From IMG/VR virus record IMGVR_UViG_3300047463_000123, positions 1 to 36,929 of that record: a DNA stretch of 36,929 nt; one strand, 5' to 3'. A program made the translations under genes and the position numbers. Shown in pieces: positions 1 to 36,929 of this stretch (positions are counted from its first letter, which is position 1; each line of letters opens with the position of its first letter). Under the pieces are notes generated by a model, which was not told the origin of the DNA, did not search any database, and was given only the letters and a program-made list of their open reading frames with translations. The DNA is from a virus.

Positions 1-2
1 AG

Positions 3-623
3 GCACAGACAGCCTTTGATGCTTTGAAGAAGCACAGCACTATCTCAGATTTTCTCATCGGGCTAGATGACGATGATGCTGATAACTATCCAGAGATTGA
101 TGGAGTAATACGTGATGTGAACCCACGCATCCGTATGAATGGAACTCTCAACCTGCTGGTCAAGAAGTATCAGGATAAGTACGAGACTATCAGCTTTATG
201 GGTGATGACCACTTGGTAAGAACCGATGGTTGGGATGAGAAGTTATATGAACCTATCCGCAAGCGTGGCTTTGGTATCTCCTACGGTAATGACCTATTCC
301 AAGGTGAGAACCTACCTACTGCAGTAATGATCTCTACCAATATCAGCAAAGAACTTGGCTTCTTTGCACCACCCAGATTGATTCACCTGTATATGGATAA
401 CTTCTGGAAGTTGTTTGGTCAAGTACTTGGATGTTTAGACTATAACCCTGATGTCATCATTGAACATATGCACTATATGGCAGGTAAATCTAAGGTAGAT
501 GCTGGCTATATCGAGGTCAACTCCAATGAGATTGGTGACCACGATGCTGAGGCCTTCAGAGAATACTGTGTGCATCAACTGAAAGCAGATGCCATCAAAG
601 TGATGATGAAGGTGGGACAGTGA
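3..623 (+). CDS. Glycosyltransferase (GT-A like), 5' truncated
   Basis: The reading frame is open to the left edge, so the N-terminus is missing; an internal TTG at 24 is not a convincing start. The visible part has an acidic stretch (GLDDDDAD) followed by FMGDDHLVRTDGW, as in GT-A nucleotide-sugar transferases where DxD-type acids bind the metal and sugar nucleotide. About 205 residues are seen. Its stop overlaps the GTG start of an epimerase gene by 4 bp (GTGA), so the two are probably translated together as a sugar-modification pair. The acceptor cannot be read from the sequence; a virion protein, host surface glycan or modified DNA base are all possible. Assignment to the glycosyltransferase fold is likely; the specific family is not certain. 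Confidence 0.65.
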   Translation, partial: AQTAFDALKKHSTISDFLIGLDDDDADNYPEIDGVIRDVNPRIRMNGTLNLLVKKYQDKYETISFMGDDHLVRTDGWDEKLYEPIRKRGFGISYGNDLFQGENLPTAVMISTNISKELGFFAPPRLIHLYMDNFWKLFGQVLGCLDYNPDVIIEHMHYMAGKSKVDAGYIEVNSNEIGDHDAEAFREYCVHQLKADAIKVMMKVGQ

Positions 624-1483
624 AGAAAGTATTAGTCACTGGTGGCTTAGGTTTTGTTGGGCAATACTTTATGGATTATCTTGTCAAAGACAAATGGGAT
701 ACAACTATGGTTGACATCAAAGATGGCGTTGACTGCAGAGACTTCTTCAAGTCTGTTGATTTCCAATATGATTTAGTTATTCATCTAGCAGCTATTGTGG
801 GTGGACGTGAGTCCATCGAGGGTCGTCCACTTGCAGTGGCTGATAACTTCAGTATTGACTCTGAGTTCTTTCAGTGGTGTCTCAAGACTAAACCTAAGAA
901 GGTAGTCTACTTCTCCAGCTCTGCTGCTTATCCTGTATCACTGCAGACTGAGGCAAGACACGTCAAACTGAAAGAGACTATGTCCTGCTGGGAACATATG
1001 TCTATGCCTGATATGACTTATGGTGCATCTAAACTCATCGGAGAATATCTTGCATCCTTTGTTGAGAATGTCTATGTCTTTAGACCGTTCAGTGGTTATG
1101 GAACAGACCAAGACTTGAACTATCCATTCCCGATGTATGTCAAGAGAGCCTTGTCAAAGGCTGATCCGTTTGAAGTCTGGGGACCAGGCACACAGACCAG
1201 AGACTTTATACACATCAGAGATATTGTTGGCGCAGTAATGATGTCACTTGAAGCACCATCACTTGGTCCAGTTAATCTAGGCTGGGGTAGGTCTACATCA
1301 TTCCTAGAACTGGCACAGTTGTGTATGGATGCAGTTGGTTATGAAGGTGAGATTAAGACCAGACCTGATAAGCCTGTCGGGTGTATGCACAGAGTGTCTA
1401 ATAATGATTTGATGTTATCCTTCTATGAACCGAAGATTACTTTGGAAGAAGGTATTGAGATGGCGGTGCGTGGAATTGCCTAG
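620..1483 (+). CDS. NAD-dependent epimerase/dehydratase (SDR family)
   Basis: This 287-residue protein is an extended short-chain dehydrogenase/reductase acting on nucleotide sugars, like UDP-glucose 4-epimerase or GDP-fucose synthase. The Rossmann glycine motif GGLGFVG is at residues 8-14, the YFSSSAAYP segment at about 97-105, and the catalytic YGASK pair is Tyr134/Lys138. Length is slightly short of the usual 310-340. The GTG start overlaps the upstream glycosyltransferase stop by 4 bp, suggesting that it makes the activated sugar for that enzyme. Which sugar is not readable; the family call is secure, the substrate is not. Confidence 0.9.
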   Translation: MKKVLVTGGLGFVGQYFMDYLVKDKWDTTMVDIKDGVDCRDFFKSVDFQYDLVIHLAAIVGGRESIEGRPLAVADNFSIDSEFFQWCLKTKPKKVVYFSSSAAYPVSLQTEARHVKLKETMSCWEHMSMPDMTYGASKLIGEYLASFVENVYVFRPFSGYGTDQDLNYPFPMYVKRALSKADPFEVWGPGTQTRDFIHIRDIVGAVMMSLEAPSLGPVNLGWGRSTSFLELAQLCMDAVGYEGEIKTRPDKPVGCMHRVSNNDLMLSFYEPKITLEEGIEMAVRGIA

Positions 1484-1829
1484 TCCTAAATATAACAAGA
1501 CCAAGGGTTCACAGTTCGAGCTTGATGTTATGAAATGGTTCCGCTCTCTTGGCGTAACAGTAGAAAGACTCAGACTTGCTGGGCGTCACGACGAAGGTGA
1601 TGTTGCTGTCATCGTCGGTGGTGGTACGTATCTCTTTGAGTGTAAGAACACAGCAAGGTTAGAGTTAGATAACTTTTGGAAGCAGGTAGAAGTAGAAGCA
1701 AAGAACTATGCTAGGGCTAGGAATATAGATGTTCCGTTCCATTATGTATTATGGAAGCGTAAGCGTAAAGGTATCGAACAGACCTGGGTAATCCAGAGTC
1801 TGGACCAATGGTTAGAGGAAAGACAATGA
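1470..1829 (+). CDS. Holliday junction resolvase-like PD-(D/E)XK nuclease
   Basis: The 119-residue product has the order of acidic residues of archaeal-type resolvases and their actinobacteriophage relatives: Glu17 in GSQFELDV, Asp44 in RHDEGDVAV, and Glu57-x-Lys59 in LFECK. The LAGRHDEGD segment is typical of the actinophage Holliday junction resolvases. It would act on branched DNA after replication and recombination, before packaging. The frame is open upstream to an ATG at 1425 inside the epimerase gene, but that extension reads as epimerase shadow; GTG 1470, overlapping the epimerase by 14 bp, begins the conserved part. The Shine-Dalgarno support for this start is weak, with AAGAAGG about 17 nt upstream. 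Confidence 0.8.
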   Translation: MELPSPKYNKTKGSQFELDVMKWFRSLGVTVERLRLAGRHDEGDVAVIVGGGTYLFECKNTARLELDNFWKQVEVEAKNYARARNIDVPFHYVLWKRKRKGIEQTWVIQSLDQWLEERQ

Positions 1830-2002
1830 TCTGTCACGACTGCACTATAGCTGCAACCTATAATCAAGCAAGCAAGGTTGCTCTATCTAAATCATTCCAC
1901 GACAAATGTGAGGGAGACTGCGGATGCCAGCACAAGACTGGTCCAGGATGGTTCGTAAAGCGAAACGAAAAGGCTCCGTTGATGCAACTACAATCCCCAT
2001 AG
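1826..2002 (+). CDS. Small cysteine-rich zinc-binding protein
   Basis: A 58-residue protein beginning MICHDC, with a second cluster CEGDCGCQH at residues 28-36. The four or more Cys/His ligands suggest one bound zinc. The ATG overlaps the resolvase stop by 4 bp (ATGA) and a GAGGAAAG ribosome site lies just upstream, so this start is preferred over the in-frame ATG at 1808. The 3' part overlaps the primase zinc-finger gene by 79 bp in another frame. The function is unknown; such zinc knuckles are common in phage replication clusters. Confidence 0.6.
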   Translation: MICHDCTIAATYNQASKVALSKSFHDKCEGDCGCQHKTGPGWFVKRNEKAPLMQLQSP

Positions 2003-2301
2003 CAGTTATCATTCGCTACTTCGGTGGCGAGGTGAAGGAAGGAAAGAACGTATCGGTTAAGTGTTGCATACACCACGACACTAGACGCTCTGCAGTAATA
2101 GATACGTATGGTAATTTGTATTTCTGCCACACCTGTGGCAAAGGGGGAACAGCAATAGATGTCATTATGGAGAAGGAAGGGGTAGGTATCAAAGATGCTT
2201 TCGAGCGGGCAGATGAAATCCTTACTGGAAGCGGCGAATCATTACAGCCAGCATCTGGACGAAAGAACTCTAGAGTATCTCGACGGACGTGGAATCTCTG
2301 A
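1924..2301 (+). CDS. DNA primase, CHC2 zinc-finger part
   Basis: The protein carries a primase-type zinc-binding domain: VKCCIHHD at residues 46-52 and CHTCGKGG at 68-75, with the usual NLYFCHTCG approach strand and a following helix (AIDVIMEKEGVGIKDAFERA). This domain reads template DNA to choose priming sites. The start at 1924 has AGGGA about 8 nt upstream. The conserved part ends near residue 97; the last 30 residues (rich in S, R and G) overlap the TOPRIM gene in another frame and look non-conserved. The protein probably works with the next gene as a split primase. See findings for a possible +1 frameshift joining the two. Confidence 0.8.
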   Translation: MPAQDWSRMVRKAKRKGSVDATTIPIAVIIRYFGGEVKEGKNVSVKCCIHHDTRRSAVIDTYGNLYFCHTCGKGGTAIDVIMEKEGVGIKDAFERADEILTGSGESLQPASGRKNSRVSRRTWNL

Positions 2302-2839
2302 GGATATAGCTAGAGAGTTTAAGTTAGGAACTATCACAGATCCTATTGCAGGTCACGAGATACACGCTGGATGGTTATCTATTCCTTACATCACTGCTAT
2401 GGATATGGTTGTTGGCTTTAAGTTTAGAAGATTGGACGACGGTAAGCCCAAGTATGGGTCTCCTCTGGGACAGAAGGCTCATCTCTATAATGTCAAAGAT
2501 ACAATGATTGACTCTGGGTTTATCGTCGTCTGTGAAGGTGAGTTAGATACAGTTGTTCTCTCTGGTGTATGTGGTATCCCAGCGGTCGGAGTACCAGGAG
2601 TAGCGGCGTGGAAGCCGCATTATGCGCGGCTAATGACTGGCTTTGATACTGTCTATATCATCGGTGATAATGATGTGAAAGAAGATGGCTCCAATCCAGG
2701 AGCAGAGTTTGCAAAAAGGGTAGCAAATGAATTAACAAACGGACAAATTGTACAATTACCGCCAGGTATGGATGTTAATGAGCTTTATCTGGCACAAGGA
2801 CCTGAAGCAATCGAACATCTAGTAGGAGGAGTCAAGTGA
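2195..2839 (+). CDS. DNA primase/helicase-type TOPRIM protein
   Basis: This 214-residue protein has the TOPRIM catalytic core: VVCEGELDTV with Glu114 at residues 111-120, the GVPG turn, and IIGDNDVKEDG with Asp158 and Asp160 as metal ligands. The N-terminal part (about residues 10-95) matches the region between zinc finger and TOPRIM in phage primases (LDERTLEYLDGRGIS). No helicase domain follows, so it is a primase-only protein. The start could be 2195 or ATG 2213; neither has a strong ribosome site. It overlaps the zinc-finger gene by 107 bp in the +1 frame. It ends 4 bp into the next gene (GTGA). Confidence 0.85.
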   Translation: MLSSGQMKSLLEAANHYSQHLDERTLEYLDGRGISEDIAREFKLGTITDPIAGHEIHAGWLSIPYITAMDMVVGFKFRRLDDGKPKYGSPLGQKAHLYNVKDTMIDSGFIVVCEGELDTVVLSGVCGIPAVGVPGVAAWKPHYARLMTGFDTVYIIGDNDVKEDGSNPGAEFAKRVANELTNGQIVQLPPGMDVNELYLAQGPEAIEHLVGGVK

Positions 2840-3243
2840 GTGAGCAAGAAAAAGGACCTGCAAGAGGCAGCCAGATTATTGATGGATATGGGGATGATAA
2901 TAGTTTCGATAGATTACAAAGCTGGTACGATAACTTGCCAGCCAATGCCCATAAGAAGATAGATGATGAGTTTGTTGCTGATGTATGGCGTATATTAGAT
3001 TCTGCTGGAAATCTTTTGATAAAAAAACATCTTGACTATGGCGCTAAGAACATAGCTCATTCACCTGGTGGCCCTCTTAATGGTTTGCGTGTCAGACTTT
3101 GGGATAAAATAGCCAGAATAAATAATTTATTAGATAGTAAAGTTGAGCCGTCTAATGAATCTTTGCGTGATAGCTTTATTGATCTGCTTAATTACTCAGC
3201 CATTGCGATAATGGTATTGGATGACAAATGGCCCAAGGAATAG
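2836..3243 (+). CDS. Nucleotide modification associated domain 1 (DUF1599-like) protein
   Basis: The 135-residue protein resembles the Nmad1/DUF1599 family: ILDSAGNLLIKKHLDYG followed by a conserved Arg/Trp segment (LRVRLWDKIARI) and the DSFIDLLNYSAIAI helix. Family members are all-alpha proteins found in phages near nucleotide metabolism and DNA modification genes; their reaction is not established. GTG start in a GTGA overlap with the primase stop, with a strong AGGAGGA site upstream. The family call is from pattern recall. Confidence 0.7.
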   Translation: MSEQEKGPARGSQIIDGYGDDNSFDRLQSWYDNLPANAHKKIDDEFVADVWRILDSAGNLLIKKHLDYGAKNIAHSPGGPLNGLRVRLWDKIARINNLLDSKVEPSNESLRDSFIDLLNYSAIAIMVLDDKWPKE

Positions 3244-3662
3244 GAACGGATGGGCTTACTAAAGCCCAGCGTTATTACCGAAAGCATCGGGATAAAGTCC
3301 TAGCCAAGCATAAAGAACTACGTCAGGAAAATCCTGAAAAGTTTAGAGGTTGGTCTAAGAACTGGAAAGATAATAATCCAGATGCTGATCGTGCTCGTCA
3401 CTTGATGCGTGAGTATGGAATAACTGTTGAACAATACAATGCTATGGAAGTACAGCAGGGTGGAGTATGTGCTATCTGTAAGCAACCTGAAACCCAGGAA
3501 CGCAACGGAGTGAAGTATCGTTTAGCAGTTGACCACTGCCATAAGGCAGGTAAAGTCAGAGGCCTTCTCTGCTTCAAGTGCAACTCTGCTATGGGTTCTT
3601 TTGAGAAGCGTGATATACCGATGTCTAATGTTGAAAAGTATTTGGAAATGTATCGTGACTGA
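3228..3662 (+). CDS. Recombination endonuclease VII-like (HNH/His-Me finger) nuclease
   Basis: The 144-residue protein has the endonuclease VII core: CAIC at residues 81-84, DHCH at 102-105 and CFKC at 115-118, that is two zinc CxxC pairs around the catalytic DH. T4 gp49 of this family cuts branched DNA before packaging. The N-terminal half is basic and helical (KAQRYYRKHRDKVLAKHKELR), common in stand-alone phage members, some of which act as homing endonucleases. It overlaps the previous gene by 16 bp. With a Holliday junction resolvase 1.4 kb upstream, the phage encodes two probable branch-cutting nucleases. Confidence 0.85.
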   Translation: MAQGIGTDGLTKAQRYYRKHRDKVLAKHKELRQENPEKFRGWSKNWKDNNPDADRARHLMREYGITVEQYNAMEVQQGGVCAICKQPETQERNGVKYRLAVDHCHKAGKVRGLLCFKCNSAMGSFEKRDIPMSNVEKYLEMYRD

Positions 3663-3777
3663 GAAGAAGAAACGTTCGTGGTACTTGGAAGCCTTGCGTC
3701 GCAAGAAGATTGCAGAGGCAAAGCGCATCAAGGAAGACCTCTACATCAAGGAGATGAATAAGAAAGCCAATGAGTGA
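3655..3777 (+). CDS. Small highly basic helical protein
   Basis: A 40-residue protein starting at GTG 3655 inside the end of the endonuclease VII gene, rich in Lys, Arg and Glu (TEKKKRSWYLEALRRKKIAE) and probably one long helix. The frame is open further upstream but that part reads as shadow of the nuclease. Only a weak TTGGAAA ribosome site is visible. It ends 8 bp into the sigma-like gene, which fits a tight operon. No family is recognised. Confidence 0.45.
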   Translation: MTEKKKRSWYLEALRRKKIAEAKRIKEDLYIKEMNKKANE

Positions 3778-4402
3778 ACTGCACCCATCCTTCTATGATA
3801 TAGCTCCCTCTGTTGCTAACTCTGTTGCACGACGCTTTGCTCAATGGGTTGAGCGTGAAGATGTGCTACAAGAGTGCTACGCCTGGGCTATGATGCGAGC
3901 AGAACACTACGCAGAACTGCTCAATGAAGAGAATAAACTGCAGAGAACTATCAATGAGAAGCGTATTATCTGGCAGATGCGTCGCCATTGCGAACGCTAT
4001 TGTCGTAAAGAGAAGGCTAAGAAGTCTGGCTATCAAATCAATGATGAGTCCTTCTACGATACCGCTATCTTGGCTCAGCTACTACCACACGTTATCTCAT
4101 CGGTGGTTGATGGGACTGTTTTAGAACAGGCACAGAACCTCATCAATGATGGTCAGCCTCGTAAGCAGGCAGCTCCAGCAGAAGGTGGCAACCTACTTGC
4201 TATGTTGATTGACATCAAGAAGGCCTATCTCAAACTTGAGATTGAAGATAAAGATATTCTTATCAAGAGATACCACGAGAACCTTACCCTGCAGGAGATG
4301 GCTGAGTATCTGCAGTGCGCCGTCTCTACTGCTGATCGTAGATGCACCAGTTCTCTTCGCAGATTACAGAACCTTCTTGGTGGAGAGTCACCTTACCAGT
4401 GA
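3770..4402 (+). CDS. Sigma-70-like RNA polymerase sigma factor
   Basis: The 210-residue protein has a short region-2-like segment near the N-terminus (EREDVLQECYAWAM, about residues 28-41) and a C-terminal region-4-like helix-turn-helix (LTLQEMAEYLQCAVSTADRR, about 174-193) ending in a recognition helix and SSLRRLQNLL. This is the architecture of ECF-like or phage sigma factors, which redirect host RNA polymerase to phage promoters. The middle is poorly conserved. ATG start overlapping the upstream gene by 8 bp. A phage regulatory HTH protein that is not a true sigma factor is the alternative. Confidence 0.65.
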   Translation: MSELHPSFYDIAPSVANSVARRFAQWVEREDVLQECYAWAMMRAEHYAELLNEENKLQRTINEKRIIWQMRRHCERYCRKEKAKKSGYQINDESFYDTAILAQLLPHVISSVVDGTVLEQAQNLINDGQPRKQAAPAEGGNLLAMLIDIKKAYLKLEIEDKDILIKRYHENLTLQEMAEYLQCAVSTADRRCTSSLRRLQNLLGGESPYQ

Positions 4403-4575
4403 TATACGAATACAAATGTCCGAACTGCTCGACAACCCTTTCTGTTGAGCGTTCCATCCACGCCGAAGCTAGCACCCCCTCTTGTGCTGACTGCGGTGCT
4501 CTAATGAATAGGGTCTGGTCCCCGCCTCCGATCACCTTCCGAGGACCAGACTTCTATTCAACAAGCAAGGATTAG
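4399..4575 (+). CDS. FmdB-like zinc ribbon protein
   Basis: 58 residues beginning V(M)IYEYKCPNC, with CADCG about 24 residues later and the tail GPDFYSTSKD. This is the FmdB-type zinc ribbon (IYEYxCxxC...CxxCG...FRGxGFYxTD) found in bacteria and phages as a possible regulator. GTG start in a GTGA overlap with the sigma-like gene and GGAGAG upstream; the longer in-frame start at 4342 lies inside the sigma gene and is rejected. It is the last gene of the left plus-strand block and is followed by a hairpin terminator. Confidence 0.8.
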   Translation: MIYEYKCPNCSTTLSVERSIHAEASTPSCADCGALMNRVWSPPPITFRGPDFYSTSKD

Positions 4576-4576
4576 A

Positions 4577-4610
4577 AAAGCCCCGCAGGAAAAGGGTGCT
4601 GCGAGGCTTT
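4577..4610. terminator. Hairpin terminator between converging operons
   Basis: AAAGCCCCGCAG and CTGCGAGGCTTT form a 12-bp stem with one mismatch and a 10-base loop. It sits directly after the FmdB-like stop and before the end of the minus-strand operon. A short A-run precedes the stem and T-rich sequence follows, so it may work in both directions. Confidence 0.75.
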
Positions 4611-4631
4611 AGATTTATTATAGTATATTTA

Positions 4632-4922
4632 CTATTTCTCAGTAGTGTCCATTCTTTCTATGGAAAGCAAGCGCACGACACGGGGTAGAATATCGTGATT
4701 CAATGTATCTAAGACCGCGTAGTATCTGGATTCGAGGTCGCTTATCCCTCTCTCCAAGGAGTTGAGCGATTCCGAAAGCTGTTGATTTTGGGTTCTGTGC
4801 GTAGTGGTCAAACCTGCTCTCACGGGTCCAAAGGTCGTGTAAGCAGAGCCATTCTCGTCCTCTCCAGCCCCACCCCGCAGCAGCGTAAGCCTTTGCGATC
4901 TCTTTATTGGTCTGTTTCTCAC
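4632..4922 (-). CDS. Possible nested gene in alternate frame of the transglycosylase gene
   Basis: A 96-residue frame almost wholly inside the lytic transglycosylase-like gene. In favour: its GTG overlaps the stop of the upstream gene (GTGA), a strong GAGGAAGG ribosome site lies 9 nt upstream, and the C-terminal half (LNSLERGISDLESRYYAVLD, then NHDILPRVVRLLSIERM) looks like a helical coiled-coil protein. Against: the N-terminal half (RGGAGEDENGSAYTTFGP) reads like an ordinary shadow. It runs 7 bp past the end of the transglycosylase frame. The function is unknown; if real, its position suggests a lysis accessory. Confidence 0.35.
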   Translation of the reverse strand: MRNRPIKRSQRLTLLRGGAGEDENGSAYTTFGPVRAGLTTTHRTQNQQLSESLNSLERGISDLESRYYAVLDTLNHDILPRVVRLLSIERMDTTEK

Positions 4923-5052
4923 TCCAGGTTGCCTTCCTCGCCTTGATAACTAGGTCGGTTGGATACTTTACCTGCTGAGTGTGAGGTTGGTGCGCCCACA
5001 CGAGCGTCAGTGTTGCCACTAATATCAAGCCAAGCCTTGTTCTCTTTCTCAT
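4639..5052 (-). CDS. Secreted lytic transglycosylase-like (lysozyme fold) protein
   Basis: 137 residues. Residues 1-20 form a signal peptide or membrane anchor (basic RKRTR, then GLILVATLTLVWA). The C-terminal half is a lysozyme-like domain: WLCLHDLWTRESRF with likely catalytic Glu78, the TAFGIAQLLG turn at 91-100, and RGLRYIESRYSTPCRALAF. This pattern is common in actinobacterial and actinophage transglycosylase/resuscitation-factor-like domains. Cys70 and Cys125 could form a disulfide, as expected outside the membrane. It would cleave peptidoglycan during lysis or entry. The ATG has GAGGGCAAGAG upstream. It lies on the opposite strand from, and about 28 kb away from, the M15-like endolysin. 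Confidence 0.8.
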   Translation of the reverse strand: MRKRTRLGLILVATLTLVWAHQPHTQQVKYPTDLVIKARKATWSEKQTNKEIAKAYAAAGWGWRGREWLCLHDLWTRESRFDHYAQNPKSTAFGIAQLLGERDKRPRIQILRGLRYIESRYSTPCRALAFHRKNGHY

Positions 5053-5224
5053 CTCTTGCCCTCTCCTCCTCGAATAACTCTCGGTATTGGTCGGGGTAGA
5101 GCTTGCGTAATCGAGCCAATGCTCGATCTCTTACCCTTCGGTAGTTGCGTTGCCTGACGGCTTGACGGATAGCAGTATCTACTCTCTTGTCAATATCTAC
5201 CACTCGTTCTCTCCCTCTAGGCAT
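4919..5224 (-). CDS. Basic helical protein, conserved in actinophages
   Basis: 101 residues from ATG 5224 (MPRGRERVVDIDKRV). A highly basic helical N-terminal half contains RNYRRVRDRALARLRKLYPD, a pattern recalled from small actinobacteriophage proteins that may bind DNA. The C-terminal 35 residues (APTSHSAGKVSNRPSYQ) overlap the transglycosylase-like gene by 134 bp and look unstructured. The open frame extends to 5290 but the extra N-terminus is the shadow of a mini membrane gene. No clear ribosome site. Function unknown. Confidence 0.6.
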   Translation of the reverse strand: MPRGRERVVDIDKRVDTAIRQAVRQRNYRRVRDRALARLRKLYPDQYRELFEEERARDEKENKAWLDISGNTDARVGAPTSHSAGKVSNRPSYQGEEGNLE

Positions 5225-5274
5225 AACAGGCCATAGGCTAGCAGACAAGCAAGGATTACACCTAAGAAAATCAC
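5197..5274 (-). CDS. 25-residue single-pass membrane peptide
   Basis: A GTG-started mini gene encoding one hydrophobic segment (IFLGVILACLLAYGLLCL) followed by an acidic tail (EGENEW). The GTG overlaps the stop of the upstream 76-residue gene by 4 bp (GTGA), and AAGGGAG lies just upstream, which is good evidence of translation for so short a frame. A two-gene interval from a secreted lytic enzyme makes a lysis or membrane-regulatory role possible, but this is inference. Confidence 0.5.
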   Translation of the reverse strand: MIFLGVILACLLAYGLLCLEGENEW

Positions 5275-5501
5275 GCTCGCTCCCTTTCATCTAGGATAGT
5301 GGCAAGCACTAACGAGCTAACCTCTATCTTATCGGTCACTAAAGTAGGTTCTTCGGGGTCACTCTCGTCCCATATTGAGACAAATATCCTTCGGTCTAAC
5401 TCTTTTCGATACCACTCCACCGCAGTAAGAGCACTCGCTCCTCCCCACAGCGCATCTGTTCCGTCCTTGCCTGTCACTTCATAGAAGTTCACTTGCTTCA
5501 T
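5271..5501 (-). CDS. Small protein of unknown function
   Basis: 76 residues starting MKQVNFYEVTG, with a repeated GGAGGAGGAAG ribosome site directly upstream. The sequence (FYEVTGKDGTDALWGGASALTAVEWYRKEL...) suggests a small alpha/beta fold of the type seen in phage accessory proteins, with an acidic middle (DESDPEEP). It overlaps the neighbouring frames at both ends (23 and 4 bp). No family is recognised. Confidence 0.7.
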   Translation of the reverse strand: MKQVNFYEVTGKDGTDALWGGASALTAVEWYRKELDRRIFVSIWDESDPEEPTLVTDKIEVSSLVLATILDERERA

Positions 5502-5649
5502 CTTCTTCCTCCTCCTCTACGACCACAAGGGTCGCGCCTAGTTCTGTCATTATGTAGCGCAGGTTCTTCTTCGCTTCCTTCCTCTTGCCCAGCTCGATAG
5601 TGCCAAGGATCAGACTTATCTGCTCCTCTGTTGTTAGTTTAGTATCCAC
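5479..5649 (-). CDS. Small acidic helical protein
   Basis: 56 residues starting at GTG 5649 (MDTKLTTEEQISLILGTIEL), with a helical Lys-rich middle and an acidic tail (VVVEEEEEDEASELL). A GGAGGAAG ribosome site lies about 4 nt upstream. It overlaps the preceding gene by 11 bp and the next by 23 bp. The purine-rich stretch encoding the glutamate run also serves as the ribosome site of the next gene, so that part of the coding sequence is doubly used. Function unknown. Confidence 0.6.
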   Translation of the reverse strand: MDTKLTTEEQISLILGTIELGKRKEAKKNLRYIMTELGATLVVVEEEEEDEASELL

Positions 5650-5800
5650 GTTCTTCCTCCATTATCTTGATTAGATCGTCCACCTCGGGTGAGTATGGAC
5701 GTGCCTCTGCCTTGCTATCTTCCTCTCCGCAGGGTGTCTCAGCGTGCTTGACTAGCGTCCTGGCTGAGAAGCTCCAGCCACATACTCCACACTTAGGCAT
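5639..5800 (-). CDS. Small C2HC zinc-finger protein
   Basis: 53 residues from ATG 5800, MPKCGVCGWSFSARTLVKHA followed by a Cys, giving a CxxC...H...C zinc finger at about residues 4-26. The C-terminus (PEVDDLIKIMEEERGY) is helical. GAGGAG lies 10 nt upstream. The frame is open to 5857 but that extension is shadow of the previous mini gene. It may bind nucleic acid or protein; no family is recognised. Confidence 0.6.
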   Translation of the reverse strand: MPKCGVCGWSFSARTLVKHAETPCGEEDSKAEARPYSPEVDDLIKIMEEERGY

Positions 5801-5897
5801 TATCTTTACACTCCTCGCACCAATAGAAGAAAATCTCCGCCACTTCGTAGCGTTCAACTTCTTTCAAGTCGGTACAACTGTCACAAAAGTCTTTCAC
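5793..5897 (-). CDS. 34-residue zinc-ribbon peptide
   Basis: Starts at GTG 5897, VKDFCDSCTDLKEVERYEVA, and ends with WCEECKDNA: two CxxC knuckles with a spacing that could bind one zinc. GGGAG is a few bases upstream. It overlaps the next gene by 8 bp. It lies in a run of tightly packed minus-strand genes, which supports translation. Function unknown. Confidence 0.5.
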   Translation of the reverse strand: MKDFCDSCTDLKEVERYEVAEIFFYWCEECKDNA

Positions 5898-5898
5898 T

Positions 5899-6036
5899 TT
5901 ACTCTCCCTCTCTCTTGTCTTGGGGTCTCTCCCCTAGTTGTATTTTACTCATTACCCACAGAATTACAACAATGACGGCGGAATATGTCGCCACTTGAAA
6001 CAAGCCGTTTATCCAGCTCAGAGATACGTCAAACAT
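5899..6036 (-). CDS. 45-residue single-pass membrane protein
   Basis: From ATG 6036 (MFDVSLSWINGLFQVATY) one hydrophobic helix spans about residues 17-30 (TYSAVIVVILWVM), followed by a charged tail (GERPQDKREGE). The start is one base after the stop of the upstream gene. The longer in-frame reading to 6144 lies inside that gene and is rejected. It could be a holin-like or inner-membrane accessory protein. Confidence 0.55.
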   Translation of the reverse strand: MFDVSLSWINGLFQVATYSAVIVVILWVMSKIQLGERPQDKREGE

Positions 6037-6037
6037 A

Positions 6038-6406
6038 TTAGATCCACTCGTGGCGGATAGTGTAGGCTCCGCGATCTTCATAACCATAAAGCACGGCGGA
6101 AACTGTATAGACGATGTGAAAGCCCATATCCATACCGCAACCACCGACGCGGATAACGCGTTGCCCGTTGCGCTCTTTCAATGTTCCAATGTCGAGCTTT
6201 CCGACGTAAAACGTCACGTCCACGATCTCGCCACCTACTACCGCGAGCACCTTCATATCACGAGACATTCCCGACGTTGAAACGTGCTTGAGGTTAGTGT
6301 ATAGCGTCGGTTTCTCTTGCTTTCCTAGTATTGAGAGAAGATAAGCGCGTGCGCTCTCTTTCTCTTGTTCTGCTTGTGCTTTCTTGCTTAGTGTTGCGGT
6401 TGCCAT
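6038..6406 (-). CDS. Conserved phage protein of unknown function
   Basis: 122 residues. It carries the recurring pattern KHVSTSGMSRDMKV ... GGEIVDVTFYV ... VGGCGMDMGFHIVYTVSAVL, recalled from uncharacterised phage proteins of several host groups; the SGMSR and GGCGMDMGFH motifs are the conserved core. An AAGGGAAAGAG ribosome site lies upstream. The role is not known. Confidence 0.75.
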   Translation of the reverse strand: MATATLSKKAQAEQEKESARAYLLSILGKQEKPTLYTNLKHVSTSGMSRDMKVLAVVGGEIVDVTFYVGKLDIGTLKERNGQRVIRVGGCGMDMGFHIVYTVSAVLYGYEDRGAYTIRHEWI

Positions 6407-6455
6407 TCTCTTTCCCTTTCCTAATTAGCTCCCTCTTGTTAGGTGAGCTACCACA

Positions 6456-6481
6456 GGGGAGAGGATAACGATCCTCTCCCC
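6456..6481. promoter_or_regulatory. Perfect 11-bp inverted repeat in intergenic gap
   Basis: GGGGAGAGGAT, four bases, then ATCCTCTCCCC, in the only sizeable gap (88 bp) of the minus-strand operon. No T-run follows on either strand, so it is not a classic terminator. An mRNA hairpin that tunes expression of downstream genes, or a protein-binding site, are alternatives. Confidence 0.5.
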
Positions 6482-6494
6482 CATAGTAAAGCAC

Positions 6495-6692
6495 CTACGC
6501 CCTAGCGTATAAGCCTAGACCTCCCCTCTCCTTGATCGTCTCTCTTGCGCTAGATAGTGCGCTTTTCTTAGTGTGGAATAGATAAGCACACCGCCCTAGG
6601 TAGGTATCACCGCGCCAGGCGGTTACCTCCCACGCTCCAGCTATCTCGCCACTCTTTACTCTTTCAATGCTTAGGCTTACTCTTTCGCTCAT
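6495..6692 (-). CDS. Small protein of unknown function
   Basis: 65 residues beginning MSERVSLSIERVKSGEIAGA. A probable beta-rich start (AWEVTAWRGDTYLGRCAYLF) is followed by a helix (KKSALSSARETIKE). Its ATG shares one base with the stop of the upstream gene (TAATG), a coupling seen repeatedly in this operon. No family is recognised. Confidence 0.65.
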   Translation of the reverse strand: MSERVSLSIERVKSGEIAGAWEVTAWRGDTYLGRCAYLFHTKKSALSSARETIKERGGLGLYARA

Positions 6693-6847
6693 TATGCGCT
6701 CACTCTCTCTTTAGGTGTTAGGTAGATCCCTTGTCTCTTGTATTCTCTCAATAAAGCGTTTAGGCGTGTGAGCGATAGACTCGCCACCGCCCACTCTTTC
6801 CCCTCTTGATCCACTAGGCGATACTCTTGAGCTTTATTCCTAGACAT
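6692..6847 (-). CDS. 51-residue protein of unknown function
   Basis: Starts MSRNKAQEYRLVDQEGKEWA, then a helical basic segment (LTRLNALLREYKRQG). A clear AGGGGGAAAG ribosome site lies about 5 nt before the ATG. Both ends are joined to neighbours by TAATG overlaps, which strongly supports the reading frame despite its size. Function unknown. Confidence 0.6.
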   Translation of the reverse strand: MSRNKAQEYRLVDQEGKEWAVASLSLTRLNALLREYKRQGIYLTPKERVSA

Positions 6848-7011
6848 TACTTTCCCCCTCTTGCTAGGTATTCTTCTAGTTGAGCGTCAGACTTAGCGCG
6901 AAAGCACGTATCACATAGGCGATAAGTAGGGCTTTCGCTATGGTATCCCCTGCCCTGCCCGCACTTATCGCAGGGGCGAATATATGACGGCGGTGTATAT
7001 CGCTTTGGCAT
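6847..7011 (-). CDS. 54-residue zinc-ribbon protein
   Basis: Starts MPKRYTPPSYIRPCDKCGQG, with a second pair CDTC about 18 residues later (CxxC...CxxC zinc ribbon), then a helical tail (SDAQLEEYLARGGK). TAATG overlaps join it to both neighbouring genes. Likely to bind nucleic acid or act as an adaptor; no family is recognised. Confidence 0.6.
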   Translation of the reverse strand: MPKRYTPPSYIRPCDKCGQGRGYHSESPTYRLCDTCFRAKSDAQLEEYLARGGK

Positions 7012-7214
7012 TAGATAGCCCTGCCTAATTCATCAAAGCGATAGCGCATTGGAGCGCCCTCGCAATGGATAACCTCAAAGCGGTTTATCACGCCAGCTAT
7101 CGGGTAGACTAGGATTTCACACGATCCATTAGAAAATCTTTCATAGGTGTAATCGTAATAGTGATAGCCCTCTTGTATTCTTGAGATAGTCTCTTGCTTA
7201 TCATTAAAGCTCAT
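7011..7214 (-). CDS. Small protein of unknown function; first gene of minus-strand operon
   Basis: 67 residues beginning MSFNDKQETISRIQEGYHYY, with beta-rich character (CEILVYPIAGVINRFEVIHC). A GGGAAGA ribosome site precedes it. As the first gene after the divergent control region it marks where leftward transcription must begin, within 7215-7600. No family is recognised. Confidence 0.65.
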   Translation of the reverse strand: MSFNDKQETISRIQEGYHYYDYTYERFSNGSCEILVYPIAGVINRFEVIHCEGAPMRYRFDELGRAI

Positions 7215-7227
7215 TCTTCCCTTTCAC

Positions 7228-7246
7228 GCTAGGCGATCTGCCTAGC
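7228..7246. promoter_or_regulatory. Inverted repeat in leader of the minus-strand operon
   Basis: GCTAGGC, GATCT, GCCTAGC: a perfect 7-bp palindrome just upstream of the ribosome site of the first leftward gene. It could be an operator or a leader hairpin. Confidence 0.45.
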
Positions 7247-7324
7247 TATGGGAGAAAATTACCATCTAATTATTGGAATGTCTCCCCTAGATGATGATTA
7301 TTCGATAACAATTAGATAACGAAG

Positions 7325-7333
7325 TTATCCACA
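7325..7333 (+). other. Perfect DnaA box
   Basis: TTATCCACA is an exact match to the bacterial DnaA-box consensus TTATNCACA. It lies in the divergent non-coding region next to GC-rich short repeats. It suggests recruitment of host DnaA to a phage replication origin, or regulation by DnaA. A single 9-mer can occur by chance, but the location fits. Confidence 0.5.
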
Positions 7334-7348
7334 GGGCTAAGTTACTCG

Positions 7349-7461
7349 CGGCGGTTGATTGGTAACTTATGGGCTAATTACCTGGCGCGAGATCGTAAAG
7401 CCAGGAGCTAGCGGCGCGAGAATAGCGGCGCGGATATGTCGGCGGTTATCTATCGGCGGTT
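7349..7461. repeat. Iteron-like cluster, candidate replication origin
   Basis: Short related repeats: CGGCGGTT at 7349, 7440 and 7454, and TAGCGGCGCG at 7409 and 7423. Both close pairs are spaced 14 bp apart. The cluster follows the DnaA box and precedes AT-rich tracts (around 7460-7490 and 7690-7750). This is the arrangement of many phage and plasmid origins. No initiator gene is recognised in the window. Confidence 0.4.
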
Positions 7462-7598
7462 TATTAAATCATCGGTAAAGAATAATTAAGTGAGGGCGCA
7501 TAGTGCCCGAATGTTTGCCCTCCCCTCTCTCTCCCCTATATGTCTATATGGGATTCAATCGGGTACGGGTAGGGGGGCTATCGCCCCACAGAAAATAA

Positions 7599-7626
7599 CC
7601 TACCGTACGGTATTAAAAACGGTAGG
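7599..7626. promoter_or_regulatory. Nested palindromes, operator-like
   Basis: TACCGTACGGTA (7601-7612) is a perfect 12-bp palindrome. It lies within a wider inverted repeat, CCTACCG (7599-7605) and CGGTAGG (7620-7626). It resembles a dimeric repressor site in the divergent control region. The binding protein is unknown. Confidence 0.4.
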
Positions 7627-7674
7627 TATGTATAGTATGTACCCTTCCCAAAAATTTCTACTAAAGTGAAATCT

Positions 7675-7703
7675 TTGCTCAGGCAGAATGTCCGTTTTAT
7701 ATA
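7675..7703 (+). promoter_or_regulatory. Candidate sigma-70-type promoter
   Basis: TTGCTC and TATATA are separated by exactly 17 bp, placing a start site near 7710, immediately before or within a palindrome at 7712-7727. It would drive the rightward head operon. The -35 match is partial. Confidence 0.35.
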
Positions 7704-7706
7704 CTT

Positions 7707-7732
7707 ATATCTGTGACTTTCGTCACAAATAT
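7707..7732. promoter_or_regulatory. Operator-like palindrome over the candidate start site
   Basis: TGTGAC (7712-7717), TTTC, GTCACA (7722-7727), with partly symmetric ATAT flanks. It lies where the transcription start of the candidate promoter would fall, suggesting repression. The half-site resembles CRP-family half-sites (TGTGA...TCACA), but with a shorter centre. Confidence 0.4.
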
Positions 7733-7751
7733 AAAATTTATTACATACACA

Positions 7752-7776
7752 GCGGGAAATGAAAAAAATTTCCCGC
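7752..7776. promoter_or_regulatory. 9-bp inverted repeat with A-rich centre
   Basis: GCGGGAAAT, GAAAAAA, ATTTCCCGC. A perfect stem just upstream of a TATACT box (7781-7786). It could be a binding site overlapping the -35 region of that promoter, or an attenuator hairpin of the upstream one. Confidence 0.4.
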
Positions 7777-7788
7777 CTAATATACTAT

Positions 7789-7943
7789 AGAGACCTGCGT
7801 AAGCAGGGGAGCAGGTCTCTTATGAGGGCTGCGCTGGCGCTACGCCCCTAGGAGTAGCGGCAAGCAGACCTGGCGCAGGAGCGCCACGAGGAATGCGAAT
7901 AGCGTAGCGTATAGCCCGAGTGAAGCGCGATGGCGCTTCTTTT
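7789..7943 (+). ncRNA. Candidate structured non-coding RNA or long 5' leader
   Basis: A TATACT -10-like box (7781-7786) is followed about 4 bases later by a dense set of hairpins. AGAGACCTGC (7789-7798) pairs with GCAGGTCTCT (7811-7820); CGCTAC (7838-7843) with GTAGCG (7854-7859); TGGCGC (7871-7876) with GCGCCA (7881-7886); and a final GAAGCGC/GCGCTTC stem ends in TTTT (7922-7943). Competing pairings are visible: CCTGC can also pair with GCAGG at 7803-7807, and CGCTAC with GTAGCG at 7904-7909. Promoter, folded body and intrinsic terminator together suggest a discrete RNA of about 150 nt. A regulated leader of the terminase operon or a packaging site are alternatives. No tRNA or other known family is recognised. 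Confidence 0.45.
7922..7943 (+). terminator. Intrinsic terminator upstream of terminase
   Basis: GAAGCGC, loop GATG, GCGCTTC followed by TTTT. The ATG in the loop (7930) is in frame with terminase, but has no ribosome site and would add a hydrophobic 16-residue extension, so it is more likely part of the hairpin than a start codon. Confidence 0.55.
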
Positions 7944-7977
7944 AGTTGGGATAGTTCTATCACAAAACAGGAGACCG

Positions 7978-9837
7978 ATGGCAGAGAATCCCGCAGATAT
8001 TGCCAAGCGGATCATCCTTAACGCTCTAGCTCAAGGTATGACCGTTGAACAAGCCTGCGCTTCCGCAGGCAAATCGGTCAAAACCTGGGAGTATTACAAG
8101 CGAACCGACAAGGTCTTCGCTGATAAAGCAGATAGAACACGCCTAGGCCTGAAGACAAAGAACTTCCAAGAGGCCGATGTCCACGATTTAGATTTCGCAG
8201 CCTTTAGGCAGCGCTTCCTACACTCTAGAACCTTCCCCCATCAGCAGAACCTAATTGATGTTATTGAAGGTAAAGAGCCAGGGTGGTTACACCCCTCTAT
8301 GAAGTACGAGCAGGGTCTTAATAATAACCGTATCCTGTTGAACATACCTCCAAACCACGCTAAGTCCATTACGGTCACCGTAGACTACGTAACCTGGAAG
8401 GTAGTTACTAACCCTAACTTTAGAGTTCTGATAGTCTCTCAGACTCAGCAGCTTGCTGCAGACTTCCTATACGCTATTAAGCAACGCCTTACTCACCCGA
8501 TGTATGAGGCTCTCCAGAACGCCTACGCAGCAGGTGTTGGCTTTAACTCCAAGTCCGCTTCCTGGCAGGCCACAAGAGTTGTCTTCGGAGATGAACTACG
8601 TGAATCCTCTGAAAAGGACCCGAATATCGAGGCTGTAGGTATCGGCGGTCAGATTTACGGTAAGCGTGCTGATATGATTATTGTCGATGACGCTGTCACT
8701 CTAAAGAACGCTAATGAGTTTGAAAAGCAAATCAGATGGCTCACACAAGACGTGCGAAGCCGTCTAAACCCCACAGGTAAACTGGTGGTCATCGGTACCC
8801 GCGTTGCATCTGTGGATCTCTACAAAGAGTTGCGTAACCCTGACCGCTATCCTGGCGGACAAGTTCCTTGGACATATCTGGCGATGCCAGCACTACTTGA
8901 GACAAATGAAGACCCAGAGAACTGGGTTACGCTCTGGCCTTACTCCGATGCACCCTTTGATGGACAGACCGAAGCAGATTTAACTGCAGATAATCTCTAT
9001 CCCCGCTGGAATGGTAAGCATCTTTTCAATGAGCGTCAGGCTATGGATGCCCAAACTTGGGCTTTGGTCTATCAACAGCAAGATGTTTCCGATGATGCCA
9101 TCTTTGACCCAGTATGTGTGAGAGGTTCTATCGATGGAATGCGAAAAGCAGGTAGACTTACTCCTGGTTATCCAGGTCATCCCAAAGACCTCAACGGTTT
9201 CTCTTTCGTCTGTGGCCTCGACCCAGCGATGGTCGGAGATACGGCTGCAGTATGTTACGCAGTTGATAGGGTTTCTCATAAGCGCTACATTGTCGACGCT
9301 ATTAAAATCACGCGTCCTACCCCAGCACAGATTCGCCAGCTTATCCTCGATTGGACTAATGTTTATGCTCCAAGCGAATGGGTCGTTGAGCGTAACGCAT
9401 TTCAATCCTTCCTCACCCAAGATGAAGGAATTAGACAGTTTCTTGCCACCAAAGGTGTGAATCTAAGAGAACACCACACTGGTAATAACAAATGGGATGC
9501 AGGTTTTGGTGTGGCATCTATGTCCACACTCTTTGGAACCAAACAACCTGATGGTAAACATCATCGAGATAACCTGATGCACCTACCATCAGATCAAACA
9601 GAGAACATTAAATCGTTAATAGAACAACTTATTACCTGGTCACCGACGACAAAAGGCAAGACCGATATGGTAATGGCTCTCTGGTTCTGTGAAATCAGAG
9701 CACGAGAGTGGCTCAATCAAGGAATCCATACCAAGCACCACCTATCAAACCCATTCTTAACAAGGGCAGATAGAGGCAAACGAGTAGTAATCAACATTGA
9801 TGAAATGTTATCCGAGCAGAATAGGCAGTTCATATGA
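7978..9837 (+). CDS. terL: Terminase large subunit with N-terminal HTH-like segment
   Basis: 619 residues from ATG 7978, preceded by AGGAG. It is the packaging motor: the ATPase core has a Walker A-like loop PPNHAKSIT (about residues 124-132) and Walker B MIIVDD (about 233-238), and an RNase H-like nuclease begins at VCGLDPAMVGDTAAV, with Asp at about 415. The first 55 residues (ADIAKRIILNALAQGMTVEQ, then ACASAGKSVKTWEYYKRTD) resemble the helix-turn-helix DNA-binding domain of small terminase subunits. No separate small terminase gene was found. ATG 7930 is rejected as start. Confidence 0.95.
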   Translation: MAENPADIAKRIILNALAQGMTVEQACASAGKSVKTWEYYKRTDKVFADKADRTRLGLKTKNFQEADVHDLDFAAFRQRFLHSRTFPHQQNLIDVIEGKEPGWLHPSMKYEQGLNNNRILLNIPPNHAKSITVTVDYVTWKVVTNPNFRVLIVSQTQQLAADFLYAIKQRLTHPMYEALQNAYAAGVGFNSKSASWQATRVVFGDELRESSEKDPNIEAVGIGGQIYGKRADMIIVDDAVTLKNANEFEKQIRWLTQDVRSRLNPTGKLVVIGTRVASVDLYKELRNPDRYPGGQVPWTYLAMPALLETNEDPENWVTLWPYSDAPFDGQTEADLTADNLYPRWNGKHLFNERQAMDAQTWALVYQQQDVSDDAIFDPVCVRGSIDGMRKAGRLTPGYPGHPKDLNGFSFVCGLDPAMVGDTAAVCYAVDRVSHKRYIVDAIKITRPTPAQIRQLILDWTNVYAPSEWVVERNAFQSFLTQDEGIRQFLATKGVNLREHHTGNNKWDAGFGVASMSTLFGTKQPDGKHHRDNLMHLPSDQTENIKSLIEQLITWSPTTKGKTDMVMALWFCEIRAREWLNQGIHTKHHLSNPFLTRADRGKRVVINIDEMLSEQNRQFI

Positions 9838-9986
9838 TTAAGCAACCCAAGCCTAAGAAATCTGCAGAGCAACGTAAGTTAGACAAAATTACAAAGCAGT
9901 ACATTCCCCAGAATAGAACACCACTAACAGCACGAGTTATCGTCCAGGGTCAGCCTGGCGCTGGTATGAAGTGGCAAGGTAAGTAG
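9834..9986 (+). CDS. Small basic protein between terminase and portal
   Basis: 50 residues from an ATG that overlaps the terminase stop by 4 bp (ATGA). The N-terminal half is Lys-rich (KQPKPKKSAEQRKLDKITKQ), the C-terminal half has TARVIVQGQPGAGMKW. Its position between two essential packaging genes suggests a head or packaging accessory. No family is recognised. Confidence 0.6.
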   Translation: MIKQPKPKKSAEQRKLDKITKQYIPQNRTPLTARVIVQGQPGAGMKWQGK

Positions 9987-9993
9987 GAGAGAT

Positions 9994-11727
9994 ATGTTAA
10001 GCACGAAGGAAGTCATTGCGAAGGTTACCCGCCTTCAGACTAAGTACGCCAAGCGCGATCAGCGTATGCGTGACGTTCTTTCTGTGCGTCAAGGTGACAT
10101 CTCACGCGTCTACCCTGCGATGTTCTCCGAAGAATATCCGAAACCTCTGGTTGCTAACTTCGTAGATGTAGCTGCTCGTGACCTTGCAGAGGTAATGGCA
10201 CCGCTTCCATCCTTTAACTGCGCTGCCACCAATATGGTCTCTGATGCTCAGCGTCGCTCTGCTGACACCAGAACACGTATCGCTAACTTCTATGTCTCAT
10301 CTTCTGACCTACAAATCCAGATGTACTCTGGCGCTGACTGGTTTAACACCTACGGTATGCTCCCTGCGATTGTGGAAATGGATTACAACTCCAATAATCC
10401 ACGCATCCGTCTACTTAATCCTTTCGGTGTCTATCCTGAAATCGATAGATTTGGTCGCACTATCTCACTAACTCAGGTTGTAGCTACAGATGCTGAGAGC
10501 CTTGCTGCTCAATACCCAGAGTTCTACAGTGAAATCATTGGTCGCAATAGCGCTTTGACGATGTCATCTCCGTTGCTATCTCTTGTTCGCTACCACGACA
10601 AAGACCAAGATCTCATCTTTATCCCAGAACGTAATAACCTAGTTCTATCAAATACACCTAACCCTGTCGGTAAATGCTTAGCAACCGTTGCTGTTCGTTC
10701 CTCTATCGACGGTGAAGCTCGCGGTCAGTTTGATGATATCTTGGCAGTGCAACTTGCACGTGCTCGTTTCGCTGTTCTGCAGATTCAAGCAGCAGAGAAA
10801 TCTATTCAAGCACCGATTGCTATTCCGCAGGATGTCCAAGAACTTGCACTCGGCCCTGATGCCATTATGCGTTCTGCTAATCCACAAGCAATTCGCCGCG
10901 TACCGCTAGAACTACCTGCTGGTGTATTCACCGAATCTGGTGTTCTAGAGCGTGAACTTCGCTTAGGTGCTCGTTACCCAGAGACCCGCAGCGGTAACCT
11001 TGATGCTTCCATCATTACAGGTCGTGGCGTACAAGCCCTACAAGCAGGCTTTGATACTCAAGTTCGTGCAGCACAAGCACAGTTTGCTCGTTTGTTTATG
11101 GACCTTGTAGCAATCTGCTTTGAGGTAGACGAGAAAATCTTCGGCAGCATCCAGAAAGAAATCAAGGGTGTTGACGACGGTACTCCATTCAATATGAAGT
11201 ACATCCCATCTAAGGCTATCGCTGGTGAATACGGAGTAGATGTCCGTTACGGCATTATGTCTGGTATGGATCCTAACCGCGCTATCATCGCATTACTGCA
11301 GATGCGTAGCGATAAACTTGTCAGCCGCGACTATGTTCGCCGTGAAATCCCAATGGAGCTCAATGTCACTCAGGAAGAACAGCGCATCGATATTGAAGAA
11401 ATGCGCGATGCACTACGTGTTGCCGTTGCTCAATACGCCCAAGCAATCCCAGCGCTCGCCGCTCAGGGACAAGATCCTTCGCAAATTGTTTCACGCATTG
11501 CTGAAGTTATCCAAGGCCGTCAGAAAGGCCTCCAACTAGAAACGATAGTTGAGAAAGCATTTACCCCAGAGCCAGCACCGCAGGCTCCGATGGGTCAAGA
11601 GGTTCCAGTAGCAGGTGCGGCCCCCACCCCTGCCTCGCAGCCAACTCCAATGAGTGGTGCGGCCCCTGCTGCTGGCCCACAAGGTCGTCCAGATATCGCA
11701 TCATTGCTCGCACAAATCGCAGGTTGA
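9994..11727 (+). CDS. Portal protein
   Basis: 577 residues, the dodecameric DNA gate at the capsid vertex. It directly follows terminase, as portals do. An N-terminal region with VANFVDVAARDLAEVMAPLP and later ADTRTRIANFYV and NPFGVYPEIDRFGR is typical of phage portals. Residues around 330-375 (ASIITGRGVQALQAGFDTQV) form the helical stem-like region. The C-terminus is Pro/Ala-rich and flexible (PAPQAPMGQEVPVAGAAPTP). TAGGAGAG ribosome site upstream. Confidence 0.85.
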   Translation: MLSTKEVIAKVTRLQTKYAKRDQRMRDVLSVRQGDISRVYPAMFSEEYPKPLVANFVDVAARDLAEVMAPLPSFNCAATNMVSDAQRRSADTRTRIANFYVSSSDLQIQMYSGADWFNTYGMLPAIVEMDYNSNNPRIRLLNPFGVYPEIDRFGRTISLTQVVATDAESLAAQYPEFYSEIIGRNSALTMSSPLLSLVRYHDKDQDLIFIPERNNLVLSNTPNPVGKCLATVAVRSSIDGEARGQFDDILAVQLARARFAVLQIQAAEKSIQAPIAIPQDVQELALGPDAIMRSANPQAIRRVPLELPAGVFTESGVLERELRLGARYPETRSGNLDASIITGRGVQALQAGFDTQVRAAQAQFARLFMDLVAICFEVDEKIFGSIQKEIKGVDDGTPFNMKYIPSKAIAGEYGVDVRYGIMSGMDPNRAIIALLQMRSDKLVSRDYVRREIPMELNVTQEEQRIDIEEMRDALRVAVAQYAQAIPALAAQGQDPSQIVSRIAEVIQGRQKGLQLETIVEKAFTPEPAPQAPMGQEVPVAGAAPTPASQPTPMSGAAPAAGPQGRPDIASLLAQIAG

Positions 11728-11746
11728 GCATAGGGAGGAGGTAAAA

Positions 11747-11893
11747 ATGAAAAAAGGAACAGTAGCAAAAGCAACCCCAGCAAAGCCAGTTGAAGGCAAG
11801 AAGGATACCTCTAAGCCGTCAGGCCCAGGAGCTGTCAAGTTCGGCTTCACACCAGCAGGTCGTAAAGGCAAAGGTGTTAAGAAGGGCAAGTAG
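11747..11893 (+). CDS. Small lysine-rich protein
   Basis: 48 residues from ATG 11747 with a strong GGGAGGAGG site: MKKGTVAKATPAKPVEGKKD, ending GRKGKGVKKGK. It is low-complexity and strongly basic, like the tail of a histone-like protein, and resembles the basic mini proteins at 22.1-23.2 kb. It may bind packaged DNA or be a head component. The longer frame from 11654 lies inside the portal gene and is rejected. Confidence 0.6.
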   Translation: MKKGTVAKATPAKPVEGKKDTSKPSGPGAVKFGFTPAGRKGKGVKKGK

Positions 11894-11914
11894 TTTTTAT
11901 CGAGAGGATAGAGC

Positions 11915-12133
11915 GTGAGTAAAGAACCAGATTACATACCGCGCTCTATCCGTCTTGCTGATATCGTAGTAGTTTTCGCAGGTTTATTTCATAACATAAT
12001 GAGCGCATTGCACGTTTTTTCAGAAGAGATTTTGGATGTTGCGACATATAACGCCATCCGTAAGAACCAAGTTAATCAGGCTTGGGAACAATTCACAGTA
12101 GATTTAGAATCGATGGAGGACCCAAATGGCTAG
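11915..12133 (+). CDS. Small head-region protein of unknown function
   Basis: 72 residues, GTG start with GAGAGGATAGAG upstream. An amphipathic to hydrophobic segment (RLADIVVVFAGLFHNIMSAL, about 13-32) precedes an acidic helical C-terminus. A single membrane helix is possible. It overlaps the next gene by 8 bp. No family is recognised. Confidence 0.6.
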   Translation: MSKEPDYIPRSIRLADIVVVFAGLFHNIMSALHVFSEEILDVATYNAIRKNQVNQAWEQFTVDLESMEDPNG

Positions 12134-12524
12134 AGGCCCGCTTGCTGGCGCATCAGGTCCAGGTAAATTTTCTAAGAGGACAGACGGAATGAATCTTCCA
12201 TCAGCATATTACGGCGAAGGTACAGAGACCGCCGCTATTCAATCAGCATCACCACTTGCTAAGACTGCAGATGTACGCGGTATGCCCGCATCAGAGGTAA
12301 GACAAGTCGCACAAGAGGCTGTAACACCACTTTATGCACCATCACAACGTCCAGATGAACCGATTACTTCAGGCATTGCAATGGGTGCAGGTCCTGGACC
12401 AGAAGTACTTGGTGCTCGTCAGAGCGTTGAGAAGTATTCAGACACATTAGCCAAACTACTTCCATATGATGAATCTGGAGAGATTGCCGTTCTTTACCAA
12501 GATATGCTTGCACGAGGTTTATAG
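12126..12524 (+). CDS. Head-region protein of unknown function
   Basis: 132 residues rich in Gly, Pro and Ala (MARGPLAGASGPGKFSKRTD), mostly extended, with a more ordered C-terminus (SVEKYSDTLAKLLPYDESGE). Lies between portal and a giant structural gene and shares a base with each neighbour's stop or start region. Probably a minor head or internal protein; this is inferred from position. Confidence 0.6.
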   Translation: MARGPLAGASGPGKFSKRTDGMNLPSAYYGEGTETAAIQSASPLAKTADVRGMPASEVRQVAQEAVTPLYAPSQRPDEPITSGIAMGAGPGPEVLGARQSVEKYSDTLAKLLPYDESGEIAVLYQDMLARGL

Positions 12525-15500
12525 TGGAGAAACAATTAAAGATTGCTTCTGCCTCTGCTGGTCTTTCTCCTAAAGATAGGGAGAAAATTGACTCGTTGAC
12601 AAAGATGGTTACTACTCATAAGAACCTTCTTGATATGCCTGCTAATGAAGCACGCATAAAGTTTCAATCACTACCTGCAGATCAACAAGAAGCTCTCAAG
12701 ACCGCCTTCGGTACTGAACCAGACAAACCAAAGCGCGGCTGGCTAGGCAATGCGTGGCATTACACAGGTGGCGCACTTATCTCAGGCTTGAATGAAGTGT
12801 CAGATTTTATGACACGTGTATATCGTGTAGGTCTATTTGCTGCACAAGATGGTTACTTCACACCAGATTTTACTAAGACACCTGCTCAAAAGGTAGCAAT
12901 TCTTAACGAGGCTTGGAACAAGTCCAAAGATAACGGTGAACTTGTATACAACGAAGGTCGCATCTCTAAGGCTGTTAAGAAGTATGGCCCTGTTCGTGTT
13001 AAGTTAGTACAGGATATTACAGAGCAAAAACGCTCTCTTGCAGACATTGTAGCCAACGGCACACCTGAAGAGAAGGAAATTGCAGCGTTAGCGGCAAAGA
13101 AGCAAGATCCGCTCTGGCAAGACGCTTATGATGCTGTATTTGCAGCAAAGTACTCACCAGGTCGTCAAGTTGCTAATGCGCTGCTACCTGAAGGCTTAGA
13201 AGGTTCAGGATTCCTATATAAGGGCATTTCAGGTACTGTAGATGCTGCATATCGTGTATTTGCAGACCCAACCCTTGCACTAGGTAAGGCTAAGAAGGCC
13301 TATGATGCAGCCAATTACTCTCTCATTAAGATTGTTGGAGACGGTAATAAGGTTGATGATGTCTTCAAAAACCAGCAAGTTGTTAACTTTTTCAACGTAT
13401 ACGGTGCAGAACTAGGTAATCTTGCCAAGGCTCGTAAGGCAAAAGACATAACTAAGGCTACCCAAGCCTCAGAACAACTCCGTCGTATTGCACCAGAGTT
13501 TGGTCCTGCTGCTATTGATGAATTTATTAAAGCTGGTGTACGTAATGCTGACACAGCAAAGGCTTATCTGCAAAACACTGTAGATGCTAAGGCTATTCTT
13601 AAGGGTCAAGCTGCTCGTGAGACACCTTTAGTGCCACGATTGACCGCTGGTCGCAAGGCTCGTATCGCTGCTTTGACTACTGGTAATAAGATTCTTGATA
13701 TTGATAAGGTTGGAAGAACTCTTGCACGTTCTTTTTATGGACCAAATCCAGAGTATGAAGATATTCTAACTGGTATTACTACCCGTTCCGAGAATATCGC
13801 TATCACAGAGAATGCCATCGGAAGAGTTAAGGGTATTCCTGGCGTAATTCGCTTTACTGATAACCAGATTCAAGGTCGTATTGACCGCTTCGCTCGTAAG
13901 TTTACTAAGGTTCCTAACCCAACCGCTACAGTTTTTGATGTAATGGGACCTGATGCTGTAGATCAAATCTACCGCACGGCACGCTTGACCAACAATCGCT
14001 ACCATAGCAAGATTATTGCTGAGGCTTTTGCAGCAGGTGACGAAGGTCAGCGTATGCAAATCACCAAAGGTCTATGGAATACCATATTCTCAACACGTGG
14101 TATCCGCAAAGGTGACCCAGGCAAGACCTTTATGGAGCAGTTTGCAGGGCGTGGACTAGAGAAGCGCTACGCTGCAGATATCGTTGTAGATGGTCAGCGA
14201 GTAGGAAACCCTGCAGAGTTTGCAGGAGAGCAGATGGCTTTGTTCCCATACCAACTTTCCTCATCAATGGTAATCCCATCTGTCGTAGATTTAGATAGAT
14301 TGACTGCTCGTCAGGGTCTTGTCTCTAAGATGGTAGGTCTATCCCACAATAAGTGGGTAGATAAGATTACTTCAGGCTGGTCATTCTTGACCCTTGCAGG
14401 TCCACGCTTTGCCATTCGTAACACTATCGAAGATGATATGTTCTATCTTGCTCGTGGTCGCAATCCTTGGGATATGGTTAAAGGCCGTCTATGGTCTACA
14501 CGCATCCGTACAGGTAAAGGTGTAGCTGGAGAAGATAACGCTCTACAAAAACTTAAAGACACAGTATTTATCAACAGTCAATCAGGTGAACTTGGTGCTA
14601 TCAATAAGTTCCTAAAGGCTGATGAGTTAGAAGAGTTCGCTAAGAAAGTAGCAGATGCTGCTGATGAGAACGAAGTTCGTTCTGTTATGGCAGAGGCTGT
14701 ACTACGTCGCAAGTTAGCAAAGCAACTAGACCCTGAAGCAGCTAAGATTGTTTCAGAGATTGCTAAGTATGGCGACCTAGATTCACTACTTGCTGAGGTT
14801 TCCGAAGGTGCTAAGAATGGCCTTCGTGGTGGTGGACGTTATTGGAATGTCAATGATGACGTATCTCGCTTCGGTAAGATGGAAGCAATTACTATCAACG
14901 GACAGGCTTACAAACGTTCCATCGGTGATAAGTCATTTACTAACTTTAATCCTGTTGCCAATGACCAAGCTAAAGTATCTTGGCTATTCCAGATTGGCGT
15001 AATGACTCAGGATGACCTAGGTCGTATCGCAGTTAAATATCTTGATGATGAGAAGACTGCTATTGATGAGATTTATAAATACCTAAGAAGCCTACCTCAG
15101 AAGGAAAGAGATCGTTTCCAGCTTTACTTCAAGGGTGGAGATGAGCGCATTCACGCACAGCGTGCCTATCTTGCAGTACGTACTTTGTTCTCAAAGTCAA
15201 ACGGAGACTTAAACGCAGACCTTTGGAAGAAGGTTGTCAAGACTGACAAAGACGGATATATCAGGGTCAGTTCCAAAGACTTGAAACTTGTAGACTTGCC
15301 TACAAACCCTGTAGATGCACCAGCATTTATCTCTGGTCCTACCCTAGTTCCAGTATCTGAGGCAGATAACTTTGCTGCATCTATGTGGGATAAAGGCTGG
15401 GATGCAATGGGTGAGGCTAATGCCCGCTGGTCTCGTGAGCCTATCGTTCTAAATGAGGTCATCAGATTCCGCAAAGAGCTAGATGCTTCTGGTTATACTC

Positions 15501-17203
15501 AAAAAGTAATCAAAGAGTTAACTGCAGGAAAGACAGATGAGGCATATGCTAAGGCTTACAAGTCTGCAATGGCTCACATTAACTCTGTTGCAGAGGATTT
15601 AGCTAAGGATAGTGCTCTAGCATTCCTAGATAACCCAGCAGTTCGTAGCCAGTTAGCTATGTCTGCTCGTAACTTTGCACGTTTCTATCGTGCAACTGAA
15701 GACTTCTATCGTCGTTTCTATCGCACAGTACGTTACAACCCTGAAGCAATCACTCGCGCTTCGCTAACCTACGACGGAATTTCACACTCAGGCTTTGTGC
15801 AGACAGATGATACTGGTGAACAGTACTTCTTCTATCCAGGCACTACTGCTATGTACCAGACAATGGACAAAGTAATGGCTGCCTTCGGTCAGACTGAGGC
15901 AATCAAGGCTCCGATGCCTATTGAGTTCAGTGCTAAGTTGAAGATGATTACCCCATCTTCTAACCCAGACTCACTATTTCCTACATTTGCTGGACCGCTA
16001 TCAGCGGTTTCAATGAAAGCAATTTTTAATCTAGTTCCACAACTTGATAAGTTTGAACGAGTAATCCTTGGTCAGTATGCAGAAGACCAACCAATGGTCA
16101 ATGCTATCTTCCCAGCACACGTTACTCGATTCCTTGCCTTGATGGATCGCAATGAGCGTAACTCTCAGTTCGCATCTGCTTTCCGTAAGGCTGCTACATA
16201 CCTTGAGGCTACAGGTCACGGACTCAAGCCAAAGGTAGACCCAGCAACTGGACAAGAAATCCCAATCACCGAAGGTGAACTAGAGCAATATAAGAACAAG
16301 TTAGAGGCTTCAACAATTACAGCCTTAACCCTACGCTTTGTTCTGGGCTTCTTTGTCCCAGCTCCACCACAGACAACTCTCAAGAGCGATGTTGCTACCT
16401 GGGTTCGTCAAAATGGCGAGACCAACTTTAAGCAGACTTGGAATAACCTAGTTCAAAAGACTGGTGATTATGACAAGGCTATGCAGGAATGGATTCGTCT
16501 ATTTCCAACAGAGTTGCCATATACCATCTCTGAGTCTGAATCTACCGTTACTGCACTCATCAGTGCTAATGACAAGACCAACAAATGGGTAGAAAAAAAC
16601 AAAGGTCTACTTGAGAAATACCCAGAAGCTGCTTCATTCTTCTTGCCAAAAGATGCTGGATTCGATTTTAATGCCTATAAGTTACTAATTAAGATGGGCT
16701 TAAAAGAATCTAAACTAGTAGGCGATTTCTTGCGTGAAGTAAATACAGCCTACGATGAGACTTTCTACTATGACCAAAGAGACCTTTACGAAGAAGAGTT
16801 AGCAAATACCTACGGAGACTTTGCTAAGCGCAACCTTAAGAGTCAATGGGATAACTGGTCAAGCCAGTTCCTCAAGGCTCGTCCTAGCCTACAGGTAGAA
16901 CTTGGTAAAGGTGCAGAGAATGCTATTCAACGCAGACGTACTCTGATGGATCTAGAGTCTATGCTTTCAGATTCTAACGTGAAGCTAGACCCTGCAGTGC
17001 GTAAGCCAATCGAATCTATGTTGACTGTCTATAACGACTACATCAACACCCGTGATTCTATCTACAGCAATAGTGGATCTGCACAAGATTACAAAGACCT
17101 ACTCAAGCAACGAGCAAAGTCAGAACTAGAGCGTTTGTCCAAGACAAACCGTAATGCACAAGATGCTTACTTTGCTCTATTCTCGAAATTGATTAGAGAC
17201 TAA
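12524..17203 (+). CDS. Giant virion protein, possible internal/ejection protein
   Basis: 1559 residues, the largest gene in the window, GTG start sharing a base with the previous stop. Mostly helical and Lys/Ala-rich; no enzyme motif is recognised. Notable stretches are an N-terminal GWLGNAWHYTGGALISGLNE, a central WSFLTLAGPRFAIRNTIEDD that may touch membrane, and a C-terminal part rich in charged helices. Its size, helical character and place between portal and capsid resemble the large internal virion (DNA-ejection) proteins of podoviruses, but tail length measure or polymerase-like roles cannot be excluded. The structural call is inference from context. Confidence 0.55.
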   Translation: MEKQLKIASASAGLSPKDREKIDSLTKMVTTHKNLLDMPANEARIKFQSLPADQQEALKTAFGTEPDKPKRGWLGNAWHYTGGALISGLNEVSDFMTRVYRVGLFAAQDGYFTPDFTKTPAQKVAILNEAWNKSKDNGELVYNEGRISKAVKKYGPVRVKLVQDITEQKRSLADIVANGTPEEKEIAALAAKKQDPLWQDAYDAVFAAKYSPGRQVANALLPEGLEGSGFLYKGISGTVDAAYRVFADPTLALGKAKKAYDAANYSLIKIVGDGNKVDDVFKNQQVVNFFNVYGAELGNLAKARKAKDITKATQASEQLRRIAPEFGPAAIDEFIKAGVRNADTAKAYLQNTVDAKAILKGQAARETPLVPRLTAGRKARIAALTTGNKILDIDKVGRTLARSFYGPNPEYEDILTGITTRSENIAITENAIGRVKGIPGVIRFTDNQIQGRIDRFARKFTKVPNPTATVFDVMGPDAVDQIYRTARLTNNRYHSKIIAEAFAAGDEGQRMQITKGLWNTIFSTRGIRKGDPGKTFMEQFAGRGLEKRYAADIVVDGQRVGNPAEFAGEQMALFPYQLSSSMVIPSVVDLDRLTARQGLVSKMVGLSHNKWVDKITSGWSFLTLAGPRFAIRNTIEDDMFYLARGRNPWDMVKGRLWSTRIRTGKGVAGEDNALQKLKDTVFINSQSGELGAINKFLKADELEEFAKKVADAADENEVRSVMAEAVLRRKLAKQLDPEAAKIVSEIAKYGDLDSLLAEVSEGAKNGLRGGGRYWNVNDDVSRFGKMEAITINGQAYKRSIGDKSFTNFNPVANDQAKVSWLFQIGVMTQDDLGRIAVKYLDDEKTAIDEIYKYLRSLPQKERDRFQLYFKGGDERIHAQRAYLAVRTLFSKSNGDLNADLWKKVVKTDKDGYIRVSSKDLKLVDLPTNPVDAPAFISGPTLVPVSEADNFAASMWDKGWDAMGEANARWSREPIVLNEVIRFRKELDASGYTQKVIKELTAGKTDEAYAKAYKSAMAHINSVAEDLAKDSALAFLDNPAVRSQLAMSARNFARFYRATEDFYRRFYRTVRYNPEAITRASLTYDGISHSGFVQTDDTGEQYFFYPGTTAMYQTMDKVMAAFGQTEAIKAPMPIEFSAKLKMITPSSNPDSLFPTFAGPLSAVSMKAIFNLVPQLDKFERVILGQYAEDQPMVNAIFPAHVTRFLALMDRNERNSQFASAFRKAATYLEATGHGLKPKVDPATGQEIPITEGELEQYKNKLEASTITALTLRFVLGFFVPAPPQTTLKSDVATWVRQNGETNFKQTWNNLVQKTGDYDKAMQEWIRLFPTELPYTISESESTVTALISANDKTNKWVEKNKGLLEKYPEAASFFLPKDAGFDFNAYKLLIKMGLKESKLVGDFLREVNTAYDETFYYDQRDLYEEELANTYGDFAKRNLKSQWDNWSSQFLKARPSLQVELGKGAENAIQRRRTLMDLESMLSDSNVKLDPAVRKPIESMLTVYNDYINTRDSIYSNSGSAQDYKDLLKQRAKSELERLSKTNRNAQDAYFALFSKLIRD

Positions 17204-17214
17204 CAGGAGAAGAT

Positions 17215-18606
17215 ATGTCAGAAAGTGCATTTTGGAATAACTGGAAGAACTCGGCTCTGCCAGCCAGTGGTTCCACTGTCTCTAATCCTAATGCCTCTGG
17301 TGCTTATGCTGGATATAAGGGTGGTCAAACTGCAGGTATCACAACCGATGTATCTGAATTATTAAACATTTCAGACAATGACAGACTAATGATTTCAAAG
17401 ATGCTTGTATCTGCAGGCTATCTTAAGAGCGCAACGAGCAAATACAACAAATCTCTAGGTGACGCTTATACAAAAGCGCTAAACGACTACCAAGTTGAAG
17501 CTGCTAGAACTGGTCGTCAAGGGCTAACCCTTCGAGTCTTCCTACAAGAGAATGCAAGTACTCCAACGGGAGCAGTATCCAATAAGCCATCAACTCAGGT
17601 TGCCTCTCGTGTTGATGACAATACTACTGCCGATGCCCGCGTAACAAAGATATTTGAATCTCTTGGCCTTACCCCAACTCCTGCTCAAATCAAGGAGTGG
17701 AGAGGCAAACTTCAGGCTGAACAGAAGAAAAATCCTGTTACCACAAAGTACACCACAAAGAATGGCGTTACTACAGCATCTACTACTGGTGGACTTGAAG
17801 ATGAATTCTGGCTAGAGCAGAACATTAGAAAAGCATTTGCTAAAGATATTGAAGCAGTTGGACTTATTGATAAAGACACCGCTGCTCGTGAGAAAGCAAA
17901 GTCAATATATAACAAAGTGACTCAAGGGTTGACTGGAGATGCTCTTGCTGCTGCTGCGAATAAGACTGAATACGGTAGAGATATCAATGCTATCAAAGCT
18001 AGAATCAATGAATATGTTCTAGAAGCAGGCGGAAGCCTGGCTGATGCAGATGCTGCCGCTAAAGAAATATATGATCTTGGTATTGCAGGAGATGCTACAC
18101 AAATTCGTGATTATCTACGTGGCAAGATTACCCTTGGTGACGGCGCTCTAGGTGGTCGCGCTGGTAGCAATCTAGCAGACCTACAAAGGACCGCTGCTGC
18201 TAATGGTCTTGACTTAAATAAAGCATTTGGTGGTCAAGTAAAGACCTGGCTTAAGAATATAGAGCAGGGCGAAGATATTGACACCTATAAGAGAATCATT
18301 CGTGGCGTAGCCAAACTTGGTATGCCAGACAAGGTATCTACTTTGCTAGACCAAGGTGTAGACCTAGAGACTATCTACAGTCCATACCGCCGTCAGATGG
18401 CTAACCTACTAGAAGTTGATGAGGGTTCTATCAGTCTTGATGACCCATTACTTCGCTCATCTATTGGGCCAGACAAAGAGATGACTCTGTACGATTTCAA
18501 GAAAGCAGTTCGTAAAGATCCTCGCTGGCAGTACACAGATAATGCTAGAGAAGAAGTATCAAATATCGCACTATCCGTACTTCGTGACTTCGGATTTCAG
18601 GGGTAA
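17215..18606 (+). CDS. Helical head protein, possible internal virion protein
   Basis: 463 residues with AGGAGA upstream. Ala/Lys/Asp-rich helices throughout; the N-terminal 90 residues are Ser/Thr/Gly-rich (SALPASGSTVSNPNASGAYA). Segments such as NISDNDRLMISKMLVSAGYL and YKRIIRGVAKLGMPDKVSTL repeat the look of the next gene product, so the two may be diverged paralogues. It lies between the 1559-residue gene and the capsid block. No domain is recognised. Confidence 0.55.
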   Translation: MSESAFWNNWKNSALPASGSTVSNPNASGAYAGYKGGQTAGITTDVSELLNISDNDRLMISKMLVSAGYLKSATSKYNKSLGDAYTKALNDYQVEAARTGRQGLTLRVFLQENASTPTGAVSNKPSTQVASRVDDNTTADARVTKIFESLGLTPTPAQIKEWRGKLQAEQKKNPVTTKYTTKNGVTTASTTGGLEDEFWLEQNIRKAFAKDIEAVGLIDKDTAAREKAKSIYNKVTQGLTGDALAAAANKTEYGRDINAIKARINEYVLEAGGSLADADAAAKEIYDLGIAGDATQIRDYLRGKITLGDGALGGRAGSNLADLQRTAAANGLDLNKAFGGQVKTWLKNIEQGEDIDTYKRIIRGVAKLGMPDKVSTLLDQGVDLETIYSPYRRQMANLLEVDEGSISLDDPLLRSSIGPDKEMTLYDFKKAVRKDPRWQYTDNAREEVSNIALSVLRDFGFQG

Positions 18607-18608
18607 TA

Positions 18609-19892
18609 ATGGCTGAGATAAATCAAAGTTTTGTAAAAATACCATACTCTGAATTAAGCGCTGCTCAAAAGTTGCAAATGGAAAAAGCGGGCGCACAAGG
18701 TGGTGGCAAATATCCAATAGTACCAATGTCGGGTGAGGAGTACTACAACTCACGTGGCGGTATGAATAAGGCTGGATACTGGGGAGATTCATATACTCCT
18801 GGACTTACTTTAACTGACGAAGAATACGCTGCAGCAATAGCATCAACCCCCAAAGGGGGCCTTACAGGTTCATCAATAAGCGCTGCTTCTCAGAAAAAAG
18901 CAATGGAGTACTATTCATCTCTGGGTTATAGCGCAGATCAAATTTCAAAATTAATAGGTGGGTCTGCTCGTTTAGTAGATGGCAGATACTATGATGTGGG
19001 AAACCTTCTTGGTAATACACCTCAGATTACCGACGAGAAAACTCGTCAGGGGCAATCTGCCTACACTTTGTTACTAGAACAGTTCAACCAATACGGCTTA
19101 GGCGCTCTCATTGAACCATTAAAAGGATTTATCGTAGAAGGTCTATCACCTGCAGAGTTTACTCTCAGGTTGCGTGAGACAGATGCCTACAAAAAGCGCT
19201 TTGCCGCTAACGCTCAGCGCGTAGCTAAGGGCCTACGTGCCCTATCTGAGGCAGAATATATTGGCCTTGAAGACCAATACCAAGATGTTATGCGTCGTTA
19301 TGGTCTGCCAGAAAGTTATTATACTCGTGGTGATATGGGTCGCCAAGAGGGCTTTGAGAAGTTTATTGCTGGAGATGTATCACCTGTTGAACTAGAAGAT
19401 AGAGTTCAGACAGCACAGCGTCGCGTACTTAATGCTGCTCCACAAATCAAGGACACTTTGACACAGTACTACGGAGATGAAATATCCAACGGCGACATTC
19501 TTGCCTATGTATTAGACCCAACTAAGGCTATTGAAAACATCAAGCGTAAGGTGACCGCTGCTGAAATTGGCGGTGCTGCAGCCAGATTTGGTCTTGGTGC
19601 AACTCGCACCAGAGCAGAAGAACTTGGCACCTACGGAGTTACTGGTGAGCAAGCACAAGCTGGATACGAGATGATTGGTGGCGGCCTAGAACGTGGACGT
19701 CAACTATCAGCCATCTATGGTGGCCCTGCCTATACTCAAGCGGTAGCAGAGACAGAATTATTTAAGTTGCCTACAGCTACTGAAGCGCGTAAGCAACGTC
19801 AACAACTTATCAAACAAGAGACAGCAACATTCGGTGGCACCGCTGGTGCAACGGGTGGAGCGCTAGCCCGCGATAGAGCGGGCGCATTCTAA
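18609..19892 (+). CDS. Helical head protein, possible internal virion protein
   Basis: 427 residues starting 3 bp after the previous stop. The middle contains LLEQFNQYGLGALIEPLKGF and SPAEFTLRLRETDAYKKRF, the pattern of helical phage structural proteins thought to lie inside the capsid; the later part has DPTKAIENIKRKVTAAEIGG. The C-terminus is flexible and Gly/Ala-rich. Together with the two preceding genes it forms a three-gene block of large helical proteins, possibly an ejection apparatus. Function is inferred from position. Confidence 0.55.
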   Translation: MAEINQSFVKIPYSELSAAQKLQMEKAGAQGGGKYPIVPMSGEEYYNSRGGMNKAGYWGDSYTPGLTLTDEEYAAAIASTPKGGLTGSSISAASQKKAMEYYSSLGYSADQISKLIGGSARLVDGRYYDVGNLLGNTPQITDEKTRQGQSAYTLLLEQFNQYGLGALIEPLKGFIVEGLSPAEFTLRLRETDAYKKRFAANAQRVAKGLRALSEAEYIGLEDQYQDVMRRYGLPESYYTRGDMGRQEGFEKFIAGDVSPVELEDRVQTAQRRVLNAAPQIKDTLTQYYGDEISNGDILAYVLDPTKAIENIKRKVTAAEIGGAAARFGLGATRTRAEELGTYGVTGEQAQAGYEMIGGGLERGRQLSAIYGGPAYTQAVAETELFKLPTATEARKQRQQLIKQETATFGGTAGATGGALARDRAGAF

Positions 19893-19897
19893 GCCTG

Positions 19898-19921
19898 CTA
19901 ACAGAACGACTGGTCTGTTAG
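19898..19921 (+). terminator. Hairpin between head genes
   Basis: CTAACAGA, eight bases, TCTGTTAG: a perfect 8-bp stem 5 bp after a stop codon, with no T-run. It may be a leaky terminator or an mRNA-processing or stability hairpin that separates the large helical proteins from the highly expressed scaffold/capsid genes. Confidence 0.4.
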
Positions 19922-19951
19922 AGAGACAACAAAACCAGTAGTAGGAGCCAT

Positions 19952-20023
19952 ATGGCGTTCCCCAAACCATATGAGGCCTACGACAACTACAACCAAGGGA
20001 GAAGGACCTATGTCCAATTATGA
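19952..20023 (+). CDS. 23-residue small protein or leader peptide before scaffold
   Basis: ATG 19952 has TAGGAG 6 nt upstream, better placed than most. It encodes an aromatic-rich peptide (MAFPKPYEAYDNYNQGRRTY) that ends 14 bp inside the scaffold gene. It may be a structural micro-protein, or a leader whose translation helps initiation of the scaffold gene. Confidence 0.45.
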   Translation: MAFPKPYEAYDNYNQGRRTYVQL

Positions 20024-20474
20024 CCTAGAGGACGATGACGATCTATCCGATCTATCTAATGACCTCGTCAAACAGTTGCGTAAAGCAAACAAGCAGAAAG
20101 AGAAAGAACTAGCCGAGTTAAAGGCTCAGTTTGAAAACCTCTCGAAAGCACAAAGAGAACGAGCAATTAAAGACGCCCTCGAACGTCGCGGGGTAAACCA
20201 GAAGATTGCTTCTTTTATCCCACAGGATATAGACCCAACTGAGGAGTCTGTATCAAACTGGTTGAATAACTACGCCGATGTATTCGGAGTAGATACTCAA
20301 CCGAACCAGGCAAAACCGAATGTTGACCCAGCTCAGGCACAGCAATATCAGAGGATGACTAACACCGTTGATGCGGCAGCAACACCTGCTCCGCTCGATG
20401 ATGTTTATCGTCGATTGATGAATGCTAATACCAGAGAAGAACTGGATGCAATCATTCGTGAGTCTGGCATCTAA
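20010..20474 (+). CDS. Capsid scaffold-like protein
   Basis: 154 residues from ATG 20010 with AAGGGAGAAGG upstream. An acidic start (NYDLEDDDDLSDLSNDL), a coiled coil at about 25-55 (KANKQKEKELAELKAQFENL) and a C-terminal helix (YRRLMNANTREELDAIIRES) are the layout of phage scaffolds. It sits directly before the capsid gene, as scaffolds do. The longer frame from 19971 lacks a ribosome site. Confidence 0.75.
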   Translation: MSNYDLEDDDDLSDLSNDLVKQLRKANKQKEKELAELKAQFENLSKAQRERAIKDALERRGVNQKIASFIPQDIDPTEESVSNWLNNYADVFGVDTQPNQAKPNVDPAQAQQYQRMTNTVDAAATPAPLDDVYRRLMNANTREELDAIIRESGI

Positions 20475-20513
20475 GACCCGAACCTAAACTAAAAGAAAGG
20501 CAGGTGGTTAGAA

Positions 20514-21443
20514 ATGGCGTTACCAGCAGGTACATTGACACCTACGACAACCGTTTCCAACCTCGTCCAGACAGCGTACGATCAGTACGTCCGTATGGCG
20601 CTTCGCTCCATTCCTGTAATGCGTGCGATTGCTGATGTTAAGCCAGTTCAGCAAGCAATGCCTGGTTCGTCAGTTGTATTCTCCATCTATTCAGATCTAA
20701 GCACTGCTACAAGCACCTTGACTGAAACATCTGACGTTTCCTCCACTGCTCTAGGCAACCCATCAACTGTTTCCGTAACTCTCAATGAATACGGTTCAGC
20801 AGTTACCACAACAAAGAAGCTCAACCTCACATCGTTCAACGATGTTGATGCAGCTCTTGCAGACATCATCGCTTACAACGCAGCCGATTCAATCGACTCT
20901 GTTGTAGCATCTGTCCTCACTGGCGGAACCAACGTAATCTACGCAGGTACTGCTACAAACCGTAACGGCATCACATCCTCAATGACCATCAGCGTTGCTG
21001 ATATCCGTGAGGCTGTAACACAGCTCCGCTCAAACAAGGCTTTGCCTCGTATCGGCGAACTCTATGCTGCATACCTACACCCACGTCAATCTGCAGACCT
21101 TCGTGCTGAATCAGGCACTGGTGGTTTCCAGGAACTCACCAAGTACGTCGAGCGCACACCGTTCGTCGCTGGTGCAGTTGGCGTTATCGAAGGTGCTTTC
21201 GTTGTTGAAACACCTCGCGTTCCATCTGTTGTTAACACTGGAACAGTTACTTGCTACCAAGCAGTTGTTGCAGGCCGTGAGGCTCTAGCAGAAGCTATGG
21301 GACAAGACATCACCACCGTTATCGGTCCAGAAGTTGACACACTACGTCGCTTCCGCACCATCGGTTGGTACTACTTCGGAGGCTTCGCTCGCCTTCGTGA
21401 AGCAGCTCTCTATCGTATCGAGTCTGCTACATCTATCAACTAG
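20514..21443 (+). CDS. Major capsid protein (N4-gp56-like)
   Basis: 309 residues, HK97-type fold expected. The N-terminal arm is TTTVSNLVQTAYDQYVRMAL followed by IPVMRAIADVKPVQQAMPGS; later ELYAAYLHPRQSADLRAESG and a final TIGWYYFGGFARLREAALYR match the N4-gp56 capsid family as recalled. Strong expression is suggested by the isolated position with its own ribosome site and by regular codon use. Confidence 0.85.
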   Translation: MALPAGTLTPTTTVSNLVQTAYDQYVRMALRSIPVMRAIADVKPVQQAMPGSSVVFSIYSDLSTATSTLTETSDVSSTALGNPSTVSVTLNEYGSAVTTTKKLNLTSFNDVDAALADIIAYNAADSIDSVVASVLTGGTNVIYAGTATNRNGITSSMTISVADIREAVTQLRSNKALPRIGELYAAYLHPRQSADLRAESGTGGFQELTKYVERTPFVAGAVGVIEGAFVVETPRVPSVVNTGTVTCYQAVVAGREALAEAMGQDITTVIGPEVDTLRRFRTIGWYYFGGFARLREAALYRIESATSIN

Positions 21444-21457
21444 GTTGATTGACTATC

Positions 21458-21505
21458 AAGCAGGGATTTAACTGCGCCTCTTGTTTGACATTAGGCCCCC
21501 TGCTT
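21458..21505 (+). terminator. Long-loop inverted repeat after the capsid gene
   Basis: AAGCAGGG (21458-21465) and CCCTGCTT (21498-21505) form a perfect 8-bp stem around a 32-base loop in the 89-bp gap. It may reduce read-through into the connector genes. The loop contains a TTGACA hexamer (21485-21490) but no good -10 follows. Confidence 0.4.
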
Positions 21506-21532
21506 GGTGGTAAGTTCATCTAAAGGAGAGTA

Positions 21533-21844
21533 ATGGCTAACTATCATCTGATGACGCCTTGGCAGGCTGAGACGTGGATACCTGATGGCAACATCTATTC
21601 GCCCTATGCTCGTCTTGCTGGTAGACCAAATGCTGATGGCGTTGGTCGTATTACAGATATCGGCAGAGGTGTATCTCTGTTGATTAACGGCTCTACTGTA
21701 ACAGAGTCAAGAACTCCAAGCCAAGATGATTTAGCAGATGCTGACCAATACTTCCTCGGTGGTCACGAATATACAGTAGATCAAAATACTGCAGATATCC
21801 TCATCGCTGCAGGTTATAGCGACTATCTCACGGTGATACCTTAA
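21533..21844 (+). CDS. Head-completion or connector-region protein
   Basis: 103 residues with AAAGGAGAG upstream. A beta-rich protein (VGRITDIGRGVSLLINGSTV, then FLGGHEYTVDQNTADILIAA) of the kind found after phage capsid genes. Its position suggests a decoration or head-tail joining role; no family is recognised. Confidence 0.55.
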   Translation: MANYHLMTPWQAETWIPDGNIYSPYARLAGRPNADGVGRITDIGRGVSLLINGSTVTESRTPSQDDLADADQYFLGGHEYTVDQNTADILIAAGYSDYLTVIP

Positions 21845-22116
21845 TGAGTAACTGTACATCATCTTGCAAGACCAAAGACCACGCATCCTATGGTGATTGC
21901 ATACAAGAGAATATGCCAATGATTGCCCCATCAGCTGCTCCTTCAAGAACAGGGTGGGATATGACAAGAATCAAAAAAGATAATAAAGAAATCGATTCGT
22001 ACTATGCCGCTGTTAAGCAGGGTATAGAACCTATCTCAACCAAACAAAAGGACATAGATGCTGCTGTCCGTCTCAGCAACGAGATGGGCGTAGCATTTGA
22101 TGGCAACAAAATATAA
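21844..22116 (+). CDS. Cysteine-containing small protein
   Basis: 90 residues, ATG sharing a base with the previous stop (TAATG). The N-terminus has three Cys and a His in MSNCTSSCKTKDHASYGDC, a possible metal site. The rest is helical (KKDNKEIDSYYAAVKQGIEP). It lies in the virion gene block and similar Cys-rich N-termini occur in other phages from memory. Function unknown. Confidence 0.6.
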   Translation: MSNCTSSCKTKDHASYGDCIQENMPMIAPSAAPSRTGWDMTRIKKDNKEIDSYYAAVKQGIEPISTKQKDIDAAVRLSNEMGVAFDGNKI

Positions 22117-22125
22117 GGAGCAACA

Positions 22126-22302
22126 ATGCCAGTAAATAACCCAGAAGCATATGGCAAGGATCAAGTAGAAGAAAAGTTTGAAGAAGAATACTACCAGCCA
22201 TATCCAGTAACACAGCCAGTATCACAGACCCGCTTTGATTCCTATGAGAAGCTCCAGACTGGCGCACCAGGAAAGCCAGCACCAAAGCAGGTACGTAACT
22301 AA
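22126..22302 (+). CDS. Small acidic/proline-rich protein
   Basis: 58 residues with AAGGAG upstream: MPVNNPEAYGKDQVEEKFEE, then Tyr/Pro/Gln-rich sequence ending in a basic tail (GKPAPKQVRN). It starts a run of six mini genes packed by start/stop overlaps. Probably unfolded. No family is recognised. Confidence 0.55.
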   Translation: MPVNNPEAYGKDQVEEKFEEEYYQPYPVTQPVSQTRFDSYEKLQTGAPGKPAPKQVRN

Positions 22303-22439
22303 TGATGAAGAAGCCTGTCGCTAAGAAAGCACCATTCGCTGCAAAGAACAAGAAGCCAAACGCTCTTAATAAAGCGATTATGGAAGGCAAGAAACTACCA
22401 TCCAAGAACAAGAAGCCAGGAAGGTACCTAGACAAATGA
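22302..22439 (+). CDS. Lysine-rich mini protein
   Basis: 45 residues starting at one of two adjacent ATGs; the first overlaps the previous stop (TAATG). Sequence is strongly basic (KKPVAKKAPFAAKNKKPNAL, then KLPSKNKKPGRYLDK). A nucleic-acid-binding or capsid-internal role is plausible. No family is recognised. Confidence 0.55.
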   Translation: MMKKPVAKKAPFAAKNKKPNALNKAIMEGKKLPSKNKKPGRYLDK

Positions 22440-22603
22440 AGAAAGCAGCCAAGAAAGCCAAAGTCGCCAAAGTCCTTGGCGAGTTCAAGCGTGGCACACT
22501 TCATTCAGGCAAGGGTGGACCAGTTGTTAAGAAGAAAGCCCAAGCAGTTGCAATCGCAATGAGCGAAGCAAAGATGGCAAAGAAGAAGGCCAAGAAGAAG
22601 TAA
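22436..22603 (+). CDS. DUF6496-like small basic protein
   Basis: 55 residues with the pattern KVAKVLGEFKRGTLHSGKGG followed by KKAQAVAIAMSEAKMAKKK. This EFKxGTLHSG...QAIAIAxSEA pattern is a recurrent uncharacterised phage/bacterial mini domain (recalled as DUF6496). It overlaps the previous gene by 4 bp. Basic, probably binds nucleic acid. Confidence 0.65.
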   Translation: MKKAAKKAKVAKVLGEFKRGTLHSGKGGPVVKKKAQAVAIAMSEAKMAKKKAKKK

Positions 22604-22761
22604 TGTCGTCTGGACAATACAAGACACATAGAGGATTCAACTCTATGCAAATCAAGAATGGTATGGTTGTCAGACTGAACAAGAATGGCACCATTCGTGC
22701 TGTGTTAGGGAAGGTGGGCGAATATGGCAAAGACCCCAAGTTGGCAGCGAAAAGAGGGTAA
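22603..22761 (+). CDS. Small basic protein of unknown function
   Basis: 52 residues starting in a TAATG overlap: MSSGQYKTHRGFNSMQIKNG, then MVVRLNKNGTIRAVLGKVGE, a likely small beta hairpin, with a basic tail overlapping the next gene by 38 bp. No family is recognised. Confidence 0.55.
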   Translation: MSSGQYKTHRGFNSMQIKNGMVVRLNKNGTIRAVLGKVGEYGKDPKLAAKRG

Positions 22762-23002
22762 GAATCCTAAAGGTGGCCTCAACGCTAAAGGCAGAGCATC
22801 TGCCAAGGCACAAGGTATGAACCTCAAGCCACCAGTGAAGAAGGCTGAAGCGAAACGCTCACCTAAATCTGCAGCCAGACGCAAGTCATTCTGTTCTAGA
22901 ATGTGCGGTATGAAGTCTAAGTTGACTTCTGCCAAGACGGCGAAAGACCCAAACTCTAGAATAAACAAGTCCTTACGGGCTTGGGATTGTAGTTGCAAAT
23001 GA
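22724..23002 (+). CDS. DUF6321-like basic Cys protein
   Basis: 92 residues. It contains WQRKEGKNPKGGLNAKGRAS, the signature of an uncharacterised phage family (recalled as DUF6321), and a C-terminal segment with four Cys (FCSRMCGMKSKL ... WDCSCK) that could hold a metal. Strongly basic. Overlaps both neighbours. Confidence 0.65.
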   Translation: MAKTPSWQRKEGKNPKGGLNAKGRASAKAQGMNLKPPVKKAEAKRSPKSAARRKSFCSRMCGMKSKLTSAKTAKDPNSRINKSLRAWDCSCK

Positions 23003-23157
23003 AACAGAAGAAAGCATTTTGGGACACAAAGAACCCAAAGAAGACATCTAAGAAGTTAACTGATAAGCAGAAGTCTGCTGCTAAAGCACGTGCCAAGGCC
23101 GCTGGCAGACCATACCCAAATTTAATTGACAATTCTTGGGCAAGTAAACAAAAGTAA
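22999..23157 (+). CDS. Small basic phage protein (AGRPYPN motif)
   Basis: 52 residues overlapping the previous gene by 4 bp: KQKKAFWDTKNPKKTSKKLT, then KARAKAAGRPYPNLIDN, a motif recalled from mini proteins in many environmental phages. Basic N-terminus, more ordered C-terminus. It ends the mini-protein cassette, 13 bp before the tail gene. Function unknown. Confidence 0.65.
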   Translation: MKQKKAFWDTKNPKKTSKKLTDKQKSAAKARAKAAGRPYPNLIDNSWASKQK

Positions 23158-23170
23158 TTAAGGAGAAATA

Positions 23171-26100
23171 ATGGCTCTCGGGACGCTGGGAAGTACGCTC
23201 AATGATGAACTCAACCGTTTGGCTAATGGCGGTACCTACCGTGATATGAACCAAATGGTTGATGAGGCACTCGCTGCCAAGCAATGGGCTAACCGTGAGA
23301 ACATCAATCCTTACTCCACAGACACGGTAGGTATTCTCAATGAGATTGCAGGGTTGGGTCTTGATAAAAAGAATTGGCTTGATTTTAATGGTGTATGTAA
23401 TTACATCGCTGGCACTACTGGCCTACCTGCAGCGGCTGCTCTCCGACAAGTCTACCCAACCACCGATTTACTCACAGGAGTAGCCTCCTATTATGTAGAT
23501 GCAACTACTCCGCAAAACTGGGGAAGTCTTGGTTATGTATACCTTGATGGTGTAGCTGGTAACTATCTATCAGTACCTGATGCAAGCAATCTTGACATTA
23601 CTGGCGATATTGACTTACGTGCTTATGTTGCATTAGACGACTGGACTCCCGCTGCAGCAAGTGCTACACTTATTTCTAAATATATAACTACTGGCAATCA
23701 ACGTTCTTATAGATTGCAGGTTGCTACTAATGGAACACTTCAGTTAACTTGGTCAGCTGCAGGAACTGCAGCGTCTGGAACAGTTGGTTCTACTGTAGCA
23801 CCTACTATTGCAGATGGTTCTCCTTTGTGGGTTCGCGCTACACTAGACGTAGATAATGGCGCTTCTGGCAATACTGCAACCTTTTACACATCAACAGATG
23901 GTTCATCTTGGACTCAACTAGGAAGTCCAGTTGTAACTGCAGGAGTTACATCAATCTATGCAGGAACTGCAATTCTTGAAATCGGTGCAAGTGAAGCTGG
24001 TTCATTGTTGGCAGGTAAACTATATCGTGCGCAGGTCCTTAACGGTATCGGTGGTACAACCGTACTTGATGTCAACATCGCTACAGACTATTCATCTTCC
24101 CGTCTAGATACCTTTACCGCTACCACAGGTCAGACTGTCACCGTAAACGGTGTAGGTGTAGTTAACAACCTAGGCACTGCTGGCTCACTACTACCTACCA
24201 CAGTAGGTTCATCTACCGCTGCAGACAGCAATGACCCTAAGTTCCTAGACCATACTGGCACCAACTATGTCTATCTGCCAGGAGTGGCAAGCAATTATTT
24301 ATCAGTACCTGATGCCGCTGCATTAGACATTACTGGTGATATTGATATTCGCGTTCAGGTAGCAATGGATGATTGGACACCTGGCGCTGCAAGAATTTTA
24401 CTTAGCAAATGGAATTTTAGCAGCCAAAACTCTTATAGATTCTTCATAAATTCCGCTAATGGTTTGCAATTAGATTATTCCACAACTGGTAGTGATTCAA
24501 ATAGCCGACTTAGCACTGTTGCAAACACAATTACTGATGGCACTGTAAAGTGGGTTCGTACAACCAGAGTTGCATCTACTGGTTTGACTAAGTTTTTTAC
24601 ATCAGATGATGGCAACACTTGGACTCAACTTGGTGCAGATGTTTCAGGAGCATCTGGGAATATGTTTGTTTCAACAACTGAAATCCAAATCGGAGCAACA
24701 GTTGCAACAAGCGCCAATGCTGCAGGCAAAATCTTCCGCGCCCAAATCTTTAACGGCATTGACGGCACTAAGGTACTAGACGTAGACACATCCGTCATTA
24801 CTGCTGGTAGTGCTACCTCATTCACCGCTGTTACTGGTCAAACCGTAACAATCAACCGTTCCACCTCTGGTCGTAAGACTGTAGCTGTTACCCAACCAGT
24901 ATGGCTATTCGGTACAGATGACTATATGGAAGTCAATAACCGCTGGATCGATGGCACTGCGAAGAATCTGTATTTGCCAGGAATTGCTGCATCTGCAAAC
25001 AACGCAACGTCACCTGATAGTGCTGCATTAGACATTACTGGTGACATTGATATTAGAGCAAAAATTGCTATGGATAGTTGGACTGATGCAGGTTTCCCGT
25101 CATTCATTAACAAGAATGGAACTGCTACAACCCAACGTTCTTATGGTTTAGGAATTAACTCTGGAACTGTATATCTTGCTTGGTCACCAGATGGCACCTC
25201 AACTAATGAAATTCGCAAAGATGCAACGACTACTGTTGGTCTAAGCGCTGGAACTACAAAATGGATTAGAGCAACTCTTGATGTTGACAATGGCGCATCA
25301 GGAAATACAGTTACATTCTATACCTCTGACGATGGAACAAGTTGGACACAACTTGGTAATACAGTGACTACCGCTGGAACCACATCTATATTTAGTGGAA
25401 CTGGAACTATCACTATTGGTGGAAACTTATCTACATCTAACCAATTCCGAGGCCGCTTCTATCGCGCTCAGGTCTATAACGGCATCGGTGGCACATTAGC
25501 CTTTGACGCTAACTTTGAAACCAGCATCACCAGCGTTTCACAGACCACATTCACCGAATCCAGCGCCAACGCTGCCACTGTTACAATCAACAGAAGCGGT
25601 AGCACCTACCGCAGTGCTGGTATTACCACCTCTGGTTATCTATATCCTGGAGCAACGAATACCTTCACAGCCAGCGCTACAGACTTCTTAAACTTTGAAG
25701 CAAATCAATCATTTACTGTTATGGCGATACTTCGTGATTTTGGTACTGATGCTAACGGCAGAACATACATTATGAAAAAGTTTGGGGAATCAGGTGCAGC
25801 AACTGCTGGATACTATCTGTGGAGATACGCAGGTAATACATACGGACAAATATCTGATGCTACAACCTATCCTGGAAACGCAGATAAAAATAATGCCGAT
25901 GTTCGTGGAACTATGGCAGTCAATTATTTAGCAAGAAATGTTATATCTGATACTTTTTACGTATCTCAAAATGCATTGTCTCCAGTATCTAAAACTGATA
26001 CTACAACAACCACTCTTGCTAATATATATCCATTTAGAATTGGTACATCTTCCCAGTCTATAGCCAGTGCTGGTGACTTTGAATTAGCAGCTGCTGCAGT

Positions 26101-26176
26101 ATTCCGTTCAGTTTTAACTGCCTCACAAATCCGTCAGATATCTAACTACTTTGCCAACAGAGAGGTCTACCTATGA
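23171..26176 (+). CDS. Tail protein with LamG/concanavalin-like repeats
   Basis: 1001 residues with AAGGAG upstream. Residues 1-100 form a virion-attachment-like N-terminus (LNDELNRLANGGTYRDMNQM). From about residue 117 there are three long repeats of some 235-245 residues, each opening near SVPDxxxLDITGDIDxR and containing xxYTSxDGxxWTQLGxxV, the pattern of laminin-G/concanavalin-type beta-sandwiches that bind carbohydrate. A fourth, diverged copy (about 818-1001, NFEANQSFTVMAILRDFG) ends the protein. It is a likely adsorption fibre or spike. Repeat copies differ most in sugar-binding loops. Confidence 0.75.
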   Translation: MALGTLGSTLNDELNRLANGGTYRDMNQMVDEALAAKQWANRENINPYSTDTVGILNEIAGLGLDKKNWLDFNGVCNYIAGTTGLPAAAALRQVYPTTDLLTGVASYYVDATTPQNWGSLGYVYLDGVAGNYLSVPDASNLDITGDIDLRAYVALDDWTPAAASATLISKYITTGNQRSYRLQVATNGTLQLTWSAAGTAASGTVGSTVAPTIADGSPLWVRATLDVDNGASGNTATFYTSTDGSSWTQLGSPVVTAGVTSIYAGTAILEIGASEAGSLLAGKLYRAQVLNGIGGTTVLDVNIATDYSSSRLDTFTATTGQTVTVNGVGVVNNLGTAGSLLPTTVGSSTAADSNDPKFLDHTGTNYVYLPGVASNYLSVPDAAALDITGDIDIRVQVAMDDWTPGAARILLSKWNFSSQNSYRFFINSANGLQLDYSTTGSDSNSRLSTVANTITDGTVKWVRTTRVASTGLTKFFTSDDGNTWTQLGADVSGASGNMFVSTTEIQIGATVATSANAAGKIFRAQIFNGIDGTKVLDVDTSVITAGSATSFTAVTGQTVTINRSTSGRKTVAVTQPVWLFGTDDYMEVNNRWIDGTAKNLYLPGIAASANNATSPDSAALDITGDIDIRAKIAMDSWTDAGFPSFINKNGTATTQRSYGLGINSGTVYLAWSPDGTSTNEIRKDATTTVGLSAGTTKWIRATLDVDNGASGNTVTFYTSDDGTSWTQLGNTVTTAGTTSIFSGTGTITIGGNLSTSNQFRGRFYRAQVYNGIGGTLAFDANFETSITSVSQTTFTESSANAATVTINRSGSTYRSAGITTSGYLYPGATNTFTASATDFLNFEANQSFTVMAILRDFGTDANGRTYIMKKFGESGAATAGYYLWRYAGNTYGQISDATTYPGNADKNNADVRGTMAVNYLARNVISDTFYVSQNALSPVSKTDTTTTTLANIYPFRIGTSSQSIASAGDFELAAAAVFRSVLTASQIRQISNYFANREVYL
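23521..25625 (+). repeat. Three tandem LamG-like coding repeats
   Basis: The segment encoding the LDITGDID motif recurs near 23591, 24323 and 25027, so units are about 700-735 bp. DNA identity between copies is visible but patchy: conserved in the strand-forming motifs, diverged elsewhere, consistent with duplication followed by selection on loops. Confidence 0.65.
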
Positions 26177-26409
26177 GTCCAACACTTCGTTGTTATGAGT
26201 GGATTGAAGTCTTTGATGATGAGGGTAATCTTATTGAGAAGAAGTCTGCTGCTGAAGGCTTAATCGTTAATGGCGTACTTCTTGGTACCCCTCTCGAAAT
26301 CGATGGAGATCCAGCAACGGCTGAGTTTGATGACTCTATGTTTCCTCAAGGTATAATCCTTGCAGACGGCACCATTATCCCAGATGAGGATGACGACCTA
26401 GTAGGATAA
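26173..26409 (+). CDS. Small acidic protein downstream of the fibre gene
   Basis: 78 residues overlapping the fibre stop by 4 bp (ATGA). MSPTLRCYEWIEVFDDEGNL and an acidic C-terminus (IIPDEDDDLVG) suggest a small beta protein. Its position directly after the fibre suggests a chaperone or small tail component. No family is recognised. Confidence 0.5.
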   Translation: MSPTLRCYEWIEVFDDEGNLIEKKSAAEGLIVNGVLLGTPLEIDGDPATAEFDDSMFPQGIILADGTIIPDEDDDLVG

Positions 26410-26415
26410 TTGGTT

Positions 26416-27018
26416 ATGGATATTAAAAAATCTGGTATAAGAGTCTGTTCTATACCAAACTGCACAGGTAAACAAACCAGAATATATTCTATACACAAAG
26501 TATTCTACTGCGGTATGCACGCCCAAAGACTTCGTAAGTATGGTGACCCTAATCACAAAATAAAATTAGCTGTAGGAGAATATAAAGTTTGCTCCTTAGA
26601 TGGCTGTGAGAAGAAGCATTATGCACATACTTACTGCAGGTTACATCATCAGAGATGGTATAAGACTGGAGATCCAGGACCTCTGGAGTTTATTAAAAAA
26701 CCACCTGGTCAAAGACGTCACTACATTAGAGGTGGGTATGTTGCCGTAACTGACCCTCACAAAAGAAAACGTGATGGCGTTCTAGAGCATAGACTTGTTA
26801 TGGAGCAGCATCTTGGTAGACTGCTAGAACCTCACGAAGAGGTTCACCATATAAACGGTGTCAGGGATGATAACAGAATAGAGAACCTAGAGTTATGGTC
26901 AACAAGTCAACCCTCAGGTCAGCGAGTCGAAGACAAGATAGCCTGGGCATATGAGATAATCGGGCTTTATGGGAAAGAAAAAAAACTTAAGCAAATCAAT
27001 CAAGCCTCCAAAAAGTAA
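26416..27018 (+). CDS. HNH endonuclease with two zinc fingers
   Basis: 200 residues from ATG 26416 (a TTG at 26410 is less likely). Two tandem zinc fingers of the CxxxxC...CxxH type, VCSIPNC...YCGMH and VCSLDGC...YCRLHHQRW, are each followed by GDP. The HNH core is [20 protein letters not shown]. This is the layout of free-standing phage homing endonucleases. It lies between tail genes and overlaps the next gene by 50 bp, as if inserted into the late operon. Confidence 0.85.
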
Positions 27019-28096
27019 AGCAAAAATCGCGTTATATAGCATTTGCCGCGATGAAGCTAAACACGTCAAGCGTTGGTATGAAAGCACCAAGCAGGCAGAC
27101 CATCATATCCTAGTAGATACTGGTTCTACTGACGATACGATAGAGATAGCCAAGAGCCTTGGTATCACTGTTCATCAGATTCATATAGAGCCTTGGCGAT
27201 TTGATGATGCTAGAAATGCCAGCCTTGCGCTAGTTCCTAAAGATGTGGACTACTGCGTGGCGATGGACCTAGATGAGATTATGCTACCTGGTTGGTATGA
27301 GCAACTGCAGAAGGCCTTTAGAGATGGCACAGATCGTCCTGAGTATAGATTCATTACTGCTTGGGATGCAGACGGTAAACCAGTAACAGAGTTTAATGGC
27401 TTTAGAATCCACCGCCGTAATGGTATGAGATGGATATATCCCATCCACGAAGTCTTAGAATGTTATGACGGTACTGAGACTCGTAAGGTCTATAAGTTTG
27501 AGTCACATCACTTACCTGACGGAGATAAGCCTAGAGACTATCTACCGATGCTTATCAAGGCAGTAGAGCAAAACCCTGATTCAAGAAATCTCTACTATCT
27601 AGCACGAGAATACTTCGGGAATATGAAGTTAGTCGAGGCTAAAGAGACACTTGATAGATACCTAGCGGTATCCCAGTTTCCTGCAGAGCGTTCCTTTGCT
27701 ATGAGAATGATGGCTAAGTGTGACCAAGGACAAGAAGAAGAATGGCTACTCAAGGCTATGGAAGAGCATCCTTCCAGAGAATCTATCTTGGCTCTAGCAA
27801 ATTATTATTACAGAAATCAGAGATGGGCAGAGTGCAACCTTGTTGCACATAAGTCCCTAGAAGCTACACAGCGTGATACAGGTTTCCTCACAGAGCAATG
27901 GGCGTGGGGTCATATGCCCTATGACCTTATCGCAGTATCTGCGTGGAGACTAGGCAAGTATGAAGAAGCATATGAGTATGGAAAGAAAGCAGTAGAACTG
28001 TCTCCGAATGACGAGCAGTTAAAGAACAACCTTGAAATCTTTAAGGAGAAAATAGATGGCAAACTTCAGCGATCTGGTAACGAGCGTCCGAAGTAA
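26969..28096 (+). CDS. Family 2 glycosyltransferase with TPR-like C-terminus
   Basis: 375 residues. GT-A catalytic part: [37 protein letters not shown] at about 49-65, and the metal-binding DLD at 100-102 ([13 protein letters not shown]). The C-terminal half from about residue 200 has tetratricopeptide-like helices ([40 protein letters not shown]), which often hold protein acceptors. It is placed in the tail operon, overlapping the next structural gene by 41 bp, so a virion protein is a plausible acceptor. Confidence 0.85.
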
Positions 28097-28955
28097 CCTG
28101 CAGGGATTCACCCTACGCCAAGACCGCATTACCTATCTAGCCAGTGCTATTGATGCAGATGATACTGCCGTCACTGTCGGTTCATCAAGTAACCTTGCAA
28201 AGGGAGTCATCGAGATTGATGATGAACTAATCTGGATTGATAACTTTGATAAGGCATCAGCAACAATGAACGCTATTCCTGGTGGCTTTGGTCGAGGTTA
28301 TCTTGGAACTACTGCAGCATCACACGCTCAGTATGCTCCAGTCTATCTAGCTCCTACATTTCCTCGTCAGACTATCAAGCAGGCTATCAACGATACTATC
28401 AACTCATTCTTCCCTAAGCTCTGGGGAGTAGGTAGTACAACCTTTACCTTTAATGCAAGTCAGACAACATATGCTCTACCTGCTGATACTGAAACAGTGC
28501 TCTATGCCTCGTGGCAGACCACAGGTTCAAGCCTTGAATGGCTACCTATTAACCGCTGGAGAGGTGATTCATTTGCCAATACCACAGCGTTTCCAACAGG
28601 TAATACCATCAACATCTACGAGAACATACAGCCAGGTAGAACTGTCCAAGTCTTTTATACCAAGCAGGCATCACCGCTGGTGAATAATGGTGATGACTTT
28701 GTTGATACTACAGGGCTGCCAGTAACGTGCGAAGATGTAGTTATCTACGGAGCTTGCTACCGACTACTATCCTTTATCGATGCAGGACGTATCAACCTTA
28801 CCTCTGCAGAGGCAGATACGATGGATTCTAAGATTCCATCAGGTGCTGGAACCAATGCAAGCCGTTATGTATTTGCTCTATTCCAACAAAGACTCAACGA
28901 AGAATCATTGAAGTTGGCAGACAAGAACCCAATCCGACTTCACTATAGCCGCTAA
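28056..28955 (+). CDS. Tail or neck structural protein
   Basis: 299 residues with AAGGAG upstream. The N-terminal part has [20 protein letters not shown] and a beta-rich domain (AVTVGSSSNLAKGVIEIDDE), then TIKQAINDTINSFFPKLWGV and further beta structure. Similar proteins occur in phage tail modules near fibres. The precise role (adaptor, tail tube or baseplate-like) is not recognised. Confidence 0.5.
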   Translation: MANFSDLVTSVRSNLQGFTLRQDRITYLASAIDADDTAVTVGSSSNLAKGVIEIDDELIWIDNFDKASATMNAIPGGFGRGYLGTTAASHAQYAPVYLAPTFPRQTIKQAINDTINSFFPKLWGVGSTTFTFNASQTTYALPADTETVLYASWQTTGSSLEWLPINRWRGDSFANTTAFPTGNTINIYENIQPGRTVQVFYTKQASPLVNNGDDFVDTTGLPVTCEDVVIYGACYRLLSFIDAGRINLTSAEADTMDSKIPSGAGTNASRYVFALFQQRLNEESLKLADKNPIRLHYSR

Positions 28956-28965
28956 GGGGAAATAA

Positions 28966-29781
28966 ATGACCAGAAAATACTCATCCATATCCGTTGAGCA
29001 GTTAATCAGTTCGCCTATGGGCGCTGCTGATACCACTATCACACTGGCTGATACTGCTGCAGTTACAGCGCTCCTTGGTGGTGTCACCCTTGCTGCAGGT
29101 AACGTAGACCAGTTCACTATCGCTGTAGATCCTGATACAGCCTCTGAAGAGATTATCTTTGTACGAGCCACATCAGGCTCGCAGTTGACCAGCCTTGTTC
29201 GTGGACAAGCAGGAACGACAGCAACAACACATTCTGCTGGCGCTACAGTTAAGCACGTTCTAACCTCTAACGATTTAGATTACTACACATCTGGGGTAGA
29301 TGCCTCTATCACTGCTGCAGGTACAGCAACTTTGACAAACAAGACTGTCAACCTAAGCAGTAATACCCTTACAGGAACTATTGCTCAGTTTAATACTGCT
29401 CTATCCGATGCAGACTTTGCTACCTTGGCAGGTAGTGAGACTTTGACTAACAAGGTTATTACTGCTCCAACTATCTCAACACCCGTAGTAACTATTGCTA
29501 TCAATGCACAGACTGTTGCATATACTCTAACCGCTACAGATAAGAACAAGTTAGTTACTATCAATTCTGCTACTACCGCAAATGTCACAGTTCCTTCAGG
29601 GGTCTTCTCTGTTGGAGATGTAGTATATGTAGCACGCATTGGAGCTGGCGCTTGTGCTTTTACAGCCAGCGGAACTACCCTTAATGGAACTCCAGGACTT
29701 AACCTACGAGCACAGTATTCTACTGGTGCAATTATCTGTACTGCATCAAATAGCTTTATTGTAGTAGGAGATCTTTCATAG
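28966..29781 (+). CDS. Tail fibre/structural protein
   Basis: 271 residues, Thr/Ala-rich and beta-rich. The N-terminal part resembles that of the preceding protein (SSPMGAADTTITLADTAAVT; FVRATSGSQLTSLVRGQAGT), and the middle has ATLTNKTVNLSSNTLTGTIA and ETLTNKVITAPTI, repeats typical of trimeric phage tail fibres. The C-terminal domain is a small beta-sandwich (VTVPSGVFSVGDVVYVARIG). It lies directly before the Thr-run protein, sharing a base with its start. Confidence 0.65.
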   Translation: MTRKYSSISVEQLISSPMGAADTTITLADTAAVTALLGGVTLAAGNVDQFTIAVDPDTASEEIIFVRATSGSQLTSLVRGQAGTTATTHSAGATVKHVLTSNDLDYYTSGVDASITAAGTATLTNKTVNLSSNTLTGTIAQFNTALSDADFATLAGSETLTNKVITAPTISTPVVTIAINAQTVAYTLTATDKNKLVTINSATTANVTVPSGVFSVGDVVYVARIGAGACAFTASGTTLNGTPGLNLRAQYSTGAIICTASNSFIVVGDLS

Positions 29782-30128
29782 TGGATGTCAGCCTACTGGG
29801 TATTATCAGTAAGCCTAAGATAACTGGTACTACCACTACCACCACAACAACTACTACAACTACCACTACCACCACGACCACTACTACAGCCGCGCCTACA
29901 ACAACAACCACTACAACAACTGCTGCTCCTACTACTACAACTACTACAACTACAGCACCACCAGTAACTACGTGGTACTGCAGTTCTACATTTAGAGATG
30001 CGTATGGGAACTTCTTTTATGATAGATGGACAAGCGAATCTGATGTATCAAATTACGTATGCGATTCTTACACAACAACCTGCTCATCAACTGGATACCC
30101 AAGTTACCCAAGTATAATACCCTGCTAG
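29781..30128 (+). CDS. Mucin-like threonine-run protein
   Basis: 115 residues, GTG start overlapping the previous stop by one base. Residues 17-36 are 20 consecutive Thr, then AAP, 8 Thr, AAP, 8 Thr, APP and VTT. A globular-looking C-terminal part follows (WYCSSTFRDAYGNFFYDRWT) with four Cys at 67, 94, 101 and 115 that could form two disulfides. Long Thr runs broken by Pro are the classic substrate of O-glycosylation in mucins. A polypeptide GlcNAc-transferase-like gene lies about 200 bp downstream, and a family 2 glycosyltransferase lies upstream. Probably a displayed tail protein. See findings. Confidence 0.7.
   Translation: MDVSLLGIISKPKITGTTTTTTTTTTTTTTTTTTTTAAPTTTTTTTTAAPTTTTTTTTAPPVTTWYCSSTFRDAYGNFFYDRWTSESDVSNYVCDSYTTTCSSTGYPSYPSIIPC
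29829..29954 (+). repeat. Low-complexity threonine-codon tract
   Basis: About 126 bp made mainly of ACN triplets with mixed third bases (ACT, ACC, ACA, some ACG), encoding Thr runs broken by GCN-GCN-CCN. The mixed codons show it is not a pure microsatellite and suggest selection for the Thr runs. It is still prone to slippage, so run length may vary between relatives. Confidence 0.7.
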
Positions 30129-30137
30129 TATTTATTT

Positions 30138-30332
30138 ATGGCAGATGTTAAACCCTGGGATATGATAAATGGCGCTCCTCGTGCGTCTAAAGAAGAGACC
30201 GCAAGGAGATTTGCTATATGTCAGGAATGTCCTGAAATAGTAGAACTAACCTCAACCTGCAAAAAGTGTGGCTGTTTTATGTATGCCAAAACTAAATTAA
30301 AGGATGCTACCTGTCCACTAGGTAAGTGGTAA
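30138..30332 (+). CDS. Zinc-ribbon protein, often found beside glycosyltransferases
   Basis: 64 residues: RRFAICQECPEIVELTSTCK, then CGCFMYAKTKLKDATCPLGK. The CxxC...CxxCGCFM...KDATCPLGKW pattern is recalled from environmental phage and bacterial mini proteins next to glycosyltransferases. Five Cys are available for zinc. Its stop shares a base with the transferase start (TAATG), so the two are translated together. It may be an accessory to the transferase; role unproven. Confidence 0.6.
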   Translation: MADVKPWDMINGAPRASKEETARRFAICQECPEIVELTSTCKKCGCFMYAKTKLKDATCPLGKW

Positions 30333-31222
30333 TGGCTTCGATATTTGTACAGATAGCCTCATATCACGACTTTGAATTGGCTAAGACAGTCTATGACTGC
30401 GTCAATAAGAGTAGCGGTAAACATCAGATTTGTTTTGGGATACATAACAATTTCAGAGAAGATAATCAGATATTCCTGCCGCTGGTACCCAATACTAAAA
30501 TCAAAGAGAGCAAGGCTCCAGAGAACATCGGAGTAGGCATCTCTAGGTCTATAGCAAATAAACTATATGACGGGCAGGACTACTATCTGCAGGTAGATTC
30601 TCATACTAGATTCTACCCACATTGGGATGATGAACTTGTCCGTAATATCAAGCAAGCAGAATCTGACAAGCCTCTTATCAGCGCCTATCCTGCATCGTAT
30701 ACTTACGATAGTAACCTTCAAGAACGATGCGAGTTTGATAGATCTGTAACTGAGGTTTGTTTTCAAGAAAATACTGGACAGTTTGAACAAAGCCTTATCC
30801 CGCATCAGCGGGCTGTAGCACATAAAGGAACTGGCAAGAATAAATCTATCTCTGCTGGGTTTATATTCAGCACTGGAGCCTATGCAGAACTTGGCTTTAA
30901 TGAGAAGATTATGTTCTGGGGTGAAGAGATACTCACCGCAGCTAGAGCATTTACTAACGGCTTTGACCTATTACTGCCAGACAAGCAATATATCTATCAT
31001 CTTTACTATGATCATTCAGCACCATTCCAGAAGAACTGGCGTAGGCATATTTGGCAAGACTTCCCAGAGGAATATCAAAAAATAGATGCTGAATCTAAGA
31101 AGTTAGTCTTTGAGATATTCGATAAAGAAATCATCGGACCAAAGGAATTAGGTTCAGTACGAACGCTTAGTGAGTATGGACAATACGCTGGTCTAGATTT
31201 TAAGGCAAGGAAAGTACTCTAA
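30332..31222 (+). CDS. Polypeptide GlcNAc-transferase-like glycosyltransferase (GT60/PF11397-like)
   Basis: 296 residues from ATG 30332 (TAATG with previous stop). N-terminal ASIFVQIASYHDFELAKTV starts the GT-A fold; the metal-binding motif is QVDSHTRFYPHWD with Asp89-Ser-His91; the later MFWGEEILTAARAFTNGFDL and a following HLYYDH complete the pattern recalled for the GlcNAc family (PF11397, GT60). Eukaryotic members attach GlcNAc to Ser/Thr or hydroxyproline on proteins, including mucins of trypanosomatids. Here the enzyme lies beside a Thr-run protein. The family match is from pattern recall. A different sugar donor or acceptor is possible. Confidence 0.75.
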   Translation: MASIFVQIASYHDFELAKTVYDCVNKSSGKHQICFGIHNNFREDNQIFLPLVPNTKIKESKAPENIGVGISRSIANKLYDGQDYYLQVDSHTRFYPHWDDELVRNIKQAESDKPLISAYPASYTYDSNLQERCEFDRSVTEVCFQENTGQFEQSLIPHQRAVAHKGTGKNKSISAGFIFSTGAYAELGFNEKIMFWGEEILTAARAFTNGFDLLLPDKQYIYHLYYDHSAPFQKNWRRHIWQDFPEEYQKIDAESKKLVFEIFDKEIIGPKELGSVRTLSEYGQYAGLDFKARKVL

Positions 31223-31237
31223 GAAACAAGGAGAGCA

Positions 31238-33148
31238 ATGGTCGACTACGACATTACAGAGGGTATCCCCGTACCTATTTCTAACCCGTCGAATACAGTT
31301 TCATATTCTCCTACTGCAGAAGCCTACGATATTGCTATCAATGGACAACCATTCTTTATAGCAGCATCCGATGAATCACCTTATCGCCGTGTCACGGCTC
31401 AGTATCGTAAGCAACAGATTGACCAGACTAGAGAGGCTGGAGAACAAACTCTTACTGGCTGGTGGGTGAGAAGCCAATCATCCTTCCATCAAGGAGCAGG
31501 TATCAAGTTCTTTGAACCACTTCAGGATGAAGGTCTACGCTTCCAGTTTACTGAATCTAAAGGTATTGATATCTGGACCAAAGGACAGGCAACCCTGTTG
31601 AACTCAACAGTGCGCTGTCTAAGTTCTGCAAATACTCCTATCATCATCGGTGCTAATGATGGAACTGATGACTGCCTCGTTATTGCAGATGGAACTGCTC
31701 TGAAGAAAGTAACAATGAGTAGCGATACTGCTACCTCATCTACCTATACTCAAGCAGGAACTCCAGCTACCATCTATGACTTAACAACTGATGGAACTAG
31801 ATACTGGTTTATCAATTCTACTCATATCCATCGCGGTAATATCGGTGGTACCACTAGCGATACTGAAATCTATGCTGCATCTAGCACAACAAATGCTCGC
31901 ATTAGATATGTCAAGCAACGCCTTATTGCTGCAGTCAATAACGCTCTACGTGAATTAGATCCTGCCCATACTGGCGGTGGCGCTATGCCTGCTGCCTTCT
32001 ATACCCATCCACAGACAGATTGGACTTGGACCACTATCTCAGAAGGTCCTGCTGCTATCTATGTTGGTGGCTATAGCCGCAAGAACTCATCTATCTACAA
32101 GATTACTCTTGACCTGACTGCTTCTAACTCTCTTGGATTTCCAGAGTTAAATGTACCAACAGTCACCGTTGACTTACCTGAAGGTGAAATCATCAACACC
32201 TTCGATACTTACCTTGGAACCTACGGAGTTCTCTGCACCAATAAAGGTGTGCGAATAGCAGTGCTATCTGCCGATGGAGATGTGGCCTACGGACCATTGC
32301 TTTTTGAAGGTGAATGCACTGATGTTATCTTCAGAGATAAGTTTGCCTATGTATCAACCACCGTTGGTTCTGAATCAGGTCTTGTTCGCATCGACCTATC
32401 AAGTCCTATAGAAGCCAATAGCCTCATCTTTGCTTACGCTTGGGATGTCTATGCCTCTGGTGAAACTACAGTATCTAACTCTGTAGCATTTCTTGGAGCT
32501 ACAGATCGTGTGGCATTTACAGTTCCTGGTGATGGAGTATGGATTGAATCTTACGGAGTCAAGGTAGCAAGTGGCTACCTGCAGACTGGTTATATCCGAT
32601 ATAACACCACTGAGAATAAAGTCTTTAAGTTCCTATTTCCACGATTTGATTCCACCGATGGTGGTCTATCTATCCAATCTATTGCTGAAAATGGTACTAC
32701 CTACACCATTGCAAACTTCTTAGAAGATTCATCTATCACTGAAGTAGGTATTCCATACCCAACAGGTGCTCACGAGTATCTTGGATTCAAGTTCACGATG
32801 ACTCGTGCTACTGGTGATAGTACTTTGTCACCACTATTTACTGGTTACCAAGTCAAGGCTCTGCCTGCAGTACCACGTCAGCGTCTGATTCAATATCCAG
32901 TTCTCTGCTACGACCACGAGACAGACCACTTCGGAGTAGAAGTAGGTTACGACGGTTCTGCTTGGGCAAGAATGTCTGCACTAGAAACAATAGAAAATGC
33001 TGGCGATACAGTCAGAGTAGAAGATTTCAGGACGGGTGAAACTTACATCGGACTGATTGAAGAGATGGACTTCATCAATAGAACACCAAGCGATAAGAGA
33101 TTCTCAGGCTTTGGTGGAATGTTGATGGTAACAATACGATCACTATAA
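31238..33148 (+). CDS. Large beta-rich tail protein
   Basis: 636 residues with AAGGAG upstream. Repeated beta-strand blocks (TPATIYDLTTDGTRYWFINS, SEGPAAIYVGGYSRKNSSIY, EGECTDVIFRDKFAYVSTTV) look like blades of a beta-propeller. The C-terminal part (YPVLCYDHETDHFGVEVGYD) resembles the end domain of phage minor tail proteins. It follows the glycosylation genes in the tail operon. A role in the distal tail is likely from context; the exact part is not recognised. Confidence 0.6.
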   Translation: MVDYDITEGIPVPISNPSNTVSYSPTAEAYDIAINGQPFFIAASDESPYRRVTAQYRKQQIDQTREAGEQTLTGWWVRSQSSFHQGAGIKFFEPLQDEGLRFQFTESKGIDIWTKGQATLLNSTVRCLSSANTPIIIGANDGTDDCLVIADGTALKKVTMSSDTATSSTYTQAGTPATIYDLTTDGTRYWFINSTHIHRGNIGGTTSDTEIYAASSTTNARIRYVKQRLIAAVNNALRELDPAHTGGGAMPAAFYTHPQTDWTWTTISEGPAAIYVGGYSRKNSSIYKITLDLTASNSLGFPELNVPTVTVDLPEGEIINTFDTYLGTYGVLCTNKGVRIAVLSADGDVAYGPLLFEGECTDVIFRDKFAYVSTTVGSESGLVRIDLSSPIEANSLIFAYAWDVYASGETTVSNSVAFLGATDRVAFTVPGDGVWIESYGVKVASGYLQTGYIRYNTTENKVFKFLFPRFDSTDGGLSIQSIAENGTTYTIANFLEDSSITEVGIPYPTGAHEYLGFKFTMTRATGDSTLSPLFTGYQVKALPAVPRQRLIQYPVLCYDHETDHFGVEVGYDGSAWARMSALETIENAGDTVRVEDFRTGETYIGLIEEMDFINRTPSDKRFSGFGGMLMVTIRSL

Positions 33149-33158
33149 GGAGCCAGAG

Positions 33159-33362
33159 ATGACCCCTGCTGACTGGGCTGGATTAGCCGTAGCAATAACA
33201 ACTATCGTCGCTGCATTTGCAGCAGCGGTGAGATGGCTGGTAAAGCATTACCTAACAGAACTTAAGCCCAATGGCGGGTCATCATTAAAAGACAAGGTCA
33301 ATGCATTGGAAGACAAGGTTGACCTACTCACCGAATTAGTTAAGGAAGCTTTGAGGAAATGA
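33159..33362 (+). CDS. Holin-like single-pass membrane protein
   Basis: 67 residues: one hydrophobic helix at about 7-27 (AGLAVAITTIVAAFAAAVRW), then a charged helical tail (DKVNALEDKVDLLTELVKEA) that looks like a coiled coil. It lies immediately upstream of the endolysin gene, as holins do. A spanin-like role is less likely in a probably monoderm host. Confidence 0.6.
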   Translation: MTPADWAGLAVAITTIVAAFAAAVRWLVKHYLTELKPNGGSSLKDKVNALEDKVDLLTELVKEALRK

Positions 33363-33842
33363 ATGAAAATCAAGATAGCAAAGAAGGCAAGCCCTGCTGC
33401 GATTGCACTCCTCCGACAAGCAACTGCCCTTGCACCGAAGAGAAAGAAAGCCTCTGACGGACTTCTGCCCAGCAGAGCGCATATCAAGCAGAACCCAAAC
33501 TCAGACCACAACACAGGTCTAGCAGTTGATTTAACTCACGATCCGAAGAATGGAATCGATTGCAATGTCATCTTTGAAATCCTTAAGAAGGATGAGCGCG
33601 TTACGTATCTTATCTTCAAAGGGCGCATCTGGAGCAAAGAGCGCAAGAAGGAAGGTAACCGCAAGTACACTGGTAGTAATCAGCACAATCATCACCTTCA
33701 CGCTTCTATTCACCCTGACCACGCTGGCAATACTGCTGACTGGTTCTGGTGGATAGAAGATAAACCCAAGGGTTACAACCTACGGGCGAAGTTGGGTCGA
33801 AGGCCCAAGAAGAAAGAAATACCCAGTCCAAAGGAGGACTAA
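33363..33842 (+). CDS. Endolysin, peptidase M15-like
   Basis: 159 residues starting at ATG 33363, directly after the stop of the holin-like gene. The zinc-peptidase signature SDHNTGLAVDLTHD gives His49 and Asp56, and NQHNHHLHASI about residues 107-115 supplies the third ligand. M15 enzymes cleave D-Ala-containing peptide cross-links in peptidoglycan; phage members act as endolysins. The N-terminal 40 residues are basic and the C-terminus is very basic (LGRRPKKKE), which may help binding to the anionic wall. No signal peptide, so release through a holin is expected. Confidence 0.85.
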   Translation: MKIKIAKKASPAAIALLRQATALAPKRKKASDGLLPSRAHIKQNPNSDHNTGLAVDLTHDPKNGIDCNVIFEILKKDERVTYLIFKGRIWSKERKKEGNRKYTGSNQHNHHLHASIHPDHAGNTADWFWWIEDKPKGYNLRAKLGRRPKKKEIPSPKED

Positions 33843-34036
33843 TGGATAAGAAGTTAAAGGCGGCTCTGCTCTCCTGGTTCCGCGCTGCAGCATCTGCTGC
33901 GGTAGCGCTCTACCTTGCAGGTGAGACAGATCCAAAGAAGCTAGGAACTGCAGCACTTGCAGGCTTCCTTGGCCCAGTACTGAAGTGGCTTGACCCATCT
34001 GCCACAGAGTTTGGACGAGGCGCTAAGAAGAAGTAG
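33842..34036 (+). CDS. Small membrane protein, second holin candidate
   Basis: 64 residues sharing a base with the endolysin stop (TAATG). One hydrophobic stretch (SWFRAAASAAVALYLAG, about 11-27) and a weaker one (LGTAALAGFLGPVLKWL), ending FGRGAKKK, a form common in small phage holins. Last gene of the late operon, followed by a strong terminator. Confidence 0.6.
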   Translation: MDKKLKAALLSWFRAAASAAVALYLAGETDPKKLGTAALAGFLGPVLKWLDPSATEFGRGAKKK

Positions 34037-34060
34037 TTCGTAAAGCAGCGAGGCACATAC

Positions 34061-34098
34061 GACCCCTGTTCCCTTAATTGGGAATGGGGGTCTTTTTT
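34061..34098 (+). terminator. Strong intrinsic terminator of the late operon
   Basis: GACCCC-TG-TTCCC pairs with GGGAA-TG-GGGGTC around a short loop and is followed by six T. It closes the rightward late transcript after the second holin candidate. Confidence 0.9.
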
Positions 34099-34192
34099 GC
34101 TGTCTATAGGCAGGCTCTAGAACACCCTTTTAACGGGGTTTTAAGGGGGATTTCAGCCACTTTCAGGCGAAGGTAGTAGGGTAATGTGGGTC

Positions 34193-34208
34193 GGCGTCTG
34201 AAAACGCC
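34193..34208. terminator. Weak hairpin after minus-strand genes
   Basis: GGCGT, six bases, ACGCC, downstream of the last leftward gene (34235). No T-run. It may help end leftward transcription; the 34099-34234 gap otherwise shows only AT-rich and G-run sequence. Confidence 0.25.
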
Positions 34209-34234
34209 TCAACTCAAAGTCAACTTACACCTGT

Positions 34235-34618
34235 TTACATAGGCAGAGAGTAGTCGGTATGAAGGAATCCGACGACTTTAATCTTCTTTCTAGTGTCCTT
34301 GAACTCTGTCGTAGTAGGCATCCAGCGTTCTTCCCAGAATGGTTCAGGTACCTTGAATAGGTCAAAGCCCCACTTACCAGCAGGCGTAGAGTTGATATAC
34401 CAAGGTTCCATTTCTCGGAACTTAGCCTCAAGAATGAGGCGGTCATACTTAGACTTCTCAATCAGCAGTTCTGGGTAGTGGGTATGTCTACATTTAAGTT
34501 CGATGTATAAAGCGTGTTCTTCAGAGATGCAGTCAAAGGAATCGAAGGTGGACTCTGATCTAACAAGGTCGGGAAATCTACTCTCCTTCAGATAGTCAAA
34601 GAGTTCCTGTTCTCTCAC
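34235..34618 (-). CDS. Possible PD-(D/E)XK nuclease-like protein
   Basis: 127 residues from GTG 34618. RSESTFDSFDCISEEHALYI is followed by ELKCRHTHYPELL, so the order Asp ... Glu-x-Lys with a preceding strand fits a small PD-(D/E)XK fold. It overlaps the XF1762-like gene by 4 bp. Nuclease activity is inferred; the catalytic set is only partly convincing. A host DNA degradation or self-mobilising role is possible. Confidence 0.45.
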   Translation of the reverse strand: MREQELFDYLKESRFPDLVRSESTFDSFDCISEEHALYIELKCRHTHYPELLIEKSKYDRLILEAKFREMEPWYINSTPAGKWGFDLFKVPEPFWEERWMPTTTEFKDTRKKIKVVGFLHTDYSLPM

Positions 34619-35055
34619 AATACCTTAGCCCATCTTTGTTTTGGCTCGGTTGGTTGGTCTGTTCTTCTAGGCTTTCCGTCGGTATGTTTCCATTGACCAC
34701 CAGATGTTATTGCTTCTAACTTCCAACCAGACGCTTTAAGGCTAGTTCCAGGTTCAGATTGAAGCACATATGTCTGTATCTTTTTATATCCCATTTCTTT
34801 TGCTATACGGGCACAAGCTCCATATAATTTAGAACAAGCATTGGTAGTTCCATCGGTACAAAGACGAGTAACTTCAGCTGTTTTACCGTCATCAGACAGA
34901 CGAGCAACTGGTCTTCCGACTATTGCTACCCCTATCAATACTCCATTTAATTCAAGACCAACACTCCATTTATGTCCTCGGCTTGGTTTATGATGTCGAT
35001 GAAGTTTTGCTATAAATTCATTTGCTGTTTTAAGTGTTATTGGCACTAAATTCAT
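34615..35055 (-). CDS. XF1762-like GNAT-fold protein
   Basis: 146 residues closely fitting the phage XF1762 pattern: ANEFIAKLHRHHKPSRGHKW, GVLIGVAIVGRPVARLSDDG, AEVTRLCTDGTTNACSKLYG, and YVLQSEPGTSLKASGWKLEA. The family is thought to have an acetyltransferase-like fold; the substrate is not known. It is common in actinophages and other phages. Middle gene of a three-gene leftward operon joined by 4-bp overlaps. Confidence 0.8.
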   Translation of the reverse strand: MNLVPITLKTANEFIAKLHRHHKPSRGHKWSVGLELNGVLIGVAIVGRPVARLSDDGKTAEVTRLCTDGTTNACSKLYGACARIAKEMGYKKIQTYVLQSEPGTSLKASGWKLEAITSGGQWKHTDGKPRRTDQPTEPKQRWAKVL

Positions 35056-35282
35056 ACTGCCTCTGGGTCATCCAATGGACAGGGAGCTTTCAGTAAATTA
35101 CCGCAGTTAGCACATTGCACATCTAGTGCATACCAACAGATTTCATACTTCTCAAACTGGACGTAGGTATTAAAGACAGTACAACCGCAGACGCATTGAT
35201 GCGTCGGTCCGATGTCTCGAAGGTCAGAAGCTGTAATCGGCGGTAGTTTATTTTTCCGCAGCGTTGGTAGACGGAGACGCAT
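35052..35282 (-). CDS. Small zinc-ribbon protein
   Basis: 76 residues from ATG 35282 (MRLRLPTLRKNKLPPITASD). Zinc ligands are CVCGC and CANCG in HQCVCGCTVFNTYVQFEKYE and VQCANCGNLLK. The frame is open to 35399, but the extra N-terminus (GC-rich, Ala/Arg/Gly) crosses a cluster of inverted repeats and is unlikely to be coding. AAAGG lies about 12 nt upstream of the chosen start. First gene of the leftward trio. Function unknown. Confidence 0.6.
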   Translation of the reverse strand: MRLRLPTLRKNKLPPITASDLRDIGPTHQCVCGCTVFNTYVQFEKYEICWYALDVQCANCGNLLKAPCPLDDPEAV

Positions 35283-35288
35283 TCTATC

Positions 35289-35446
35289 AGGCGCCTTTCT
35301 GCATCGGGCGCCTGCTGCTATTATTGCGCCCCCAAGGGCGCATCTATAACGGGCGCTGGGCGCACTGGCGCCCGTATTAGTAATTCGCCTACGGCTCATA
35401 TTTTAATCACCGATGGGAGTGTCGCAGGGGCGACACGCCGATAGGC
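35289..35446. repeat. Cluster of GC-rich inverted repeats between divergent genes
   Basis: At least four perfect stems in 160 bp: AGGCGCC/GGCGCCT (35289-35313), TGCGCCC/GGGCGCA (35325-35342), ACGGGCGC/GCGCCCGT (35349-35375) and GTGTCGC/GCGACAC (35419-35436). A GGGCGC/GCGCCC core recurs about seven times in 90 bp. The region separates leftward and rightward operons. A TATAAG box (near 35448) lies close to the Ntn-hydrolase start. It may be a folded RNA, a protein-binding array or a secondary origin. Confidence 0.5.
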
Positions 35447-35464
35447 GTATAAGATTTTCCAACT

Positions 35465-36028
35465 ATGACCACCCTCGTTGGAATCCAGTTAGAAGACAGT
35501 CTCTGCCTGGCGGCAGATAGTCAAATCACCGAAGACAATCTTCGGACCATCAGCACTGCTACTCCGAAGATTCTCCACATCGGTAAGTACCTGCTGGGCA
35601 TCGTCGGTGACTCTCGTCCTGGTGACATCTTGGCTTACAACTGGAAACCACCGACGTACAAAGGCGAAGATCCCGTTGCCTTTATGGGTAAGAAAGTTAT
35701 GCCGTCCATACTCACGGCCTTTAAGGAGAACAGCTATGAACCTTGGGAAGCGACCAAAGATAAAGATTCAGGATTTGATTACCTCATTGCGTTTGATGGT
35801 AATTTATTTCATATCGCTTGTGACCTATCGTTCATCGCGTCGGATCACGGTATCTACGGTCTTGGTACTGGTGGTCAGTTTGCTATGGGTTATCTCTATG
35901 ACCGCGTTACTCGTCTCACTATTGGCAATGTAGAGCAACACGCCCGACGTTCTGTTGAGATTGCATCGATGCTTGATATCAACACCTGCCCTCCTATACA
36001 GTGCGTCATACAAGAAAGGGGCAAGTAA
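35465..36028 (+). CDS. Proteasome/HslV-like Ntn-hydrolase
   Basis: 187 residues. The N-terminus MTTLVGIQLEDSLCLAADSQ has the catalytic set of 20S proteasome beta subunits and HslV. After removal of Met, Thr1 would be the nucleophile, Asp17 falls in AADSQ, and Lys34 in TPKI corresponds to Lys33. Later GIVGDSRPGD and GIYGLGTGGQFAMGYLYD fit the family glycine turns. The length is near that of HslV. It would assemble into a ring protease, or replace a host subunit. No unfoldase gene is seen. The TATAAG box about 15 nt before the ATG suggests a near-leaderless transcript. Confidence 0.75.
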   Translation: MTTLVGIQLEDSLCLAADSQITEDNLRTISTATPKILHIGKYLLGIVGDSRPGDILAYNWKPPTYKGEDPVAFMGKKVMPSILTAFKENSYEPWEATKDKDSGFDYLIAFDGNLFHIACDLSFIASDHGIYGLGTGGQFAMGYLYDRVTRLTIGNVEQHARRSVEIASMLDINTCPPIQCVIQERGK

Positions 36029-36210
36029 TGCAGACAGATATCGGTAGGTATACAGTTCATATCAATCGTTATTACATCAGTAACTTTGCTCTTGGTTTTG
36101 ATTACTACAACCTGCTGACACATCCTGAAGGAATCAAAGAGGCTTCAGTATTTCAGTTGAGTTTTCTATTCTTTAACATTACGATTACGAGGTGGCACAA
36201 ATGGATTTAG
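36028..36210 (+). CDS. Small protein of unknown function
   Basis: 60 residues, ATG sharing a base with the hydrolase stop (TAATG). Sequence MQTDIGRYTVHINRYYISNF is aromatic-rich with a later SFLFFNITITRW, possibly membrane-associated. It continues the operon of the Ntn hydrolase. No family is recognised. Confidence 0.5.
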   Translation: MQTDIGRYTVHINRYYISNFALGFDYYNLLTHPEGIKEASVFQLSFLFFNITITRWHKWI

Positions 36211-36290
36211 CTTGGGTAGCATTGATATGTTATTTTGTAATGCTTGGATTACTTCTATTCTTTAATCACGGAGCACATAAGAATGACTGA
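36201..36290 (+). CDS. 29-residue membrane peptide
   Basis: Begins MDLAWVALICYFVMLGLLLF, one transmembrane helix, then a short polar tail (NHGAHKND). A GAGGTGG sequence lies upstream and the frame overlaps both neighbours (10 and 8 bp). A micro membrane protein similar to others in the window. Confidence 0.45.
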   Translation: MDLAWVALICYFVMLGLLLFFNHGAHKND

Positions 36291-36929
36291 TATCAAAGAT
36301 AAGTTAATCAAGGCGTTACACGCCAAAGAGAACAACAGACCGCGTAGCACACAGGTGCAGATCGGTCCATCAGAATTGGGTGGATGCCGCCGTAAGGTTT
36401 GGTATCGACTCAACGACCAGCCAGAGACTAATGAGAATGAGTTAAAGCTGGCAGCCATAATGGGTACAGCCATACACTCAGCAATCGAATCTGCTTTTGC
36501 TGGTGACAACTCCATAATGCTTGAGACCACTGTTGAATATAACGGGATGAAAGCCCACGTTGATGCCTTCATATCGGACACGGGAGACGTCATCGATTGG
36601 AAGACGGTCAAGGCTAAAAACCTTTCCTATTTTCCGACGTTACAACAACGCTGGCAGGTGCAAACCTATGGCTACCTTATTGAAAAGTCTGGTGTGGGGA
36701 AGCCCAGAACTGTCAATTTGGTAGCCATCCCAAGAGATGGAGATGAAAGAGATATTAAGGTTCACTCAGAACCGTATGATGAATCAATCGCGCTGGAGGC
36801 GCTGAACTGGCTTGCTGCTATCAAGGAAGCCAAAGAGATTCCAGGACCAGAGCGAGATGAGAACTACTGTAAGTTTTACTGCAAATACTATGACGCATCA
36901 GGTGAGATTGGATGCGCTGGTATAAAAAA
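36283..36929 (+). CDS. Cas4/RecB-like Fe-S exonuclease, 3' truncated
   Basis: The reading frame from ATG 36283 stays open to the window end (215 residues). It has the PD-(D/E)XK set of RecB/Cas4 nucleases: GTAIHSAIE, VDAFISDTGDVIDWKTVK (Asp and Glu/Asp-x-Lys), and QRWQVQTYGYL (motif QxxxY). One Cys in GGCRRK near the N-terminus and YCKFYC with a later GCAG at the C-terminus suggest a 4Fe-4S cluster as in Cas4 and AddB. It probably acts in recombination or replication. No CRISPR array or other cas gene is present. Confidence 0.75.
   Translation, partial: MTDIKDKLIKALHAKENNRPRSTQVQIGPSELGGCRRKVWYRLNDQPETNENELKLAAIMGTAIHSAIESAFAGDNSIMLETTVEYNGMKAHVDAFISDTGDVIDWKTVKAKNLSYFPTLQQRWQVQTYGYLIEKSGVGKPRTVNLVAIPRDGDERDIKVHSEPYDESIALEALNWLAAIKEAKEIPGPERDENYCKFYCKYYDASGEIGCAGIK

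Follow-up and report, generated by a model that had tools for sequence, protein, structure and literature searches.

The glycosyltransferase families GT27 and GT60 belong to a single GT-A clade with a hallmark DxH motif, and share an activity: the O-glycosylation of serine and threonine residues in polypeptides (PMC7185993). The activity of a GT60-type enzyme from T. cruzi has been assayed on KPPTTTTTTTTKPP, i.e., KPPT8KPP (PMC3769586). Phage virions can also be glycosylated; in mycobacteriophages (Che8 and others; Freeman et al. 2023, as cited in PMC12619734 and PMC11256854), the modification is at the C-termini of capsid and tail tube proteins. In the open literature, we found no prior description of Thr-rich or poly-Thr phage proteins together with glycosyltransferases.

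Here, we describe a locus in which these elements come together. The virus record IMGVR_UViG_3300047463_000123 (36,929 bp; hereafter, "the window") carries a Thr-rich gene beside a GT60-type glycosyltransferase gene. A preliminary description proposed that the phage may build a mucin-like glycosylated appendage with its own transferase; at the level of sequence, this reading is supported by a PF11397 match and by co-occurrence of the two genes. We consider it likely that the locus is a phage mucin-type O-glycosylation module, in which the GT60 enzyme acts on the adjacent Thr-rich virion protein.

Organization of the tail module

The 36.9 kb window encodes a large terminase (phrog_38), a major head protein (phrog_1357), and an SU10-type adaptor. 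The Thr-rich ORF, a zinc-ribbon gene and the GT60 enzyme gene lie together in the tail gene block of a podovirus, in the order adaptor, fibre-type gene, Thr-rich gene, zinc-ribbon gene, transferase gene, and conserved tail gene (Table 1). Two gene overlaps suggest translational coupling: (i) the stop codon of the fibre-type gene overlaps the start of the Thr-rich ORF (TAGTG, positions 29779–29783), and overlap with the upstream gene is conserved, and (ii) the zinc-ribbon ORF and the transferase gene overlap as TAATG, in agreement with the co-translation proposed earlier. The transferase gene begins 198–204 bp past the Thr-rich ORF (originally given as about 200 bp). Its start is likely the ATG rather than the alternative GTG, because relatives begin at MASIF.

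Table 1. Coordinates of the features discussed (window positions, unless preceded by a locus name).
Feature	Position	Strand	Comment
Third glycosyltransferase (phrog_14945)	3–623	+	Possible sugar supply
NDP-sugar epimerase/dehydratase	620–1483	+	Possible sugar supply
Second glycosyltransferase, GT2 plus TPR (phrog_13126)	26969–28096	+	Possible further glycan step
SU10-type head-tail adaptor	28056–28955	+	PF24175, 1.4e-9
Tail-fibre-like protein	28966–29781	+	Likely platform; weak matches to tail PHROGs 38058 and 8780
Thr-rich, mucin-like protein, 115 aa	29781–30128	+	GTG start; homologues in L003–L011
20-Thr run, residues 17–36	29829–29888	+	Mixed ACN codons
Two 8-Thr runs, residues 40–47 and 51–58, AAP between	29898–29954	+	
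C-terminal domain WYC...C...C...PC, residues 65–115	29973–30125	+	
Zinc-ribbon protein, 64 aa (DUF6171-like, phrog_13558)	30138–30332	+	Possible adaptor of the transferase
GT60-type (PF11397) glycosyltransferase; GT-A fold, DxH, GEE, C-His	30332–31222	+	Alternative GTG start at 30326
Conserved tail-module gene (phrog_11667), synteny anchor	31238–33148	+	Homologue in Streptomyces phages
phrog_4417 examples	L277:7491–8429; L485:2501–3409; L487:2501–3358		Next to poly-Thr genes

The nearest cultured homologues of the conserved tail gene are found in Streptomyces phages and in an unannotated record, ct2KA10. Retrieval with this gene first named 76 loci (L012–L087), in which the slot occupied by the Thr-rich ORF could be compared. 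Only two of these loci, both bearing GT60, have a Thr-rich ORF in the slot: L012 (a copy of the window's module) and L080. In the other 74, no Thr-rich ORF was seen there at the threshold given below; the slot holds other fibre-type ORFs. Four further tail-gene matches (L004–L006 and L010), known already from the GT60 search, carry both genes. Stella, a cultured Streptomyces phage, has one 489-aa gene (gp46) immediately 5' of the tail gene. In a separate case (L081:1761–3097), the same tail slot and the zinc ribbon are present, an endonuclease-type ORF replaces GT60, and there is no poly-Thr protein.

On gene position, the Thr-rich protein is most likely a tail part, and specifically a stalk on the tail apparatus, because its translation is probably coupled to that of a fibre-type gene and its slot holds fibre-type ORFs in relatives. 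A reading of clearly lower probability keeps the module but takes the Thr-rich protein out of the tail, making it a decoration of the capsid or else a product that is secreted or displayed on the cell surface. Pfam and PHROGs recognize no virion domain in the protein, and poly-Thr also occurs on capsid and tail tube proteins of cultured phages that encode phrog_4417 (see below); against this stand the genes on either side, one of fibre type and the other the conserved tail gene, and the occupants of the same slot elsewhere (fibre-type ORFs in relatives, gp46 in Stella).

Three other genes in the window were noted. An HNH endonuclease gene (26410–27018) is inserted in the tail module, immediately 5' of the GT2-TPR gene; positions 35465–36028 encode a proteasome/HslV-like protein (PF00227, 24.9 bits, above cut-off), here in a phage genome; and positions 34615–35055, on the minus strand, encode a protein that weakly resembles Mom, a family of DNA-modification proteins (PF25680, E 1e-4, below cut-off).

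The threonine runs are maintained at the protein level

The Thr-rich protein consists of a short hydrophobic N-terminus, a Thr/Ala/Pro stalk, and a small, Cys-containing C-terminal domain. The ORF reads ...GT(20)AAP T(8)AAP T(8)APPVTTWYC..., exactly the 115-residue protein with runs of 20, 8 and 8 Thr split by AAP/APP of the preliminary description. In homologues (L003–L011), both termini are conserved and the Thr/Pro stalk between them varies; some stalks are rich in Pro, as in TTTPPPTTTVAPPP. In the alignment, W65, Y66, C67, C101, P114 and C115 are invariant.

A run of 20 Thr is not expected by chance at ~8% Thr (p ~1e-22). Two aspects of the codons concern its origin. Firstly, the runs use ACT 16 times, ACA 12, ACC eight and ACG twice, and identical Thr codons are adjacent in 11 of 36 cases, matching the expectation from codon usage (0.33); such mixing at background usage shows that the runs are not a recent DNA microsatellite. 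Secondly, the long run of relative L011 has 19 Thr, 16 of whose 19 codons differ synonymously from those in the window. Together, these observations indicate selection on threonine rather than on DNA. Judged from its sequence, the protein has the make-up of a candidate mucin-like acceptor: a low-complexity stalk rich in Thr(Ser), Pro and Ala, under selection at the protein level.

An origin of the runs as a DNA slippage artefact was ruled out by the mixed codons and the conserved run. We regard it as scarcely credible that the ORF as a whole arose as an artefact of low complexity or by slippage and has no selected function: the sequence is indeed of low complexity, and its reading frame is confirmed by homology only, but the codons are mixed at background usage, the run is kept despite the 16/19 synonymous differences, and the N- and C-terminal parts and the overlap with the upstream gene are conserved.

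A GT60-type transferase with a predicted fold close to mucin-type GalNAc-transferases

The transferase matches PF11397 with 133.8 bits, against a cut-off of 21 (E=1.3e-38), and phrog_24687 ("glycosyltransferase") at 2.5e-29, bearing out its proposed placement in the PF11397/GT60 family. Across 38 diverse sequences, D89, H91, G197, E199 and H223 are invariant; inside the phage subfamily, E198 is invariant as well. The DSH and WGEE motifs pointed out in the preliminary description are present and conserved. They correspond to features of GT60: DSH (D89, H91) is a DxH metal motif in place of DxD, G197 and E199 belong to the catalytic acidic motif of the GT-A core, and H223 is the C-terminal metal His.

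An AF2 model of the transferase (pLDDT 94.2, pTM 0.92) has as its best PDB matches GalNAc-T2, T10, T4, T12, T1 and the Toxoplasma enzyme TgGalNAc-T3 (Foldseek E 2e-9). Against the GalNAc-Ts, the model scores Z 22.1, with an rmsd of 3.2 over 262 residues; the next-best fold family reaches Z 17.8 over 184 residues. The nearest solved folds are therefore mucin-type polypeptide GalNAc-transferases, which the preliminary description had not foreseen. The modelled GT-A fold is close to that of GT27, a family of the same clade (PMC7185993). A PDB sequence search with the profiles of both enzymes studied here (GT60 and phrog_4417) matched nothing. We took the fold match as no proof of function; with the sequence motifs, it points to a probable polypeptide-Thr O-glycosyltransferase. 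For the GT60 activity itself, GlcNAc transfer to Thr or Hyp of a polypeptide, the support would come from gene linkage and fold.

GT60 genes co-occur with threonine-rich ORFs

To quantify co-occurrence, a Thr-rich ORF was defined as having at least 15 Thr in 30 residues, and was scored if it lay upstream, on the same strand and within 2.5 kb, at loci with at least 1.2 kb of upstream sequence. Loci were retrieved by GT60 sequence; seven of the 50 loci of the window's subfamily were fetched by a poly-Thr pattern, and two by a fibre pattern. An upstream Thr-rich ORF is present in 41/50 subfamily loci versus 4/33 distant phage GT60s, 0/45 bacterial GT60s (at most 31% identical), and 1/402 control ORFs. 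The co-occurrence check suggested in the preliminary description thus came out positive. The GT60-retrieved core alone gives 28/39, truncated loci counted, and three subfamily members with upstream sequence (L116, L120, L122) have no Thr-rich ORF. At loci with both genes, GT60 lies downstream on the same strand in 43 of 44. The Thr-rich partners range from 99 to >1,500 aa and have unrelated N-termini, many with small Cys-rich C-terminal domains.

The zinc-ribbon gene lies 5' of GT60 in 41/50 subfamily loci, and goes together with the Thr-rich ORF (37 loci with both, 5 and 8 with one of the two, 78 with neither). By itself, it is not enriched at poly-Thr loci (9/119 versus 7/120).

The subfamily loci fall into about nine gene-content groups, of which seven have Thr-rich partners. 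(Grouping followed removal of ORFs overlapping the module, since antisense ORFs otherwise counted as shared.) The window's subfamily forms one well-supported clade, so it is as likely that the linkage arose once, in an ancestor, and survived divergence and reshuffling as that it originated repeatedly; the linkage may descend from one ancestral module instead of many independent origins.

Seen from the side of poly-Thr, the link to GT60 falls short of significance: GT60 occurs in 7/119 poly-Thr loci versus 2/120 tail-fibre control loci (p=0.08). As many as 71 of the 119 (many of them incomplete) have none of three glycosyltransferase families, and so poly-Thr does not require the GT60 enzyme. 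Among 50,697 phage records, no cultured isolate has a member of the window's subfamily; only distant jumbo-phage homologues were found. In XacN1 (L088), and with the same layout in RAS14 (L089), the distant GT60 sits beside a gene annotated in XacN1 as a carbamoyltransferase and has no Thr-rich neighbour; these enzymes probably serve a different role.

That layout bears on another conceivable target, namely phage DNA with hypermodified bases. Phage glycosyltransferases can glycosylate DNA (as cited in PMC12619734), and the window holds the weak Mom-like gene. On the other hand, the window's GT60 sits in a tail module, apart from nucleotide genes; among the window proteins scanned, no gene for modified-base synthesis was recognized; and precedent, in both family and fold, is for a polypeptide acceptor. 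We judge glycosylation of DNA to be very improbable.

A second, unrelated glycosyltransferase family beside poly-Thr genes

The commonest neighbour of poly-Thr loci is phrog_4417 (28/119, versus 0/120 tail-fibre control loci), a family with no functional annotation in PHROGs, Pfam or NCBIfam, and no match in a Pfam search. Since this link emerged post hoc, phrog_4417 loci were retrieved independently as a test, giving a set that shares a few contigs with the poly-Thr-retrieved one: a Thr-rich ORF lies 13–125 nt upstream in 46/74 phrog_4417 loci versus 1/402 control ORFs. The AF2 model (pLDDT 94.9) has a GT-A fold, with glycogenin, LgtC and UGGT as the closest structures (Z 14.9), and the sequence contains a DxD-like HDSDI motif and a conserved HNAG. 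On the model, phrog_4417 would be a GT8-like glycosyltransferase. Its fold and linkage suggest that a glycosyltransferase unrelated to GT60 shows the same poly-Thr association.

phrog_4417 is encoded by 74 cultured phage records, mostly from phages of Enterococcus, Lactobacillus, Staphylococcus and Lactococcus. Poly-Thr tracts were present in 11/11 of those sampled, mostly as C-terminal tails of capsid or tail tube proteins: on the capsid protein in 4995_1 (ending GTTTTTTKPTTTTTTTQA), and on the tail tube protein in phiFL1A, VPE25, bIL285 (ending TTTTTTTTTRHD) and Planchet. bIL285 is a prophage of the laboratory strain Lactococcus lactis IL1403, and its orf45 is phrog_4417; two other prophages of this strain, bIL286 and bIL309, have neither poly-Thr runs nor phrog_4417. 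In the Lactobacillus plantarum phage Iacchus, and in MA9V-3, vB-SscS-F1, R3.3, R9.1 and 1_EfsPF36, the poly-Thr protein is encoded beside or near the enzyme gene, mostly unnamed in the record. Six phages without phrog_4417 have no run of six Thr (11/11 versus 0/6, p=8e-5, in a hand-picked sample that includes near relatives). The sequence examined was only about 6–9 kb around phrog_4417 in the positives but close to the full genome in the controls, a disparity that counts against the observed difference arising. Candidate virion acceptors are thus annotated capsid and tail tube proteins in several cultured phages, but with phrog_4417 rather than GT60; for the window, the corresponding evidence is position in the tail module.

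Several further arrangements were observed near poly-Thr genes. In both VPE25 (L486:3228–3383) and Planchet (L489:2242–2385), the last part of the capsid gene, which is annotated for Planchet and a presumption for VPE25, is overlapped by a poly-Thr reading frame in a different frame; this suggests a frameshifted, Thr-tailed minor capsid form. A GT2-like family (L189:9295–10167 and similar) occurs near poly-Thr genes in 13/119 loci versus 0/120 control loci, a post hoc finding. In L192, L220 and L266, phrog_4417 has a CxxxCxxC-motif gene close by or directly following it; judged by eye, this gene is radical SAM-like, and it may provide a further modification step.

The linkage data also bear on whether the Thr runs are mere flexible or adhesive linkers, with GT60 modifying glycan on the host surface, for superinfection exclusion, or some other target. 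Many phage glycosyltransferases act on host polysaccharide, the majority of poly-Thr loci are without GT60, and more glycosyltransferase and epimerase genes lie elsewhere in the window. We nevertheless consider this unlikely, given (i) the tight, same-strand, downstream linkage of GT60 in 41/50 loci, to partners of very different length and sequence, (ii) polypeptide transferases as the closest fold, and (iii) a second, unrelated glycosyltransferase family with the same link.

Proposed mechanism and significance

We infer that the neighbouring Thr runs are the acceptor and that the Thr-rich protein is incorporated into the virion. Under the module reading, GT60 would act in the bacterial cytoplasm, ahead of tail assembly, taking a sugar—GlcNAc, if family precedent holds—from a nucleotide-sugar donor and attaching it to the Thr hydroxyls. 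The zinc-ribbon protein could, speculatively, help by guiding or holding the substrate, and the other glycosyltransferase and epimerase genes of the window (3–1483 and 26969–28096) could supply or extend the sugar. The product would be a stiff, densely glycosylated stalk capped by the Cys domain. Dense O-glycosylation stiffens mucin stalks, which fits a stalk that holds a small Cys domain at a distance from the tail. Such a stalk would be extended and protease-resistant, and may serve in shielding or adsorption.

The pairing of a Thr-rich protein with an enzyme from either of two unrelated families recurs in many phages, including cultured ones; phages therefore probably make sugar-coated, mucin-like virion parts. 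With somewhat less confidence than in the module itself, we lean towards a broader reading: that poly-Thr is a general glycan-acceptor tag of phage virion proteins (stalks, fibres, and the C-termini of capsid and tail tube proteins), served by dedicated transferases that are interchangeable and unrelated—GT60/GT27-like with a zinc-ribbon partner, GT8-like phrog_4417, and perhaps GT2-like—in a widespread cytoplasmic mucin-type O-glycosylation. If true, scattered "low-complexity tail proteins" and "moron" glycosyltransferases become one recognizable system, phrog_4417 gains a function, and mucin-type O-glycosylation, through an enzyme class so far characterized in protists, extends to bacterial viruses. 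Glycan coats matter for how phages adsorb, how they resist proteases, and how antibodies recognize them in therapy; short poly-Thr tags with a dedicated enzyme could be used as tools.

Comparison with known systems

The closest functional precedents are the GT60 polypeptide alpha-GlcNAc-transferases TcOGNT-2 (T. cruzi) and DdGnt2 (Dictyostelium), which have PF11397 and DxH in common with the phage enzyme. The trypanosome parallel drawn in the preliminary description is a real one: the KPPT8KPP acceptor used in the T. cruzi assay (PMC3769586) resembles the phage T8 runs flanked by AAP/APP. TcOGNT-2 and DdGnt2 are eukaryotic enzymes of the Golgi membrane, with GPI-anchored mucins as substrates, whereas the predicted phage enzyme is short and cytoplasmic and, unlike them, has as linked partners a zinc-ribbon protein and a gene of the virion module. 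The GT27 mucin-type GalNAc-transferases provide the best structural match (Z 22), with DxH, the catalytic Glu motif and the C-terminal His; their acceptors, like the putative phage acceptor, are Thr/Pro-rich. The phage enzyme differs from them in having no lectin domain, in its ~14% identity, and in its CAZy family.

Within phages, phrog_4417 resembles the window's GT60 in lying downstream of Thr-rich genes, and differs in its unrelated, GT8-like fold. In the glycosylated mycobacteriophage virions, phage-encoded glycosyltransferases modify virion proteins; in the accounts cited here, no poly-Thr protein is described as a dedicated acceptor next to a GT60. Virion glycosylation is thus a known kind of modification, of which poly-Thr with a dedicated enzyme would be a variant.
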